The notes beneath the pieces are model-generated. The model was not told the origin of the DNA, searched no databases, and was given only the letters and a program-made list of their open reading frames with translations. Source: Sessilibacter corallicola (GTDB lineage Bacteria; Pseudomonadota; Gammaproteobacteria; Pseudomonadales; Cellvibrionaceae). Taken from it: DNA of 64,000 nt. Each line of letters opens with the position of its first letter. Position 1 is the first letter of the stretch. The position numbers and the translations under genes are program-made. The DNA lies in the NCBI RefSeq assembly GCF_021290925.1, contig NZ_JAJSLX010000001.1, positions 1,302,001 through 1,366,000 on the forward strand, in the 5' to 3' direction. Shown here in pieces: positions 1 through 64,000 of this stretch.

Positions 1-1
1 G

Positions 2-238
2 CTGGCCGCCGCTTTGGCTGAGCAAATTATCGCCGATTCTTATTTTGTTGTGTCTTGGTTTATCACTCACTTCCCGATCATCGAGTCGGAAGTTTTTGAA
101 CGACTCACCGCAAACTATGGCGGTTTTCTGTTTCATCATTTTGCAAGGAATGCCGTAGACTTCGTCATCAATATAAGCCTTGGCGCACTGATTATTTTTG
201 CCTGTATTTGGCTCAGAAAGCATCGATTTGAAATCTAA
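2..238 (+). CDS. C-terminal part of an unidentified membrane protein (5' end outside window)
   Basis: The reading frame is already open at the first codons of the window (Leu-Ala-Ala-Ala-Leu-Ala-Glu...) and ends with TAA at 236-238, so this is most likely the last ~78 residues of a longer gene. The visible part has two hydrophobic stretches, one around '[11 protein letters not shown]' and a stronger one, '[18 protein letters not shown]', followed by a basic tail (RKHRFEI) typical of a cytoplasmic end. I do not recognise the family. It lies 41 bp before sstT on the same strand and may be co-transcribed with it. A TTG at 14 could be a start, but no Shine-Dalgarno sequence is visible before it. 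Confidence 0.5.
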
Positions 239-279
239 CCCGTCGTGCCTGCAAGCCGACGGAAAACCGAAGGAATTGC

Positions 280-1515
280 ATGGAACAGACAATAAAAACA
301 TCACCTCTGAGTAATTTTTTTAACCAATACCTCATTGTATTAATTGCACTCGGCATCGTTCTCGGTGCCATCGTCGGCAGCGTTGCTCCGTCAGTCGGTG
401 TTGCCCTGGGGTTATTTGGTGAGCTTTTTGTCGGTGCCTTACGGGCAGTTGCACCGATCCTAGTATTCACCTTGCTGTTAACCGCTATCGCGACTCGATC
501 GCAAAATAGCAGCCTGAGTTTTGGCCCTATCATCTCTCTGTACGCCATAGGCACATTTAGCGCAGCGTTCATCGCGGTAGTGCTGAGCATGGCGTTTCCC
601 TCAGAATTGATCCTGAACAACTCAGCAGGCGACATCAATCCGCCCAATGACGTGAAAGAAGTGCTGAGGAATCTTCTGTTTCGGATTGTCGATAACCCCA
701 ACAACGCACTGGTTACCGGCAACTACATCGCGCTAGTCGCCTGGGCAATTGCTCTGGGCTTTGCCTTGCGTGGCGCAGCCGAGAGCACAAAAACCTTGCT
801 GAGTGATTGCGCTCAGGCGATTTCTACGTTGACTCGCTGGGTGATTCGTTTGGCACCGATTGGTGTCTTTGGGCTTGTGTGCAAAACTGTGGCTCAAACT
901 GGGTTGGGAGCAATGACAAACTTTGTTCACTTACTCGCCGTGCTGCTGGCGTCTATGTTGTTGGTGGCTTTAGTGGTGAACCCTCTGATTGCATTCGTGA
1001 AACTCAGAAGAAATCCTTATCCACTGATTTTTACCTGCCTAAAAGAAAGTGGTATTACCGCATTTTTCACACGCAGCTCCGCCGCCAATATTCCAGTCAA
1101 CTTGGAATTGTGCAGACGCTTGAAATTAAATGAAGAGCTTTATTCAGTGTCGATTCCACTGGGGGCAAACGTGAATATGGCAGGCGCGGCCATTACCATC
1201 ACAGTCATGACGCTCGCTGCGGTCAACACCCTCGGCATTGAAGTCAGTTTTGTATCAGCGCTATTGCTGAGCATTATTGCCGCTGTTTCGGCCTGTGGTG
1301 CCAGCGGTGTTGCGGGTGGCTCTCTGTTGCTGATTCCTCTGGCGTGCAACCTATTCGGCATCAGCGGCGATGTGGCAAGCCAAGTCATTGCCATTGGCTT
1401 TGTCATTAGTGTGGTTCAAGACTCAGCAGAAACCGCATTGAACAGCTCCACCGACGTCGTCTTTACCGCCTCTTGCAGCGATACACTGGAATTAAATTCT
1501 TCCGACAAAAGTTAA
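280..1515 (+). CDS. sstT: Serine/threonine:Na+ symporter SstT
   Basis: Inner-membrane sodium-coupled importer of serine and threonine, of the dicarboxylate/amino acid:cation symporter (DAACS) family. At 411 residues it has the usual SstT length. The N-terminus ([19 protein letters not shown]) and the central segment '[17 protein letters not shown]', with its Ser-rich re-entrant loop, are typical. So is the substrate/Na+ region '[19 protein letters not shown]', followed by '[19 protein letters not shown]'. Many hydrophobic helices are visible throughout. ATG at 280 follows an AAGGA Shine-Dalgarno sequence. A strong intrinsic terminator lies 35 bp after the stop, so transcription probably ends here. 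Confidence 0.95.
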
Positions 1516-1549
1516 TTCCTAACACCCGTTTAGATTTTTAGGATTACTC

Positions 1550-1589
1550 AGGCTAACAAACACAGTAACGTTTGTTAGCCTGTTTTTTT
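1550..1589 (+). terminator. Intrinsic terminator of sstT
   Basis: Perfect 12-bp stem AGGCTAACAAAC / GTTTGTTAGCCT (1550-1561 and 1570-1581) with an 8-nt loop, followed by seven T residues at 1583-1589. This is a textbook rho-independent terminator. Confidence 0.92.
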
Positions 1590-1784
1590 ACTGCCGCCAT
1601 TAACCAATATATTGCCCAAGCAACCTCGAACCAACAATTTCCCCCACTAAAACTGAGACACACCTTTATACAACCCTCAATAAGTAAGGGGTAATATCGT
1701 TATGCTCTTTCGGTCTTGGTTTTGCATTTTAAAGTTGTCAGAATACTGTTCTTCTTTTTGGTCTCTCAGATTTAGGGCAAATTA

Positions 1785-2300
1785 ATGAAAGCATTAGAGT
1801 TGTTTATAGAATCCGTACTTTTTCGAAGTCGGTGGTTGTTAGCGCCATTTTTTCTCGGATTAATCGTGGCAACCTTGGCCCTACTCGCCAAATTTTTCAA
1901 AGAACTCTACATTCTTGTTGCTGAACTTTTCACGCTCAGCTCCAGTGAAGTGATCATATCGATTTTAACCCTGGTAGATACCACATTAATCGCAAGCTTA
2001 TTGTTCATTATTATCTTAAGTGGTTACGAAAGTTTCGTTTCGAAAATAGAATTTAATAACCATGAAGACCGCCCCGATTGGATGGGCAAGGTAGGATTTT
2101 CTGAACTGAAATTAAAATTGATTGGCGCCATTGTCGCCATCTCCGCCATTGAATTACTAAAATCCTTTATCGGCGGAGAAAGCGAATCAACAGAAATTAT
2201 CGGCTGGAAAATCGCGATTCACATGACGTTTGTTGTATCTGGTGTTTTATTCGCACTCACCGATTATATTTCTGCTAAGAAAAATCAAACCTCAAAGTAA
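1785..2300 (+). CDS. UPF0114 / YqhA family inner-membrane protein
   Basis: A 171-residue membrane protein that matches the UPF0114 (YqhA, TIGR00645) family. It starts with the typical 'ALELFIESVLFRSRWLLAPFFLGL', has a central hydrophobic segment ending in 'ILSGYESFVSKIEF', and a third block 'LKLIGAIVAISAIELLKSFI' before a final helix. Four transmembrane segments can be drawn. The biochemical function of the family is not known. The gene stands alone between the sstT terminator and the convergent cupin gene; its own promoter must lie in 1590-1784. Confidence 0.9.
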   Translation: MKALELFIESVLFRSRWLLAPFFLGLIVATLALLAKFFKELYILVAELFTLSSSEVIISILTLVDTTLIASLLFIIILSGYESFVSKIEFNNHEDRPDWMGKVGFSELKLKLIGAIVAISAIELLKSFIGGESESTEIIGWKIAIHMTFVVSGVLFALTDYISAKKNQTSK

Positions 2301-2333
2301 GTTCTCACGACTTTCAAGCGCGCGGTTATCAAG

Positions 2334-2894
2334 CTAATCGTGCGCTAGTCTTTCAATAATCTCTTTGTGCTGCGGAAACTTGTTAAGCAACTCTTTTTTA
2401 GTGATCAACACCATATCTTCCATTTCCCAACCTGGCGCCACCGCTTCACTCACCAAGCCATACTCACCTTCGGTAAGCTCAGCCGCTTTAAAGGTTCCAC
2501 CAGTAACGGCCAATTGCAACTGTTGGCCGTTAGCGATATCTGGACCAACCACCACTTTTTCATAACGACCATCAGGGTGAATCAAATGATAAGTAATCGG
2601 CGAACCCAAATGGAAATACTCGATTCCATCTGAATATTTCGTATGAAAGTGATCAACAGAATTATCATGGGTTAACATGTAATAGATGGTGGTTAACGTA
2701 GACCGCTCTCCCCGCTCAGTGGCAACACGATCTCGGTGATTTGCTTTAAAACTCTGTCTAAAATAACCGCCTTCAAAATGACCCTCTAAGTCTAATATCT
2801 CAATAATTTGATCTTTAGAGAGTGCTTTTTCAGCGTGGGCAGAAGCCGCCAACAGGCAAGCACTCATAAAAACCAGCAAAATTTTTAATAACAT
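2334..2894 (-). CDS. Exported cupin protein of the DUF985 family
   Basis: About 186 residues from the chosen ATG at 2894. That start gives a clean signal peptide (MLLKILLVFMSACLLAASAHA); an in-frame codon at 2981 would put ~29 residues in front of it and hide the signal. The mature part is a DUF985 cupin: 'LEGHFEGGYFRQSF', 'STTIYYML'-like strands, 'HFHTKYSDGIEYFHLGSPI' with clustered His/Glu that could bind a metal, then 'GTFKAAEL' and 'GLVSEAVAPGWEMEDMVL'. The family is often described as sugar-epimerase-like, but no enzymatic role is established here. A Sec signal is unusual for this family, which is mostly cytoplasmic. Convergent with the UPF0114 gene. Confidence 0.88.
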   Translation of the reverse strand: MLLKILLVFMSACLLAASAHAEKALSKDQIIEILDLEGHFEGGYFRQSFKANHRDRVATERGERSTLTTIYYMLTHDNSVDHFHTKYSDGIEYFHLGSPITYHLIHPDGRYEKVVVGPDIANGQQLQLAVTGGTFKAAELTEGEYGLVSEAVAPGWEMEDMVLITKKELLNKFPQHKEIIERLAHD

Positions 2895-3153
2895 AAATAT
2901 TCCAAATTTTATTAATGTAAAAATTTCTCTCAAAAAGCTCGCTTCTATGAATGGCGTATTTGTATTCGTATAAAGGTACAAACACGCCTATAAGTATTTA
3001 TGATAACTCTCAATCAATAACAATCATTCACCACTACTTAAGCAGTAAGAATAACTTTAGTGCCTACAAAAACAACTTTCAGGTAATTGCTCAATTTTAC
3101 CAAGGGGATAAGATCACTCAACTCCCAACATCAACACAACATGGACTGTTTCT

Positions 3154-3891
3154 ATGAAAATACTGCTCCTAATTTTAGCCATAACGCTATTAACCACCGT
3201 TAATACACAGGCAAACAACTCAGTCAATATTGCTGACGATTTCATGATGAAAATAAATCTGGATAATTTTAGAGTTGTAAGATTTCCACTAGCCCATAGA
3301 AATTTCATTTTTCATTCAATTGACAACCCTGCGTGTATAGCATCAACATTCAGCGCAGAAGACCCAATACCTACAACGGAGCTAGAAACTTTCTTTCCAA
3401 GATTAGACGGAGCTAACGGGGTACTTTTTAAAGATTGCGACACCAACGATATAACTCAACGCTTTACCTACGCGAATAAAAAAATAAAAAATTATTTGGG
3501 GCAATGCCTTACAGAAGTAGACTGGCCTTCATCTTTGAGTGTAACAGCCTGCGACAGAGCGAATGGCAGAATTCTAGACAGATCAATTCGTTACAGAGAA
3601 TCCTTATTGTTTTCTTCTTGCGATGGTTCTGGATCACAAGAATGGGACTTAGATACGTCATCGGGAAATAGTATTTCGTTTCATAAAGGCAACAGATGCC
3701 CAACCTTCACCGGAGAATCGCTAGCTCTAATGACTACTTGTGGAAGTTTCGGCACTAGAAATATAGTAGAAGATAGCTTTTTTGCTGGTGTTGAGAGTTG
3801 CTCTCTTCGAGGCCAAACCCATTTTATTGAGAACCCAGAAGGCGGCCAAGTTATCCTTGAACGTATCATTCCTATCGTTATTCCACTCTAA
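3154..3891 (+). CDS. Secreted Cys-rich protein with ricin-type (beta-trefoil-like) repeats, function unknown
   Basis: 245 residues with an obvious N-terminal signal peptide (MKILLLILAITLLTTVNTQA, then NNS), so exported. The mature part has eight cysteines. The middle contains segments like those of ricin-B lectin repeats: 'QCLTEVDWPSSLSVTACD', then 'LLFSSCDGSGSQEWDL' with a Q-x-W motif, then 'GNRCPTF'. An earlier 'CDTNDITQRFTY' resembles a degenerate copy. A carbohydrate-binding beta-trefoil is inferred, not proven, and no catalytic domain is visible. No strong Shine-Dalgarno precedes ATG 3154. Its stop codon overlaps the end of the convergent pspF gene. It may be a lineage-specific gene. Confidence 0.7.
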   Translation: MKILLLILAITLLTTVNTQANNSVNIADDFMMKINLDNFRVVRFPLAHRNFIFHSIDNPACIASTFSAEDPIPTTELETFFPRLDGANGVLFKDCDTNDITQRFTYANKKIKNYLGQCLTEVDWPSSLSVTACDRANGRILDRSIRYRESLLFSSCDGSGSQEWDLDTSSGNSISFHKGNRCPTFTGESLALMTTCGSFGTRNIVEDSFFAGVESCSLRGQTHFIENPEGGQVILERIIPIVIPL

Positions 3892-4943
3892 TTAAACTTA
3901 CGCCAAAGCACGCGAAATTGATCGTAGCTTAATCCCAAAATACTTGCTGCTCGGCCTTGATGATGATTAGCTAGGTCCATAGCAGCGAGTATTTGCTCTT
4001 TCTCCCAAGCTTCTCGCCGCTCTTTAAAGCCTTTCAAAGACAATTCATCAACAGCAGATGGCGTTACTCTTTCGATATTTTTATTGTTTATTGATGCGGA
4101 TTCCAACGGACTAATTTCTGACGCATGATGAACATCGGAATTAATCGTAGTATCAGACCAAGGAATTTCGAACGGATCTAACACCACCTCTTGAATCGGA
4201 TCGGTGGGATTTTTACAACGAAATAAAGACCGCTCTACAGAGTTCTTCAGCTCACGAATATTTCCAGGCCAAGCATATTCCAACAATTCATTTTCGACAG
4301 TTTCGGAAAATCCTGGAAAATAATCCCAATTTAAATTGCGCACAAAACTCACGGCAAAATGTTCCGCCAGCAACAGTATGTCGTCACCACGCTGTCGCAA
4401 CGGTGGCACATGAATAACATCAAACGCTAAGCGATCGAGTAAATCCAATCGAAATTCGCCAGCTTCGGCCATTCTTTTTAGATTTCCGTGGGTTGCACCA
4501 ATCACTCTCGCTTGTGTGTGCAATGTTTTTTGGCCGCCGATACGCTCGAATTCTCCGTATTCCAAAACACGAAGTATTTTTTCTTGTACACGCAAAGAAA
4601 GCGTGGCGATCTCATCCAAAAACAACGTACCTTCGCCAGCGCGCTCAAAAAAGCCTTGCTGAGCTTTTGTCGCCCCAGTAAATGAGCCCGCCTCATGACC
4701 AAACAGAGTCGATTCAACCAAACTCTCTGAAAGCGCGGCGCAATTCACCTTTATAAAAGGCTCTTCCCATCGAGGAGAGAGGAAATGGGTTCTATGTGCA
4801 ATCAATTCCTTACCCGACCCCCGTTCACCTAGAATCAACACCGGTCGATCTAACTGAGCCAAGCGAGATGCATGATCAAGCGCATCCAAGAAAAGCGGGC
4901 TCTGGCCCAGTGCCTTTTGCTGGCCCTGGTCATAATTGGCCAT
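3888..4943 (-). CDS. pspF: PspF, sigma-54-dependent activator of the phage shock operon
   Basis: Enhancer-binding AAA+ ATPase without a receiver domain, as in PspF; it activates sigma-54 RNA polymerase at psp promoters and is held inactive by PspA. With ATG at 4943 (AGGTGG Shine-Dalgarno 5 nt upstream, better than the GTG at 4952) it has ~351 residues. Walker A is GERGSGKE (about residues 39-46), Walker B region '[11 protein letters not shown]', and the arginine-finger/sensor region 'FRLDLLDRLAFDVIHVPPLRQR' is followed by 'AWPGNIRELKN'. The C-terminal helix-turn-helix is 'GRAASILGLSYDQFRVLWRK'. The sigma-54-contacting loop reads GSFTGA (about residues 86-91) where nearly all family members have GAFTGA. 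Divergent from pspA; the last 4 bp overlap the convergent secreted-protein gene. Confidence 0.95.
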   Translation of the reverse strand: MANYDQGQQKALGQSPLFLDALDHASRLAQLDRPVLILGERGSGKELIAHRTHFLSPRWEEPFIKVNCAALSESLVESTLFGHEAGSFTGATKAQQGFFERAGEGTLFLDEIATLSLRVQEKILRVLEYGEFERIGGQKTLHTQARVIGATHGNLKRMAEAGEFRLDLLDRLAFDVIHVPPLRQRGDDILLLAEHFAVSFVRNLNWDYFPGFSETVENELLEYAWPGNIRELKNSVERSLFRCKNPTDPIQEVVLDPFEIPWSDTTINSDVHHASEISPLESASINNKNIERVTPSAVDELSLKGFKERREAWEKEQILAAMDLANHHQGRAASILGLSYDQFRVLWRKFN

Positions 4944-5057
4944 ATAAACCACCTTTTGGTGAAAACTTTAGTAAATTTAACCAAAAACAAGTTCAAAAGA
5001 CCAGCCTAGCATCTTGAATATCGATTTATTCCTTTAAAAACAACGAGTTAAAAACCT

Positions 5058-5073
5058 TGGCACAATCTCAGCT
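5058..5073 (+). promoter_or_regulatory. Sigma-54 promoter of pspABC
   Basis: TGGCAC-AATCT-CAGCT matches the sigma-54 consensus TGGCAC-N5-TTGCA/T at the -24 GG (5059-5060) and the -12 GC (5071-5072), with exactly the required 10 bp between them. It sits between divergent pspF and pspA, about 60 bp before the pspA start. PspF is the expected activator. Confidence 0.88.
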
Positions 5074-5130
5074 ATGTACACTGCACACAACAAAGATATT
5101 TCAGTAAGACGTATAAGTCAGGAGATAAAC

Positions 5131-5805
5131 GTGGGTATTTTTTCAAGATTTAGCGACATTGTTCAGTCCAACATCAACAGCATGTTAGATCGTGCTGAAG
5201 ACCCGGAAAAAATGATCCGAATGATGATTTCGGAAATGGAAGAAACACTGATTGAAGTCAGAAGCGCGAGCGCTCGCATTATTGCCGACAAAAAAACCGC
5301 TCAGCGACGTTTGGACAACATGGAAAAAGACGCCGCTGAGTGGGAGCGAAAAGCAAAACTTGCACTGTCTAAAAACAGAGAAGATCTTGCCCGTGCTGCC
5401 CTGGCAGAAAAACAAGCCATTCTCGAAGAAATTGAGTTGATTAATGATGAACTCAAAAATCTCGAAGAACACTTAGAAAAGTTGGACGTAGAAATTTCTC
5501 AATTGCAAACCAAGCTCGATGATGCCAAAGCAAAAGAGAAAACCATGAAATTGCGCCAGCAAACCACCAGCGCACGCATGAAAACCAAGCGTCAAAACGA
5601 ACGCTCAAATGTTGAAGATGCTTTCTCTAAATTTGAAAAATTCGAACAACGTTTGGATAAGTACGAAAGCGAACTGGAAGCAATGGATCTTGGCAAAGGT
5701 AAATCAGGCAACTTAAACCAGCAATTTGCCGATCTTGAAAATGACGACAAACTCAACGCCGAGATTGAGCGTCTGAAAAAGGACATCAACACCAACAATA
5801 ATTAA
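5131..5805 (+). CDS. pspA: PspA, phage shock protein A (IM30/ESCRT-III-like)
   Basis: Peripheral inner-membrane protein that stabilises damaged membranes and inhibits PspF. The GTG at 5131 is chosen. It gives the standard N-terminus (M)GIFSRFSDIVQSNINSML, has AGGAG at 5120-5124, and lies downstream of the predicted transcription start. An ATG at 5074 would lie inside the promoter. The ~224 residues are almost entirely coiled-coil, including 'AEDPEKMIRMMISEMEETLIEVR' (the conserved helix) and long charged heptads. First gene of pspA-pspB-pspC. Transcription is expected to depend on sigma-54 and PspF. Confidence 0.96.
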   Translation: MGIFSRFSDIVQSNINSMLDRAEDPEKMIRMMISEMEETLIEVRSASARIIADKKTAQRRLDNMEKDAAEWERKAKLALSKNREDLARAALAEKQAILEEIELINDELKNLEEHLEKLDVEISQLQTKLDDAKAKEKTMKLRQQTTSARMKTKRQNERSNVEDAFSKFEKFEQRLDKYESELEAMDLGKGKSGNLNQQFADLENDDKLNAEIERLKKDINTNNN

Positions 5806-5828
5806 TTACTCAGGAGCTCTAAGAGCCA

Positions 5829-6080
5829 ATGTCATTTTCAACATTTTTAATTGCACCGACGATTATCTTTGTCGCGTTCGTCGCTCCATTATGGTTGATA
5901 TTGCACTACCGAAGTAAAAAGCGCGAAGAAACCGGTTTAAGCGAGCACGAACGCCAACAAATGGAAGATTTATTGGTGAAACTCGACAAAATGACCGATC
6001 GAGTTGAAACCCTGGAAAAGATTTTAGATGAACGTCACGGAAGCTGGCGCGACAAATTCAAAGAGGAGCAATACAAATAA
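5829..6080 (+). CDS. pspB: PspB, phage shock protein B
   Basis: 83-residue inner-membrane protein. One N-terminal transmembrane helix (FLIAPTIIFVAFVAPLWLILHY) is followed by a cytoplasmic amphipathic/coiled-coil part with 'SEHERQQMEDLLVKLDKMTDRVETLEKIL', the typical PspB C-terminus. With PspC it senses membrane stress and draws PspA away from PspF. An AGGAG Shine-Dalgarno (within 'caggagctct') precedes it; its stop overlaps the pspC start (TAATG), which points to translational coupling. Confidence 0.95.
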   Translation: MSFSTFLIAPTIIFVAFVAPLWLILHYRSKKREETGLSEHERQQMEDLLVKLDKMTDRVETLEKILDERHGSWRDKFKEEQYK

Positions 6081-6550
6081 TGAGTCATTACTCAAAACAT
6101 AAATATGGCTTCAATTACGACCGCTGGAAACATCGCAAAAATACCGGATACAACCGCAACCTTTACCGCAACAAACGCGACGGAAAAATATTTGGCGTCT
6201 GCGCCGGACTTGCCGATCACTTGAATTTAGATCACTGGGTTGTTCGCGTCCTTTTTATCGGTTCATTTTTTATTGTCGGACCTTTTACTTTCTGGGCATA
6301 CATTGCCGGTGCGCTTCTACTGTCGAAGCGCCCAAAGGAATGGAAACCGGAATACGAATACGATGAAGAGCGTGGTCAGTATCGGGAAAAAACCATCTTC
6401 AAACACTCCAAACCGGCCCCACAACGTTTGCGAGTCGCCCGAGAAAAAATGGATGCGACCTTAAAACGAATTGAAAATATGGAGCGGTACGTAACCTCCT
6501 CTCGTTACGATTTAGACCGCCAGTTTGCCGATATGGAACGCGGCAAGTAA
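6080..6550 (+). CDS. pspC: PspC, phage shock protein C
   Basis: 156-residue PspC-domain protein. The family core is clear: 'LYRNKRDGKIFGVCAGLADHLNLDHWVVRVLFIGSFF' followed by a transmembrane helix and 'LLLSKRP'. The C-terminal tail from about residue 95 is charged and ends in a short coiled coil ('MDATLKRIENMERYVTSSRYDLDRQFADM') as in other gammaproteobacterial PspC. It acts with PspB as membrane sensor and relieves PspA inhibition of PspF. The start overlaps the pspB stop by 1 nt. Confidence 0.95.
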   Translation: MSHYSKHKYGFNYDRWKHRKNTGYNRNLYRNKRDGKIFGVCAGLADHLNLDHWVVRVLFIGSFFIVGPFTFWAYIAGALLLSKRPKEWKPEYEYDEERGQYREKTIFKHSKPAPQRLRVAREKMDATLKRIENMERYVTSSRYDLDRQFADMERGK

Positions 6551-6569
6551 CGCATTGATGCATCTTTGA

Positions 6570-6635
6570 GGGAGTCTGGCTAAAACAATACAATCGAATA
6601 ATTCGATGTCGATAACGTAAACCACAGAGACTCCC
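6570..6635. repeat. Inverted repeat after pspC
   Basis: GGGAGTCT (6570-6577) and AGACTCCC (6628-6635) form a perfect 8-bp inverted repeat with a 50-nt interval that itself holds CGAATAATTCG. There is no T-tract, so a terminator is doubtful; an RNA structure or protein site between pspC and the next gene is possible. Confidence 0.35.
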
Positions 6636-6765
6636 ATCTCATTTAATAAATACGATTTTTATTGAACTCAGTGTTCAAGGGATTTTCTCGGTTAAAAATC
6701 GGGAAACTGACAATAACAAGGTCAATAGACAAAAAGAAATTGACCGAATAACACAGGAGACCTAA

Positions 6766-6999
6766 ATGCACTATTTCGAAGAGTTAGTCGCCTTTATTTT
6801 GGTAGTCTCCGTAACCGTATTTTACTTAAACTCAGAATCGCGCATATGCTGGCAAATATCATTCATGGAAATGAGCATTGAAATCACCAAAGGAAACAAC
6901 CACCCAAACACGTCATATAATTCAGATTACAAACTTGAAGCGGGAATAGAGCAGAAAGAAAACGAAGGGCTCGCCCGCTTTAAAAAATGGGCGATTTAA
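6766..6999 (+). CDS. Small single-pass membrane protein downstream of pspC, function unknown
   Basis: 77 residues. ATG 6766 has a good Shine-Dalgarno (AGGAG, 6 nt upstream), which is the main reason to accept it. A hydrophobic N-terminal helix (LVAFILVVSVTVFYL) is followed by a polar, charged tail without recognisable motif. It lies 215 bp after pspC on the same strand and could be a late member of the psp operon, but the gap contains an inverted repeat and may hold its own promoter. It is not PspD, PspE or PspG by sequence. Likely real, product unknown. Confidence 0.55.
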   Translation: MHYFEELVAFILVVSVTVFYLNSESRICWQISFMEMSIEITKGNNHPNTSYNSDYKLEAGIEQKENEGLARFKKWAI

Positions 7000-7067
7000 C
7001 GAAGCTGTTCGAGATGCAATAGTAAACGGCACACAATAAATTTGGCACCGTTCACTCAAACATTTAA

Positions 7068-8861
7068 TTATTTTAGAGAATCTAATTGACCTACGCGAAC
7101 CATCATTTCTGTAATGATTTGCAAATCCAACATAAATTGATACACAGTTTTAAATTCATTCGCGTTATGGCCGGTGTATTTCGTTCCCGGTTCAGACAAT
7201 CCAAATTGAACTCCGTTGGGAAGATAATGCACGGAGGTTGCCCCAGCCGAAGACTTAAATTCACGCGGTAAATCCAAGTTTTCTGTCGCAACATCTAACA
7301 GTGCGTTTACCCAAGCGCCTTCTGGATTACGATACATCGGCTCAGCTATGGAAATATCTAAGCTCATTTCAACATTATTTTCGGCCAACCAACCCACAAC
7401 GCCGGTTTGAATTTCCTGTTTTAATTGTTTGGTTTCTTTACCAACAGGAGCGCGAAGGTTAGTCGCTAGCTTCATGTCTTTATCAGTGACTTTAATGTAG
7501 GTCAGCGACGTTGTTAGCGGGCCCATAAAATCATGAGCGTAATTAATGCCCAGTTTTTCACCGTAGTAATTTAGCCCCCAGTTGGCTGTCGCGTAATGTG
7601 CGGCATCGAGAACATGGTTTTTCTTTACTTTTGTTTTTTCCGGTAATTCATGCAAAAACAGCAACATTCTCGAAACCGGATTAACGCCTGTTTCAGGGCT
7701 GGAAGAATGGGCCGATATACCTTCAACAATCAATTCAATGTGACCGTTTTTAATTTCCGTTGTAATCGAGTAATTACCTTCGTATTTTTTCTGAAACGAT
7801 TTGGCAATTTTATCGAGGCGTTTTTTCGTTCTTTTTAGATTTTTGGCATTAATGGTTGCTTTAGAAACACGAGGAATTTGATTGGTCGCCAAGCCCCCGG
7901 TTAAATCAACAATTTCTAACCCTTTACCTTCTCCCTCATAGGCATCAAACGTTGCCATCACGGTACCATAGCCTTTTTCCGCGATAACCACCGGATAACC
8001 GCCATCTAAAGCTAAATTATATTCAGGCTGAGGGAAACGCTCGAAGTAATAAGGAATCGCCGTAGACGAAGTTTCTTCTGTCGTATCAACCAATAATTTG
8101 AACGTACGATTGAGAGGAATACCCTCATCTTTCAATACTTTCATGGCGTACATTGTGACGATGATTCCGTTTTTATCGTCCTCTGTACCTCGCCCGTACA
8201 GGCGATCCCCCACTAAGGTCATTTTAAAGGGATCTAGCTTTGTGCCATCGTCTAACACCCAATTATCTGGATTAACTGGCACCACATCCCCGTGGGCGTG
8301 AATACCAACGAACTCTTCACCCGTGCCCTCTAGGGTAATTTCCCAAATACGATTATCAACATTTCGAAAACCCAGTCCGAAGTCTTCCGCCAACTCACGA
8401 ATCTCTTCTCCGAGCTTAATAAAATTAGGGTTTTCGTGCTGCTCGTAAGCTTCGTCACGAAACGTCGGAATTTCAACAAATTCGCCAAGCTTTTCAATGG
8501 CTTCTTCGCCGTATTGAATGCGACTGTAGAGACCCACTAAGCGCTGAATAATATGACGCTCAGAAATTGACAGCGCCTTTTTATCGCTCAAGTATTGAGC
8601 AATGGCTTGGTTAACATCAGCGGAAAGCTCTATGTCGTTATCAGCTTGAACAGCCTTGGCGAACGCGGCAAAACGATCGAATTTTTGCTCACTTAACTCC
8701 GCCAAAATGGCCTGATTCTGGGCGAAGCTCAGATTAGCCTGCGACATACCTTCTGGAATGTAGCCGCACAGAGCCAGTGCGCACAATGAAGATTTTATCG
8801 GGGTACGCAAACTCTTCCCGAGAAAATGTTGGAATGGGTTTCTCATATCACTCACTTGCAT
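7068..8861 (-). CDS. Exported M20-family dipeptidase (PepV-like)
   Basis: 597-residue metallopeptidase of the M20 family, dipeptidase type. Zinc ligands and catalytic residues are visible: H190-x-D192 in 'GIHAHGDVVPVNPDNW', D228/D229 in 'GRGTEDDKNG', the E262-E263 pair in 'DTTEETSS', D286 in 'LALDGG', and a late His in 'YTGHNANEF'. The N-terminus has basic residues then a hydrophobic segment (SSLCALALCGYIPEGMSQA), so export to the periplasm is likely. The first ~110 residues before the catalytic domain are an extra helical region. It would cleave dipeptides, probably in peptide scavenging. An alternative ATG is at 8846. Divergent from the TPR-C39 gene. Confidence 0.88.
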   Translation of the reverse strand: MQVSDMRNPFQHFLGKSLRTPIKSSLCALALCGYIPEGMSQANLSFAQNQAILAELSEQKFDRFAAFAKAVQADNDIELSADVNQAIAQYLSDKKALSISERHIIQRLVGLYSRIQYGEEAIEKLGEFVEIPTFRDEAYEQHENPNFIKLGEEIRELAEDFGLGFRNVDNRIWEITLEGTGEEFVGIHAHGDVVPVNPDNWVLDDGTKLDPFKMTLVGDRLYGRGTEDDKNGIIVTMYAMKVLKDEGIPLNRTFKLLVDTTEETSSTAIPYYFERFPQPEYNLALDGGYPVVIAEKGYGTVMATFDAYEGEGKGLEIVDLTGGLATNQIPRVSKATINAKNLKRTKKRLDKIAKSFQKKYEGNYSITTEIKNGHIELIVEGISAHSSSPETGVNPVSRMLLFLHELPEKTKVKKNHVLDAAHYATANWGLNYYGEKLGINYAHDFMGPLTTSLTYIKVTDKDMKLATNLRAPVGKETKQLKQEIQTGVVGWLAENNVEMSLDISIAEPMYRNPEGAWVNALLDVATENLDLPREFKSSAGATSVHYLPNGVQFGLSEPGTKYTGHNANEFKTVYQFMLDLQIITEMMVRVGQLDSLK

Positions 8862-9079
8862 TAAAAATTATAACGATAACCACAAGCGCCTGATTCAAAT
8901 TTTGCTCAACAATACAGCACAGTTACGAATCTGAAGGCGTTCTATCTGAATAAGACGTAAAACTGGGTGAGTCTCCCATTACTGGGTAAGCAACCGAGCA
9001 AAGATTTATGCGAGCCAATCGGTTCTAAATGAGAAATATCTAATATTGCGTACACAAAGCTATCAAAGGAACAAAAAAC

Positions 9080-9094
9080 TTAGGGCCTGTTAAC
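9080..9094 (+). repeat. Dispersed motif TTAGGGCCTGTTAAC (copy 1)
   Basis: Shares the 11-bp core TAGGGCCTGTT with the two 15-bp copies at 22822 and 26423. It lies directly before the ATG of the TPR-C39 gene (9106). Confidence 0.5.
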
Positions 9095-9105
9095 AAGAGC
9101 GCATT

Positions 9106-12100
9106 ATGAATCAGTTTTTAGATCACACACAGCCGACAGACTCATCAGCAACGCTGGAAGACCTTTACAGTAGCGGAAAATTTTCAGCGTTTTTAAACGC
9201 CTTCAACGCCCAATACCCGCACACCAATCAGTGCGATGACCTAGGTTTAATCAATCTCGTGATTCGCGCCAAAAGCCTGCTGGGATTAACCCGAGAAGCC
9301 AAAGCACTCATGTGGCGATTTTGGCGAAAACACAACCAGCCACAAGAATTGATCGAATTGTATTTATCGGTACTCAAGAACCAAGGCAGTCATTGGCAGG
9401 GTTTGAAAGAGGCAAAACGCCTTTGCGAAAAAATAGAAAATCCCAAAACACTTTCTAGAATTTACAGCTACCAATGTGAAGTCTTATCGCTATTTCGTGA
9501 TTTTAAAGGCGCTGAGGAAGCACTAAAAACCGCAAAAACACTCACTGACGACAACTGGAATGACGTAACACAGGCGTATCTCGCGCTGGACAATGATGCC
9601 CCTGATGAAGCCTTCAATATTGTTGAACGCGTTTTATCGTCAGATTCAACAAATTATGCTGCCATCCAGCTTAAAGCTCATTTGCACCATCTAAACGGCG
9701 ACGTCGATTCGGCAGCAGCTATGTTGGCACCGAGTTTAGATCCCAACAACAAAGACGCTATCGAGTCTGTCTATTTAGCCGTTAAGCAGGCGTATTATTT
9801 GATTGAACTTGAACAATATCAAAACGCTCATCAAATGGTGGAACTGGCAAAATCTTGGCTGCCAAACCCTCCGGCTTATTGGACCCGTTGGATCAATCAA
9901 ACTACGGCAGACATTCTCTGTGCCGAGCAAAAATACGATGACGCACTCGAATATTTAGAACCCACCGATCTGTACACAAAATCTGTTGCCGACCGTATTA
10001 AACGCGCAGAGACCCACTTAGACAATCGCGATCACCACCAAAAAAAATTATTGGACGTTCCTTTCGTGCGCCAAAATTTTTATACCTGTGCGCCTGCGAG
10101 CTTAACCTCGGTATCCCGTTACTGGGGCACAGAGGTGTCTCAAGAACAGGTAATAGAAGAAATTTGCTATCGCGGCACACATCAAGTCGACGAAAGGCAC
10201 TGGGCGATAAAACAGGGCTGGATAGTTAAAGAATTTGAATTACAGTTTAATAGCGCCAAACAGTTATTGGACAACAATATTCCGATTTTACTGACCACCG
10301 TAGATGCGCAAATGGGGCATCTGCAAGTCTTGGTCGGATACGATCAATCCAAAGGAACCTATTTTGTTCGCGACCCGTCCTACCCGCGCTTACAAGAACT
10401 GTTAATCGAGGCCGCAGAGACCTACTACGCAGCCAGCGGCCCCCGCTGCATGATTATTTTACCGCGACACCAACAGGCCTTACTCAACGAAATAGAGCTA
10501 CCGGCAGCCGCGCTTTACGATGCCCACTTTGAGTTGAAATCCTCACTTGAGAATGAAGACCGAACCAAAGCATTTCAGGCATTACGGCAACTTATCGATG
10601 TTGATCAAAACCACCGAATTACATTAATTGGTCAAAAAGATATTGCCTACTACGATCAAGATTATCGCAAAATTGATCAAACTCTCGATGAGCTGCGCAA
10701 ACGCTATCCCGACGACACCAATTTAATTATCGAAAAAACCTACAATTTAAAAAATATTGGTACCAGCAAACAAGTACTAACCTACTTAGAACCCTTTGTT
10801 GAAGCACCGCACTGTCATCATCTCCTGAAAAACTTGTATGTTGAAGAGCTTCGACACGACGGTAGAAATTTATCGTTATCATTAAAACTCTCTAATAAAC
10901 TGCTTAAGCACTACAGCTTGAACGACCGAGTTTTAATCACTCAGGCCAATCTTCTGTGGGATCAAAAAAATCATCAGGAATCTCGTGAGCTATACCGCTT
11001 GGCGTCTTGCTTGGAAGATAAAAACGAACAGTACGCGCACCAATATCATTTAGCCTCTCGATTTGTTAAACAAGAAAAAGTAGCTCTGGATTTTCTAGAA
11101 GATCGTTTCAAACGATTTTCCAAAAAATCCAGCGGTCCGGGACTGTCTTACTACAACGCCGCTAAGTATTCGATGGGTGAAGAGCAAGCGCTAAACATAC
11201 TCGAACAAACAATAACGTTACATCCTAACGACGGTCATCTACACATCTATACGGCGCAAGAGTACTTACTTTCAGGCAAACTCGAAAGAAGTCGAGAACT
11301 GCTAACACTCGCAGAGCCCATCGCCAATAAAATCGAATTTCTACAAATACAAGGGTTTTACTACGAGACCAATAACGAATTCGAAAAAGCGCTTCAGTGT
11401 TTAGAAAAGGTTATTAGCTATCAACCGCTCAACCAATCGGCCACACAATCAGTTATTCGGATTCTTGAACAATTGGGAAGAGAGAAACAAGCCAAAGAAT
11501 TAGTGGCAAATCTGTTGGCTAAATTTCCGAGCAATTACAATCTATTAACCAGGAAATACCGATTAATTCCGGAATCGGATGTCAGCGAAAGAATGACACA
11601 ACTGGAACACATTATTGATCTACACCCTTCAGAGTATTGGCCTTACCTTGAATACTCTGTCTTGCTCGGCGAGCAAAATCGGCTTGACGATGCTCTGAAT
11701 ATCGCCAAAAAAATGACAAACGTGCGCCCTGATATTGCCAGTGGATTCACTCAATCAGGAAAAATGGAATTCCAACTCGGCAATACAGATTCTGCTAAAC
11801 ACTGGTTTGAGCAAGCAATAAAAATATCGTGCGACGAAACAGAAGCGTACGATCTTCTGTTGCAATGTGCCGATAGCCAAGCGCTCGAAAAACAATACAT
11901 CAACTTTATTAAATCAGAATTAATCAATCAAACCAGTGAAGGCGAAGGTATTCTTGGTTATCAGCAATTTGCCAGCCCCTATGAAACAACCGAACAACTG
12001 GAAGAATTTTTAACTTATGCCTGTCGTGAACGACCCGATCTCTGGCAGAGCTGGATTGCTAAATCTAGAAATCAGAGAAAGCTCGGCATGCTCGATGAGG

Positions 12101-14151
12101 CCATCGACACGCTAACCCAAGCGCTTGAGCGACACGGCTTAAAACCGATCATGTACTTAGAACTCGGCAAAACCTACCGAGTACAAGGTAATTTAGCTCA
12201 AGCGGAGCAAGAAACTCGTCGCGCTCTAGAAATTAATCCTGATTGGTCGTCAAGTATTAATGAGCTGTCCGAAATCTTAAATCTGCAGGGTAAAACCGAT
12301 GAAGCCATTCAAGCATTAGAGAAATATCTACGAATTAATCCGCAAGAGGTTATTTCACACTCCTATTTAGCCAGCCTTTACTGGTCACAGGAAAAGCACG
12401 AGTTAGCCATTGGTTCGCTTTCGAAAGCACTGGAGCTCTACCCCGAGTACCGCTGGGGCTGGAATGAAATAGCAAGTTGGAACACAGAACTGAATCAACA
12501 CCAAAATACCGTTGAGTTAATTCAAGCAGCCCGAACCAAACATCCCCACTCCGTTCCTTTAGTTTTGGTCGAAGCTTCTGTGTACGGTACTTCGGAAGAA
12601 GCCACTAACGTTCTAAAGGAGTTTTCTAAAGATCATCCTAATGCATTAAATGTGTTTACCGAATACTGTTATTTACTGTGTGATTTAAACGAACCAGAAA
12701 AAGCGAAGCATACGTTAGAGCAATCCCACTGGAATAAAAGCTCTGTCACAGACATTTCAACGCTTCGAGCTTATATAGAAGTGGAGCTGGGTTACATTGA
12801 CCGGGGAATCGATATTATCGACTCAGTCGTGACTGCCCAGCCGGGATTTTCATCAGGTTGGCGATACCTAACGGCTTGGTATGCAATTCATAAACGAGAT
12901 GTGGCAGCGACCAAGCACAGTCTCAACCATTTTGTGAAACTAAACAGCTCAAACGCCAGTGAAATATATTTCGGCGCGCTCAAATTACAAGAAGTAGCCC
13001 CGCACGATCCGTTAATCAAAACACTGATTGAAAAGTGCTTACGGCTTGACCCAACAAACGAAAGCTACCTAGCCACCTATTTCAATCATTTACAGTCTTT
13101 ACCCGCAAAAGAAAATAACCTAAGTAAAGAGCAATTGATTTCATTGTTTGATAATGCGCTTAAATTAACAGCACCCATCAAAAAGACAATAACCTATACC
13201 CTCTATTCACTGATCACGGAATGTTTCAAAGGCGACAATATTGAACGTATTATCGCTTTGTGGTCAGAATTATTAACCACTACTGGCGTTCAATACTATC
13301 AGTTGGAAAAGGCCTGGTTAGCCCTAGAAGAACATGGCGTAGCCCATAGCGCTACTGAGACTATAGAAAAACTTTGGCTAACAAACGGCAATATCAATGT
13401 CTACGCGGGCGAATTTCTCGCAAAAGGAAAAACAAAACAATTAACATTAAAACAGTTGGATCAATGGATGATTTCAACCGATTTTACTGATGCATTTTCC
13501 GACGGCGTTATTGAAGAATACATTCGTCACACCATTAGAATTAAATCCCCACTCAACAAAAAAGCCTTTAACAAGTTATCAGAAAAGATTGCTTCGAATA
13601 CCATGAATTGGGGGCTTATAGGTTATTACTACGCAGATCAAAGTGACTGGAAACGAGCTGGCCAATGGTTTGAAGACTACAAGTCTAAGTCTGGCGTGCA
13701 AGCTTGGCAATTGTATTTTTACGGCATTACGAAACTGCAATTGGGTAATTGGCGACACGGTATAGAAATTATGACGGATGCCTTTGCACTTCCCAGCGAT
13801 TCGTATCGCGATGAAATTGTAACTTGGATGACGCTGAACGGTTTATTGGAAAATCAAGAAGTGGATTTGGAGGAATTCAATCGTATTAACGTTAAAGACT
13901 TATCGTCCTACAGCAACTACGCTCATCACTTAGCGCAAGCGTTAATATTAGTTGAAAGCTCCAGCTTAGAGGCCGAACACAACAACGTGAGTACTATCCT
14001 AAGACATTGCCAACGTTTGTATCAACCGATTGTGGGTCAGCTAAGCGTTACTATGGCAAAAGCAAAATCTCAACAAGCCTTAAAACGAAAAATTGAATCA
14101 AAACACCTCAAAAAATTGTATTGGCAATGGAAGCTGTCGAATTATTTCTGA
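9106..14151 (+). CDS. Giant TPR protein with an embedded C39-type cysteine peptidase domain
   Basis: 1681 residues, by far the largest protein here. Residues 1-310 and 450-1681 are helical repeats of TPR type, with segments such as 'PIMYLELGKTYRVQGNLAQAEQETRRALEINPDW' and 'AIGSLSKALELYPEYRWGWNEIA'. Inserted at about 315-445 is a papain-like C39 domain: 'LDVPFVRQNFYTCAPASL' with Cys328 and a nearby Gln323, 'MGHLQVLVGYD' with His405, and 'YFVRDPS' with Asp423. The spacing (77 and 18 residues) fits the C39 triad (in ComA Cys17/His96/Asp112), so the active site looks intact. There is no signal peptide or transmembrane segment, so it should be cytoplasmic. C39 domains usually cleave after double-glycine leaders and are fused to ABC exporters; no exporter or leader peptide is seen here. 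Substrate unknown. Confidence 0.88.
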   Translation: MNQFLDHTQPTDSSATLEDLYSSGKFSAFLNAFNAQYPHTNQCDDLGLINLVIRAKSLLGLTREAKALMWRFWRKHNQPQELIELYLSVLKNQGSHWQGLKEAKRLCEKIENPKTLSRIYSYQCEVLSLFRDFKGAEEALKTAKTLTDDNWNDVTQAYLALDNDAPDEAFNIVERVLSSDSTNYAAIQLKAHLHHLNGDVDSAAAMLAPSLDPNNKDAIESVYLAVKQAYYLIELEQYQNAHQMVELAKSWLPNPPAYWTRWINQTTADILCAEQKYDDALEYLEPTDLYTKSVADRIKRAETHLDNRDHHQKKLLDVPFVRQNFYTCAPASLTSVSRYWGTEVSQEQVIEEICYRGTHQVDERHWAIKQGWIVKEFELQFNSAKQLLDNNIPILLTTVDAQMGHLQVLVGYDQSKGTYFVRDPSYPRLQELLIEAAETYYAASGPRCMIILPRHQQALLNEIELPAAALYDAHFELKSSLENEDRTKAFQALRQLIDVDQNHRITLIGQKDIAYYDQDYRKIDQTLDELRKRYPDDTNLIIEKTYNLKNIGTSKQVLTYLEPFVEAPHCHHLLKNLYVEELRHDGRNLSLSLKLSNKLLKHYSLNDRVLITQANLLWDQKNHQESRELYRLASCLEDKNEQYAHQYHLASRFVKQEKVALDFLEDRFKRFSKKSSGPGLSYYNAAKYSMGEEQALNILEQTITLHPNDGHLHIYTAQEYLLSGKLERSRELLTLAEPIANKIEFLQIQGFYYETNNEFEKALQCLEKVISYQPLNQSATQSVIRILEQLGREKQAKELVANLLAKFPSNYNLLTRKYRLIPESDVSERMTQLEHIIDLHPSEYWPYLEYSVLLGEQNRLDDALNIAKKMTNVRPDIASGFTQSGKMEFQLGNTDSAKHWFEQAIKISCDETEAYDLLLQCADSQALEKQYINFIKSELINQTSEGEGILGYQQFASPYETTEQLEEFLTYACRERPDLWQSWIAKSRNQRKLGMLDEAIDTLTQALERHGLKPIMYLELGKTYRVQGNLAQAEQETRRALEINPDWSSSINELSEILNLQGKTDEAIQALEKYLRINPQEVISHSYLASLYWSQEKHELAIGSLSKALELYPEYRWGWNEIASWNTELNQHQNTVELIQAARTKHPHSVPLVLVEASVYGTSEEATNVLKEFSKDHPNALNVFTEYCYLLCDLNEPEKAKHTLEQSHWNKSSVTDISTLRAYIEVELGYIDRGIDIIDSVVTAQPGFSSGWRYLTAWYAIHKRDVAATKHSLNHFVKLNSSNASEIYFGALKLQEVAPHDPLIKTLIEKCLRLDPTNESYLATYFNHLQSLPAKENNLSKEQLISLFDNALKLTAPIKKTITYTLYSLITECFKGDNIERIIALWSELLTTTGVQYYQLEKAWLALEEHGVAHSATETIEKLWLTNGNINVYAGEFLAKGKTKQLTLKQLDQWMISTDFTDAFSDGVIEEYIRHTIRIKSPLNKKAFNKLSEKIASNTMNWGLIGYYYADQSDWKRAGQWFEDYKSKSGVQAWQLYFYGITKLQLGNWRHGIEIMTDAFALPSDSYRDEIVTWMTLNGLLENQEVDLEEFNRINVKDLSSYSNYAHHLAQALILVESSSLEAEHNNVSTILRHCQRLYQPIVGQLSVTMAKAKSQQALKRKIESKHLKKLYWQWKLSNYF

Positions 14152-14181
14152 TCAATCTTTTTATAATTCCATAACAAACCG

Positions 14182-14214
14182 GAGCAGAGTCGAAATAATC
14201 CATCGACTCTGCTC
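14182..14214. terminator. Hairpin between convergent TPR and lipoprotein genes
   Basis: Perfect 12-bp stem GAGCAGAGTCGA (14182-14193) / TCGACTCTGCTC (14203-14214) with a 9-nt loop, centred between the stop codons of two converging genes. T-tracts on either side are weak, but position and stem strength fit a bidirectional terminator. Confidence 0.7.
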
Positions 14215-14222
14215 GTTCGTCA

Positions 14223-14771
14223 TTATTTAGCCATTGTAATCTGCGCGCCATCCAATTTTAGATCAGACAGTTTAGCAAGAAACGCTTCAATATTTTTCAT
14301 GCCCGAGCCTTCATTGGCTAATCGTAACCGTTTGGTTGCAACAAGCGCTTCACCCACTTTTGTTACGTGTGGTGCTTCAATAACTTCATCAAACACGACA
14401 GCGTTCGTTGCAGTATCTGTGAGTGTGTATTTGATGTGCGTAGTCACTTTCATATTCAAACCCACTAAAGGCTGCGCTACTTTCACCATGTTTACAGCCA
14501 GTTGGTATTTACCGTTATCTGACAACAACCCTTGAGCTTTTAAACTTTCTTTTAAAGCACCTTCGAAAGCGATATCGCTGATCTCCGATGTCCAAGCAGG
14601 ATTGGTTTTTTCACCGCCGAGAACGCCTGTAACCTCAACATTTTCCTTCAACGCTTCTGGGTAGGATTTACCCTCACCGTGATAAACCATGTTTTCCATT
14701 TTTGCGCCAGTTGCACAACCGGTGATGTACACCGCTAAAAGAGCGATAAATCCAAACTTTATTAATTTCAT
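14223..14771 (-). CDS. Predicted lipoprotein, function unknown
   Basis: ATG at 14771 gives a lipoprotein signal MKLIKFGFIALLAVYITGC with the lipobox ITGC (Cys19); an in-frame upstream codon at 14822 would add 17 polar residues and spoil it. The mature ~164 residues contain 'YHGEGKSYPEALKENVEVTGVLGGEKTNPAWTSEISDIAFEGALKESLKAQGLL', a segment 'YQLAVNMVKVAQPLVGLNMKVTTHIKYTLTD' and 'VFDEVIEAPHVTKVGEALVATKRLRLANEG'. This alternation of beta strands and an early helix resembles other small outer-membrane lipoproteins that assemble on secretin-like or transporter complexes, but I cannot name a family. Convergent with the TPR gene; monocistronic by position. Confidence 0.75.
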   Translation of the reverse strand: MKLIKFGFIALLAVYITGCATGAKMENMVYHGEGKSYPEALKENVEVTGVLGGEKTNPAWTSEISDIAFEGALKESLKAQGLLSDNGKYQLAVNMVKVAQPLVGLNMKVTTHIKYTLTDTATNAVVFDEVIEAPHVTKVGEALVATKRLRLANEGSGMKNIEAFLAKLSDLKLDGAQITMAK

Positions 14772-14921
14772 TTTTCGTCCTAGTGATTTTATAAATAGAT
14801 TACGACATTCGTAACAATGCACCGCACCTGAATTTTACACGCACAGTCAAATTGAGTACAAACAGAATTGAATAAGAATAAATTTAGAGTGCGCACACCC
14901 TGAGCTATTTAACTAGCAGTA

Positions 14922-15695
14922 TTAATCGACGATCTCATATCCGCAATCAATATAGTGCACACCTCCAGTTACCGCTTTAGCGGCGTCGCTTACCAAGAAT
15001 GCCGCGAACGAGCCGATATCCTCTAACATCAGTGGTTTGTGTAATGGTGACTTTTCGACAAAATCCGTTAGTAAGCTGTCGAAATGCTCCAATCCGGAAG
15101 CCGCCCGAGTATGAATAGGACCGGGAGAAATAGCATTCACTCGAATATTGGTTCGGCCTAGTTCTGCAGAGAGATAACGCACTGTCGCCTCCAACGCTGC
15201 TTTTACAGGCCCCATTAAATTGTAATGCGAAACCACTTTTTCTGAGCCGTAATAGCTCACCGTTAATAAACTGCCGCCTGATTTCATCAATGGTTCAGCG
15301 CGCTTTGCCAAACGAATAAAAGAGTGACAGGAAATATCCATTGCCGTTAGAAACCCCTGTGAACTGCAATCGACAACACGACCGTGTAAATCTTCGGCCG
15401 GGGCAAAGGCAATCGCGTGCAATAAGAAATCTAATTTCCCCCAGCGGGCTTCAATTTCTGCAAAAAGTGCGTCAAGCTGTTCTTCACTGGCAACATTAAG
15501 TGGCGAAATAATTTCTGCGTTAACTTGCTCTGCCAGAGGTCGTACGTATTTTTCGGCTTTTTCGTTGAGATAAGTCGCAGCAAGTGTAGCGCCCTCAGAA
15601 TGAAATGCCTGGGAACATCCCCACGCAATAGATTCGTTATTGGCAATCCCTACAATTAATCCTTTTTTTCCATTCAAATTAATAATTGCCATCAT
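14922..15695 (-). CDS. fabI: Enoyl-ACP reductase FabI
   Basis: NADH-dependent enoyl-[acyl carrier protein] reductase of the short-chain dehydrogenase fold; last reduction step of fatty-acid elongation. 257 residues, usual length. Cofactor region 'KKGLIVGIANNESIAWGCS' near the N-terminus; catalytic Tyr158 and Lys165 in 'HYNLMGPVKAALE' with the preceding Tyr148; 'RVNAISPGPIHTRAASGL' and 'GGVHYIDCGYEI' are typical. Either of two adjacent ATGs (15695, 15692) may be used; GAGG lies 5 nt before the first. It sits 14 bp after ackA in the phaC-pta-ackA-fabI cluster, so it may be a second FabI serving this pathway rather than the housekeeping enzyme. Confidence 0.93.
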   Translation of the reverse strand: MMAIINLNGKKGLIVGIANNESIAWGCSQAFHSEGATLAATYLNEKAEKYVRPLAEQVNAEIISPLNVASEEQLDALFAEIEARWGKLDFLLHAIAFAPAEDLHGRVVDCSSQGFLTAMDISCHSFIRLAKRAEPLMKSGGSLLTVSYYGSEKVVSHYNLMGPVKAALEATVRYLSAELGRTNIRVNAISPGPIHTRAASGLEHFDSLLTDFVEKSPLHKPLMLEDIGSFAAFLVSDAAKAVTGGVHYIDCGYEIVD

Positions 15696-15709
15696 CTCAA
15701 CCTCATTAT

Positions 15710-16819
15710 TTATTGGCTTAAAAAAGCGTAGGTGTGTGTTGCCAGCATTTTCTCTTCGTTGGTGGGAATCCGATAAATACCAACAAGACTGTTTGCAGTG
15801 TGAATCGTACTGAAATGGTTCTGGTTAGCGTTTACATCCAGTTGTATTCCTAACCATGCGAGATGAGAGAGAATTTTTTCTCGAATAAAAGCGCTGTTCT
15901 CGCCAATACCACCGGTAAACACAATACCATCAAGACCACCCAATGCGGGAATCAATCCGGCGAGTTTTTGCGCCGCGCGAAAGGCAAAAAGCTCCAGGGC
16001 AATGCTAGCGTTTTTATCATTACTGGCTTCAAGTTCGCGGACATCTGAACTGATTCCCGATACACCCAGCAAGCCCGATTGTTTATACAAAATTGATTCA
16101 ATTTGCTGATCATTGAGTCCCAAGTGTTGCATTAAATACAGAACCACACCCGCGTCTAACTCGCCACATCGAGTTCCCATCATCAAACCATCTAACGCGG
16201 TAAAACCCATCGTCGTGGTAACACTGTTTAAATCGGACATTGCGCACATACTAGCGCCATTACCCAAATGCGCGACAATAAGACGGGGACGATGCTGAAC
16301 GCCGATAAATTCATGCGCCACAGACGCAATGTATTCATAGGAAAGACCGTGAAAGCCATAACGCAAAATACCGTTTTTTGCGTATTCATTGGGTAAGGCG
16401 AATTGTTGATACAACGAATTTTGGGTTTTGTGAAAAGCGGTATCAAAACAAGCCACTTGCTTTATTTCGGGATAATGGCGTGCAATGAACCCAATGGCAG
16501 CCAATTCTGACGGGAGATGCAATGGCGCAAGCGGAATTAATTGTTTTATTTGCTCTTCAATGTTGTCGTTCAATAACGTCGGCTCATAAAACTGCGTACC
16601 ACCATGAACTAGACGATGACCTATAATTCGAACGCTTCTGTTGCCGTAATTTTCATAGATATGATCCATCAACTGGATAAGTGCGGCATCTAAATTTAAG
16701 TCTTTATCGGGTTTGAATTCAATTTTCCCCTGTTCAATCGATATTAAATCCGGCAAGTGCCAAAGAGAATATTTAAGATTCGAGGAACCTGCATTTAACG
16801 TTAATAATACGTCAGACAT
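15710..16819 (-). CDS. ackA: Acetate kinase AckA
   Basis: Interconverts acetyl-phosphate + ADP and acetate + ATP. ASKHA-fold motifs are clear: 'LTLNAGSSNLKYSLW' at the N-terminus, 'GHRLVHGG', 'CFDTAFH', 'RYGFHGLSYEYI', 'IVAHLGNGASMCAM', 'TTTMGFTALDGLMMGTRCGELDAG' and 'GIVFTGGIGENSAFIREKI'. 369 residues, somewhat shorter than the ~400 of typical AckA, as is common in this cluster type. It lies 12 bp downstream of the hydratase-phosphotransacetylase gene and forms with it a Pta-Ack pair. Confidence 0.95.
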   Translation of the reverse strand: MSDVLLTLNAGSSNLKYSLWHLPDLISIEQGKIEFKPDKDLNLDAALIQLMDHIYENYGNRSVRIIGHRLVHGGTQFYEPTLLNDNIEEQIKQLIPLAPLHLPSELAAIGFIARHYPEIKQVACFDTAFHKTQNSLYQQFALPNEYAKNGILRYGFHGLSYEYIASVAHEFIGVQHRPRLIVAHLGNGASMCAMSDLNSVTTTMGFTALDGLMMGTRCGELDAGVVLYLMQHLGLNDQQIESILYKQSGLLGVSGISSDVRELEASNDKNASIALELFAFRAAQKLAGLIPALGGLDGIVFTGGIGENSAFIREKILSHLAWLGIQLDVNANQNHFSTIHTANSLVGIYRIPTNEEKMLATHTYAFLSQ

Positions 16820-16831
16820 AACGATAAAAAC

Positions 16832-18226
16832 TCAACGGTTTGATCGCGCACAAAGTAAACCCAGCGCGCAAGATGCAATACGCGTAGCTCCTCGGCCCGC
16901 AGCTCGGCTGGTTAGAATGATGGGCACTTTCGCTCCCAACACAATTCCGGCACCTTCAATCCCGAATAAATAGCCAAACTGTTTATACAACATATTTCCC
17001 GATTCTAAATCAGGAGCCACAATTATATCGGCCTGTCCCGCTACCTGAGAGACAATTCCTTTCGCTTGTGCAGCTTCGATAGAGATCGCATTATCAAGCC
17101 CAAGCGGTCCGTCTAACAGCCCACCATTTATTTGTCCTCGCTCAGCCATCTTACACAATGCGGTGGCATCTAGGGTTGACGGTATCGCTTCATTGACGGT
17201 TTCCACAGCGGAGACGATCGCCACTTTTGGTGTACCGCGATTAAGTGCCTGAAAAAGATCAATGGCGTTTTGAACAATATCCCTTTTGGTGGATAAATTG
17301 GGACGAATATTGATTGCAGCATCGGTGAGGAAAAGGGGTTTTGGATAGGTCGGTACATCCAATGCAAACACATGACTCATGCGCCGCCCTGTTTGCAAAC
17401 CAGAGACTTTATTGACAACAGCCGACATTAATTCGTCGGTGTGCAACTTACCTTTCATCAAGGCTTCGACTTCACCCTTATTCGCCAATTCTACCGATAC
17501 TGACGCTGCTTCATGGCTGTGCTGGGTATTGATAATTGAGTAATTACCGAGATCAAAACCCTGCTCCTGGGCAACGGCGCGAATCTTATGCTCTGGCCCG
17601 ATCAGTATCGGCGAAATAATTCCCTCGGCAGCGGCTTCTAATGCACCGCCTAACGACGCAGCATCAACAGGGTGTACAACGGCTGTGGTTACGGGTGTTA
17701 AGTCCCGACATTGCGCCATCAATTCATGATAAAACTGGCCTTCCTCATTTTTAAATTCAATTTCTGGCAGACTGACTTTTTGACGTTTTACTTTTTTGGT
17801 CGGTGCAATAACGCGTGCTTCACCACACACAACTTGCTTGCCTTCTTGGTTACAACAGACACAATCGAGTAATAATTCATTTTTACCGTCATTAGCTTTC
17901 GACTTGACCGTCACTGTTGCTGTAATTCTGTCGCCGACTTTTACCGGTCGAACAAATTTTAAAGACTGATCTAAATAAATCGTTCCCGGTCCGGGTAGCT
18001 GAGTGCCCAAAACGGTTGAGATAAGCGAGCCACTCCACATTCCATGACCAATGATTTCATGGAACATATCACTCTTTGCGTATTCTTCATCGAGGTGTGC
18101 GGGATTAACGTCACCAGACATAATTGCGAACAATTGAATATCTTTGATGGTGAGAAAATGTTTTACACTGGCGCTATCACCAATCTCAATTTCATCAAAT
18201 AATTTATTTTCGATAAATTCCGTCAT
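16832..18226 (-). CDS. Bifunctional MaoC-like enoyl-CoA hydratase / phosphate acetyltransferase
   Basis: A 464-residue fusion. Residues 1-~150 form a MaoC hot-dog domain with the hydratase-2 motif 'SGDVNPAHLDEEYAK...IGHGMWSGSL' (Asp39 and His44 are the likely catalytic pair). From about residue 165 a phosphate acetyl/butyryl-transferase domain follows, with 'TAVVHPVDAASLGGALEAAAEGIISPILIGP', 'LHTDELMSAVVNKVSGL', 'TDAAINIRPNLSTKRDIVQNAI', 'DGPLGLDNAIS' and 'ADIIVAPDLESGNMLYKQF'. It converts acyl-CoA and phosphate to acyl-phosphate, feeding AckA. The hydratase half could supply (R)-3-hydroxyacyl-CoA to the adjacent PHA synthase (inference). Known as a fused protein in several proteobacteria. 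Confidence 0.92.
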   Translation of the reverse strand: MTEFIENKLFDEIEIGDSASVKHFLTIKDIQLFAIMSGDVNPAHLDEEYAKSDMFHEIIGHGMWSGSLISTVLGTQLPGPGTIYLDQSLKFVRPVKVGDRITATVTVKSKANDGKNELLLDCVCCNQEGKQVVCGEARVIAPTKKVKRQKVSLPEIEFKNEEGQFYHELMAQCRDLTPVTTAVVHPVDAASLGGALEAAAEGIISPILIGPEHKIRAVAQEQGFDLGNYSIINTQHSHEAASVSVELANKGEVEALMKGKLHTDELMSAVVNKVSGLQTGRRMSHVFALDVPTYPKPLFLTDAAINIRPNLSTKRDIVQNAIDLFQALNRGTPKVAIVSAVETVNEAIPSTLDATALCKMAERGQINGGLLDGPLGLDNAISIEAAQAKGIVSQVAGQADIIVAPDLESGNMLYKQFGYLFGIEGAGIVLGAKVPIILTSRAAGRGATRIASCALGLLCARSNR

Positions 18227-18283
18227 ACAACACCATTAAATGCTAGGGAATCTCTGATTAATACCAAAGATAATAAGAGGGAA

Positions 18284-20209
18284 TTATTGTTGGAACACAT
18301 AGGTTCCTGGTGCATCACCCAACACCGGATAACCCTTACTCGCATTTCCAACTTCGATTGGATCTATATTTTCTTTTTCTATCTCGGTTAACCAGGCAAC
18401 GTATTGGGGCCACCAGGATCCCTGCTGAACAGGGGTTTGATCAAACCAAGAATTCGGATCGATATAAGAATCTTCCGCCGTTCGTGTAGATTGTCTAAAG
18501 CGGCGTCGAGGATGGCCAGGCTCAGAAACAATACCGGCGTTATGGCCGCCACTGGTTAAGACAAAGGTCACATCGGTATCGCTTAAAATATGAATTTTAT
18601 AAACAGACTGCCAAGGAGCAACGTGATCTTTTTCAGTACCTACGGCAAAAATAGGGGCGCGAATATCGGTAATTGAAATCGGTTTTTCGTCAACCAAATA
18701 ATGACCTTGCGACAATTGATTTTCTAAAAATAACTTGCGCAAATATTCACTGTGCATTTTATAAGGCATGCGCGTCGAGTCAGAATTCCAGGCCATTAAA
18801 TCATTTACGCCCGAGCGTTCGCCCAACATGTATTCCCGAATCATGCGCGACCAAATTAAATCGTTGGAGCGCAACATTTGGAATGCGCCAGCCATTTGTT
18901 CGTTATCGAGAACGCCTTGATGCCACATCATATCTTCTAAGAAGGTAATTTGGCTTTGATCCACAAATAACATCAATTCACCGGCTTCGGCAAAATCGGT
19001 CTGTGCAGCCAACAAGCAAACGCTTTTAATTCGACGCTTATGCTGATTTGACGAATCTGTTAGCGTATCACTGCCAGAATTGCTTTGTTTATCCTGCCGC
19101 GCTTGTGTGGCAGCAGCAATACTGAGCAGAGTGCCTCCCAGACAATACCCTGCCGTATGGATCTCAGATTCACCGGTAATCGCCTCGATAGCATCCAGCG
19201 CGGCTTCAATGCCCAGCACGCGATAATCGTCCATCGATAAATCTCGATCTTCACTGGTCGGATTTTTCCAAGAAATGGTAAATACCGTAAATCCTTGTTG
19301 AACGAGATAATTAAAAAAGGAATTACTTTCGGATAAATCCAAAATGTAATATTTCATAATCCACGCTGGAACGACCAGCAATGGAACTTTATTCGTTTGC
19401 GGCGTTGATGGGGAGTACTGGATCAGCTCGATAAGTTTGTTTCTGAAAACAACTTTGCCGGGTGTAACAGCAATGTTTTTTCCCACTTGATAATCTTCGC
19501 AACCTGCCGGTCTTTTTCCGGTAACTGCTCGCTGCCAATCGTCCCACCAGTTCATCCAACCTCGCAACAGATTGGTACCACCCTCTGTAATCGTTGCTTG
19601 AATGACTTCTGGGTTGGTAAAAAAATTATTGCTCGGCGAAAAAGTATCTAATAATTGCCGCGTACCGAATTCCACCATTTTTTCATGATGCTTGGATACG
19701 CCTCTTACCCCCGTAGTCGCTTCGCTCCACCATTGCTCTTTCAGTAAAAAGCTTTGATGAATAAGATTAAACGGCCACGTTTGCCAACCGCCGTGAGCAA
19801 ATCGGCGATCGTTGCCCACCGGTCCGGCACAAGTTTCACCTTGGGACCAGAGCGCGCTGCGCAATCCGTAGTTAAAAAGCTGTATATTTTTTTGTGTCCA
19901 ATGTTCCAACAACTGCCACTGCTTACCTGGCGCTATGGCCAAGTGAGCAAACCAATCGGCGTAAGCTTCCATCACTGAGCCGGGAGAAACACCCAAGGTA
20001 AATCTTGCCATCATTGCGTGAACGGCTCGATCCAGATTTTCGCCCATCATTTCCGAGGGCGCATCCAGTGAAAGCGAGACATCTTCCAACAGACTTTGCA
20101 TGGGCCGCAGCCCATCAATCATAGGAAAATAATCTGTTGATAGATCGGTTAAAAATTCCAATCCATTGGGGAAAACAGTTGATTGGGGCAATACGAAAGA
20201 TTCGTTCAT
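18284..20209 (-). CDS. phaC: Poly(3-hydroxyalkanoate) synthase, class I-like PhaC
   Basis: Polymerises (R)-3-hydroxyacyl-CoA into polyhydroxyalkanoate on cytoplasmic granules. About 641 residues from ATG 20209 (a GTG lies three codons upstream at 20218). The N-terminal PhaC domain ('HGGWQTWPFNLIHQSFLL') precedes an alpha/beta-hydrolase domain with the lipase-like box GYCLGG, where the active Cys is at about residue 356. The other triad residues are in 'FAVGTEKDHVAPW' (Asp) and 'TSGGHNAGIV' (His). 'VPAWIMKYYILDL' is also typical. First gene of the minus-strand run phaC, hydratase-pta, ackA, fabI, with 57 bp or less between genes from here on. No PhaR, PhaB or phasin gene is nearby. Confidence 0.94.
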   Translation of the reverse strand: MNESFVLPQSTVFPNGLEFLTDLSTDYFPMIDGLRPMQSLLEDVSLSLDAPSEMMGENLDRAVHAMMARFTLGVSPGSVMEAYADWFAHLAIAPGKQWQLLEHWTQKNIQLFNYGLRSALWSQGETCAGPVGNDRRFAHGGWQTWPFNLIHQSFLLKEQWWSEATTGVRGVSKHHEKMVEFGTRQLLDTFSPSNNFFTNPEVIQATITEGGTNLLRGWMNWWDDWQRAVTGKRPAGCEDYQVGKNIAVTPGKVVFRNKLIELIQYSPSTPQTNKVPLLVVPAWIMKYYILDLSESNSFFNYLVQQGFTVFTISWKNPTSEDRDLSMDDYRVLGIEAALDAIEAITGESEIHTAGYCLGGTLLSIAAATQARQDKQSNSGSDTLTDSSNQHKRRIKSVCLLAAQTDFAEAGELMLFVDQSQITFLEDMMWHQGVLDNEQMAGAFQMLRSNDLIWSRMIREYMLGERSGVNDLMAWNSDSTRMPYKMHSEYLRKLFLENQLSQGHYLVDEKPISITDIRAPIFAVGTEKDHVAPWQSVYKIHILSDTDVTFVLTSGGHNAGIVSEPGHPRRRFRQSTRTAEDSYIDPNSWFDQTPVQQGSWWPQYVAWLTEIEKENIDPIEVGNASKGYPVLGDAPGTYVFQQ

Positions 20210-20663
20210 AGTAATCACTCACAATGAATGGAATAAAACGCAATTTTGGCAACGACTTTAATGAGGCGTGCGTAATTTATCTATGTGTTTTCAATCTCAA
20301 TTTCTACTTAAATAGGCTTTTGAAAGACGCAAAAAATATAACAGCCAAGCAACCGATACTACGTACCCAGTAATAATTTGAACATCGAATACGTTTGAAT
20401 AGAAACGACTAATTCTTTGCGGATATAGGACTCACGATAGATAAACTTAAAGGCACGCGAAAAATCCTTTTTGAATCTCTCCCTATTCCTAACGTGCCTT
20501 CACTAACAACGTGTCTAATTTGACATTGATTGGAAATTCTTCGTTTGAGCCAACTCAAACTTTTCTTGTTGTTTTCATAAAATTCATTCGACGATTAGAA
20601 CGTCTTTAAGAAAACCCAACGGGCAAGTAAATTATTCCGTTGTTTTTCAAGTTGGCTTTCTAT
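20210..20663. other. Intergenic region upstream of phaC
   Basis: About 450 bp between phaC and the upstream antiporter gene, both on the minus strand. It must hold the phaC promoter. The only structure seen is an 8-bp inverted repeat AAGGCACG / CGTGCCTT (20450-20457, 20493-20500). No convincing Pho box, sigma-54 site or ORF was found. Confidence 0.4.
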
Positions 20664-21815
20664 TTACGCCTCATTCTTTTTTAGCGCTATAGTCGTTAAC
20701 ACAGGGCCGAGCAATTCAAAGACAATGGAACTTGCAATAACAATTTGAATGATTAACTGTTGATATTGAGGCAGGTAGTGAGATGCAACCAGCGCCATAC
20801 CGATGGCAGCGCCCGCTTGAGGCAACAGTGACAGGCCAATCCAGCGCTTTGTCGTTTTGTTATTACCGGCAATTGACGCCCCAGCGTAACCCCCCAAAAA
20901 TTTCCCAACAATTCTGAGAATTACATACATCGCTGTTGGTACGAGTAACGTTATTAACGAATCAAATTCCAACAGGGTGCCCGCCAAAATAAAAAACAGC
21001 AGTAAAAACGGCCATTCAATATTTTCGATGGCGGTAAACGGCCGCTCGTGGTGGCGAGCCAAATTAGCAATGACACAGCCAGTGGTGATCGCCGCCAGCA
21101 GAAAAGACACTTCCAACCACAATGCCAAGCCACCACAGATAAACACCACCGCTAGAGCTTCCAATAAAATGGGCTCTCCCGGTTTTAGTCTGCCGGTCAC
21201 AGCAGAAGCGGGTAAGCCAATAACAATACCCAGAAGAATCCCGCCACCTAATTCACGAGTGATAGTACCTAAAGATTCCCAATCAGAACCCACAGCAATA
21301 ACAGCCAAACCTGCCGAAAAAAGTAACAGGCTCCAAACATCATCCAATGCCACTGCACCCAGTAATATTTTTGAAAATGGCGACTGAGCTTTGGTTTCCA
21401 CAACGGCATCAAAGGCTATTTCCGCGGCAGTGGCAGCAGCGATGCATCCGAGTACTAAAGCCACCTGCCAAGGAACACCCACGACATACATGCCAACACC
21501 AACCATCAATGCGGCACACAGTGATTCACCGAGGGATATAGAAAACAAAGAAGTGCCAAGTTGCGAAAACGTACTTGCGGTCAGCTTGCCGCCCAACAGA
21601 AATCCAACCATAACCAACGCGATGCTGGTTAACCAATCAAATTGGTCTTCAACTACATGGGGGATAACATCAAATACTTGTGGACCGATGAGAACACCGA
21701 TAGAAACCAGCAGAGTCACTCGTGGAATCTTGGTATTGCGAGCAATCGCATCGGCGATAAGACCTAAACAGAAAAAACTACCGATGGTAATTAATATAAT
21801 TTCTTCTCCGGTCAT
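20664..21815 (-). CDS. Monovalent cation:proton antiporter, CPA2 family
   Basis: 383 residues from ATG 21815 (AGGTG Shine-Dalgarno 5 nt upstream; a GTG at 21821 is the alternative). About twelve hydrophobic segments. The family core is visible in 'GLIADAIARNTKIPRVTLLVSIGVLIGP', 'LGCIAAATAAEIAFDAVVET', 'ILLGAVALDDVWSLLLFSAGL' (the 'DD' ion-binding region), and 'GLSLLPQAGAAIGMALVAS'. It would exchange Na+ or K+ for H+ across the inner membrane. It lacks the C-terminal TrkA-N/RCK domain of Kef-type proteins. Substrate cation cannot be told from sequence. It ends ~450 bp upstream of phaC; co-transcription is uncertain. Confidence 0.88.
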   Translation of the reverse strand: MTGEEIILITIGSFFCLGLIADAIARNTKIPRVTLLVSIGVLIGPQVFDVIPHVVEDQFDWLTSIALVMVGFLLGGKLTASTFSQLGTSLFSISLGESLCAALMVGVGMYVVGVPWQVALVLGCIAAATAAEIAFDAVVETKAQSPFSKILLGAVALDDVWSLLLFSAGLAVIAVGSDWESLGTITRELGGGILLGIVIGLPASAVTGRLKPGEPILLEALAVVFICGGLALWLEVSFLLAAITTGCVIANLARHHERPFTAIENIEWPFLLLFFILAGTLLEFDSLITLLVPTAMYVILRIVGKFLGGYAGASIAGNNKTTKRWIGLSLLPQAGAAIGMALVASHYLPQYQQLIIQIVIASSIVFELLGPVLTTIALKKNEA

Positions 21816-22069
21816 ACACACACCTTAATAGAAAGCATTAAAACCTTTAAATCACACAGGTTCGTGCAGACTATCATGTAATCAGGAGGAGACTTTAAAG
21901 ACGATCAAATTGTAGAAATTAATTCGTAAAAGATGAAAATTTAAGAGATAAAACGTTGAGAATTAACATTAAGGGTATAAAAAGGTAAATACGATTGATC
22001 GCATTTATCCCACAGCCATCTGTGATGACCGTGGGTACTCAATGAGTTTTAGAGTTTAGATTGAAGCAA

Positions 22070-22777
22070 TTAATGCACTTCGGCTTGTTCTGCCAAAGAC
22101 AGAAGACCTGGAACCGCAAATGAAATCACTCGATCGAGCAGATCATTTTCATCGATCACACCTTCCAGGTTTTCCAAGTAGTGTTCGACTTTTTCAATCT
22201 GCGTGTGAACAGCCTGCTCAATGTTTAATAAAAAGTACACTTGCCAACTGATTTCTTCACGACCGGCGTTCGGAAGAATCTCGATCAATGCGTCAATAAA
22301 GGGTTTTAATTGAGCATTGTGTTCTTTTAATGCCAGAAGTAAATCGGAAGAAAAGCCCAAATTAGCAGCTCGCGCTAATAAAGAACCGGATGAGACATTA
22401 TCTTGGTTTTCAGTGGGTAACGAAATTGACGGCTTTAAAAGCGCCTTGAGAATGGCAGCAACCTTGTCTTGCCTTGGCAGATCTTGCTCCAAAGCTTGGC
22501 TCAACAGTCGCTGACGCTCGGTACAAATCTCTTCACTTGCACGTTTAACAAGTGCAATCAACAACTGATCTTTGGTACCAAAATAGTAATTTACCGCCGC
22601 CAAGTGGGTTTTGGCTTCACGGGTGAGCTCGCGAAGATTGACTCGATCGAACCCTTTTTGAGCAAAAAGTCGTTGTGCGGTGTTTAAGATCCGCTCTCTA
22701 GTCTCGTTGTCTTCCAACGCTAATTTCGGTCGACCTCTGGTCGGCTTTGGAATGACTCCTCCGTCTTCTTGATACAT
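22070..22777 (-). CDS. TetR/AcrR family transcriptional regulator
   Basis: About 235 residues from ATG 22777. An in-frame start at 22855 exists, but its 26 extra residues are not TetR-like and the region holds a dispersed repeat. The DNA-binding domain is typical: 'RGRPKLALEDNETRERILNTAQRLFAQKGFDRVNLRELTREAKTHLAAVNYYFGTKDQLLIALVKRASEEI'. The C-terminal ligand/dimer domain is helical, with the pattern of AefR/YbiH-like TetR proteins that have 'NYYFG.K..L'. Its target is unknown; by proximity it could control the CPA2 antiporter or the PHA cluster. Codon use is ordinary for the window, unlike the other TetR gene at 25382. Confidence 0.9.
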   Translation of the reverse strand: MYQEDGGVIPKPTRGRPKLALEDNETRERILNTAQRLFAQKGFDRVNLRELTREAKTHLAAVNYYFGTKDQLLIALVKRASEEICTERQRLLSQALEQDLPRQDKVAAILKALLKPSISLPTENQDNVSSGSLLARAANLGFSSDLLLALKEHNAQLKPFIDALIEILPNAGREEISWQVYFLLNIEQAVHTQIEKVEHYLENLEGVIDENDLLDRVISFAVPGLLSLAEQAEVH

Positions 22778-22821
22778 TGTTGAATAATCCCCTGTATAAG
22801 TATGAAATCTAAATTCTTTTA

Positions 22822-22836
22822 CTAGGGCCTGTTCAC
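22822..22836 (+). repeat. Direct repeat CTAGGGCCTGTTCAC (copy 2, left boundary of AT-rich block)
   Basis: Identical over 15 bp to 26423-26437 and sharing an 11-bp core with 9080-9094. It lies just upstream of the chosen TetR start on the minus strand. Confidence 0.7.
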
Positions 22837-23350
22837 GCTCTTTTGTTCTTCTCACCGCTTACAGAGCGGAATCTCGCGCTCAACCTTTGTTCCGGTAATA
22901 AGCCGCCGCGAACAACGTTGTCTATTGCCACACGCACTGCCAGAGTCATTCCTACTCGAAGTGTTATCTTTCACTCAGGCAAGCCAAGCGACCGTTTGTC
23001 TAACGGATATAAGATGGATTAAAAAATTATCTTCAGTGGAATCCTTCAATATGGTGTGAACAAGCCCGTATCTCTAATGTTCTTTTTATAATCAGGAAGT
23101 CTTGTTGGAGGGCTACAACATTTGATCAGCTTGCGTTCTTTATTGATTGCTTTGGTGAATTGGCACTGTTGTCTCTGCACTAATCAACATGCCACCAATA
23201 GCATTTCTCCTGCACATAAAGCCACATTTACTTACGTTGCACTTACAAATGCAAACTCAACTTCATTCCTGGTGTTTACAGTATTATTTGGTGTTAAACC
23301 TAATGAATTAGTAAAAATTTTATCATCCCCCTGAAATTAAAAAATCAACA

Positions 23351-23369
23351 TATGTGATGATTTCACATA
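23351..23369. promoter_or_regulatory. Palindrome resembling a CRP/FNR-type site
   Basis: TATGTGA-TGATT-TCACATA is a perfect 7-5-7 inverted repeat. The half-sites are those of CRP (TGTGA/TCACA), but the spacer is 5 rather than 6 bp, so it is either a variant site or one for another dimeric regulator. It lies 20 bp before a short ORF with a strong ribosome site. Confidence 0.4.
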
Positions 23370-23389
23370 CGGACATAGGAGGGTTTTTG

Positions 23390-23434
23390 ATGGAATCGCG
23401 AGGAGTGGGATGGGCAGCACTGGTTGTTGAATGA
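23390..23434 (+). CDS. Possible 14-residue peptide
   Basis: ATG at 23390 is preceded by AGGAGGG (23377-23383) at 6 nt, the strongest Shine-Dalgarno in the AT-rich block. It encodes MESRGVGWAALVVE before TGA. With the palindrome just upstream it looks like a translated leader or a micro-ORF, but nothing downstream on this strand is obviously controlled by it. Confidence 0.2.
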   Translation: MESRGVGWAALVVE

Positions 23435-24097
23435 TCGATAACTTGCACAGAAAATGGTGGCGGTTAAAAATCAATCAGAGCGTCAACACCTAGATTTTAA
23501 GGTTTGGCGCCTGTTTCACCGAATAAAAATACTATTTTGAACGCCAACTGAACGGATACTGAGTGCGCCAGTGTAAAACTTCTTGATCATTTAACCGAAA
23601 AACGTTTTTTTTATTAAGACAAAATGGCATCTAATTAAACATCCAGTCACATTATTGAATTAATAAATACACAGACATGTTAAATAAAAGCGACCTACTT
23701 CACATTATCGAGACAAAAGTAAACTTAGGTTTTAACATTCAATAATAAATAAAAGATAATATATGCAAAGGGAATTTCAGTGAAAAAGGTATAAGGCGAG
23801 ATAGCTAGTGACCAATAAGCCGAAGGTACGGCGTTTGATCACTCTACAAACCTTAATGATAGGATATGTCTCATCTCCTCTTCTAGATTTGGCTACCACG
23901 CCACCTTCCACTGGTGACCTTCACCAAAAATGATAACTACACACTGGGTTTACGAGACCGAGTGAAGAGATTTGAATCGATTATTCGATTAACATCTCAA
24001 CAATTACCTTGCAAACACAAAAAAGATTAAATTTTATTCAGCAAGGTGAGAAAAAGAAAATTAGGGCTTAGGGTGGCCCACCTAAAGAAATATCAAG

Positions 24098-24184
24098 AAT
24101 TTTTGGCCAGATAACTGAATTGTTGGTTAATTTTGGCTCTTATAACTAGATTTTGACCAATTACTGTAATTTTTGACAGCTGAG
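24098..24184 (+). repeat. Degenerate ATTTTTGGCC/ATTTTGACC repeats
   Basis: Four related words starting near 24099, 24130, 24150 and 24169 (ATTTTTGGCCAGATAACTG, ATTTTGGCTCTTATAACT, ATTTTGACCAATTACTG, ATTTTTGACAGCTG). The last three are spaced 19-20 bp, close to two helical turns, as for cooperative protein-binding sites or iterons. Confidence 0.35.
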
Positions 24185-24386
24185 AAAATAGGAAAAGCCT
24201 CTTGTTATAAAGCGAAATATCTACTTGAATACAACCAAGAATTAAAAGTTATAAGAATCTAGAATTTTAATGTATAATCAAATTCAAGATGACTTAAAAA
24301 CCTACACTTCACATGGTTGAGCTCAAGAGATAGGACTCTAACGGAATAGATAGCTCGAAACGGAAATCGAACAAAAGGAATTCAAA

Positions 24387-24449
24387 ATGAAAGTAATCGC
24401 TACAGTTCTAATTTCGCATTTCTTCGAAGAAAGAACTGAAACTGGCTAG
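24387..24449 (+). CDS. Possible 20-residue peptide or truncated gene start
   Basis: AAGGAA (24375-24380) lies 6 nt before ATG 24387. The frame reads MKVIATVLISHFFEERTETG then TAG. Its codons (GTA, GCT, GTT, CTA) resemble those of the strongly expressed genes here. It may be a peptide, or the first codons of a decayed gene, since the N-terminus looks like the start of a signal sequence. Confidence 0.2.
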   Translation: MKVIATVLISHFFEERTETG

Positions 24450-25298
24450 CTCAATATCTAGATTTAAACACAAGTAAAATTCTCAAGCTCAACAGGCTTA
24501 TTGTTAACCCTGTTAATAGATAAGGCTTGCCCAAAAAATCGATTATTAATTTTCGTTTTACGCAAGCAAATTCACGCTAAACCAGATGTAAAAAAATTAT
24601 CGAATTGTTCTTGACTAAACATTTTGAATGAACGATAAAATTATTAAGCGCGAATTTAAGACCAAACGGATGTGTAAATCCAAAAAAGCTAGAGCAGATA
24701 GAAATTAAAAATCAAAAGTTTAAAAAAATTAACATAATTTAAGTGTAAAAAACCAAAACGGATAGGATAAATCGCCAATTTAAAACACAATCAAATTGCA
24801 GCGGTTTATTACAGGGGCATTAAAAACAGCAACAAAAAATAAAGTTTTAAAAACGTGACAAAACACTCTTTTAAACTGTTGCTTAGCCCCATACATTAAA
24901 CACTGAATTAACATACAGTAGTTATAAAAGATTAGATTTGGCAACATTAATTAGGCACTACTAAATTACATAAATAAGCCAAATCCGACAGACAAACTGT
25001 CATAGACAAACAAAGAGTACCTGCAATCAATTTCATAACAAGGATTGATCTGCTACTAAAAGACTAGAAATTTTTCGTAAAGAAATTTGAATTTCGATGT
25101 CAGAATGAAAACCAAATTTTATTTCGAAATTGATAGATACAAAAAACATTACGGAAAAAATGTTTACTGATATCAGTTTCGAATAAAACACTGCAAGGAA
25201 GCAGAAACAACAAAAGGGCATACGCCACTAGTCCAACATCTACCTACTGAAAACATTGTTGGCCTCTTAGCGTGAAACTTGCTGAAAACCAAAATAGA

Positions 25299-25315
25299 TT
25301 ACACAAAAAGTGTAA
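25299..25315. promoter_or_regulatory. Operator-like palindrome upstream of the TetR gene
   Basis: TTACAC-AAAAA-GTGTAA is a perfect 6-5-6 inverted repeat 66 bp before the start codon at 25382. Its size and position suit an autoregulatory TetR operator (inference). Confidence 0.4.
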
Positions 25316-25381
25316 CGAAAAATTAAAAATACATTTTATTAAAACTGCGGATTCATTAATCGTTTACAAGGAAGCTAAATT

Positions 25382-26017
25382 ATGAACACTGAAAAAGTAA
25401 AAAGAAGTTCTCGTGGTCGTCCAATCTCTTTCGACAAGGGTCAACTTGTACAATCAGTTATGCACAAGTTTTGGGAACAGGGTTATAACAACGTCTCTTT
25501 AAACGAGATTGCACGTGACAACGGTCTAACTCGTGCAAGCTTGTATCACAGCTTTGATTCAAAAGAAGCACTATTCCTACAAGCATTGAACCTATACATT
25601 AAAAACTCACCAGACGCTTTACTAGATAACTTGGATGAAGACGTACACGTTGGTGACACTTTCTTCTCCTTAATGGATCGAATCAGTGAAGCACGCGCTG
25701 CCGACGAACGTCATCGTGGTTGTATGGTGTTTAACTGCATCAACGAATTAATCACTTCTGATAGCGCGCTTGCTAAGCAACTGACTGATGTATTAGAAAA
25801 GCGTCGTCAACGTGTAAACTCCTTATTCGCTATCGCGGTTAAGAATAACGAATTGCCACAACACACTGATGTTGTTCTTTACAGTAATATGTTCCTAACC
25901 TTCCTTTGCGGTTTGAGCACGTTCTCTAAGACGGCTTCTGGCGAGCAAGAATTGAAACAATTGTGCGAAGGCTTCCTAAACAGCTTAGGTTTCTACCGCC
26001 GCTCTGCTACTCAGTAA
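25382..26017 (+). CDS. TetR family regulator with codons of a highly expressed gene
   Basis: 211 residues. The helix-turn-helix is clear: 'SRGRPISFDKGQLVQSVMHKFWEQGYNNVSLNEIARDNGLTRASLYHSFDSKEALFLQALNLYI', close to the subgroup of TetR proteins with 'LY.HF..KE.LF'. The C-terminal domain includes 'HRGCMVFNCINELI' and 'LTFLCGLSTFSKTASGEQELKQL'. The ribosome site AAGGAAG (25368-25374) is good. Arginine is nearly always CGT, and GGT, GCT, ACT, AAC and TTC are preferred, as in glnA; other regulators here do not show this. It has a long AT-rich upstream region and a strong hairpin after it. Target genes unknown. Confidence 0.9.
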   Translation: MNTEKVKRSSRGRPISFDKGQLVQSVMHKFWEQGYNNVSLNEIARDNGLTRASLYHSFDSKEALFLQALNLYIKNSPDALLDNLDEDVHVGDTFFSLMDRISEARAADERHRGCMVFNCINELITSDSALAKQLTDVLEKRRQRVNSLFAIAVKNNELPQHTDVVLYSNMFLTFLCGLSTFSKTASGEQELKQLCEGFLNSLGFYRRSATQ

Positions 26018-26032
26018 TAATCAGTAGTTAAT

Positions 26033-26082
26033 AAGTCCTCGCCTTTGTTTACTAAAAAAATTAGTTAAGCAAAGGCGGACTT
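26033..26082 (+). terminator. Hairpin after the TetR gene
   Basis: AAGTCC..CGCCTTTG (26033-26047) pairs with CAAAGGCGGACTT (26070-26082), and inner TTACTAA/TTAGTTAA extend the stem around an A-rich loop. A T-rich stretch (CTTTTTTATTT) follows 18 bp later rather than at once. Probably the transcript end. Confidence 0.7.
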
Positions 26083-26422
26083 AAAGTTCTCTCTTCCCCT
26101 CTTTTTTATTTATCAATCCCTCGTTGTTTCTCTTCTCTTAACTGAGCGCCCGTTTTTCTTTCGTTAGAAAATAATTTACTCGTTACCTAAAAACTAAAAT
26201 TAATGAACATTCAAAAAATAAAGATTCACGGTTAACAAAAACCCAATTACTTTATTAAAGATCGAACGTTCAAGAAAAGATTGTTAGGAAGCGATAGAAA
26301 TAGCCGAAGCTAAGAAGGAAAGGATAAGAACTGGATTCAAGGCTTTCCACTCATAACTAGCAACTGAATGAAAAGCCTGTGTACAAGGTAGAAGATGCAA
26401 AATACTAGAAAACTAAAGGATC
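26083..26422. other. AT-rich spacer between TetR hairpin and hemY
   Basis: About 340 bp with no ORF, promoter or RNA feature that I can support. It ends at the right-hand copy of the CTAGGGCCTGTTCAC repeat. Confidence 0.4.
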
Positions 26423-26437
26423 CTAGGGCCTGTTCAC
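26423..26437 (+). repeat. Direct repeat CTAGGGCCTGTTCAC (copy 3, right boundary of AT-rich block)
   Basis: Identical to 22822-22836 over 15 bp, same orientation. It overlaps the last codons of hemY: the TGA stop of hemY (26434-26436, minus strand) is inside it. Confidence 0.7.
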
Positions 26438-27675
26438 ACCGATTTGGATTTTTCCGGCAAAGGCAACGCCGGTAAAGACGGGCTCAAAATAAGCGCTGAT
26501 TGGCGATAGGAGTCACGGCTGAGTTCATTTTCGCCCAAGCTTTCTAACAACCTGCCAAGCTCAGCGTAAGCGCTGTGGCTAGGCTTTAATTGAATGCTCT
26601 TTTCAAAATATTCACGAGCCTGGCCCCACAGTCGATTGCGCAAGCTGATTCTGCCCAACGCCAAATACAACGCCGGATCATCATCGTGTGTTTTGATCCA
26701 TGCTTCGGCAGCAGACAGCTGTTTCTGTGGATTCTCAGCGTTGAGGGTGCCATAAAGATTGAGCAGTTCGGTATCCCAACGCTCAGAAAGAATCTTTTTA
26801 ATGGATTGTTCGGCCTGAGTAACCGCATTCAACTGACTCAGCAAGCGAATGTAGCTATCAAGCAGTTGCGGATCGTGACGGAACTTAGACGGCAGTTCTA
26901 ACCATTTAACTTGCAGTTGCTCAGCAACCTTAGTTTTATCACTCACTTGCGATTGCTCAGCAATGTCTCTTAATTCGTACAGTGCAATTTGCCGCTGAAA
27001 ATAATCTTTTCTTTCATGAGTTAATCGCTTTTTGAGTTTAGGTAATGTGCTGCGCACCTTGGCCCAATCACCTGTCTCTGCGTATAAATGGCATAAACGT
27101 TCCAGCAACAGTCCGTTATTTCCATACTCCTCAAGGTGCTGTTCCACACAGACAATACTTTCACGTAATTTACTCTGTTGCTCGAGTAGTTGCGAACGCG
27201 CCAATGTCAGGGCAACCGTGTTAGAAGAGTATTTCTCTGCTTCGCTCAGAATTTCTTGCGCGTTATTTTCATCACCCAAAAAATGCGCCGATTGCGCGGC
27301 AACCAGTAAATTTACTTCGGGCATGGGCGAGCGTCCGGCAGAGCCCAACAGTAATTTTTTTGCCGTGGCGTAGTTACCAATTAAAAATTCAGTGATACCT
27401 TGCGCCGTTTGTTTTGCCCGTGCCGACTGGCTTTTCACCCCCAATAATCGCAGTGAAATTCTGAACAACACTCGTATAAATTTAATTAGAAGATACAGCA
27501 GCAATACGGAAAAAATAACCAAAAAAACCGAAAACCAAAACTCGGTTTGCACAGTGGTATTGCCAATAGAAATCAGAACAAAACCGGGGTTAGCGGTGAT
27601 CAGTTTCTCAAGAAAAAATCCGCCGACTAAAACCGCTAAAATTAACAGCAATAATTGAATTAATTTTGTTTTCAT
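26434..27675 (-). CDS. hemY: HemY, heme-biosynthesis-associated TPR membrane protein
   Basis: 413 residues. Two N-terminal transmembrane helices ('LIQLLLLILAVLVGGFFLEKLI' and 'FWFSVFLVIFSVLLLYLLIKFIRVL') define the HemY N-terminal domain. The rest is TPR-like in the cytoplasm ('DDPALYLALGRISLRNRLWGQAREYFEKSIQLKPSHSAYAELGRLLESLGENELSRDSYRQSA'). Despite its name it is not protoporphyrinogen oxidase; its role in heme biosynthesis is unclear. It starts with ATG overlapping the hemX stop by 1 nt, so the two are coupled. Last gene of hemC-hemD-hemX-hemY. Its stop lies within the 26423 direct repeat. Confidence 0.93.
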   Translation of the reverse strand: MKTKLIQLLLLILAVLVGGFFLEKLITANPGFVLISIGNTTVQTEFWFSVFLVIFSVLLLYLLIKFIRVLFRISLRLLGVKSQSARAKQTAQGITEFLIGNYATAKKLLLGSAGRSPMPEVNLLVAAQSAHFLGDENNAQEILSEAEKYSSNTVALTLARSQLLEQQSKLRESIVCVEQHLEEYGNNGLLLERLCHLYAETGDWAKVRSTLPKLKKRLTHERKDYFQRQIALYELRDIAEQSQVSDKTKVAEQLQVKWLELPSKFRHDPQLLDSYIRLLSQLNAVTQAEQSIKKILSERWDTELLNLYGTLNAENPQKQLSAAEAWIKTHDDDPALYLALGRISLRNRLWGQAREYFEKSIQLKPSHSAYAELGRLLESLGENELSRDSYRQSALILSPSLPALPLPEKSKSV

Positions 27676-29075
27676 TATTGCTCATCCTCTTCGAGTTCTG
27701 GCTCGGCAGATGAGGCTTCTTGACTGCCTAATTTGTGCAGTTTTTCAATGTACGCTTGTAATTGTTGCTGAGAATTATTGACCGCTGGCAATGTTCGTAT
27801 AATTTCTAGTTGCGACAAATAATCCAATTCAGAAATTAGTGCGCCAGCAGAGTTGGATTGTGGAAAATAGGTTTCTACCAATATTTTCGCGTTATTCAAA
27901 GCCGCGGTATAAATGCCCTTTTCTTCTCTTAACATGGCCAACTGCGCCTGTTCGATAGAAAAGCGTAAGTTCTGACGCAAATATTCAGACGCCGAAGGCG
28001 GCAGCAATGGCGCTACAGGTTCGTCGTGATGTTGAATTTGGAAATACTGACCAAACGATTTCGCAGCGTCGCTAACCCCCTCTGAGACACGATTCCATAA
28101 ATTATCGGATGCAGGTTCTTCTGTCGTATCATTTTCAACTGACAAAGACGTTGTTTCACTGCGCAACGCTTCGGGCAATTGATGAGTCGGCAATACCGAT
28201 ACTGTCTCGGCAAGACCTTGGAGTCGCAAATAAATGCCTTCGCGATCCACTTCTGCGGCCAATCGAATCGCGGCAAGATCGCGGGCTAAAGCCTGACGAA
28301 CGGGGAATAAATCTGGCAAGGAAAGATCTCGCAAGATGGCATCGGCAGCTTCCATTAACCCTAGAGCCGATTGCACATTTTGGTCGATTAAAATGCGCTG
28401 ACTGGCCAATCGAACTAAGTAGTGTGCTTCGGCGAGCAACCAATCTTCTCGGCTGGTATTAGACAGCGATAACAAGCGCTCGTTGTGCGTGTTCAGTCGT
28501 TGAGTCACTTCTTCAACACTCAATGTGAGTGCTTCAGCAGTCGATTGGCTTTGCGACGCTTGGGTTTTTAACTGTTGGTTTAGCGTCGCGACAGATTGCT
28601 CCAATCGCTTAACTTCACCATCGCGCTGTTGTATTTCCGAACGTAGAGAAACGACTTGTTCCGCTTGCTGCTGCCACTGCGGGTAAAACCAGTAACCGAC
28701 AAATCCAGCCGCGGCTATCAATCCGATCACCAATAGAAACAATAAGCTGAGGAAAACTCCGGTAAATCGGCTTTTCTTAGCGGGTTTATGACTCGCTGCG
28801 GATTTTTGTTTTGGCTCAGACTTTGGCTCAACCTGACTTGAATCGGTACTTTTGGAGCTGGCTTTGCTGTTTTTATCTGAAACAGTGCTTGTATCTGGAA
28901 CAGGTTCTGCGACTAAGGTTTCGGGATCAGCTTTTTTCGATTCATCGTGCTGATTTGAAGTCGAAGTCTCTGTGGGCGAAGAATCTGTCGACGAAGTTTT
29001 ATTAGGTAACTGGGGGGATGAATCGGAAGGCGTGTTTTCCGGTGATTCGTTTTGATCTTTTGGAGCGTCTGTCAT
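27675..29075 (-). CDS. hemX: HemX, membrane protein of the hemCDXY operon
   Basis: 466 residues. The first ~95 are a low-complexity Ser/Thr/Glu/Lys/Pro-rich cytoplasmic tail, then one transmembrane helix ('FLSLLFLLVIGLIAAAGFVGYWFY'). A coiled coil follows ('QQAEQVVSLRSEIQQRDGEVKRLEQSVATLNQQLKTQ') and then the HemX domain with 'WLLAEAHYLVRLASQRILIDQNVQSALGLMEAADAILRDLSLPDLFPVRQALARDLAAIRL'. Often annotated as uroporphyrin-III C-methyltransferase, but it lacks methyltransferase motifs; a scaffold role for heme enzymes is suggested in the literature. 1-nt overlap with hemY. Confidence 0.92.
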   Translation of the reverse strand: MTDAPKDQNESPENTPSDSSPQLPNKTSSTDSSPTETSTSNQHDESKKADPETLVAEPVPDTSTVSDKNSKASSKSTDSSQVEPKSEPKQKSAASHKPAKKSRFTGVFLSLLFLLVIGLIAAAGFVGYWFYPQWQQQAEQVVSLRSEIQQRDGEVKRLEQSVATLNQQLKTQASQSQSTAEALTLSVEEVTQRLNTHNERLLSLSNTSREDWLLAEAHYLVRLASQRILIDQNVQSALGLMEAADAILRDLSLPDLFPVRQALARDLAAIRLAAEVDREGIYLRLQGLAETVSVLPTHQLPEALRSETTSLSVENDTTEEPASDNLWNRVSEGVSDAAKSFGQYFQIQHHDEPVAPLLPPSASEYLRQNLRFSIEQAQLAMLREEKGIYTAALNNAKILVETYFPQSNSAGALISELDYLSQLEIIRTLPAVNNSQQQLQAYIEKLHKLGSQEASSAEPELEEDEQ

Positions 29076-29139
29076 GCCGTAATGTCCTAGGCGCGAGCCT
29101 AATTAAAATTGTGTCCTTGCCTATAACGATGGCACCGAA

Positions 29140-29910
29140 TTACAAGCTATCGCAAGCTTGTGTCATGGTTGTGATCATCGCTTCCTCAGAGGCGTTTTTA
29201 GCTTCGAAAATGGTCGTGAACCCGAGGGATTTTGCCATCGCCGCAACCCGCGCTCCGGGTACGACAACAGCAGTATTGAATACGTGTGTTTTTTGGCTTT
29301 CTAAAATACTGCGCTGGAGGTTTTGCAAACTCTCGCCGCTGTATACCAGTATGATATCTTGCGAGTCATTGCCGAATTGGCTGACTGCCAGCGCGCTGGC
29401 GCAGTCGCTGGGATAAACGCGTTCGTACAGCTCACAATAGTCAACGCAAGCGCCGCGAGAAATCAGTTCATCGGCAAGCTTGGTGCGCCCGCCTAAGCCT
29501 CGAAATATCACCACTTTGAGCCCATCAACCGCGTTGAGTTGAGGCAACATCAGCAGAGATTCGCTGTCCATGGCTTCACCGAGACCCGACTCTGCGTTCA
29601 CACCGTGCAAGGTCAAGGTACGCGCAGTTGCGCTGCCAACGGCGAAAAACTCGGTATTCAAGGGCAGTTGCGGCCAAAAATCATCGATTACATCAAAGGC
29701 AAACTGAACCGCATTTTGGCTCACAAAAATTGCGATGTGATACAGATCGAGATCCATGACCTGGCCGCGAATTTTCTGCCGTTGCTGAGCACCCGCTACG
29801 GGGACAATCTCCATCAACGGCTGCGACCAAATCGATTCGTATCCCAGCGCAACCAAGCGCTCATGGGTTTTTGCTGCCTGAGCTTTCGGGCGTGTTAACC
29901 AAATTGTCAA
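29140..29910 (-). CDS. hemD: Uroporphyrinogen-III synthase HemD
   Basis: Cyclises hydroxymethylbilane to uroporphyrinogen III with inversion of ring D. 256 residues in two alternating alpha/beta domains. Typical elements are 'IWLTRPKAQAAKTHERLVALGYESIWSQPLMEI', 'IAIFVSQNAVQFAF', 'FFAVGSATARTLTLHGV', 'VVIFRGLGGRTKLADEL' and 'IILVYSGESLQNLQ'. The start is a TTG at 29910 with AGGG 7 nt upstream; no ATG occurs until well inside the conserved domain, so the rare start is real or the N-terminus is slightly off. 9 bp after hemC. Confidence 0.93.
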   Translation of the reverse strand: MTIWLTRPKAQAAKTHERLVALGYESIWSQPLMEIVPVAGAQQRQKIRGQVMDLDLYHIAIFVSQNAVQFAFDVIDDFWPQLPLNTEFFAVGSATARTLTLHGVNAESGLGEAMDSESLLMLPQLNAVDGLKVVIFRGLGGRTKLADELISRGACVDYCELYERVYPSDCASALAVSQFGNDSQDIILVYSGESLQNLQRSILESQKTHVFNTAVVVPGARVAAMAKSLGFTTIFEAKNASEEAMITTMTQACDSL

Positions 29911-29919
29911 AACGTCGCC

Positions 29920-30891
29920 CTATTTAATCGAGTGGCCGTAAACTTCTTGCAAGATGTCACCAGCACCTGCGCTCAAAAGGCGTTCTGCCAACTGAATACC
30001 GAGTTCAGATGCCTGAGCTTTAGGGCCTCGAACCTCATCAGACAAGATAACTGTGCCATCCGGACGACCGACTAACCCTCGCAACCAAACCTCTTCGCCT
30101 TCTAGTTCAGCGTAGCAACCAATAGGAACCTGACAACCGCCCTCTAACCGGCGATTCATCGCTCGCTCTGCGGTAACGCGAATTGCAGCTGCATCGTCGT
30201 GCAGCGGCTTTAGCAGTGCCAGCACTTGCTCGTCGTCGGTTCGGCATTCGATACCCACCGCACCTTGTCCACCAGCTGGCAAACTGAGTTCGGGCTCTAG
30301 GAATTGTTTAATTCGCTCGGCCATTTCCAGGCGAATTAAACCTGCAGCAGCAAGAATAATGGCATCATATTCACCTGCATCAAGCTTTGCCAAACGGGTA
30401 TTTACATTTCCGCGTAAGAATCGAATTTCAAGATCGGGGCGAATGGAAGACAGCTGGCACTGACGGCGCAGACTGGAAGTACCGACAATGGCACCTTGAG
30501 GGAGGGCATCAAAACTATCGTAGGTATTGGAAACTAATGCATCACGGGGGTCTTCTCTTGGACAAATAACCGCCAAACCGAGCCCTTCTGGGAATTCCAT
30601 GGGCACATCTTTCATGGAATGAACGGCAATATCGGTCTCGCCGGCAAGCATGGAGGTTTCCAGTTCTTTTACAAACAGCCCTTTACCACCCACTTTCGCC
30701 AACGGAACATCAAGGATTTTATCGCCTCGACTGGTCATAGGACACAGCTCAACGCTCAAATCGGGATGGATACGCTCAAGCTCAGCTTTCACATACTCCG
30801 CCTGCCACAGCGCCAATGCACTTTCTCGGGTGGCAATACGGAGTGTTTTATTCTCGGGGGTTGATTCGTCAGTTGAGGGCAATTGCGACAT
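29920..30891 (-). CDS. hemC: Hydroxymethylbilane synthase (porphobilinogen deaminase) HemC
   Basis: Joins four porphobilinogen units on a covalently bound dipyrromethane cofactor. 323 residues. Conserved parts: '[18 protein letters not shown]', '[13 protein letters not shown]', '[18 protein letters not shown]', '[12 protein letters not shown]', '[29 protein letters not shown]', and the cofactor cysteine C253 in '[12 protein letters not shown]'. First gene of hemC-hemD-hemX-hemY; it follows algR on the same strand after 74 bp, the arrangement known from Pseudomonas. Confidence 0.96.
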
Positions 30892-30965
30892 AATCTTTTC
30901 TCATCTAGCTCGGGCATGTGCCAAAGCGCAAATGATACCAGTCTCAAATGACCCCGTGAAATTGC

Positions 30966-31697
30966 CTATAGGCGCTGCATCAATTCCTTTACACTTGTTA
31001 AGTGACGACGGCTGACCACAGGCTTGATTTCACAATCTTGTAAGCACAGCTGATAACCCTTCTCCGGGCCTTTTTCTAACGCGACAATGTACTTTTTGGC
31101 CACCAACGCATTGCGGTGAACTCGAATAAAGCTATCGCTAAAATTCGCCTCAAGATCTTTTAAGGTTTGATCGATTAAGGTTTGTCCGCCAGTGTGAATT
31201 ACCGTGACGTATTTTTGATCGGCGCTGAAAAAACGGATGGTTTCGATTTCAATCAACTCCACACCGCGATGGGTCTTGGCGGTTATATGGGCACGTCCAG
31301 GTTCTGGTGGTTGATGATTGTCTGTGGTTTTTTGTAAGCGATTTAGCTTTTTCGCATTTTCAATCGCTTCTTGCAGCTGTTGCGATCGAATCGGCTTGAG
31401 TAAATAGCCCACCGCCTTTACATCAAATGCCTCCAACGCATACTGGTCGTAGGCGGAACAAAAGATAATAGCCGGGGGGTCTTCAATGGTCGAAATTTTT
31501 TGCGCCACTTCCATGCCGCTCGGGCCGGGCATACGAATGTCCAATAACACTAAATCGGGGTCTACGCGGTGAATTTGCTCAAGTGCTTCATCACCGGTAG
31601 AAGCTTGGCCAACGATTTGGCAATCTGGAATGTCTGCCAATAACTTTACCAATCTTGCCCGCGCTAAGGGTTCATCATCAACGATCAATATATCCAT
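30966..31697 (-). CDS. algR: AlgR, LytTR-type response regulator
   Basis: 243 residues. N-terminal receiver with the phospho-acceptor Asp53 in 'LVLLDIRMPGPSG', acidic pocket 'VDDEPLARARL' and 'CSAYDQYALEAFDVKAVGYLLKPI'. C-terminal LytTR DNA-binding domain from about residue 140: 'VELIEIETIRFFSADQKYVTVIHTGG...DQTLKDLEANFSDSFIRVHRNALVAKKYI'. In Pseudomonas AlgR controls alginate, twitching and virulence genes with partner AlgZ/FimS. The sensor gene algZ lies 27 bp upstream. Targets in this organism are unknown; no alginate genes are in the window. Confidence 0.93.
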   Translation of the reverse strand: MDILIVDDEPLARARLVKLLADIPDCQIVGQASTGDEALEQIHRVDPDLVLLDIRMPGPSGMEVAQKISTIEDPPAIIFCSAYDQYALEAFDVKAVGYLLKPIRSQQLQEAIENAKKLNRLQKTTDNHQPPEPGRAHITAKTHRGVELIEIETIRFFSADQKYVTVIHTGGQTLIDQTLKDLEANFSDSFIRVHRNALVAKKYIVALEKGPEKGYQLCLQDCEIKPVVSRRHLTSVKELMQRL

Positions 31698-31724
31698 AAA
31701 ATATTCATTACTGCCTGTTTTAGA

Positions 31725-32852
31725 CTAACGCTTTTGCTCTGATTCCAATAAATCAGGCTCCAGAAAATCGCGTTGAAGTTTCGTTTTGTTGTAGCTTAGG
31801 TTGACGTGATATTCCCCGTCGTTAACATTTGTCTCAAATGTGGCTGAAGAGCCGCAATAAGCCGACAAACGCGCACGAATGTTGTCCTGAGCGAGCCCAT
31901 TGCCGCGCCGCAAAGGCTCAATGGGCCGCCCCAGAGCGTCCTTCGGAATCGGATTGGTAATAGAAATATAGATAACGGATTCAACCTCCGACACCGAAAT
32001 GGAAATTTCGCCGCCATTTTCACGGGGTTCAATACCGTGGTAAATCGCATTTTCCAGCAGTGGTTGCAAAATCATACTTGGGATAAGTACATCGCTCAGA
32101 TCACCCGACTTTTTCCAATGCACGACCAGCCTGCCCCCTAAACGGAGCTTTTCAATCGAAAAATACTGATTCACCAACTCAAGCTCAGTATTCAATGGCA
32201 CCAACGCCGGTTTGGCCAAACTCGATCGAAACAAATCGCACAAATCTAGGGTAACGCGCTCGGCGCGCTCGGGATCAATCGTGATCAAGCTGACAATGGA
32301 ATTCATGCTGTTGAATAAAAAGTGCGGGCGAATACGGGCTTGCAGGGCTGAAATTTGCGCTTTGGCGCTGGCTTGCTGCTGATGGTATAGCTGCTGCTGT
32401 AGGTACATGTAGCGCAAGACAACACCACTAATAATCGCGGTAATAAAGCCAGTTCTGGCGAGAATATCGTAATCAATGGTGTTGTAGATAAGCCATTGAC
32501 CGATGGCGGTAAAGACCAGTGCGATAACCACCACAAACGAGTAACACAGAGCCCCAGCCACTGCGACCGGAATTCGGCCCAACCAAAAACGCAGCTGGCA
32601 CAGCACCGCCGCCGAGCCAAGCGTAATCCACTGCAACAACATCGATAATTGCCCGAGCATGGGCCAATTAAAATTACTGAGTGACGAATCCACCAAAACC
32701 AACGCAATAGCAATCAGCAAGGCTCCGACAACCAGCACCAATACTGACTGCAAAGAACATAAATCTGGCAAAAACGCGGCACTTTCATTTCTGTTATTGG
32801 GAACGGTTGCTGAATTGTCGGCGCTCGCTGGCCCACTGCCGGTATTTTTCAA
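31725..32852 (-). CDS. algZ: AlgZ/FimS-type sensor histidine kinase
   Basis: 375 residues, LytS/YehU-type kinase. About four to five transmembrane helices in residues 33-150, then 'QISALQARIRPHFLFNSMNSIVSLI' with the likely phospho-acceptor His177. The ATP-binding domain has N-box 'LQPLLENAIYHGIEPR' and 'GNGLAQDNIRARLSAYCG'. The start is TTG at 32852, with AGGA 7 nt upstream; no ATG exists before residue 65. Forms a two-component system with AlgR, the next gene. Divergent from argH. Confidence 0.92.
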   Translation of the reverse strand: MKNTGSGPASADNSATVPNNRNESAAFLPDLCSLQSVLVLVVGALLIAIALVLVDSSLSNFNWPMLGQLSMLLQWITLGSAAVLCQLRFWLGRIPVAVAGALCYSFVVVIALVFTAIGQWLIYNTIDYDILARTGFITAIISGVVLRYMYLQQQLYHQQQASAKAQISALQARIRPHFLFNSMNSIVSLITIDPERAERVTLDLCDLFRSSLAKPALVPLNTELELVNQYFSIEKLRLGGRLVVHWKKSGDLSDVLIPSMILQPLLENAIYHGIEPRENGGEISISVSEVESVIYISITNPIPKDALGRPIEPLRRGNGLAQDNIRARLSAYCGSSATFETNVNDGEYHVNLSYNKTKLQRDFLEPDLLESEQKR

Positions 32853-33412
32853 TTAGGCGTCCTGTCGATTCATTTGAACTATCAATTCTTTATAAATAAA
32901 AAAAGTCTAAGACATTCGCTGCAAATATCGGTAATTTAAAGGCTCTCGCAGCTAACCATGGCTTTCTTTATACTATGCCCCAATACTATGCCCGAGCAGT
33001 CAATTAATTTAACCGGATAATTGATGCAGTTGGCCGATATTTTTCGAACAATGCTCGCCAATGACTTTTAGCAGAAATCTCCATTTAAAATGTTAATGAA
33101 TTATTCATGGTTCTCAAACAGTTGGCAGATTTCCGATTTAAGCAACCGCCATTGAGGATCAGTTTCCGCTGTTTGCGACCGCTTTTTATGATGAAGCACT
33201 AAAGCCATGAGGTTTTACGCAAAAGTGAGAGAATGAAATGGCTGGAGAGAAACAGCAAACAGTAATATTTGCTCTTCATTTTAAGAACTAAATTTCTTTC
33301 AAGCCCGAGCATTTTTATCAGCTTGATAGAAAATTGGCGTTTTATACTCACATTTTACAACGCTAATTCCAGTTTTACGTTAATTTCAGTTTCGATTTTG
33401 CAAGGTTTTAAC
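32853..33412. other. Intergenic region between divergent algZ and argH
   Basis: 560 bp. A direct repeat ATACTATGCCC occurs twice (32970-32980 and 32983-32993), with TATACT at 32969-32974 as a possible -10 element on the plus strand. An open frame in phase with argH starts at 33269, but its product is not ArgH-like. No other feature is supported. Confidence 0.4.
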
Positions 33413-34804
33413 ATGTCTTCAGACTCTTCTACGAATCAACAATGGGGCGGCCGTTTTGCCGAGCCAACCGACGCTTTTGTTCAACGCTTCACGGCATCCG
33501 TGGACTTTGATCAACGCATGTTCCGCCAAGATATTGCCGGCTCAAAAGCGCACGCAAAAATGCTGGCAAAAGTCGGCGTGCTCACCGAAGAAGAGTGCGA
33601 TCAAATTCACCAAGGTTTAACCCAAATTGAAGGCGAAATTGAGCGCGGAGAATTCGCTTGGAGCGTTGAGCTTGAAGACGTGCACATGAACATTGAAGCG
33701 CGCTTGACTCAACTGATTGGCATTACCGGTAAAAAATTACACACCGGCCGCTCTCGCAACGACCAAGTTGCGACGGATATTCGATTGTATTTGCGCGATG
33801 AAATCGACAACATCGAGCAAGAATTACAACGCTTACAAACGGGTTTACTGGACCTCGCTGAGCGTGAAGCTGAAACCATTATGCCCGGATTTACCCACCT
33901 ACAAACCGCGCAACCGGTTACCTTCGGTCACCACTTATTAGCGTGGTTCGAAATGCTCACCCGCGACGCCGACCGTCTGCGCGACTGCCGCAAACGCCTC
34001 AATCAGTCGCCACTGGGCGCCGCTGCCCTCGCAGGCACCAGCTACCCAATTGATCGCGCTTATTCAGCTGAATTATTGGGTTTTTCTAAACCTACCGAGA
34101 ACTCGTTGGATTCCGTCTCTGATCGCGACTTCGCCATTGAATTCTGTGCGTTTTCAAGCTTGTTACTGACTCACCTTTCCCGTGCATCGGAAGAGTTGGT
34201 ACTTTGGACCTCAGCGCAGTTTGATTTTATCGAATTGCCAGATCGTTTCTGTACCGGCTCATCGATCATGCCGCAGAAGAAAAACCCAGATGTACCCGAG
34301 CTTGTGCGCGGAAAAACCGGCCGTATCAACGGTCACTTAATTGCCTTGTTAACTCTAATGAAATCGCAGCCATTGGCGTACAACAAAGACAATCAAGAAG
34401 ACAAAGAACCACTGTTTGACGCCATCGACACCGTCAAAGATTGCCTGCGCGCATTCGCCGATATGATTCCTGCGATTCGCTCGAAAAAAGACTCTATGTA
34501 CGAAGCCGCAAAACGAGGCTATGCCACCGCCACCGATTTAGCCGATTACCTGGTATGTAAAGGCTTGCCGTTTCGCGATGCCCACGAAGTTGTCGGTCGC
34601 TCGGTTGCTTTTGCACTGGAGAAAAATGTCGATTTATCGGAACTAACGCTCGAACAACTCCAGCAGTTCTCCGATATTATTAGTGAAGACGTATTCGATG
34701 TTCTCACCCTAGAAGGATCTGTAGCCGCGCGTAATCACTTCGGCGGAACCGCTCCTGAGCAGGTCAAACTTGCGGTTAAACGCGCACGCGAGGCCCTCGC
34801 ATAA
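33413..34804 (+). CDS. argH: Argininosuccinate lyase ArgH
   Basis: Splits argininosuccinate into arginine and fumarate, the last step of arginine synthesis. 463 residues from ATG 33413 (AAGG 7 nt upstream), giving the normal N-terminus '[25 protein letters not shown]'. Family motifs are '[22 protein letters not shown]', '[24 protein letters not shown]', '[17 protein letters not shown]', and the fumarase/lyase signature '[15 protein letters not shown]' with its catalytic Ser region. The longer frame from 33269 is rejected because its extra residues match nothing in the family. cyaA follows 67 bp later on the same strand. Confidence 0.96.
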
Positions 34805-34871
34805 ACTAGGGCCGATACATGCTCACTTAGGCCACTAAACCAACATGGAAATCTGGTAAAAACCTGGCACC

Positions 34872-37706
34872 ATGAACCAACTTTTACCCACCGCAGAGAT
34901 CGCGCCTGACCTTAACCAGCAGGACATCGATAACATCAAGCAACGCTTCTTCGCCATCAGCGAAGAGCGTTTGGCGCGAACTCGCTTTGGTTTAAATGAC
35001 CGCCAGCAAATTGTTCTAGACACGCTACCTGCGCTGTTTCATTACAATCATCCTGCACTCCCAGGTTACGTTTCTCAGAAAACGCCGTCGGGCCTAAGTG
35101 GCTTTAACATCAGTAATCGCAATAAGTTAGCGATTAAACGCCTCGCCAGTAATTTTGAATTTCCACAGTCAAACGCCGAAAATGCCATTTACTCCATTTT
35201 CATCATGGGAAGTGTTGGCAGCATCGCCCACGGCAATCGCAGTGATTTGGATGTTTGGATTTGTCACAATCCCGACCTAGACAGCGAAAGTAAACGTCTG
35301 CTGGAACACAAATGTGAGCGGATTTCCCGCTGGGCAGAAGCATTCGAGGCCGAAGTTCACTGCTTTGTCATGAACAGTGAAGAATTCCGCCAAGGCAAAA
35401 TTGCGCAACTCGATGACGAAAGCAGCGGCAGCTCGCAGCACTATCTTTTACTCGACGAATTTTATCGTTCGGGTATTTGGTTAGGCGGCCGTATTCCGCT
35501 GTGGTGGTTGGTGCCGCCGCACTGTGAGAACCAGTACGAGCACTTCGCAAAAAGTTTGCTCGACAGCAAGTTAGTCGCAACCGACGAGGTCATTGATTTC
35601 GGCTCGGTCGCCAAAATGCCGATCAATGAATTTGTTGGCGCCGGCATTTGGCAGTTGTATAAAGGCATCGATTCGCCTTATAAATCGGTGCTTAAACTTT
35701 TATTGCTTGAAACCTACGCCAGCACCTACCCCAACATAAAAAGCTTAAGCGTTGAATTTAAAGAGCGCGTCTACGGCGACGAATTCGATTTGAATCAGAT
35801 CGACGCTTATCTGTGCTTGTATCGCCGTATCGAACTGTATTTAAAGGGTCGCAAAGAACGCAAACGCCTGGAACTGGTCAGACGAAGCTTTTATTTTTTG
35901 GTCGATTGTCCGTTGACCCAGCAGTCTTCGCCATTGGGTTGGCAGTGGCGCTTACTCCAGGAGATTGTTCACGAGTGGGGCTGGCAGCACCGCCAACTCA
36001 CCCGATTGGACGCTAGAGCCACCTGGAAAGCGGCGCAAACCACGCTAGAAAAACAAAACTTAGTCCAAGAATTAACACGCAGCTACCGATTTGTTTCGGA
36101 CTTTGGTGCGCGCCAAAGTGATGAGAACGCCATCGATCAATCTGAGCTGCGTACCCTAGGCAGAAAACTCAACGCAGCATTTGATCGTCGCGCCGGGAAA
36201 ATCGAATTTATTAATCCTGATATCAGTCTCGATATCAAAGAACGTGTGCTTCTGTTTAAGAAAACCGAATTAAATCAGTCGTCCGGTTTTTGGCAGGTTT
36301 ACGGCCTTCCTAAAAAAGAATCGAATCCAACCATTAATTTATTACTCAAACAGTCTCACAGTTTAAGTGAATTGCTGTGCTGGTGTTATTTAAACGGCAT
36401 TTACGATTTAGACACAGACATTATTGTTCGCGACGACACGGTTTCTGAGAGCTACGTTAAGCAATTTTTGAGTTCAATTGGTGCATGCATTGTAACGCCG
36501 CCGGTTAAACCCAAACACGATGAGTTTCTTCGAACACCGCACATTAAACAGGTGTTGGTTTTTACCAATCTCGCTGGGCACGTTGATGTTAAAGACAACA
36601 AATCCAACGATGATCCCAACGATACTCGCGATGCATTTAGCTACGGCAGTCAGCAGAAAAATCTTGTCAGCAGCATCGAATTAATCGTTATCAACAGCTG
36701 GAATGAAGTCGTTTGCCAAAGCTTCAGCGAAAATTGCGTGCAGCAAATTGCGGTCAGATATCTGCAGTTGTTTTACAGCCAACCGACGCAAGAATTCCCC
36801 GAAATTATAGTTTTCTCTCCGCGTTCGCCGCACTCCAATTGTGTCTCTGAACGCATGCGCGAATTGTTTCGAGATTTGAATTCTGAACTCACTCGTCAAA
36901 CCCATTCGCCCACGGAATCAGGTTTGCGGTACGTTTTTAAGGTTGCCAAGAAATACCACTTACTGCGGTCATTTCCGAACAAACCTCACGTAGATCAGTT
37001 CGACTCACAAGAAGCTTTGTTGGCAGCGTTGCAACGACCACAGAGCCGGTCGTCAATTTTGGCACTTGACCGCTACGCTCTGAACCATCACCCCCTTAAA
37101 TTGGTGATTGATAACGCACAACAACGCGGAATTAAGGTGTTTGTTTTGCCGCTGGCGTTACACCGAGCGCGAGTGTTTATTGTCGATTGCAACCAAAGCT
37201 TAATTCAGCTGCAATTCCCATTCGGTCATTTGGACAATCTGCTCCACTCACTGAAACAGTTCATTCAAAATGTCTTGCACAAGCAGCCAATTCTAAACAG
37301 TGACGATCCAAAAGCGGATGAATGCCCGATTTTGTTCTATCGGTTGAAACAAGAACATGGCCAATGGCTTGATTGTGAAACTATCGAATTAAGTAAACGG
37401 GCTTCGATGTTTTCCGATTTCGAGGTCAAAGTCATTGTTGAGCCAATCAATTCAAAAAAACTGCACTACCGACTATTTTGCGATCAGTTTGAATTCTCGG
37501 GCGATTTGCCCCAACAAATCGCGGCGGTAAAACAATTCATTCTGTCGCACCGCAAAGGCGACAAAAACTACCCCTGCTATCTGTCAGACGTCGATATTTC
37601 GCTGTGCAGAGAACAAATCAATAACGGTGGTGAGCTGTTTTTGAGTCATTATCTGCGTATCAAAAACGACATTGAACAAAAACTCAATTCGACATTACTG
37701 CGATAA
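34872..37706 (+). CDS. cyaA: Class I adenylate cyclase CyaA
   Basis: Makes cAMP from ATP; CyaA of gammaproteobacteria is a class I cyclase with an N-terminal catalytic and a C-terminal regulatory half. 944 residues. The nucleotidyltransferase motif 'FIMGSVGSIAHGNRSDLDVWICH' (Gly-Ser then Asp-x-Asp) is clear at about residue 110-133, followed by 'VHCFVMNSEEFRQGK' and 'GSSQHYLLLDEFYRSGIWLGGRIPLWWLVPP'. The long C-terminal part matches the family in general pattern only. cAMP made here would act through a CRP/Vfr-type receptor not seen in this window. Confidence 0.95.
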   Translation: MNQLLPTAEIAPDLNQQDIDNIKQRFFAISEERLARTRFGLNDRQQIVLDTLPALFHYNHPALPGYVSQKTPSGLSGFNISNRNKLAIKRLASNFEFPQSNAENAIYSIFIMGSVGSIAHGNRSDLDVWICHNPDLDSESKRLLEHKCERISRWAEAFEAEVHCFVMNSEEFRQGKIAQLDDESSGSSQHYLLLDEFYRSGIWLGGRIPLWWLVPPHCENQYEHFAKSLLDSKLVATDEVIDFGSVAKMPINEFVGAGIWQLYKGIDSPYKSVLKLLLLETYASTYPNIKSLSVEFKERVYGDEFDLNQIDAYLCLYRRIELYLKGRKERKRLELVRRSFYFLVDCPLTQQSSPLGWQWRLLQEIVHEWGWQHRQLTRLDARATWKAAQTTLEKQNLVQELTRSYRFVSDFGARQSDENAIDQSELRTLGRKLNAAFDRRAGKIEFINPDISLDIKERVLLFKKTELNQSSGFWQVYGLPKKESNPTINLLLKQSHSLSELLCWCYLNGIYDLDTDIIVRDDTVSESYVKQFLSSIGACIVTPPVKPKHDEFLRTPHIKQVLVFTNLAGHVDVKDNKSNDDPNDTRDAFSYGSQQKNLVSSIELIVINSWNEVVCQSFSENCVQQIAVRYLQLFYSQPTQEFPEIIVFSPRSPHSNCVSERMRELFRDLNSELTRQTHSPTESGLRYVFKVAKKYHLLRSFPNKPHVDQFDSQEALLAALQRPQSRSSILALDRYALNHHPLKLVIDNAQQRGIKVFVLPLALHRARVFIVDCNQSLIQLQFPFGHLDNLLHSLKQFIQNVLHKQPILNSDDPKADECPILFYRLKQEHGQWLDCETIELSKRASMFSDFEVKVIVEPINSKKLHYRLFCDQFEFSGDLPQQIAAVKQFILSHRKGDKNYPCYLSDVDISLCREQINNGGELFLSHYLRIKNDIEQKLNSTLLR

Positions 37707-37780
37707 TTCCGATCTTTTCACCCAAAACGCTTTAAGCACTGTTCAAATTTTGCAAAGCCAATGCTAGTGCTCATTAGCTT

Positions 37781-37789
37781 TGCTATACT
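37781..37789 (+). promoter_or_regulatory. Extended -10 promoter before lptM-lysA-dapF
   Basis: TGCTATACT is an extended -10 element (TGn-TATACT; hexamer 37784-37789), 28 bp before the lptM ATG. No good -35 is present, as is common for this promoter type. Confidence 0.5.
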
Positions 37790-37816
37790 CTTGCCTTTTT
37801 GCTGAGCTGATAGAAA

Positions 37817-37981
37817 ATGCCTCATTATTTTCACGTATTGCGCACTTGGGCAATTCGCTCAAAATTGTTGTTTATTGGTATTTCGCTGGCGAGTCTTTTG
37901 GCTTTATCGGGCTGTGGCCAAACCGGGCCGTTGTATTTGCCCGATGAAAAGCCCAACGAAAACCAACAACCGAACAATTAG
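37817..37981 (+). CDS. lptM: LptM-type small lipoprotein
   Basis: 54 residues, easily missed because of its size. The N-terminus is basic then hydrophobic, ending in the lipobox LSGC (Cys33) followed directly by 'GQTGPLYLPDEKP', the conserved CGxxGPLYLP motif of LptM (YifL/LppL). LptM binds the LptD-LptE lipopolysaccharide translocon and helps its oxidative maturation. It lies just before lysA and dapF, its normal place in gammaproteobacteria, and is probably first in that operon. Confidence 0.9.
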   Translation: MPHYFHVLRTWAIRSKLLFIGISLASLLALSGCGQTGPLYLPDEKPNENQQPNN

Positions 37982-38023
37982 CATTCTCTATTTTATCGCG
38001 CGCTTTACAGTTAGATTTGAATT

Positions 38024-39277
38024 ATGACTTACTTTGATTGGCAACAGGACTCCCTGTTAGCAGAAAACCTTTCCGTACAATCTTTAGCAGAGAACTATGG
38101 CACGCCGCTGTATGTGTACAGTAAAGCGGCCATTACCGACGCGTTTTTATCCTATCAAAACGCGTTAAAAGATTACCCCGGTCTGGTTTGCTACGCCGTC
38201 AAAGCAAATTCAAATTTGGCCGTACTTGGCTTGCTTGCACACCTTGGCAGCGGTTTCGATATTGTTTCTGCCGGAGAATTGGATCGCGTTATCGCCGCAG
38301 GCGGCGACCCTAAGAAAGTGGTATTTTCGGGGGTCGGCAAAACCCAAGCGGAAATGAAAAAGGCACTCGAAGCCGATGTGCTTTGTTTTAACGTCGAGTC
38401 GAAAGCTGAATTACACAGACTCAGCGAGGTTGCGCTCAGCTGTAATAAAGTCGCGAAAATTTCATTGCGCGTTAATCCCGACGTCGATGCCAAAACGCAT
38501 CCCTACATTTCTACGGGATTAAAAGAAAACAAATTTGGCATTGCCATCGACGATGCACTCGATACCTATCGAGTGGCAGCGGCACTAGAAAATATCGAAA
38601 TTACCGGCGTGGACTGCCACATCGGTTCCCAATTAACGGAAGTAACTCCGTTTTTGGACGCCATAGATCGATTACTCGTATTAATTGATCAGCTAAAAGC
38701 TGAAGGTATTGTACTCAAGCATTTAGACATTGGCGGCGGCTTAGGTGTTACTTATCAGGAAGAAACACCGCCAAATGCCGGCGATTATCTCGCCCAAGTT
38801 ATCGAAAAAATTAAAGGCCGAAATTTAGAACTGGTTATGGAACCGGGTCGCTCTATTGTTGCCAACGCCGGCATTTTGGTCACACAGGTCGAATACTTAA
38901 AACCCACAGCGGATAAAAACTTTGCCATTGTCGATGCGGCAATGAACGATAATATTCGCCCTGCACTTTACCAAGCGTGGCAAGCGATAGAGCCGGTAAC
39001 AAAAGGTTCTGGCGAAGCTCAAGCATGGGAAATTGTCGGACCGGTTTGTGAAACCGGGGATTTTCTTGGCCGCGATCGCAAATTGGCGATTGAAGCAGGT
39101 GATTATCTGGCAATGTTTGGCGCTGGCGCTTATTGCTTTACGATGAGTTCGAATTACAATTCAAGACCACGCGCTTGTGAAATCATGGTTGATAAAGACA
39201 GTGCATTTGTAGTCAGAGAAAGAGAGTCTTTTTCCGATTTAATTAAAGGTGAATCTCTTTTACCGATTAGTGAATAA
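38024..39277 (+). CDS. lysA: Diaminopimelate decarboxylase LysA
   Basis: PLP enzyme that converts meso-diaminopimelate to lysine. 417 residues, usual length. The PLP lysine is in '[19 protein letters not shown]'; phosphate-binding and substrate residues are in '[33 protein letters not shown]', '[14 protein letters not shown]', '[10 protein letters not shown]', '[14 protein letters not shown]' and '[14 protein letters not shown]', ending with '[22 protein letters not shown]'. dapF starts 5 bp after its stop, so lysA and dapF, which act on the same substrate, are tightly coupled. Confidence 0.97.
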
Positions 39278-39282
39278 CACCA

Positions 39283-40113
39283 ATGCGACTTCGATTTACA
39301 AAAATGCACGGTCTGGGTAACGACTTCATCGTTATCGACGCAATCAGCCAACGACCGAACCTGTCACCGGAAACCATTCGCAGTTTAAGCGACCGGCGCT
39401 TTGGTATCGGCTGTGATCAAGTGTTGGTGGTCGATTACCCAACCAACCCTGAGGTAGATTTCCGCTACCGCATTTTTAACGCAGACGGCAGCGAAGTCGA
39501 AAACTGCGGCAATGGTGCGCGCTGTTTTGCTAAATTCGTTCGCGAGCGTAAGTTGACGGGTAAATCATCAATATCGGTTGAAACCTCAACCGGAATTATG
39601 GTGCTAAAAGTTAACGACAGCGGTGAAATTCGGGTCGATATGGGCGAGCCGGAATTTACACCAGCGAATATCCCGTTTATCGCCGATGCCACTGCATCAA
39701 GCTACGCCATTGAAGTCGACAATCAGTGCTACAACATTGGCGCTGCATCGATGGGGAATCCCCACGCAGTATTGGTTGTAGAGGATGTTGAAACAGCACC
39801 GGTATTAACTCTCGGCCCCAAAATCGAGAACCACCCGGCGTTTCCCAACAGAGTCAATGTTGGCTTTATGTCTGTAGTTTCTCGAACCGAGGTTAACCTT
39901 CGGGTATTTGAGCGCGGTGTCGGTGAAACACTAGCATGTGGCACTGGCGCTTGTGCGGCGGTAGCCTGCGGAATTCAACAAGGCATTTTGGATAGTGCCG
40001 TCACCGTGCATTTGCCCGGCGGCGATTTAACGATTCATTGGGAAGGCCCCAATCACGCATTGTTTATGACAGGGCCTGCAACTTCGGTATTTCATGGTCA
40101 GGTACGCATATGA
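39283..40113 (+). CDS. dapF: Diaminopimelate epimerase DapF
   Basis: Converts LL- to meso-diaminopimelate for lysine and peptidoglycan. 276 residues. The two catalytic cysteines are in '[14 protein letters not shown]' and '[15 protein letters not shown]'. Other conserved parts are '[16 protein letters not shown]' and '[14 protein letters not shown]', and '[14 protein letters not shown]'. The TGA stop overlaps the ATG of the DUF484 gene (ATGA), which suggests translational coupling. Confidence 0.97.
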
Positions 40114-40793
40114 GCGACAATGTCGACAATAATGAACTAACCCCAGAGCAAGTTAGCCAATACCTTCGTAATCATCCGGAATTTTTTCTTTCCCAATCTC
40201 AACTTCTGCAATCTCTCGAACTCCCACACGAAAGCGGCAAGGCTATTTCGCTGATTGAAAAACAAGTCAGTGTTTTGCGAGATCGCAATGTCGAGCTGCG
40301 CCACCGTCTCGGCCACTTAATCGACAACGCCCGCGAAAACGATGTTCTGTTTGATAAAACCCGTCGTTTAGTGCTCGGGCTTTTAGAAGCCGAAGATTTG
40401 GGCGACCTTGTCGATGCCTTGCTTTACAGCTTTGACAGCGACTTTCAGGTGCAGTACACTAGCCTAATTTTGTTCTCAGAGAGCAAACCCGAAGGCGTCG
40501 GTCCCGTTCGATTGATTTCTCTGCGAGACGCCAAAAAATCCCTGCCACGATTTACGCGACTCTCGAAAACTCTGTGCGGCCAGTTTTCACCGGAAGATAC
40601 TCAAGAGCTGTTTCCAAAAGAGCACCCACACATCGGTTCATGCGCCATCACACCTTTGTCGAATGGCTACCCACTGGGAATTTTAGCCATCGCCAACAGC
40701 GATCCTGATTATTATCGCTCCAGCATGGGAACCCTATTTCTGAGCTACATCGGCGAAGTCTTAAACCGGTGCTTACCACGACTGATGAGCTAG
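40110..40793 (+). CDS. DUF484 family protein
   Basis: 227 residues from ATG 40110, which overlaps the dapF stop (ATGA); a longer frame from 40038 lies inside dapF and is rejected. N-terminal '[62 protein letters not shown]' and a GAF-like C-terminal domain ('[20 protein letters not shown]...[45 protein letters not shown]') define the DUF484 family. Function is not known; the gene is normally followed by the recombinase gene xerC, which is absent here. Confidence 0.93.
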
Positions 40794-40809
40794 CCCCAAA
40801 TACCAAGGC

Positions 40810-41079
40810 CTAGATCGGACGACTGCCGTAGTTACTGGAAGGTTTTTGCGGCGGATCGGCTGTGATATTCGCATCGATCTGATCAATTTTTCCGCCCTTG
40901 GCCAAAAACTCTTCCACCTGATTTTGTAACATCAAGCGCTCTTGTTCTTTCACCGATAAACTGTAATCAGCGTTAACGTCTGCATTTACTGATGACTCAC
41001 CATCACCATTACTTTCACTATCAGTCAGCGATTCATCCGCTGCATTGTCTTCGTAGTCCTCGTTAGAATCGTCGGACAT
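40810..41079 (-). CDS. sutA: SutA-like RNA polymerase-associated regulator
   Basis: 89 residues. The first half is very acidic and disordered; the second half has the helix 'KEQERLMLQNQVEEFLAKGGKIDQIDANI' and ends 'ADPPQKPSSNYGSRPI', closely matching the C-terminus I recall for Pseudomonas SutA (PP.KP.S.YGSRPI). SutA binds RNA polymerase and raises expression of ribosomal and other genes in slow growth. The neighbourhood agrees: in Pseudomonas sutA lies next to amtB-glnK. On the minus strand, convergent with the DUF484 gene. Confidence 0.85.
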   Translation of the reverse strand: MSDDSNEDYEDNAADESLTDSESNGDGESSVNADVNADYSLSVKEQERLMLQNQVEEFLAKGGKIDQIDANITADPPQKPSSNYGSRPI

Positions 41080-41327
41080 AACCTACCCCCTTGAAATAAA
41101 CGTCGTATAAGTCGGTCATTTTCAAGTCAATATTTATAGCGCAACTTTTCTAACTTTATTTGGCATTACAAGCTTTTTCTTAGTTTATTTTGAAATGCTT
41201 TACAGACCAATTAATAGCCAATAAATAAAAAGAAAGATTAAGGCAGGAACTTACAGGCAAGAAAGGGAAAAATTAGGGAAGATAGGCATACCAAGCTCTC
41301 GGGGGTAGAGAGCTTGGAAGAGAGAAC

Positions 41328-41693
<366 letters not shown>

Positions 41694-41906
41694 TTATTTT
41701 TACTCTGTATGTTTATTGGTCACGTCAGTAGATGCATCTCCATTAGAGACCTCAATTTAACCTTACCATAACATACAACCATTTCCAGAAATTCCAACTT
41801 GGTTGGTAACACTATCAGGAATATGGTTTAACAATATTTCTGGCCTTGACACACATAATTGGGGTGAAGTTGAAATTAACAAGCATTTCAAAGCAATACC
41901 CAAAAC

Positions 41907-41936
41907 AAAAAAAGCCCGCAAAATGCGGGCTTTTTT
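41907..41936. terminator. Bidirectional terminator after amtB
   Basis: Stem GCCCGCA (41914-41920) / TGCGGGC (41924-41930), loop AAA, flanked by seven A on the left (41907-41913) and six T on the right. Works in both directions; on the minus strand it ends glnK2-amtB. Confidence 0.9.
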
Positions 41937-41948
41937 CTAGAAGGTAGA

Positions 41949-43229
41949 TTACTTACCGGTAGTGAATTCCGGATAAGCTTCCATACCACATTCTGAGATA
42001 TCAACGCCTTCGAACTCTTCTTCTTCGCTGACTCGAACACCCATGATTGCTTTGATGATAAACCAAACAATCAAGCTGGTTACGAATACCCAGACGAAGA
42101 TGGTGAGTAGACCAACGATCTGACCACCAAACGTAGCATCTGAATCTGATAGAAGAACGGCTAGAACACCCCAGATACCAACAACACCGTGAACAGAGAT
42201 AGCACCAACAGGGTCATCGATCTTCATTTTATCCAATGCAAGGATACTGAATACCACTAACACACCACCTACAGCACCAATAATGGTAGAGAGAAGAGGC
42301 GATGGATCTGCAGGCTCAGCAGTAATAGCAACCAAACCGGCCAACGCGCCGTTCACTGCCATGGTTAAATCCGCTTTACCAAACATAATGCGAGCAACGA
42401 TAAGTGCAGCAATCAAACCGCCAGAAGCTGCAGCATTGGTGTTTAGGAAGACACTCGCAACTTCGTTTGAAGAACCGATGGAAGACAATTGAAGTGTTGA
42501 ACCACCGTTGAAGCCGAACCAACCCATCCAAAGGATGAACATACCAAGCGCGGCAAGCGGTAGGTTAGCACCTGGAATTGCGTTTACTTCGCCGTTCGGG
42601 CCATATTTGCCTTTACGTGGACCAAGTACCAATACACCCGCAAGCGCTGCAGCGGCACCAGCCATGTGCACAATACCAGAACCAGCGTAGTCACTGTACT
42701 CAAGAGTGAACATGCCGAATACTTCTTTACCACCCCAGGTCCAGCCACCTTCCATTGGGTAGATAACACCAGTCATAACAACTGCAAACAGTAAGAATGC
42801 CCAAAGCTTCATGCGCTCAGCAACAGCACCAGAAACAATCGACATTGCGGTGGCTACGAAAACCACTTGGAAGAAGAAGTCTGATGCACCTGAATAAGGC
42901 ATAGAAGCATCTTCAACACCGTTTCGGAAATCTGCTTGTGCAGAGAGCACACCAGCAACGGCTTCTTCTGTCATTGAAGCAACACTGTCAGTGTCGAATA
43001 AGAAGAAACCACCGCCGTACATGAGTTGGTAGCCGCATATTAAGTACATGGTACAAGCGATCGCGAACAACGCCACGTTTTTGGTTAAAATTTCAGTGGT
43101 GTTTTTAGCTCGCACCAAGCCGGCCTCCAGCATGGCAAAACCAGCAGCCATCCACATTACCAAGGCTCCGCACACCAAGAAATAAAAGGTGTCCAGAGCA
43201 TACTGGAGTTCGTATACATTGTTTTCCAT
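41949..43229 (-). CDS. amtB: Ammonium transporter AmtB
   Basis: Trimeric ammonium channel of the inner membrane, regulated by GlnK. 426 residues from ATG 43229 (GGAGA 6 nt upstream; a TTG at 43250 is the alternative). About eleven transmembrane helices. The twin histidines are in 'GSGIVHMAGAAAAL' and 'AISVHGVVGIWG'; 'WMGWFGFNGGSTLQ' and 'FAMLEAGLVRAKNT' are typical family motifs. It lies 63 bp after glnK copy 2, the usual glnK-amtB operon. Confidence 0.95.
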   Translation of the reverse strand: MENNVYELQYALDTFYFLVCGALVMWMAAGFAMLEAGLVRAKNTTEILTKNVALFAIACTMYLICGYQLMYGGGFFLFDTDSVASMTEEAVAGVLSAQADFRNGVEDASMPYSGASDFFFQVVFVATAMSIVSGAVAERMKLWAFLLFAVVMTGVIYPMEGGWTWGGKEVFGMFTLEYSDYAGSGIVHMAGAAAALAGVLVLGPRKGKYGPNGEVNAIPGANLPLAALGMFILWMGWFGFNGGSTLQLSSIGSSNEVASVFLNTNAAASGGLIAALIVARIMFGKADLTMAVNGALAGLVAITAEPADPSPLLSTIIGAVGGVLVVFSILALDKMKIDDPVGAISVHGVVGIWGVLAVLLSDSDATFGGQIVGLLTIFVWVFVTSLIVWFIIKAIMGVRVSEEEEFEGVDISECGMEAYPEFTTGK

Positions 43230-43292
43230 AGCAGCTCTCCAAAGCTCCAATTTATCTAGTTTTAAAGGTATAAATAACAGCGAGAAAGCTGC

Positions 43293-43640
<348 letters not shown>

Positions 43641-43819
43641 CTAACTGTGTGCTTTGTGTATTCAGCGATTGCGATCACTTGCCTGACCTTTGAAGCAAAG
43701 AATCAAACAAATAAGAAAACGATTTCCAACCCTGTGCTTAGGTTTTGTAGTTTTTGCAAATAGGGTGATCAACTAGCAAAGAAGTACTTTCAGAACTCTT
43801 CTATGGTTGAGTGTTGAGA

Positions 43820-43839
43820 AGCCGCGCCTTAGCGCGGCT
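43820..43839. terminator. Hairpin downstream of the TorF-type porin gene
   Basis: AGCCGCGC (43820-43827) / GCGCGGCT (43832-43839) around a 4-nt loop, just below the stop of the minus-strand porin gene. A T-tract on the exit side is weak. Confidence 0.5.
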
Positions 43840-43848
43840 AAAAATTTC

Positions 43849-44529
43849 TTAGAAACCTTTGGTCCAAGAAATCCAAGTCAATGGATCCTCTTCACCAGAT
43901 TCCTCATCAGCGTCACTGAGTGAAATTGTGATATCGCCCCAGTCACCGTATGACTTAGTTAAGTCAACTTGGAAGTAACCGTAGCTAACATCACCTACAG
44001 CAGCATCGCCGTCGAAATCAAAGTCGTAGTAACCGTAAGTTAGACCTAAACTCCAGTCATCACCTAGGTCGAAACCACCACCGATGTAGTAGTGAACGTC
44101 GCCTTCAACAAAAGTAGCAGGCTCGTCCGCGTCACCATTAGTCGTGTAAGAAACACCAAATACTAAAGCGTCATAGCTGAAGTCGAGAAGAATCTCACCG
44201 TAATCGATATCGTCGGTAGTTGGGTACGCGTAGTAGATGTAACCAATGCTGTAACCGAAGTCTCCAGCTTCACCGCCGTAACCTAGATATAGGTCGATTT
44301 CGTTACTACCGAAGCTGGTGTTTGACAACCAAGTACCAGCGTAGAAACCGCTTTCATCTTCATAGTCAATGCCGCCAGAAATCGCAGCACCGTGCTCAGT
44401 TTGTGATACGCCACGGAATACGTAGTCACTTGATGCGCCAATATTAGTGCTTACTTCTGCCATTGCAGTAGTTGAACCCAAAACAGCAACAGCGATAGCG
44501 CTAGCTACCAAATTTTTTGCCAATTTCAT
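43849..44529 (-). CDS. TorF family putative outer-membrane porin
   Basis: 226 residues from ATG 44529 with signal peptide MKLAKNLVASAIAVAVLGSTTAMA. The mature part is a beta-barrel-like protein that begins 'EVSTNIGASSDYVFRGVSQTEHGAAISGGIDYEDESGFYAGTWLSNTSF', the hallmark of the TorF (TIGR02001) family, and is rich in aromatic/acidic alternating strands up to 'DPLTWISWTKGF'. The family is of uncertain function; members near ammonium-transport genes are common. Here it lies upstream of glnK-amtB on the same strand, 217 bp away, which suggests co-regulation by nitrogen (inference). Confidence 0.9.
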   Translation of the reverse strand: MKLAKNLVASAIAVAVLGSTTAMAEVSTNIGASSDYVFRGVSQTEHGAAISGGIDYEDESGFYAGTWLSNTSFGSNEIDLYLGYGGEAGDFGYSIGYIYYAYPTTDDIDYGEILLDFSYDALVFGVSYTTNGDADEPATFVEGDVHYYIGGGFDLGDDWSLGLTYGYYDFDFDGDAAVGDVSYGYFQVDLTKSYGDWGDITISLSDADEESGEEDPLTWISWTKGF

Positions 44530-45172
44530 TCGTTGAATCTCCAAAAGAGTGCTCTTTGTCTTTTAATTTTGATTGCCTTTTTGGGTCTGTTGAAAAGCAA
44601 CCTGCTCACGGGATTAGCACTTGATATGCCAAATTCAGTTTTTCATGTAAATACAAACACTTACGATAAAAAACATAAGCACGAGTAATTGCCAGACCTG
44701 ATAACCATCAAAATCACATGCATCTTACTAGTGCTAGAACAAGCATTCAGGTGCTTTTCCAGTGCATCTTGACTATAGACAAAGCGTTCAAAATTTTCAT
44801 TAACATGATTTAGTTAGAAAGCAATCGAATAAAACCCAGCAAACAGAAAGTTTGCTCAAATACTGAACTAAAAGTTGACTTTTTTTACTAAGAAACTAAA
44901 TATTTTGTCCTCCTCTTTTGTAATCTGTATAAAACTAATACTTTTTGCGCACCATTAGTGCTCATAAGCCGTTATAAAACCAAAAGGGTGAGCGTTTTTG
45001 GTACTGCAAACCGGTTCTCAAAAACTGAATCTGCCCACTCAATGGGCCGACTAATCTCCAAACCAAAACCCAGCGCGAACAAAAAACGAGGCCAGACAAT
45101 TAATTTCTGGGATAAAACCCTTTAAAATTCGATTCCACAAAATTCGCACAGATTTCGCCCCCAGAGACCAAC
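44530..45172. other. Intergenic region between the TorF porin and ubiK genes
   Basis: About 640 bp between divergent genes, AT-rich. Near 44947-44960 a short palindrome GCAC-CATTA-GTGC resembles part of an NtrC site but is too weak to call. No ORF or RNA gene is supported. Confidence 0.35.
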
Positions 45173-45412
45173 ATGAACCCGTTCGAACAACTCCTTAACG
45201 CTTCGGCACTGAAAGAACTTCCGCTTCCAAAATCGAACCCTTTGTTTGATTTATTCGTTCAAAAAATTATTAAAGACAATCAATTAGTGACTCGAGAAGA
45301 GTTTGAAGCCCAAACTCGCGTGCTGCATGAAACCCAACAGCGCTTAAAAGATATGGAAGCGCTGATTACCTCTTTAGAGTCAGAAAAAGAAGCACGCAAA
45401 GAAACCGACTAA
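45173..45412 (+). CDS. ubiK: UbiK, accessory factor of ubiquinone synthesis (BMFP family)
   Basis: 79 residues. The C-terminal half is the amphipathic/coiled-coil BMFP domain: 'LVTREEFEAQTRVLHETQQRLKDMEALITSLES', preceded by 'LFDLFVQKIIKDNQ'. UbiK (YqiC) helps the aerobic Ubi complex by working with UbiJ, and the family can promote membrane fusion. The order glnK-ubiK-comM is as in Pseudomonas. Highly charged, no signal peptide. Confidence 0.9.
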   Translation: MNPFEQLLNASALKELPLPKSNPLFDLFVQKIIKDNQLVTREEFEAQTRVLHETQQRLKDMEALITSLESEKEARKETD

Positions 45413-45543
45413 AGTCAGCATATTGTTCACACTATAGTCAATTTTAGACAGATTGTTCAAAATGCGATAAATTCTTCTCCGAAACGTGAGGTACGTCAGG
45501 CTCCAGCCCAGGTACTGTGAGCTATCACTTAAGGATGAGTTTT

Positions 45544-47067
45544 ATGTCGTTGTCGGTGGTTAAAACCCGCGCCCAATTAGGTATTGAGGCGCCCGAGGTA
45601 TCCGTTGAAGTTCACATATCCGGCGGGTTGCCCAGTCTAAATATTGTCGGCCTGCCAGAAACCGCCGTCAGAGAATCAAAAGAGCGAGTCAGAAGCGCTC
45701 TAATCAACAGTCACTTTGAATTCCCCACTCGCCGAATCACCATCAACCTAGCACCGGCCGACTTACCAAAAGAAGGGGGGCGTTACGATCTACCGATCGC
45801 TCTCGGCATTCTCGCAGCCTCCAATCAAATACCAGCAGAATCCTTAAACAATATTGAATTTTTGGGGGAGTTGGCACTATCAGGAGATATTCGTCCTGTT
45901 AAAGGCGTTTTGCCCGCAGCGATTAACTGCGAGCAAAAACAGAGGACTCTGTATATTCCTCTGGAAAATCAAACCGAAGCAGCGCTCGTTGAGAACTTAG
46001 ACTGTTTTCCATTCGACAACTTATTAAACGTTTGCGCCCATCTAAAGGGCGCAATCGAATGGCCAAAAGCACAAGTCATCGCACAACATCACAGCGATGA
46101 CTCCAGCCATAACCTTAATCAATTAGATTTAAGCGACGTTAAAGGACAGCAACAAGCAAAACGGGCATTAACCATCGCCGCCGCAGGTCAGCATAATTTA
46201 TTGTATTTTGGGCCGCCGGGTACCGGAAAAACACTATTGGCTAAACGCATGCCGACCATTCTGCCCAGACTCACCAATGCCGAATCTCTAGCCGTTGCCT
46301 CTGTATATTCGGTAGCGGGAACCACACGACCCGCTTGGGGAGAGCCGCCTATTCGCTCACCGCACAACACAGCATCAGCAACTGCCATTGTTGGCGGCGG
46401 AATACATCCCAAACCTGGAGAGATCTCTCTGTCCCATCATGGAATATTATTTTTGGATGAATTTGCAGAATTTCCCCGCTCGGCACTGGAAGTTTTGCGC
46501 GATCCGTTAGAGTCCGGTTTGATACATATTTCAAGAGCCAATCAACAAGTCGCCTACCCCGCTAGATTCCAATTATTGGCTGCGATGAACCCGTGCCCCT
46601 GCGGTTATTTGCACAGCCAACGCTGCCACTGCACTCCTGATCAAATACGTCGTTATCGCAATAAAATTTCCGGGCCCATACTCGACCGTATTGATCTGCA
46701 GGTTGCTGTAGGAATGATAAATCCCAGCGAACTGAAAAATATGAGCGGTGGAGAAACCAGCGAGCAGGTTCGCGCCAAGGTTGTTGCCGCCAGAGATCGT
46801 CAGCAAACACGCCAAGGGTGCACCAACGCCAATCTTTCCAGCAAGCAGCTGGATAACATCTGTAAGCTTGGAAACAGCGAAAGCTTGCTGCTAGAAAGGG
46901 CCATAGAAAAACTGGGGTTATCAGCTCGGGCCTACCACCGAACCATTAAGGTCGCCAGAACCATCGCCGACCTTGCTCAAAGTGAAGACATTAAAAAAGA
47001 ACACGTTATGGAAGCGTTGACTTATCGGCAGCTAGAAAAACAACCGACACACTCTCAGACTGGCTAA
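45544..47067 (+). CDS. comM: YifB/ComM family Mg-chelatase-like AAA+ ATPase
   Basis: 507 residues from ATG 45544 ('SLSVVKTRAQLGIEAPEVSVEVHISGGLPSLNIVGLPETAVRESKERVRSALIN'); an in-frame ATG is at 45517 and another at 45535. N-terminal Lon-like fold, Walker A 'GPPGTGKTLLAKRMP', Walker B 'GILFLDEFAEF', and the zinc-like cluster 'NPCPCGYLHSQRCHC' before the C-terminal lid domain ('GLSARAYHRTIKVARTIADL'). ComM is a hexameric helicase that promotes branch migration during natural transformation. AAGG precedes the start at ~10 nt. Confidence 0.94.
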   Translation: MSLSVVKTRAQLGIEAPEVSVEVHISGGLPSLNIVGLPETAVRESKERVRSALINSHFEFPTRRITINLAPADLPKEGGRYDLPIALGILAASNQIPAESLNNIEFLGELALSGDIRPVKGVLPAAINCEQKQRTLYIPLENQTEAALVENLDCFPFDNLLNVCAHLKGAIEWPKAQVIAQHHSDDSSHNLNQLDLSDVKGQQQAKRALTIAAAGQHNLLYFGPPGTGKTLLAKRMPTILPRLTNAESLAVASVYSVAGTTRPAWGEPPIRSPHNTASATAIVGGGIHPKPGEISLSHHGILFLDEFAEFPRSALEVLRDPLESGLIHISRANQQVAYPARFQLLAAMNPCPCGYLHSQRCHCTPDQIRRYRNKISGPILDRIDLQVAVGMINPSELKNMSGGETSEQVRAKVVAARDRQQTRQGCTNANLSSKQLDNICKLGNSESLLLERAIEKLGLSARAYHRTIKVARTIADLAQSEDIKKEHVMEALTYRQLEKQPTHSQTG

Positions 47068-47069
47068 GA

Positions 47070-47522
47070 CTAATTAAACTCAAAACCAAATGGGTTGCCT
47101 TTAGATCGCCGAGAGCGCCCGCCGTCGGCGTCTGACTCAACACTGATATCAAACTTAGAGATCGAACCCAACTGAGACACTTGGCACGACACAAAAGAGG
47201 ACTCCGATTCTTTTTGTGGCCCGCTCAGTACCTCAATATTCATGAAAACTAAGAATCGTCGGTGTTGCTGATCATAACGAGTGGATAAATCATCCATTGC
47301 GTAAGCATACAACTCATCTCCGTACTCATTAGTGACCCGATCAACGCACTTGAGATAGGCGTCGGTCATAGTAACGTTTCGATATTGCGCCTCAGAGCCA
47401 GACCGAGACTCAGCACGATTAAAAAACGTTTTTGTCAGGAGAATAGAAATGAACGCCAATACAATCATCAGCACAGCAATCAATACTTGAGATCGAGTAT
47501 TCTTGGAAAAGATCGACAACAT
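47070..47522 (-). CDS. Membrane-anchored protein of unknown function
   Basis: 150 residues from ATG 47522 (a TTG start at 47534 is possible). One N-terminal transmembrane helix ('SQVLIAVLMIVLAFISILLTKTFF') followed by a soluble, probably periplasmic domain with 'YRNVTMTDAYLKCVDRVTNEYGDELYAYAMDDLSTRYDQQHRRFLVFMNIEVL' and two cysteines ('YLKCV', 'FVSCQV') that could form a disulfide. No family recognised. It is convergent with comM; 2 bp separate the stop codons. Confidence 0.65.
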   Translation of the reverse strand: MLSIFSKNTRSQVLIAVLMIVLAFISILLTKTFFNRAESRSGSEAQYRNVTMTDAYLKCVDRVTNEYGDELYAYAMDDLSTRYDQQHRRFLVFMNIEVLSGPQKESESSFVSCQVSQLGSISKFDISVESDADGGRSRRSKGNPFGFEFN

Positions 47523-47643
47523 AAACCCCGACAACGAACCACCTTATCAAAAGTGTAGTCGATACTCGGGTCGGCCCTAACGAAATTACGCTGGCTCAAG
47601 GCATAATTTCGTTAGCTATCAACTGACCTTTTACGGTCTACAA

Positions 47644-49107
47644 TTACGACTTGCTTGGTTTGCGGTAGACACCAAAGTTGCCAACGCCGCCATTGAGTAA
47701 ATGGCTGGCGTGCATTTTACTCATAACCCCTTGATCACAATACAAAAGATACTGACGCTTGGGCAGCTCGTCGGCCTGCTTGAGTAAGGCGTAAAACGGT
47801 ATTTCTAGGGTTTCGGCTGAAACACCCAGTTGCAATGGTGCAGCCTCAATTTCATCGGGGTGGCGGATATCAATTAACACCGCATCGGTGGGTAAATAAG
47901 TAAACTCATCCACCTCAAGATCACCATCAGCCACTGCCATTACTTGCTGTATTGGCTCCACTTTGGCCTTTTCGATGGCTTGCTCAAGAATATTAAAATC
48001 GAAACCCTGTTCCTCGCTTTCAACTTTATCTATCTTGGCCCGCGTCGTTGGCTTGCGGGAAATTACCCCGCAATATTCCGGCATATTGGCGGCAAATTCT
48101 TCAGCGCCAATCTGTCTGGAAATATCAATGATGTCGCCCTTATCCATGGTGACCAGAGGTCGCATTACAAGAGTGTCAGTCACACGATCGATAATAGATA
48201 AGTTGGTTAAGGTCTGGGAGGATACTTGCGCAACGGCTTCACCCGTGACTAGTGCTTGAATGCCTTGATGCTCAGCAACTTTGGTCGCCGCTCGCAACAT
48301 CATTCTTTTTAAGATAACACCCATATTGGCGTCGGATACTTTTGTCAGAATTTCCCCGACAACCTCTTCAAAGGGAACCGTGACAAACCTCACCTGATGG
48401 GATGCACCAAATTTGTGCCACAGATAATAAGCCACTTCTTTACAGCCAATTTCGTGGTCTCGCCCACCCAAACTAAAGAAGCAAAAATGCGTTCTAAGCC
48501 CTCTTTTGATGGTCAGATAACTAGCCACCGTAGAATCGAAACCGCCCGAGATCAGCGATAACACGGGATCTTGGGTACCCAAAGGAAATCCGCCGAGACC
48601 CGCGATCTGCTCGCGAACCACATAAAGATTTTGGTTTTTGATCTCCATCTTAACGGTAACATCGGCGCCTTTTAACTTCACACCAAGAGCTTTGGAGTGC
48701 TGGTTTAAACCTCCGCCGACATACTTTTCAACGTCGATAGAACTGAATTCCTGATCTCCGCTGCGCTTCACTCGAACACAGAAAGTCTTACCCTCAAGCG
48801 CATCCAACCAAATCGACGCGGTTTTTTCGTAGATATCGTGCATATCCTCGTAGGTAAAAGCGGATACCTCATAGAAAAAAGCCACACCGGGCGTGCAGGA
48901 CAGAATATCCTTCGCTTTGGCGATGACTTGCTCATCATCATTTTCAGACACCACATCAATTTTTTCCCAATCTCGAATCACCTTGACGGTGGCATCCAAA
49001 GGTTTGAGCAGTGAACGCAAATTATTTTGCAACTGACGAGTAAAGCGCTTGCGCACCGGCGCACTTTTGATGGTGATTTCTGGGAAGAGCTTAACGATAA
49101 AATGCAT
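47644..49107 (-). CDS. thiI: ThiI, tRNA 4-thiouridine / thiazole sulfurtransferase
   Basis: 487 residues from ATG 49107 (a frame starting at 49146 adds unrelated residues). N-terminal NFLD/THUMP domains ('MHFIVKLFPEITIKSAPVRKRFTRQL...GKTFCVRVKRSGDQEFSSIDVEKYVGGGLNQ'). PP-loop 'LSLISGGFDSTVASYL' binds ATP. 'MPEYCGVIS' carries the conserved Cys used for disulfide formation, and the C-terminal rhodanese domain has the active Cys in 'YLLYCDQGVMSKMHA'. It modifies U8 of tRNA and supplies sulfur for thiamine. Faces away from glnA, sharing the upstream region. Confidence 0.95.
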   Translation of the reverse strand: MHFIVKLFPEITIKSAPVRKRFTRQLQNNLRSLLKPLDATVKVIRDWEKIDVVSENDDEQVIAKAKDILSCTPGVAFFYEVSAFTYEDMHDIYEKTASIWLDALEGKTFCVRVKRSGDQEFSSIDVEKYVGGGLNQHSKALGVKLKGADVTVKMEIKNQNLYVVREQIAGLGGFPLGTQDPVLSLISGGFDSTVASYLTIKRGLRTHFCFFSLGGRDHEIGCKEVAYYLWHKFGASHQVRFVTVPFEEVVGEILTKVSDANMGVILKRMMLRAATKVAEHQGIQALVTGEAVAQVSSQTLTNLSIIDRVTDTLVMRPLVTMDKGDIIDISRQIGAEEFAANMPEYCGVISRKPTTRAKIDKVESEEQGFDFNILEQAIEKAKVEPIQQVMAVADGDLEVDEFTYLPTDAVLIDIRHPDEIEAAPLQLGVSAETLEIPFYALLKQADELPKRQYLLYCDQGVMSKMHASHLLNGGVGNFGVYRKPSKS

Positions 49108-49231
49108 GAAGAGACCAAAAATGGGGTTATTCAACAAAATTGTCAATTATAAGCCAGCGAATTGATTTTCACACATTCCAAGATCGCCTTATCCAAGGTA
49201 GCATATGCAGCTCGCTGAATGCCTGCAGTTA

Positions 49232-49248
49232 GTGCACCAAAAAGATGC
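49232..49248 (+). promoter_or_regulatory. NtrC-like binding site upstream of glnA
   Basis: TGCACC-AAAAA-GATGCG fits the NtrC dyad TGCACC-N5-GGTGCA with changes only in the second half. A second TGCACC half-site follows near 49252. It lies ~110 bp before the -24 element, the usual enhancer distance. Confidence 0.55.
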
Positions 49249-49354
49249 GCCTGCACCAAAAGCGACCACCCTCGTGTTTTATATTACAAATCCAAGTGAC
49301 GCAAGGTCTGCGGTTAGCGGAGGGTATTATAAAACACAGGGGCCCAAAAGGTAG

Positions 49355-49370
49355 TGGCATACAACTTGCT
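49355..49370 (+). promoter_or_regulatory. Sigma-54 promoter of glnA
   Basis: TGGCAT-ACAAC-TTGCT has the -24 GG and -12 GC with the exact 10-bp spacing. Predicted start of transcription is near 49382, giving a ~130-nt leader before glnA. Confidence 0.87.
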
Positions 49371-49512
49371 CACTTATGATGCACCCAACACTTGTCTGTT
49401 GGCTTTGTGCACGCCAAGGGGCAGATCACCTACATCAGCATTGGGTAGAAGGCGCTATAAAAGCGCTTAATCCCTAATAACCTTATTCTGGCACAGCCAT
49501 TTTGGAGGAAAC

Positions 49513-50919
49513 ATGTCAGAGCAGACTCTGAATTTGATAAAAGAAAACGAAGTTAAGTGGGTTGACCTACGCTTCACCGATACCAAAGGTAAAGAGCAAC
49601 ACGTAACTATTCCTACAAGCGAAGTTGATGATAACTTCTTCTCTGACGGAAAAATGTTTGACGGCTCCTCAATCGCTGGCTGGAAAGGCATTAACGAATC
49701 TGACATGATCTTAATGCCAGATGACAGCACCAGTTTCCTTGACCCGTTCACTGATGAATCTACCGTTATCTTGCGTTGTTCAATCGTTGAACCTACTACA
49801 GGTGAAGGCTACAACCGCGACCCTCGCTCTATCGCAGAACGCGCTGAAGCTTACCTACAATCTACCGGTTTTGGCGACGCTGCTTTCTTTGGCCCAGAAC
49901 CAGAATTCTTCGTTTTTGACGACATCAAGTGGGGCGCAGACATCTCTGGCGCGTTCTACAAAATCGATTCAGAAGAAGCTGCTTGGTCTTCAGGCAACGA
50001 TATGATCGACGGCAACATGGGTCACCGCCCAGGCGTTAAAGGTGGTTACTTCCCAGTACCTCCAGTTGATTCTCTTCACGACGTTCGTGCTGCCATGTGT
50101 AACGCAATGGAAGCAATGGGCCTAGAAATTGAAGTACACCACCACGAAGTGGGTACTGCTGGTCAGTGTGAAATCGGTGTTGGCGCAAACACCCTAACTA
50201 AGAAAGCGGACGAAGTTCAAATTCTTAAGTACGCTGTTCACAACGTAGCTCACGCTTACGGCAAAACCGCGACCTTCATGCCGAAGCCACTTGTTGGCGA
50301 CAACGGTAACGGCATGCACGTTCACCAATCTTTCGTAAAAGACGGTGTTAACCAATTCGCTGGTGATGCTTACGCTGGACTTTCTGAAACTGCTCTTTAC
50401 TACATCGGCGGTATCATTAAGCACGCTAAAGCATTGAATGCTTTCTGTAACGCATCTACCAACTCTTACAAGCGTTTGGTTCCAGGCTTCGAAGCACCAG
50501 TCATCTTGGCTTACTCTGCTCGCAACCGTTCTGCTTCTATCCGTATTCCTTACGTTGCTTCTGCTAAAGGCAAGCGTATTGAAACTCGCTTCCCAGACGC
50601 AACTGCGAACCCATACTTGGCATTCGCTGCATTGCTAATGGCTGGTCTTGACGGTGTTAAGAACAAGATTCACCCAGGAGATTCTGCAGATAAAGATCTT
50701 TACGACCTACCTGCTGAAGAGCTTTCTGAGTACCCAACGGTTTGTGCATCTCTTGAAGAAGCACTAGCGTCTCTTGATGCAGACCGTGAGTTCTTGAAAG
50801 AAGGCGGTGTATTCGACGACGACATGATCGACGCTTACATTGATCTTAAGAACGAAGAAGTTGAAACATTGAACATGACTACTCACCCAGTAGAATTCTC
50901 AATGTACTACAGCGTGTAA
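49513..50919 (+). CDS. glnA: Glutamine synthetase type I GlnA
   Basis: Makes glutamine from glutamate, ammonia and ATP; dodecameric. 468 residues as usual. Conserved parts: '[17 protein letters not shown]', '[17 protein letters not shown]', '[24 protein letters not shown]', '[16 protein letters not shown]', '[20 protein letters not shown]' and '[27 protein letters not shown]'. The adenylylation site tyrosine is in the 'LYDLPAEE' loop near residue 397. Strong Shine-Dalgarno TGGAGG. Codon use is that of a highly expressed gene (CGT/CGC, GGT, AAC). Transcribed from the sigma-54 promoter under NtrC control. Confidence 0.97.
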
Positions 50920-50946
50920 TCACTTCTTACCAAGTGCATGACACCG

Positions 50947-50979
50947 AAAACCCCAGCCTAGCTGGGGTTTTCTTTTTTT
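50947..50979 (+). terminator. Intrinsic terminator of glnA
   Basis: AAAACCCCAGC / GCTGGGGTTTT (50947-50957 and 50961-50971) around CTA, followed by C and seven T. Ends glnA before the DUF4124-ntrBC genes, which are probably transcribed separately or by partial read-through. Confidence 0.93.
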
Positions 50980-51161
50980 GGCCTCACTCACGCCACACCA
51001 TGTCGAACACCAAACTAGATCGAACCGCAAACTCCCTGTAGAACCTTCCCCAAACCTGACGAAAACCAAAGACTCACCGCATCGAACGAGCTACTATAAA
51101 AACTGCTTGATAACATCAAATCAGAAATTCAAACCTTCGGATTACTCATCTAGAGGTCTTT

Positions 51162-51686
51162 ATGAACAGATATCACACTCAACTACTCCTCTTGATCTCG
51201 TTGAGCTTGCCATTCAATCCGCTTGTCTTCGCTCAGGAAATCTACAAATCCGTTGATGAACATGGCAATGTCACTTACAGCGACAGCCCAAGCAAAAACT
51301 CGAAAGTCGTTGAACTGCCTACTATCAACAGCCAAATTCCCATTGATGGCGAAGTCGCGCCGAGGCTATTTCCCGGAGACACAGAAGAAAAGCCTGTTAA
51401 ATACAAATTGACCATTTCCGAACCCGCAAACGATACCGCCATACCTCCCGGCCAACTCAGCTTTTCCATTCAAGCTTCCATCAAGCCACAACCGACAACA
51501 GCGCTCACCTACACCTTGGTTTACGACGGCAACGAGCAACAAACCTCCAGCGCACCCTCTTTTGTCATCAACCACCCGCTTCGAGGCAGCCACAATATAG
51601 CCATCAAAGCTAAGCTTGAAGGGAAAACGGTTGCATCATCAAATAGCATAACTGTTCATGTTATTCGCCCCACTGTCTCAAGATAG
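51162..51686 (+). CDS. Exported DUF4124 domain protein
   Basis: 174 residues with a signal peptide (MNRYHTQLLLLISLSLPFNPLVFA). The DUF4124 domain follows directly: 'QEIYKSVDEHGNVTYSDSPSKNSKVVELPTINSQIP'. The remaining part forms an Ig-like beta domain ('SEPANDTAIPPGQLSFSIQASIKPQPTTALTYTLVYDGNEQQTSS...HPLRGSHNIAIKAKLEGKTVASSNSITVHVI'). Function unknown; the gene between glnA and ntrB is common in this group. AGAGG Shine-Dalgarno. Confidence 0.9.
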   Translation: MNRYHTQLLLLISLSLPFNPLVFAQEIYKSVDEHGNVTYSDSPSKNSKVVELPTINSQIPIDGEVAPRLFPGDTEEKPVKYKLTISEPANDTAIPPGQLSFSIQASIKPQPTTALTYTLVYDGNEQQTSSAPSFVINHPLRGSHNIAIKAKLEGKTVASSNSITVHVIRPTVSR

Positions 51687-51833
51687 TGCATTTTCAAAAT
51701 CAGGGCGGATAGGGCAACTCATAAATGCCTCTATATCGGGTGTGAAAACCCGGTAAAGCTGGTCTTTACGTGCACTCGAATGGTTCGAATTTTGCTATTT
51801 CTAAATTCAATTGATTGAAAGTGCTCACCAAGA

Positions 51834-52910
51834 ATGACCCTCGAACCGAATTACAAACAATTACTCGACAGCCTTAGCACCGCTATCGTCGTCGTTACCA
51901 ACAAGCTAGAGATCTGCTACCTCAATCCGACAGCAGAGGCTTTGCTTGCCATTTCGGGCGCTCGGGTTATCGGCACCAGCATCAACAATTATTTTGCCGA
52001 ATCTGAAGCTGCAATCACCGCGATGCAAGAAGCGGCGAAACATCAACATCTATACACCAAGCGCCGCGCCAAATGGCAACTGCACAACAATCAGCAGTTG
52101 ACGGTGGACTACACAGTCACGCCACTGGCTGACCACGAAAACATGGCAGTAGAGATTCAACCACTGGACCGGTTATTGCGCATCAGTCGAGAAGAAGCCG
52201 TGGTATCTGCGCAAGAAACCACCAAAAATTTGATTCGCGGCTTAGCCCACGAAATCAAAAACCCACTCGGAGGTATTCGAGGCGCCGCGCAATTACTCGC
52301 GCGCGAACTGCCCGAGTTATCTTTGAGCGAGTACACCGATGTCATCATTGACGAAGCCGATCGCCTCAGAAACCTTGTCGACCGCATGCTCGGCCCTCGG
52401 CAGTTGCCCAATTGGGCCGACATCAATATTCACGAAGTTTTAGAGCGAGTGTCCACACTAATCAGCGCTGAGAGCAAAGGACTGGTTGAACTCAAACGCG
52501 ATTACGACCCCAGTATTCCTGTATTGCAGGGGGACAGAGAACTGCTCATTCAGGCGATCTTGAACATCATGAGAAATGCGATGCAGGCGCTAACCGAAGC
52601 GAAAACAGCATCGCCGGAAATCATGGTGCGCACACGCATACAACGACAGTTTACGATCGGCAGAGAAAACCATTCTCTCGTTTGCCGAATTGACATCGTT
52701 GATAACGGACCTGGAATTCCGCCGAATCTAATCGAGGATATCTTTTATCCGATGATTTCCGGGCGCGCCGAAGGCACGGGACTTGGGCTTTCCATTTCCC
52801 AACAACTGATCAACCAACACAACGGCTTGGTGGAATGCGAAAGCCGACCAGGCAGCACAAATTTTTCGATATATTTACCGATGGAAATGCACAATGCAGA
52901 AACCAAATAG
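51834..52910 (+). CDS. ntrB: NtrB (GlnL), nitrogen-sensing histidine kinase
   Basis: 358 residues, cytoplasmic. N-terminal PAS domain ('LLDSLSTAIVVVTNKLEICYLNPTAEALLAISGARVIGTSI'), then the phospho-acceptor His139 in 'LAHEIKNPLGGIRGAAQLLAREL', and a HATPase domain with 'NIMRNAMQAL', 'DNGPGIPPNLIEDIFYPMISGRAEGTGLGLSISQQLI'. NtrB phosphorylates NtrC when nitrogen is low and dephosphorylates it when bound by PII. Its end overlaps ntrC by 17 nt. Confidence 0.95.
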   Translation: MTLEPNYKQLLDSLSTAIVVVTNKLEICYLNPTAEALLAISGARVIGTSINNYFAESEAAITAMQEAAKHQHLYTKRRAKWQLHNNQQLTVDYTVTPLADHENMAVEIQPLDRLLRISREEAVVSAQETTKNLIRGLAHEIKNPLGGIRGAAQLLARELPELSLSEYTDVIIDEADRLRNLVDRMLGPRQLPNWADINIHEVLERVSTLISAESKGLVELKRDYDPSIPVLQGDRELLIQAILNIMRNAMQALTEAKTASPEIMVRTRIQRQFTIGRENHSLVCRIDIVDNGPGIPPNLIEDIFYPMISGRAEGTGLGLSISQQLINQHNGLVECESRPGSTNFSIYLPMEMHNAETK

Positions 52911-54339
52911 CGTCTGGATTATTGATGACGACAAATCAATCCGTTGGGTACTGGAAAAGTCACTACAACAAGCGGGCATTGAGACCACTTGTTACGAATC
53001 CGGTGACCAAGCACTTAGTGCCGTCTCAAGCGGCAAAGCACCCGATGCCATTTTGAGCGATATTCGCATGCCGGGCATTGATGGTTTGGCGCTTTTGGAA
53101 AACCTACACATCAAATACCCAAATCTGCCCATCATCATCATGACGGCGCATTCCGATTTGGACAGCGCCGTGGCTGCGTATCAAAGTGGTGCATTCGAAT
53201 ACCTTCCCAAGCCCTTTGATGTCGACGAAGCACTCGCCGTAACTCGCCGAGCACTGGCTCATGCCGAAGAGCAGGAACAACAGATTGTCGAGGCTGCCAG
53301 CCCAGTGGAAGAAGCCGAAAACAACGGCGATATCATCGGTGAAGCACCGGCTATGCAGGAAGTGTTTCGCGCCATTGGTCGACTCTCACAATCAAACATC
53401 ACCGTATTGATCAACGGTGAATCCGGCACGGGTAAAGAACTCGTTGCCCGCGCGCTTCACGAACACAGCCCGCGCAGACAGCAACCATTCATCGCACTGA
53501 ACATGGCAGCTATTCCTCGAGATTTGATCGAATCCGAGCTGTTTGGTCACGAAAAAGGCGCGTTCACAGGCGCTGGCGGTCAACGCCAAGGGCGATTTGA
53601 ACAAGCAAACGGCGGCACCCTGTTTTTAGATGAAATCGGCGATATGCCGTCAGACACGCAAACACGATTGCTTCGCGTACTAGCTGACGGCGAATTCTAT
53701 CGAGTTGGCGGCCACACTCCGGTGAAAGTTGACGTTCGAATCATCGCCGCAACGCACCAGAATTTGGAAACCTTGGTAACGGAAAATCGCTTCCGTGAAG
53801 ATTTATTCCACCGTTTAAACGTTATTCGTATCCACATTCCAAGACTATCAGATCGCCGAGAAGACATTCCGAAGCTGTCTCAGCACTTTTTCCAAAAAGC
53901 CGCATCCGAGCTTGGTGTCGAACCGAAGGTTTTATTGCCAGAGACCGAAAAGTACCTCTGTAATATCGCCTGGCCAGGTAACGTCAGACAATTGGAAAAC
54001 ACGTGTCGTTGGATTACGGTCATGGCCTCTGGCCGAGAGGTTCACGTTCAAGACTTGCCGCCGGAGCTGATGGATCAAAGCCACGAAGTTGAGCCATCTG
54101 GCGACTGGAACAAAGCCTTACGCCACTGGGCCGACCAAGCGCTCGCTCGCGGTCAATCCGATATTCTTTCTGAAGCCGTGCCGATCTTTGAACGAGCTTT
54201 GATCGAGACTGCTTTGAAGCACACTGCGGGAAGAAAACGAGATGCAGCAAATTTGCTCGGCTGGGGCCGAAACACGCTGACTCGAAAGCTCAAAGAATTG
54301 GGCATGGTTGAGTCCGGCGAAGAAGCGCCAGAAGAATAA
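52894..54339 (+). CDS. ntrC: NtrC (GlnG), sigma-54 nitrogen response regulator
   Basis: 481 residues. Receiver domain with Asp56 in '[15 protein letters not shown]'; AAA+ domain with Walker A '[17 protein letters not shown]', the sigma-54 loop GAFTGA in '[13 protein letters not shown]', '[12 protein letters not shown]', and '[12 protein letters not shown]'; C-terminal Fis-like helix-turn-helix '[26 protein letters not shown]'. Phosphorylated NtrC activates glnA and, by inference, glnK-amtB. It shares 17 nt with ntrB. Confidence 0.96.
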
Positions 54340-54352
54340 AATCCTATCGTTG

Positions 54353-54390
54353 GAAATCGAAGTCCCTCGATCACACGACACTTCGATTTC
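54353..54390 (+). terminator. Hairpin after ntrC
   Basis: GAAATCGAAGT (54353-54363) / ACTTCGATTTC (54380-54390), a perfect 11-bp stem with a 16-nt loop, 13 bp after the ntrC stop. Only a weak T-rich tail ('tatctttcat'). Confidence 0.65.
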
Positions 54391-54716
54391 TATCTTTCAT
54401 GACACTTGTTGATTCCAACAACCACCAAATTTCCTCACTCTCAACTCCGATAACTGCATCGCTCAGATTAGCCAGCAACGCGCAGAAATACCCAACAAAC
54501 CTGTCGCAGCACGCACTTCGACAAAAACTAAAAAACAGAATGTGAGTAGAAGAGGAAGAAAAATAAGCTGAAGCTAACAGCAGAAAGGAGCTGGGGAATC
54601 TATATAGAAAAGAAAAGCGAGAAGTAAAAAAGTATAGAAAGGGGAAACTAAAGCACTGAGTAAAACCAATTCTACATTGGTAACTTCTACTCAGTGCTTA
54701 CACAGAAAACCAAGCC
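54391..54716. other. AT-rich spacer between convergent ntrC and secB
   Basis: About 330 bp of purine-rich sequence without a gene; ends in a long hairpin (54651-54699) described separately. Confidence 0.4.
54651..54699. terminator. Two-part hairpin downstream of secB
   Basis: Outer stem AAGCACTGAGTA (54651-54662) / TACTCAGTGCTT (54688-54699), inner stem ACCAAT / ATTGGT (54665-54670, 54676-54681). Perfect pairing in both parts. Placed just below the secB stop on the minus strand. Confidence 0.6.
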
Positions 54717-55226
54717 TTAGTTAACGGCTGGATCTTCCTGGCCTTTTGCTTCCGCGTTTTGCTGTGCTTGAGCAACAGCTTGCGCGAATAAGGCATCGAA
54801 GTTAACTGGTGGCAACATCAACGCAGGGAAACTTCCCTTAGTTACAACACCGTCAATCGCTTCGCGAGCGTATGGGAACAAGATTTGTGGACACGCTGTG
54901 TTCAACGCGTGCGCCAACTGTTGGCCTTCTAGACCGGCAACAGTAAATGCACCACCTTGCTGAACTTCAACCAAGAACGCAGTTTCTTCTTCGATCTTAA
55001 CGGTAACCGTTAGAGTCAAGATAACTTCGTATAGGTTTTCATCAATTTTAGTGGTTTTGGTGTTCAACTCTTGGTTGATCGCAGGTTTCCACTGCTTGCG
55101 GAAAGCCTGTGCACCCATCGGTGCTTCAAACGATAAATCTTTGATGTAAATTCGCTGGATTGCAAATTGTACTTTTTGCTCAGAGCCCTCTGAAGCGGCT
55201 TGCCCTGCTGCGTGTTCTTCAGCCAT
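54717..55226 (-). CDS. secB: Protein-export chaperone SecB
   Basis: 169 residues. Tetrameric chaperone that keeps preproteins unfolded and hands them to SecA. Conserved parts are '[22 protein letters not shown]', '[24 protein letters not shown]', '[65 protein letters not shown]'. The tail is Ala/Gln-rich. Follows grx on the same strand after 145 bp. Confidence 0.96.
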
Positions 55227-55371
55227 GTTACTGCCTTATATTCTAGAATTAAAACTAAAAGACACCCGAACGATAATATCCATGTGTCCAGCGATTACTA
55301 AAAATCTTCCTTCGCGAAGGATATGAGGGTATTTAGCAGCATTTCAACCCTAATTTGATCCGCAAAGAAGA

Positions 55372-55632
55372 CTAGCTAACTTGCGCAACGAGAGTATCGA
55401 GCTCGCCGGTAGAATCGGCGTAATACAGGTCGTCACAGCCACCGACGTGACGGTCGCCAATCCAGATTTGTGGAACACTGGTGCGGCCAGCTTTCTTAGT
55501 CATCTCTCTGCGTAACTTGTTGTTGTTATCAACAGGGATCTCTTTGTATTCAAGCCCTTTGTTTTTCAACAAGTGCTTTGCGCGAATACAAAAAGGACAA
55601 AAACGGGTCGTGTAGATCACAATGTTAGGCAT
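55372..55632 (-). CDS. grxC: Glutaredoxin 3 (GrxC)
   Basis: 86 residues. Redox-active motif CPFC in 'IYTTRFCPFCIRAKHLLKNKGLEY' (more often CPYC), with 'RTSVPQIWIGDRHVGGCDDLYYAD' for glutathione binding. Reduces disulfides with glutathione. Located between the rhodanese gene and secB, as in Pseudomonas; 12 bp after the rhodanese stop. Confidence 0.94.
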   Translation of the reverse strand: MPNIVIYTTRFCPFCIRAKHLLKNKGLEYKEIPVDNNNKLRREMTKKAGRTSVPQIWIGDRHVGGCDDLYYADSTGELDTLVAQVS

Positions 55633-55644
55633 AATTCCTCCAAA

Positions 55645-56052
55645 TTACTTCACAACTGGTAATTTCTGATTTTGCCATTCACTCATCCCGCCCTCGAGCC
55701 GGCAAACTTGGCGTCCTGCTTTAACCAATTCGCGTCCAATAGCAGCGGTGTGGGTGCCTAGCTTATCTACCAAAATAACGGTCTTGTCCGGTTGGACATC
55801 AAACTGAGATAAATTGTTTTTCATCTTTGTGTAAGGCATATTAATCGCGTTAGCGATATGCCCTGTTTTAAACTCATTCGCCTCTCGGATATCAATCAAC
55901 ACCGCTGTATCGCTGTTAATCAAACGAGTGGCTTCGTGAGTTGATATTGACTGACCACTCCTGCGTTTTTCATTCCAAAAATACAGCATGATCAAACTGA
56001 CCAATACAGTGACTAATATCCACTGCTCAGAAGCGAACACCAATATATCCAC
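55645..56052 (-). CDS. Membrane-anchored rhodanese-like protein
   Basis: 135 residues. One N-terminal transmembrane helix ('WILVTVLVSLIMLYFW') then a rhodanese domain ('STHEATRLINSDTAVLIDIREANEFKTGHIANAINMPYTKMKNNLSQ...DKTVILVDKLGTHTAAIGRELVKAGRQVCRLEGGMSEWQ'). The residue where active rhodaneses have Cys is Asp ('ILVDKLG'), so sulfurtransferase activity is doubtful. First of rhodanese-grx-secB on the minus strand. Known as YibN-like. Confidence 0.9.
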   Translation of the reverse strand: MDILVFASEQWILVTVLVSLIMLYFWNEKRRSGQSISTHEATRLINSDTAVLIDIREANEFKTGHIANAINMPYTKMKNNLSQFDVQPDKTVILVDKLGTHTAAIGRELVKAGRQVCRLEGGMSEWQNQKLPVVK

Positions 56053-56249
56053 AAAGACACCTTACCGAAACAAAAATTCAAAAATTAACAAAACGAGGAA
56101 GAACGCCACAATTTTTACATCTGGCACTCGAATAATGGGCGGCAAGTATACACTATGAACATATAATGCGAAGGGCCGAGGAGAAAACCAAAACCCTGCC
56201 TCAGCTCCCATCAACCGGAAACATCGATCACTTAGGCGCTGTATTAACC

Positions 56250-57395
56250 ATGTCTCGCAATGTGCTTTTATTAGCTATCGGATTAATCTTTTGCACTCAC
56301 TGTTACGCCCAAACCGCAAGCAGTGATGAAGATTACCAGGCAAAACTGGACGAACTTAGAGTCATTATTGAGCAAGTAAAGAAAGAAATTGGTCAGGTGC
56401 GAGATTCAAAAAACGAGCTGGTCGACGAACTTGAATCCAACGAAAAAGACATCGGCAGTTTGAGTAAAAAAGCGGACTCCATCGAAAAGGAGCTCGACCA
56501 CCAAAAAAAGCAACTAGCGCTGCTACGCCAGCAGCGCAATCAGGTAAACCAGAATAAGAATGAGCAGGCAGTATCAATTCGCCAGCACATTGTTTCTGCC
56601 TACAAGCTCGGCCACCAAAGCAACCTAAAAACCCTGCTAAATCAGGAAGATACCGAGCTATCCGCGCGAATGGTGAAGTATCACGAATACATCGTAAATG
56701 CGCGCACCGATCGGATCGCTGAATATCAAGCCATTCTCGAAAAGCTCACCGCACTGGATCGGGAAATCACGACAAAAACAGAACGCTTTGCTCGCCAAAA
56801 ACAAAACCTGGAACAGCAACGCAACGCGTTAGAGGCGGCAAACGCTAAACGCAAGCAAACCCTGGCTCGATTAAACCAACAACTGCAGCAACAAGGAAAA
56901 CAGCTCTCTTCGTTAACCCAAGAACAAGCGGATCTCGAGCAACTCATCAAAGAGGTTGCACAAGTGATTCTGGCGATTCCAACCCCTGAAGACCACAACC
57001 CATTCAATCATCAACGGGGAAAACTAAAGTGGCCGGTAAAAGGCAAAATCAAACACCGATTTGCCTCTGCGAAAGCCGCCGGCCGATTGACTTGGGACGG
57101 CGTACTGATCACCACAAAACGCGGCGCAGAAGTTAGCGCGGTACACGGCGGAAGAGTGGTCTTCTCCGACTGGCTGAAAGGCCAGGGAATGTTATTAATT
57201 GTCGACCACGGCGACGGCTATCTCAGCTTATACGGTCACAATGAAACACTTTTTAAAGAGGTGGGCGACTGGGTCAACAAAAATGAAGTCATCGCTTTAG
57301 CAGGAAGTACCGGCGGGCGTTCGGAACCTGGCTTATACTTTGAGATTCGAGAAGACGGGAAACCGCTCAATCCTGCCAAATGGTGTCGCGGCTGA
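56250..57395 (+). CDS. envC: EnvC-like murein hydrolase activator
   Basis: About 381 residues from ATG 56250 with a signal peptide (MSRNVLLLAIGLIFCTHCYA); a longer frame from 56166 lacks one. Two long coiled coils fill the middle ('YQAKLDELRVIIEQVKKEIGQVRDSKNELVDELESNEKDIGSLSKKADSIEKEL...'). The C-terminal LytM (M23) domain has 'GVLITTKRGAEVSAVHGGRVVFSDWLKGQGMLLIVDHGDGYLSLYGHN...LYFEIREDGKPLNP' but lacks the full zinc-ligand set, as in EnvC, which activates amidases AmiA/AmiB at the septum. gpmI, usually next to it, is missing here. Confidence 0.9.
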   Translation: MSRNVLLLAIGLIFCTHCYAQTASSDEDYQAKLDELRVIIEQVKKEIGQVRDSKNELVDELESNEKDIGSLSKKADSIEKELDHQKKQLALLRQQRNQVNQNKNEQAVSIRQHIVSAYKLGHQSNLKTLLNQEDTELSARMVKYHEYIVNARTDRIAEYQAILEKLTALDREITTKTERFARQKQNLEQQRNALEAANAKRKQTLARLNQQLQQQGKQLSSLTQEQADLEQLIKEVAQVILAIPTPEDHNPFNHQRGKLKWPVKGKIKHRFASAKAAGRLTWDGVLITTKRGAEVSAVHGGRVVFSDWLKGQGMLLIVDHGDGYLSLYGHNETLFKEVGDWVNKNEVIALAGSTGGRSEPGLYFEIREDGKPLNPAKWCRG

Positions 57396-57601
57396 TAACA
57401 GTGATCCATACCGCTCACACGCAGGTAAGCAATTAGCAAGAAATATAATTGCACTATTGCTTTAATAAACAATCAAAGTACAAATATCCGTTGAGATCTT
57501 GTTTTTAAACCCAAAATCATCAACAGTTAATCATTGAAATTCATCGGGGAACGCCTAGAACACGTGTTTTCTAGGACGATTTTGACCTTTAGGAGACGAC
57601 C

Positions 57602-58915
57602 ATGAACTTCCGAATTTTGCCTTGCGCACTCCTCGCTTTTGCTGCAACCGCCTGGGCACAGGAAGAGCAAACGGAGCCTCAAGCTCAATTGCCTCTAGAT
57701 GATTTGCGCACCTTCACACGCGTCTATTCGCACATTCGCAACGCCTACGTTGAAGAAATCAGTGACAAAGAACTGCTGGAATACGCCATTAAAGGCATGC
57801 TCTCCGAATTAGATCCTCACTCCACCTATTTAGACGCCAGCTCGTTCGATGACCTGCAAGTCAACACTACCGGCGAATACGGCGGTCTTGGAATTGAAGT
57901 GGGTATGGAGCGCGGATTTGTCAAAGTGATCTCCCCCATCGATGACACTCCGGCCTCACGCGCAGGTATCGAATCTGGGGACTTAATCATCGCCATCGAC
58001 GATAAACCCGTTAAAGGCTTGAGCTTAAATGAAGCCATTGAATTAATGCGCGGGCCGATTGGTACCGACGTCATCATTTCTGTTATTCGCGAAACCGTAG
58101 ATCAACCTTTTGATGTCACCCTCACTCGTGACACCGTCAAGGTTCGCAGTGTTCGCTCGCGCATGATCGAACCAGGCATTGGCTACCTTAGAATCGCCCA
58201 GTTCCAAGTCAGCACTGGCGATGACGTTTTGTCTGAAATTGCCAAACTCAAAGACAACGAAGAAGAATTAGAAGGCCTAATCTTAGACTTACGCAACAAC
58301 CCTGGCGGCATACTGCAAGCATCCGTTCAGGTTGCCGATGCCTTCCTTGAAGAAGGATTAGTGGTTTACACCAAAGGCCGAATCGATAACGCCGACATTG
58401 AGTACAGCGCCAAACCCGGCGACAAGATAAACGGCCTACCGCTGATTGTTTTGATCAACTCGGGCTCTGCGTCGGCATCAGAAATTGTTGCCGGAGCGCT
58501 TCAAGATCACAGCCGAGCCATCATTATGGGTACCGACAGTTTTGGTAAAGGTTCGGTACAGACCGTTCTCCCAATCACGGATGATCGCGCCATTAAGCTC
58601 ACCACCGCGCTTTACTTCACGCCCAATGGCCGCTCCATTCAGGCTCAAGGCATTGTTCCCGACATCAAAGTTGAACGCGCGAAAATCACCTCTCTACGCC
58701 AAGAAACCTTTACCGAAGCAGACTTGAGAGGTCATTTAGATAACGCCAACGGCGGCGAAGAGAGCGATTCGGAATCTCGTTTAGAAAATGCGCCCGAAAC
58801 CACCTTAGCCGAACGCGACAATCAATTATTTGAAGCCGTGAACCTCCTGAAAGGCTTAACGATTTTCAACAACAGGACCCAAGCAACCGGTCACTGGGTA
58901 AAGTCTGAAAGCTAA
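57602..58915 (+). CDS. ctpA: C-terminal processing peptidase CtpA (S41 family)
   Basis: 437 residues, periplasmic serine protease. Signal peptide MNFRILPCALLAFAATAWA. PDZ domain near 'GLGIEVGMERGFVKVISPIDDTPASRAGIESGDLIIAIDDKPVKGLSL'. The catalytic Ser is in 'NSGSASASEIVAGALQDHSRAII' and the Lys in 'SFGKGSVQTVLPI'. Strong Shine-Dalgarno TAGGAG before ATG. In Pseudomonas the homolog degrades peptidoglycan hydrolases with adaptor LbcA. Follows envC after 206 bp. Confidence 0.95.
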   Translation: MNFRILPCALLAFAATAWAQEEQTEPQAQLPLDDLRTFTRVYSHIRNAYVEEISDKELLEYAIKGMLSELDPHSTYLDASSFDDLQVNTTGEYGGLGIEVGMERGFVKVISPIDDTPASRAGIESGDLIIAIDDKPVKGLSLNEAIELMRGPIGTDVIISVIRETVDQPFDVTLTRDTVKVRSVRSRMIEPGIGYLRIAQFQVSTGDDVLSEIAKLKDNEEELEGLILDLRNNPGGILQASVQVADAFLEEGLVVYTKGRIDNADIEYSAKPGDKINGLPLIVLINSGSASASEIVAGALQDHSRAIIMGTDSFGKGSVQTVLPITDDRAIKLTTALYFTPNGRSIQAQGIVPDIKVERAKITSLRQETFTEADLRGHLDNANGGEESDSESRLENAPETTLAERDNQLFEAVNLLKGLTIFNNRTQATGHWVKSES

Positions 58916-58937
58916 TCATCGATAACTGATACTGCCA

Positions 58938-59729
58938 GTGAAAGCTATTAAAACAGTGGGCGTGTTGTTCACGCTCATATGTTGTTCTTTATTCCTCTCG
59001 CAATCTTTCGCCGCTACAGACAACCCATCCACCGCTACCAAACCCGTTATCGTCATTATCATTGACGACGTCGGCCACAACCTCAGAAAAGGTCGAGAGC
59101 TAATCGATCTCAACGGGCAAATTACGCTATCGATTTTACCTTTTAGCCCACACGGAAAAACCATTGCCCACCTAGCCCACAACCAGGGCAAAGAAGTGAT
59201 ATTGCACTCACCGATGGCCCCACTCAATCACACAAGCCCACCGGATGGCCTCACCCTCGATATGGATAAAGCGCGATTTGTCCGACTGCTGAATCAGCAA
59301 ATCAATGACATTCCCAATGTATCGGGCATCAATAATCACATGGGTAGCGCACTGACCCGCAATGTCATCGCCATGAGCTGGGTGATGCAAGAGCTTAAAA
59401 AAAGAGACCTCTATTTCATCGATAGCCGAACAACCGCTGAGAGTATCGCCTGGCACACGGCACTACATTATCGGGTGCCGAGTTGGAAGAGAGATGTATT
59501 TTTGGACAACCAAAGAGACGTTTCGGCAATCAACAAACAGCTTAATAAGCTGGTCAAGAAAGCAAAAGAGAAGGGAATCGCTTTTGGTATTGGCCATCCT
59601 TATGATGAAACAATAACTGCTTTAAAAGGCTTTCTGAATTCTCAAGCTGCGCACAACATTGAGATCAGAAGCCCATCTCAACTCGATAGTTGGATTAAAG
59701 TTAAGTACGCATCAAATAATTTGGAATAA
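58938..59729 (+). CDS. Divergent polysaccharide deacetylase family protein (YibQ-like)
   Basis: 263 residues with GTG start at 58938 and signal peptide (MKAIKTVGVLFTLICCSLFLSQSFA). The family signature is clear: 'KPVIVIIIDDVGHNLRKGRELIDLNGQITLSILPFSPHGKTIAHLAHNQGKEVILHSPMAPLNH' followed by 'INNHMGSALTRNVIAMSWVMQELKKRDLYFIDSRTTAESIAWHTALHYRVPSWKRDVFLDNQRD' and 'GIAFGIGHPYDETI'. Related to DUF610/divergent deacetylases; substrate not known. Probably co-transcribed with ctpA (22 bp apart). Confidence 0.92.
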   Translation: MKAIKTVGVLFTLICCSLFLSQSFAATDNPSTATKPVIVIIIDDVGHNLRKGRELIDLNGQITLSILPFSPHGKTIAHLAHNQGKEVILHSPMAPLNHTSPPDGLTLDMDKARFVRLLNQQINDIPNVSGINNHMGSALTRNVIAMSWVMQELKKRDLYFIDSRTTAESIAWHTALHYRVPSWKRDVFLDNQRDVSAINKQLNKLVKKAKEKGIAFGIGHPYDETITALKGFLNSQAAHNIEIRSPSQLDSWIKVKYASNNLE

Positions 59730-59826
59730 ATTGTAAAAAATTTATTTATTAAACACATAGATACATTTTACAATGAATTATAAAGCTATCTAAGCAGAGC
59801 AAAATGGAATAAAAATAGTGAAAATC

Positions 59827-59888
59827 GCTACCGTTGGTAGCAACTTCTTCACTTAAGCTCTATCGCTCATCGCCACTGGTGATTTTTT
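59827..59888 (+). terminator. Terminator of the envC-ctpA-deacetylase run
   Basis: Two hairpins: GCTACC-GTT-GGTAGC (59827-59841) and ATCGCC-ACT-GGTGAT (59869-59883) followed by six T. The second is a short but complete intrinsic terminator. Confidence 0.65.
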
Positions 59889-59903
59889 ATCCACAACCAG
59901 CTA

Positions 59904-59912
59904 TGCTATAGT
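59904..59912 (+). promoter_or_regulatory. Extended -10 promoter before the DUF6316 gene
   Basis: TGCTATAGT (TGn then TATAGT at 59907-59912) directly after the terminator, ~200 bp before ATG 60110. No good -35; a weak assignment. Confidence 0.35.
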
Positions 59913-60109
59913 TTTTACTTAACAGGGCAGTTTACAAAACGTAGTAGGTTTTCAGTAAAGCGCACAGGCCAGCACTTTATATGAAATAAAACTTATTTAA
60001 GGACTTCAGGCGTTATTTGAATTCGACTTACTCACACAGTCGTTTTCTACCCGGCTCGCCCAAAGAGAACGCTTTTATATGTATTTGCAATTTCTATGAG
60101 GGTTTAACA

Positions 60110-60337
60110 ATGACCAATCATCGTCCAGGCGAACAGGGACCTATTCCCGGCCGTAGTGAGAGAATTTTCGTAAAACAAGGCTATTTCTATTACCGCACTC
60201 GTGAAGGTATTGATATCGGACCTTTTGATACAGAAGCTGATGCCGCTCGCGGTGTTGAAGATTTTGTTGGGTTCTTAGCTGACGATCCACATTCTGCGGA
60301 AACCTTGTCTCATTACTCGGGCAAAAAAGTCGCCTAA
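60110..60337 (+). CDS. DUF6316 family small protein
   Basis: 75 residues from ATG 60110 with GAGGG 7 nt upstream; an in-frame ATG at 60017 adds 31 unrelated residues. The protein is 'RPGEQGPIPGRSERIFVKQGYFYYRTREGIDIGPFDTEADAARGVEDFVGFLADDP', which fits the DUF6316 family of small proteins in marine gammaproteobacteria. Cytoplasmic, function unknown. Faces the convergent hisF; the gap holds a long AT-rich inverted repeat. Confidence 0.85.
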   Translation: MTNHRPGEQGPIPGRSERIFVKQGYFYYRTREGIDIGPFDTEADAARGVEDFVGFLADDPHSAETLSHYSGKKVA

Positions 60338-60657
60338 GTTTTTCAAAACTTATTTAACAGGCGAACATTCAATATAAATAATATGATTACTAGCATTACA
60401 TATTATTTATATTGAACTGCAACATTCCTTCCTCAAACAACAATATTCAAACTTTCCTTCCTTCAATTAAACGCAAGTTATTTGCATTCAAAAAAATTTA
60501 ACATTTGAATTTGCTTCACTGTTTTAAAAAACCTTTTTAAAACGCAAATAAGTTTTAAGAAAAATCTGAATAACTTTACTAATTTATTGATGGCTAATTT
60601 TTCTCAATAAAAACTATCAACAAATAGTTTGACCTTAAAATTTATCGCAAAATAAGG
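60338..60657. other. AT-rich spacer between DUF6316 and hisF genes
   Basis: 320 bp between convergent genes. It starts with AAGTTTT-tc-AAAACTT (60336-60351) and contains an 18-bp perfect inverted repeat (60368-60416). No ORF. Confidence 0.45.
60368..60416. repeat. 18-bp perfect inverted repeat
   Basis: TTCAATATAAATAATATG (60368-60385) and CATATTATTTATATTGAA (60399-60416) with a 13-nt loop. It is purely AT except at the ends; it may act as a terminator for both converging genes or form a cruciform. Confidence 0.6.
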
Positions 60658-61431
60658 TTAGATTCTTACATCCACACCTTGCTCTTGCATAAATTCTTTT
60701 GCTTGCTGGACGGTGTATTCTCCAAAATGAAAAATACTGGCCGCCAACACGGCATCTGCCTTACCGACTTTAATTCCATCAACCAAATGCTGCAGATTAC
60801 CAACACCGCCAGAGGCAATGATTGGTACATTCACTCGCTCACTCATCGCTTTAACTAACGGCAAATCAAAACCGTTTTTTGTGCCGTCTCGATCCATGCT
60901 AGTCAGCAAGATTTCACCGGCTCCATTTGCCACCATTTTTTCTGACCATTCCAAGGCGTCGATACCTGTCGGTTTGCGACCGCCGTGGGTAAAGATCTCC
61001 CAGCGATCTGGCTCACCGGGTTCACTGACTCGTTTCGCATCAATAGCAACGACAATACATTGCGCTCCGAATCGCTCAGAAGCTTCACGGACAAAATCAG
61101 GGTTTTTCACTGCGGCAGAATTGATACCGACTTTATCGGCACCGGCATTTAACATCGCGCGAATATCCGCCGTGGTACGAATACCGCCGCCAACGGTAAG
61201 CGGAATAAATACTTGGGAGGCGATCTTTTCGACCATGTGAATCGTGGTGTCACGGCCTTCGTGGGTTGCCGTAATATCCAAGAAGGTGATCTCATCTGCG
61301 CCCTGCTCATTGTAGCGTTTCGCCACTTCCACCGGATCGCCAGCATCGCGTATATCTACAAACTGAACACCTTTGACAACGCGACCGTTATCAACATCAA
61401 GACAGGGGATAATTCGTTTAGAAAGCGGCAT
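60658..61431 (-). CDS. hisF: Imidazole glycerol phosphate synthase cyclase subunit HisF
   Basis: 257 residues, (beta/alpha)8 barrel. With HisH it makes imidazole glycerol phosphate and AICAR from PRFAR. Catalytic Asp11-type motif '[31 protein letters not shown]' and the second Asp in '[11 protein letters not shown]'; '[13 protein letters not shown]', '[10 protein letters not shown]' and '[16 protein letters not shown]' are phosphate-binding elements. Normally follows hisA, but here a diguanylate cyclase gene precedes it. Confidence 0.96.
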
Positions 61432-61570
61432 AGGGTCGGGGCTCTTAATTCTGTGTAATCAGGCCCGGATTTTACACCTAAGTTTGGGGAAGTTTGAAAT
61501 TTATCGAGAAATAAGCACGAATTGTGAGGACATAAAATCCATAAGGGTAAATCGAGTAACAGGAACGATC

Positions 61571-62491
61571 TTAACCGACATGCTGCTTATCGGCGTACAT
61601 GCGCATATCAGCAACGTTTTTCAGCTCTTCTAGGGAATTACCATCAACCGGCCACACAGCAATACCAATACTGATTTCCAACTCAACCGTTTTGCCGCCA
61701 GACACATTCATTGGCAACCGGGTCGCAGCGCGCAATCGATCAACCAAAGCAACTTTTTGGTTTTCATCCAACGCCTCACGAATGACCACCAAGAACTCAT
61801 CGCCACCAATACGACTGATGTACTCACCGCCGCGCAGTTTTGAACGCAATCGTCGAGCAAATTCAATCAGAACCTGATCACCAACACTGTGACCGTTTTG
61901 ATCATTGACTTGTTTAAAACGGTCAAAGTCGATAAACACAACACTAAATCCAGAACCGTCACGAAGACTTTGCGCCTGAATTTTTCGCAATTGGAAATCA
62001 ATAAATCGTAAATTAGGCAGCTGTGTTAAAGGGTCTAAATGAGCGAGCTGTCGAAGTTTGCGCTCAGTGACTTTATTGCGAGTCACATCGTGAAAAATCA
62101 CCATTGCCGCCTCAACAGCACCGGCGTCATTTTTTATTGGGTAACAACTAAAATCAAAAAAACGATCATTCGCACAAAAATGATTGATAACGGCGTGATT
62201 GGATTTAACAGTTTCGCCTAAAAAACAGCGGATAAGAGAAGGGTCTAAATACTCAACAAATTCATCTTCTTCGACAAAGTTCTTAATGCTAGAACCTTCG
62301 ACTTGACCGACGGTGGCCTCAAGATAAGTTTTAAACAGCGTGTTTAAAGCCAAAAAATTATAATCTGGGTCAACGAGCGCAAAGTAGTCTCGATCATCGT
62401 GATCGAACAAATCCAATAGCGTCTCAAATTTTTTCACCAATGGAGAAATAACTACGTCGCTACCAATTGTGCTATGCACGTCTTTCATCAT
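61571..62491 (-). CDS. PAS-GGDEF diguanylate cyclase
   Basis: 306 residues, no transmembrane segment. N-terminal PAS-like domain ('RDYFALVDPDYNFLALNTLFKTYLEATVGQVEGSSIKNFVEEDEF...FFDFSCYPIKNDAGAVEAAMVIFHDVTRNK') and a C-terminal GGDEF domain ('LAHLDPLTQLPNLRFIDFQLRKI...FSVVFIDFDRFKQVNDQNGHSVGDQVLIEFARRL...ISRIGGDEFLVVI'). The active-site GGDEF is intact, so it should make cyclic-di-GMP; the product-inhibition site 5 residues upstream reads RGGE instead of RxxD and may be inactive. Ends 140 bp before hisF. Confidence 0.92.
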   Translation of the reverse strand: MMKDVHSTIGSDVVISPLVKKFETLLDLFDHDDRDYFALVDPDYNFLALNTLFKTYLEATVGQVEGSSIKNFVEEDEFVEYLDPSLIRCFLGETVKSNHAVINHFCANDRFFDFSCYPIKNDAGAVEAAMVIFHDVTRNKVTERKLRQLAHLDPLTQLPNLRFIDFQLRKIQAQSLRDGSGFSVVFIDFDRFKQVNDQNGHSVGDQVLIEFARRLRSKLRGGEYISRIGGDEFLVVIREALDENQKVALVDRLRAATRLPMNVSGGKTVELEISIGIAVWPVDGNSLEELKNVADMRMYADKQHVG

Positions 62492-63213
62492 TCCCCCAGA
62501 CCGGATTAATTTTTCCTAGATATTTATTCGCTAAGTATAAAATAATCAATACCGAAACACTTTTAGTAGCTTCACCTTCTTTAAGCATTCGTATTCTTAT
62601 ATATTATTCTTGTTATTTTTAAGCGAGACCCTTTCTAATAACTCTAGGAACCTAAGATTAAATATAATTGTTCATTTTAACGGTGAACGTAGTCTTAATC
62701 CCAATAAATACACTGAATTAATTCGAATAATAAAATGTAAATTCTTACTTATCTCACTTAAACGCGGGTTTAGCTTAAGATAAAAACAAACACTTATTAG
62801 ACCACCGCAATGTTACCATTTGGAATGGTAATTACTTATAAAATCATCTTTGATTTTATAAGCATAGTGTTAAAGTTAAGGAAATACTCCCGTCTTTATT
62901 GCTAAATTTGGAATTTAATTCGAAAAAAAGAGATAAGAGTTATAAGAATTTAGAACAATTACTTTCGTTAAACTGTAACTGGTCCACAGCTGAATTTTAG
63001 ATTCTTAAACTCAAAAATAAAAATTACACTCAATTACAGGCTTTTAAGTATTGACTAATGCTTATTTAAAACAAGAAAAAAATCATTCATTCAAAAAAGA
63101 ATCGCCTTTTAGCTTGTAACAACTGTTCACGAACCTTAAGAAATATCGCACGTCTCGCAAAAATTCAAGATTCGAGAAAATATTTATAAACAGTAGGAAT
63201 TAATATTCTTGAA
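62492..63213. other. AT-rich gap where hisA would be expected
   Basis: 722 bp between the diguanylate cyclase gene and hisH, with stop codons in all frames. Two hairpins lie close together: TTACCATT-tgg-AATGGTAA (62813-62831) and CTTATAAAATCA-tctt-TGATTTTATAAG (62835-62862). It also contains AGTTATAAGAATTTAGAA (62938-62955), nearly the same as a word in the 22.9-25.4 kb block. No gene supported. Confidence 0.5.
62813..62862. repeat. Tandem perfect hairpins in the his gap
   Basis: 8-bp stem 62813-62820/62824-62831 and 12-bp stem 62835-62846/62851-62862, only 3 bp apart. No adjacent T-tract. Confidence 0.5.
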
Positions 63214-63858
63214 TTACTCGCCAGTCCACCGACAAAAATTTGCTAACAACTGTAGACCATCGCGGTGACTTTTTTCTGGGTGGAACTGTGTGGCAAAAAG
63301 ATTATCTTTCGCAATTGCGGAGGTAAATTCACTGCCATACTCAGAAACGCCTGAAGACAGATCGCTATTTTTTGGCTGGCAGTAATAACTGTGTACAAAA
63401 TAAAATTGCGCTTGATCGTTAATGCTTTCCCATAAGGGGTGAGCAACGGATTGACGAACGTTATTCCATCCCATGTGCGGTACTTTTAACTTTTCACCCT
63501 GAGCATCAACGAGGTCATCGCCAAAATATTTAACGACACCGTCGACTATTCCCATACAGTCGATCCCGCCATTTTCTTCGCTGTTAGAAAACAATAATTG
63601 CATGCCAACACAAATACCCAATACGGGTTTACCGCTGGCAATAGCACGCTTAACGATGGTATCGAATCCGAGACGTTGAATTTCAGACATGCAATCTCGA
63701 ACCGCGCCAACGCCTGGAAAAATCACTCGCGTTGCGCGCTCAATAAGTTCTGCGTCCGCTGTGATATGCACGTCAGCATCTGGCGCCACTTGAGTGATCG
63801 CACTGGCGACAGAATGTAAATTACCCATACCGTAATCACATATTGCAATGGTATTCAC
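63214..63858 (-). CDS. hisH: Imidazole glycerol phosphate synthase glutaminase subunit HisH
   Basis: 214 residues, class I glutamine amidotransferase. The catalytic Cys is in 'KPVLGICVGMQLLF', His and Glu in 'FATQFHPEKSHRDGLQLLANF'; 'AICDYGMGNLHSVASAI' and 'VIFPGVGAVRDCM' are typical. It releases ammonia from glutamine to HisF. Follows hisB (stop at 63939) after 80 bp on the minus strand. In most relatives hisA comes next. Confidence 0.96.
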   Translation of the reverse strand: MNTIAICDYGMGNLHSVASAITQVAPDADVHITADAELIERATRVIFPGVGAVRDCMSEIQRLGFDTIVKRAIASGKPVLGICVGMQLLFSNSEENGGIDCMGIVDGVVKYFGDDLVDAQGEKLKVPHMGWNNVRQSVAHPLWESINDQAQFYFVHSYYCQPKNSDLSSGVSEYGSEFTSAIAKDNLFATQFHPEKSHRDGLQLLANFCRWTGE

Positions 63859-63938
63859 AGCGAGTTTCCTATGGTTGTTAAGCTAATGGTTGTTAAACAA
63901 ACGGTTATTCAACCAACTAAAAATTAGGGAAGTTAGAG

Positions 63939-64000
63939 CTAAAGCGCCCCTTTGGTCGAAGGCATACGGTCGCCAAGACGCGGATCTGGTTCCAACGCCA
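63939..64000 (-). CDS. hisB: C-terminal end of HisB (imidazoleglycerol-phosphate dehydratase), partial
   Basis: Only the last ~20 codons are in the window: on the minus strand they read ...ALEPDPRLGDRMPSTKGAL then TAG (63939-63941). 'MPSTKG.L' is the usual HisB C-terminus. Its position before hisH supports the call. The rest of the gene lies beyond 64000. Confidence 0.88.
   Translation of the reverse strand, partial: ALEPDPRLGDRMPSTKGAL

What the first reader, a model, noticed from the sequence alone, without database searches (positions are those of the whole stretch)
9106..14151. Giant TPR protein carrying an intact-looking C39-type cysteine peptidase without an exporter
A C39 fold with Cys328, His405 and Asp423 in correct spacing is inserted in ~1500 residues of TPR repeats. 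C39 domains normally sit on ABC exporters and trim double-glycine leaders; here none is seen, nor a leader peptide, and the protein should be cytoplasmic. It may be a scaffolded protease for unknown substrates, possibly held or activated by the TPR solenoid. The family of TPR-C39 proteins is hardly described functionally.
Basis: partly seen in the sequence, partly recalled or inferred. Interest (0 to 1): 0.62.

Follow-up and report, generated by a model that had tools for sequence, protein, structure and literature searches.

The report
Giant repeat protein with built-in protease
The gene encodes a roughly 1,700-residue helical-repeat scaffold with a complete cysteine-protease domain built into it, one member of an apparently undescribed family that keeps the same layout and the same catalytic residues across at least six bacterial phyla; it is probably a protease that carries its own substrate-binding arm, but what it cuts is unknown.

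Summary
The ORF at 9106-14151 (1,681 aa) has about 8 TPR hairpins, a C39-like domain (residues about 313-455), and then a long TPR solenoid. AlphaFold2 gives a confident papain-like C39 fold (pLDDT 91.7) whose best solved matches are PCAT1, ComA and a C39-like peptidase. Cys328, His405, Asp423 and oxyanion Gln323 are kept in the family: 77 aligned giants, with Asp to Glu in two, plus an independently drawn set.

The gene belongs to a family of single-copy, mostly 1,640-1,760-aa proteins in Pseudomonadota, Planctomycetota, Acidobacteriota, Verrucomicrobiota, Myxococcota and Cyanobacteriota. It is patchy (4 of 58 relatives), under purifying selection, and absent from the plasmid, phage and viral collections searched. 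There is no exporter, leader peptide, signal peptide or conserved neighbour. Its closest named family, the PA2778 lipoproteins (which pair with PA2779), differs in size, location and partner.

New here: almost all giants end in a strongly basic, Trp-rich tail (mean net charge +6.4 over 45 residues, against -1.0 internally), and a few end in a hydrophobic, TM-like segment.

Best reading (inferred): a cytoplasmic-side, possibly membrane-attached protease whose TPR solenoid selects substrates. Substrate unknown. I found no paper describing the family.

The parts
9106..14151 (+). Giant TPR-C39 protein, 1681 aa (P0001)
9139..10014 (+). N-terminal TPR block, residues 12-303, about 8 helical hairpins
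   Evidence: AlphaFold2 secondary structure; Pfam TPR_19 and ANAPC3 matches
10042..10470 (+). C39_2 peptidase domain, residues about 313-455
   Evidence: Pfam PF13529 60.1 bits; structure pLDDT 91.7; Foldseek to PCAT1, ComA and 3erv
10072..10074 (+). Gln323 codon, predicted oxyanion-hole residue
   Evidence: 77/77 in the family; kept in every independent row with the position aligned
10087..10089 (+). Cys328 codon, predicted nucleophile
   Evidence: 77/77; kept in every independent row with the position aligned
10318..10320 (+). His405 codon, predicted catalytic base
   Evidence: 77/77, (set chosen partly by a motif holding this His); confirmed on the HMM-drawn set, and
10372..10374 (+). Asp423 codon, third triad member
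   Evidence: 75/77 Asp, 2/77 Glu
10507..14010 (+). Long C-terminal TPR solenoid; 43 helices predicted between residues 468 and 1193
   Evidence: pLDDT 91.8, pTM 0.87 for residues 1-1199; residues beyond 1199 not modelled, Pfam and alignment only
14014..14148 (+). Basic, Trp-containing C-terminal tail, last 45 residues, net charge +9
   Evidence: family-wide feature, repeated on a second set

Best explanation
It is a self-contained site-specific protease with a built-in substrate adaptor. The TPR solenoid binds particular proteins or protein complexes on the cytoplasmic side and delivers a segment to the C39_2 active site, where Cys328/His405/Asp423 cleave it by ordinary papain-type chemistry. 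The basic Trp-rich tail probably attaches the protein to the inner face of the membrane, or to another anionic partner. Shown by computation: fold, triad conservation, fixed architecture, purifying selection, absence of an exporter, leader or signal peptide and of a conserved neighbour, and the tail. Inferred: that it is catalytic, that TPRs select the substrate, and the location.
For: Papain-like C39 model at pLDDT 91.7 matching PCAT1, ComA and 3erv; the family profile aligns its Cys, His and Asp with those of ComA. Triad and oxyanion Gln kept over six phyla and in an independent HMM-drawn set, as expected of an enzyme rather than a binding module. C39 is the best-conserved stretch (mean column identity about 0.56-0.67 over residues 301-450, against about 0.26-0.53 elsewhere). 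C39 and TPR are one unit: a TPR-only query finds exactly the same four giant-bearing genomes of 58 as the C39 query. Confident single model of TPR plus C39 (pTM 0.87). The solenoid resembles adaptor and scaffold TPR proteins, including LbcA, which activates and works with the CtpA protease (PMC6050968, PMC8764530). Tail: mean net charge +6.4 in the last 45 residues against -1.0 internally, Trp 2.6 against 1.2, repeated in 13 giants of a second set.
Against: No substrate, partner or phenotype is known. No gene neighbour is conserved between genera. The relation of the active site to the solenoid was not measured (coordinates not available). A basic Trp-rich tail could as well bind nucleic acid or a protein. 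Papain-like folds also carry other chemistries (phytochelatin synthase is among the Foldseek matches).
Confidence: 0.55

Rival explanations
1. The papain-like domain does other acyl-transfer chemistry (deamidation, transpeptidation, isopeptide cleavage or ligation of a peptide) on a TPR-bound partner, not simple proteolysis.
For: Foldseek also matches phytochelatin synthase Alr0975, the deubiquitinase Josephin-2 and an endoisopeptidase. The family has its own invariant motif between Cys and His (I-C-Y-D-G-T...E-R-x-W), not seen in the two PA2778-type proteins compared.
Against: The best-ranked structural matches are double-glycine proteases and another C39-like peptidase, and the triad is the C39 one.
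Confidence: 0.15
2. The domain is a non-cleaving binding module or chaperone, as some C39-like domains of RTX exporters are.
For: Degenerate C39-like domains exist (3zua, 'A C39-like domain', and HlyB entries are among the matches).
Against: Cys and oxyanion Gln are invariant in 77 giants and in every independent row with those positions aligned. Loss of the Cys would be expected in at least some members of a binding family.
Confidence: 0.1
3. It is a bacteriocin or RiPP leader peptidase that lost its exporter and trims double-glycine leaders in the cytoplasm.
For: Closest solved C39 peptidases cut after double glycine.
Against: No exporter, precursor or modification gene recurs beside the gene in about 80 loci; Myxococcota, Planctomycetota and Pseudomonadota copies share no neighbour; exporter-type PF03412 is below its cut-off.
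Confidence: 0.07
4. It is a conflict or defence protease in which a TPR sensor releases a C39 effector, like TPR-CHAT in spirit.
For: Patchy distribution (4 of 58 relatives; 10 of 148 in Pseudomonadaceae); fast divergence: 35% identity to the syntenic same-genus gene while the flanking genes are 61-82%.
Against: No defence-model match beyond TPR cross-hits, no conserved partner gene, no plasmid, phage or viral copies, one giant per genome in 20 of 20, conserved length.
Confidence: 0.08

Closest known systems
PA2778 family cysteine peptidase (NF033920) with PA2779 family partner (NF033919)
   Same: C39_2-like peptidase followed by TPR-like helices; the giant scores 82.6 bits over residues 315-556
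   Different: Below the 150-bit cut-off. PA2778 proteins are about 340 aa with a lipoprotein-like N-terminus and a PA2779 gene beside them in three of the four loci read. The six giant carriers checked here have no PA2779. In Pseudomonas both occur, at separate places.
Peptidase-containing ABC exporters (PCAT1, ComA; Pfam PF03412)
   Same: Fold and catalytic triad
   Different: No transporter domains, PF03412 below cut-off, no leader peptide gene nearby
FapD, stand-alone C39 peptidase of the Pseudomonas Fap amyloid system
   Same: C39 peptidase outside an exporter; its catalytic Cys is needed for FapC secretion (PMC6173800)
   Different: Part of the fap operon, no giant TPR solenoid described; not compared by sequence here
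LbcA-CtpA (TPR lipoprotein plus protease)
   Same: A TPR spiral that activates and works with a protease (PMC8764530, PMC6050968); the LbcA chain is a Foldseek match to the solenoid
   Different: Two proteins in the cell envelope, unrelated protease family; here adaptor and protease are one chain without an export signal

Membership tests
Peptidase_C39_2 (PF13529) | Profile score above the curated cut-off | tested here: met
   60.1 bits against 24; all 61 members scanned match at E <= 0.01
Peptidase_C39_2 (PF13529) | Papain-like fold | tested here: met
   Model pLDDT 91.7; Foldseek 3erv TMq 0.74, PCAT1 TMq 0.61-0.64
Peptidase_C39_2 (PF13529) | Cys-His-Asp catalytic residues | tested here: met
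Peptidase_C39_2 (PF13529) | Peptidase activity | not testable with these tools
   needs biochemistry
Exporter-type Peptidase_C39 (PF03412, PCAT/ComA) | Score above the cut-off | tested here: not met
   14.4 bits (whole protein) and 19.2 bits (domain) against 22
Exporter-type Peptidase_C39 (PF03412, PCAT/ComA) | Fused to or beside an ABC exporter, with a double-glycine leader substrate | tested here: not met
   No fused transporter; none among the flanking genes classified; no recurrent exporter family in homolog loci
PA2778 family (NF033920) | Score above the equivalog cut-off of 150 | tested here: not met
   82.6 bits
PA2778 family (NF033920) | PA2779 family partner in the genome | tested here: not met
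   None in G000, G001, G026, G027, G254 or G196
PrsT / PEP-CTERM TPR protein (TIGR02917) | Score above the cut-off | tested here: not met
   174 against 312.2 bits, TPR cross-match only

The most novel reading that the evidence does not exclude
A pan-phylum, undescribed family of single-chain adaptor-proteases: an intracellular C39_2 peptidase locked at a fixed place in a TPR solenoid of some 40 hairpins and attached to the inner membrane face by a basic Trp-rich tail, processing a conserved, still unidentified cellular substrate. It would be a regulated intracellular proteolysis machine without ATPase or separate adaptor.
Probability: 0.3. Interest if true: 0.75.

Novelty: new variant of a known kind. 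Interest (0 to 1): 0.52.

Why it matters
C39 peptidases are known mainly as trimming domains of exporters. A single-copy protein of nearly constant size, with an invariant catalytic centre, spread over six phyla and apparently without any literature, points to a real but unstudied proteolytic function, and to adaptor and protease being joined in one chain. The active-site residue, the tail and the laboratory-strain carriers (Myxococcus, several Pseudomonas) make it directly testable.

Tried and rejected
1. Dedicated partner gene: neighbour clustering of 80 loci found no family recurring between genera; the recurrent ones are synteny within one genus or clade, common superfamilies, or antisense ORFs. 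2. Mobile or viral origin: no hit in plasmids, phages or viral contigs. 3. Defence system: PADLOC hits (PrimPol, PDC-M71B) lie in TPR regions only and were rejected as TPR cross-matches. 4. Exporter nearby: none seen; the only PF03412 gene in the genome is a separate 163-aa C39 gene on another contig. 5. Giants without the C39 domain: a TPR-only query found none in 58 relatives. 6. Worry that His405 is 'conserved' only because the genome scan used a motif holding it: checked on sets drawn without it; conservation stands. 7. A first genome-contig scan with the single protein found nothing; the alignment was needed. 8. Literature searches found no description; the library lacks most subscription journals.

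Full report
What is there. The + strand ORF 9106-14151 encodes 1,681 residues. Pfam finds Peptidase_C39_2 (PF13529, 60.1 bits, residues 316-424) between TPR matches on both sides; the exporter-type PF03412 stays below its cut-off. AlphaFold2 on a 61-row alignment gives the C39 region a mean pLDDT of 91.7. Foldseek places it with PCAT1, ComA, the C39-like 3erv and staphopain, and a profile search aligns the Cys, His and Asp of the family with those of ComA. Residues 1-1199 modelled as one chain give pLDDT 91.8 and pTM 0.87: about 8 helical hairpins, the C39 domain, then 43 more helices up to residue 1193. Residues 1200-1681 were not modelled.

It is a family. Two searches of relatives gave five more full-length giants. 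A scan of genome contigs with their alignment found 108 loci, of which 80 were fetched. Complete members are mostly 1,640-1,760 aa, a few up to 2,000, and 77 were aligned. They come from Pseudomonadota, Planctomycetota, Acidobacteriota, Verrucomicrobiota, Myxococcota and Cyanobacteriota, and the tree groups most by phylum with some exceptions (FastTree, long branches, MAG titles of varying reliability). Twenty of 20 carrier genomes hold one giant each; one planctomycete in a later draw holds two. Presence is patchy: 4 of 58 relatives; 10 of 148 in a draw of the Pseudomonadaceae (some of them the seeds); about 15 of 149 genomes in the planctomycete phylum draw by the strong matches.

Catalytic residues. 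Gln323 and Cys328 are identical in 77 of 77, and Asp423 is Asp in 75 and Glu in 2. His405 is also 77 of 77, but the scan used a motif that contains it, so that figure alone is circular. Sets drawn by other means keep it too, including divergent planctomycete giants whose flanking sequence has changed and about 720-aa cousins; two partial rows there lack half of the positions. Close pairs show dN/dS of 0.07-0.30 over the protein, and mostly lower in the C39 part.

Unit and context. A TPR-only query finds the same four genomes as the C39 query and no TPR giant without C39. Neighbours are not conserved between genera. In the window the flanking genes are ordinary: an M20 dipeptidase, an unnamed lipoprotein-like ORF, FabI, acetate kinase, PHA synthase and a phage-shock cluster. 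The same-genus locus L046 keeps the gene order, with flanking proteins 61-82% identical while the giant is only 35% identical and its C39 part 54%. The gene therefore diverges quickly but under constraint.

The tail. The last 45 residues of 77 giants carry a mean net charge of +6.4 and 2.6 Trp, against -1.0 and 1.2 in internal windows of the same proteins, and +0.7 and 0.65 in C-termini of neighbouring ORFs; 70 of 77 have net +3 or more. A second set of 13 giants, two or three of which repeat earlier loci, gives +6.8 and 2.2, while two 720-aa cousins have acidic ends. Several members (L061, L112, and more weakly L088; L083 and L068 slightly upstream) have a hydrophobic, TM-like segment near the C-terminus. 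The p-values ignore relatedness. I read this as a membrane or anionic-partner tether; it is not proven.

How it probably works. No signal peptide or N-terminal hydrophobic stretch was seen in the giants (hydropathy of the first 60 residues; no dedicated signal-peptide predictor was run), so the cytoplasmic side is most likely. TPR solenoids commonly recruit partners. Foldseek relatives of this one are scaffolds (IFT-A, Ski3, Ctr9, OGT, APC/C) and LbcA of the CtpA-LbcA protease complex (PMC6050968, PMC8764530, PMC11021448). The simplest model is an adaptor and protease in one chain. Catalysis, substrate and location remain inferences.

Relation to known families. The nearest named family is PA2778 (NF033920): 82.6 bits against a cut-off of 150. 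Its members are about 340-aa proteins with a lipoprotein-like start, and three of the four loci read have a PA2779 gene beside them. Giant carriers outside Pseudomonas that were checked lack PA2779. It is therefore a relative, not a member. Literature searches found no description; FapD is a documented C39 peptidase outside an exporter (PMC6173800).

Noticed in passing
L169:4618-5109 (-), G000 contig C2, same genome as the window: A second, small stand-alone C39 peptidase gene (163 aa, PF03412 109.8 bits) without an ABC exporter domain; neighbours within 5 kb include a winged-helix regulator-like ORF and a small membrane protein.
   Followed up: partly
L011:4686-6150, L043:4324-5732, L044:4650-6042: PA2778-type lipoprotein-like C39 peptidases sit beside PA2779 family proteins that share a conserved 'LPAG' stretch just before a predicted TM segment: a candidate cleavage site worth testing.
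   Followed up: no
L167:733-2901, L168:1418-3580: Planctomycete cousins of about 720 aa with the same C39 triad but acidic C-terminal ends, unlike the basic tails of the giants.
   Followed up: partly
window 9106-14151 against L046:5377-10476: In a syntenic block of the same genus the flanking proteins are 61-82% identical while the giant is only 35% identical: unusually fast divergence despite purifying selection in close pairs of other clades.
   Followed up: partly
window 14223-14822 (-): Short lipoprotein-like ORF next to the giant without a NCBIfam match; at this place the same-genus locus L046 has an unrelated-looking 158-aa secreted ORF instead.
   Followed up: no
L105 (7686-10352 and the next ORF downstream), L119: Giants split into two ORFs, either a frameshift in a MAG or a genuine break; left as they are.
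   Followed up: no
window 3888-6550: Phage-shock cluster (PspF divergent from PspA and PspC) close to the giant; synteny is kept in L046 but not in other genera.
   Followed up: partly
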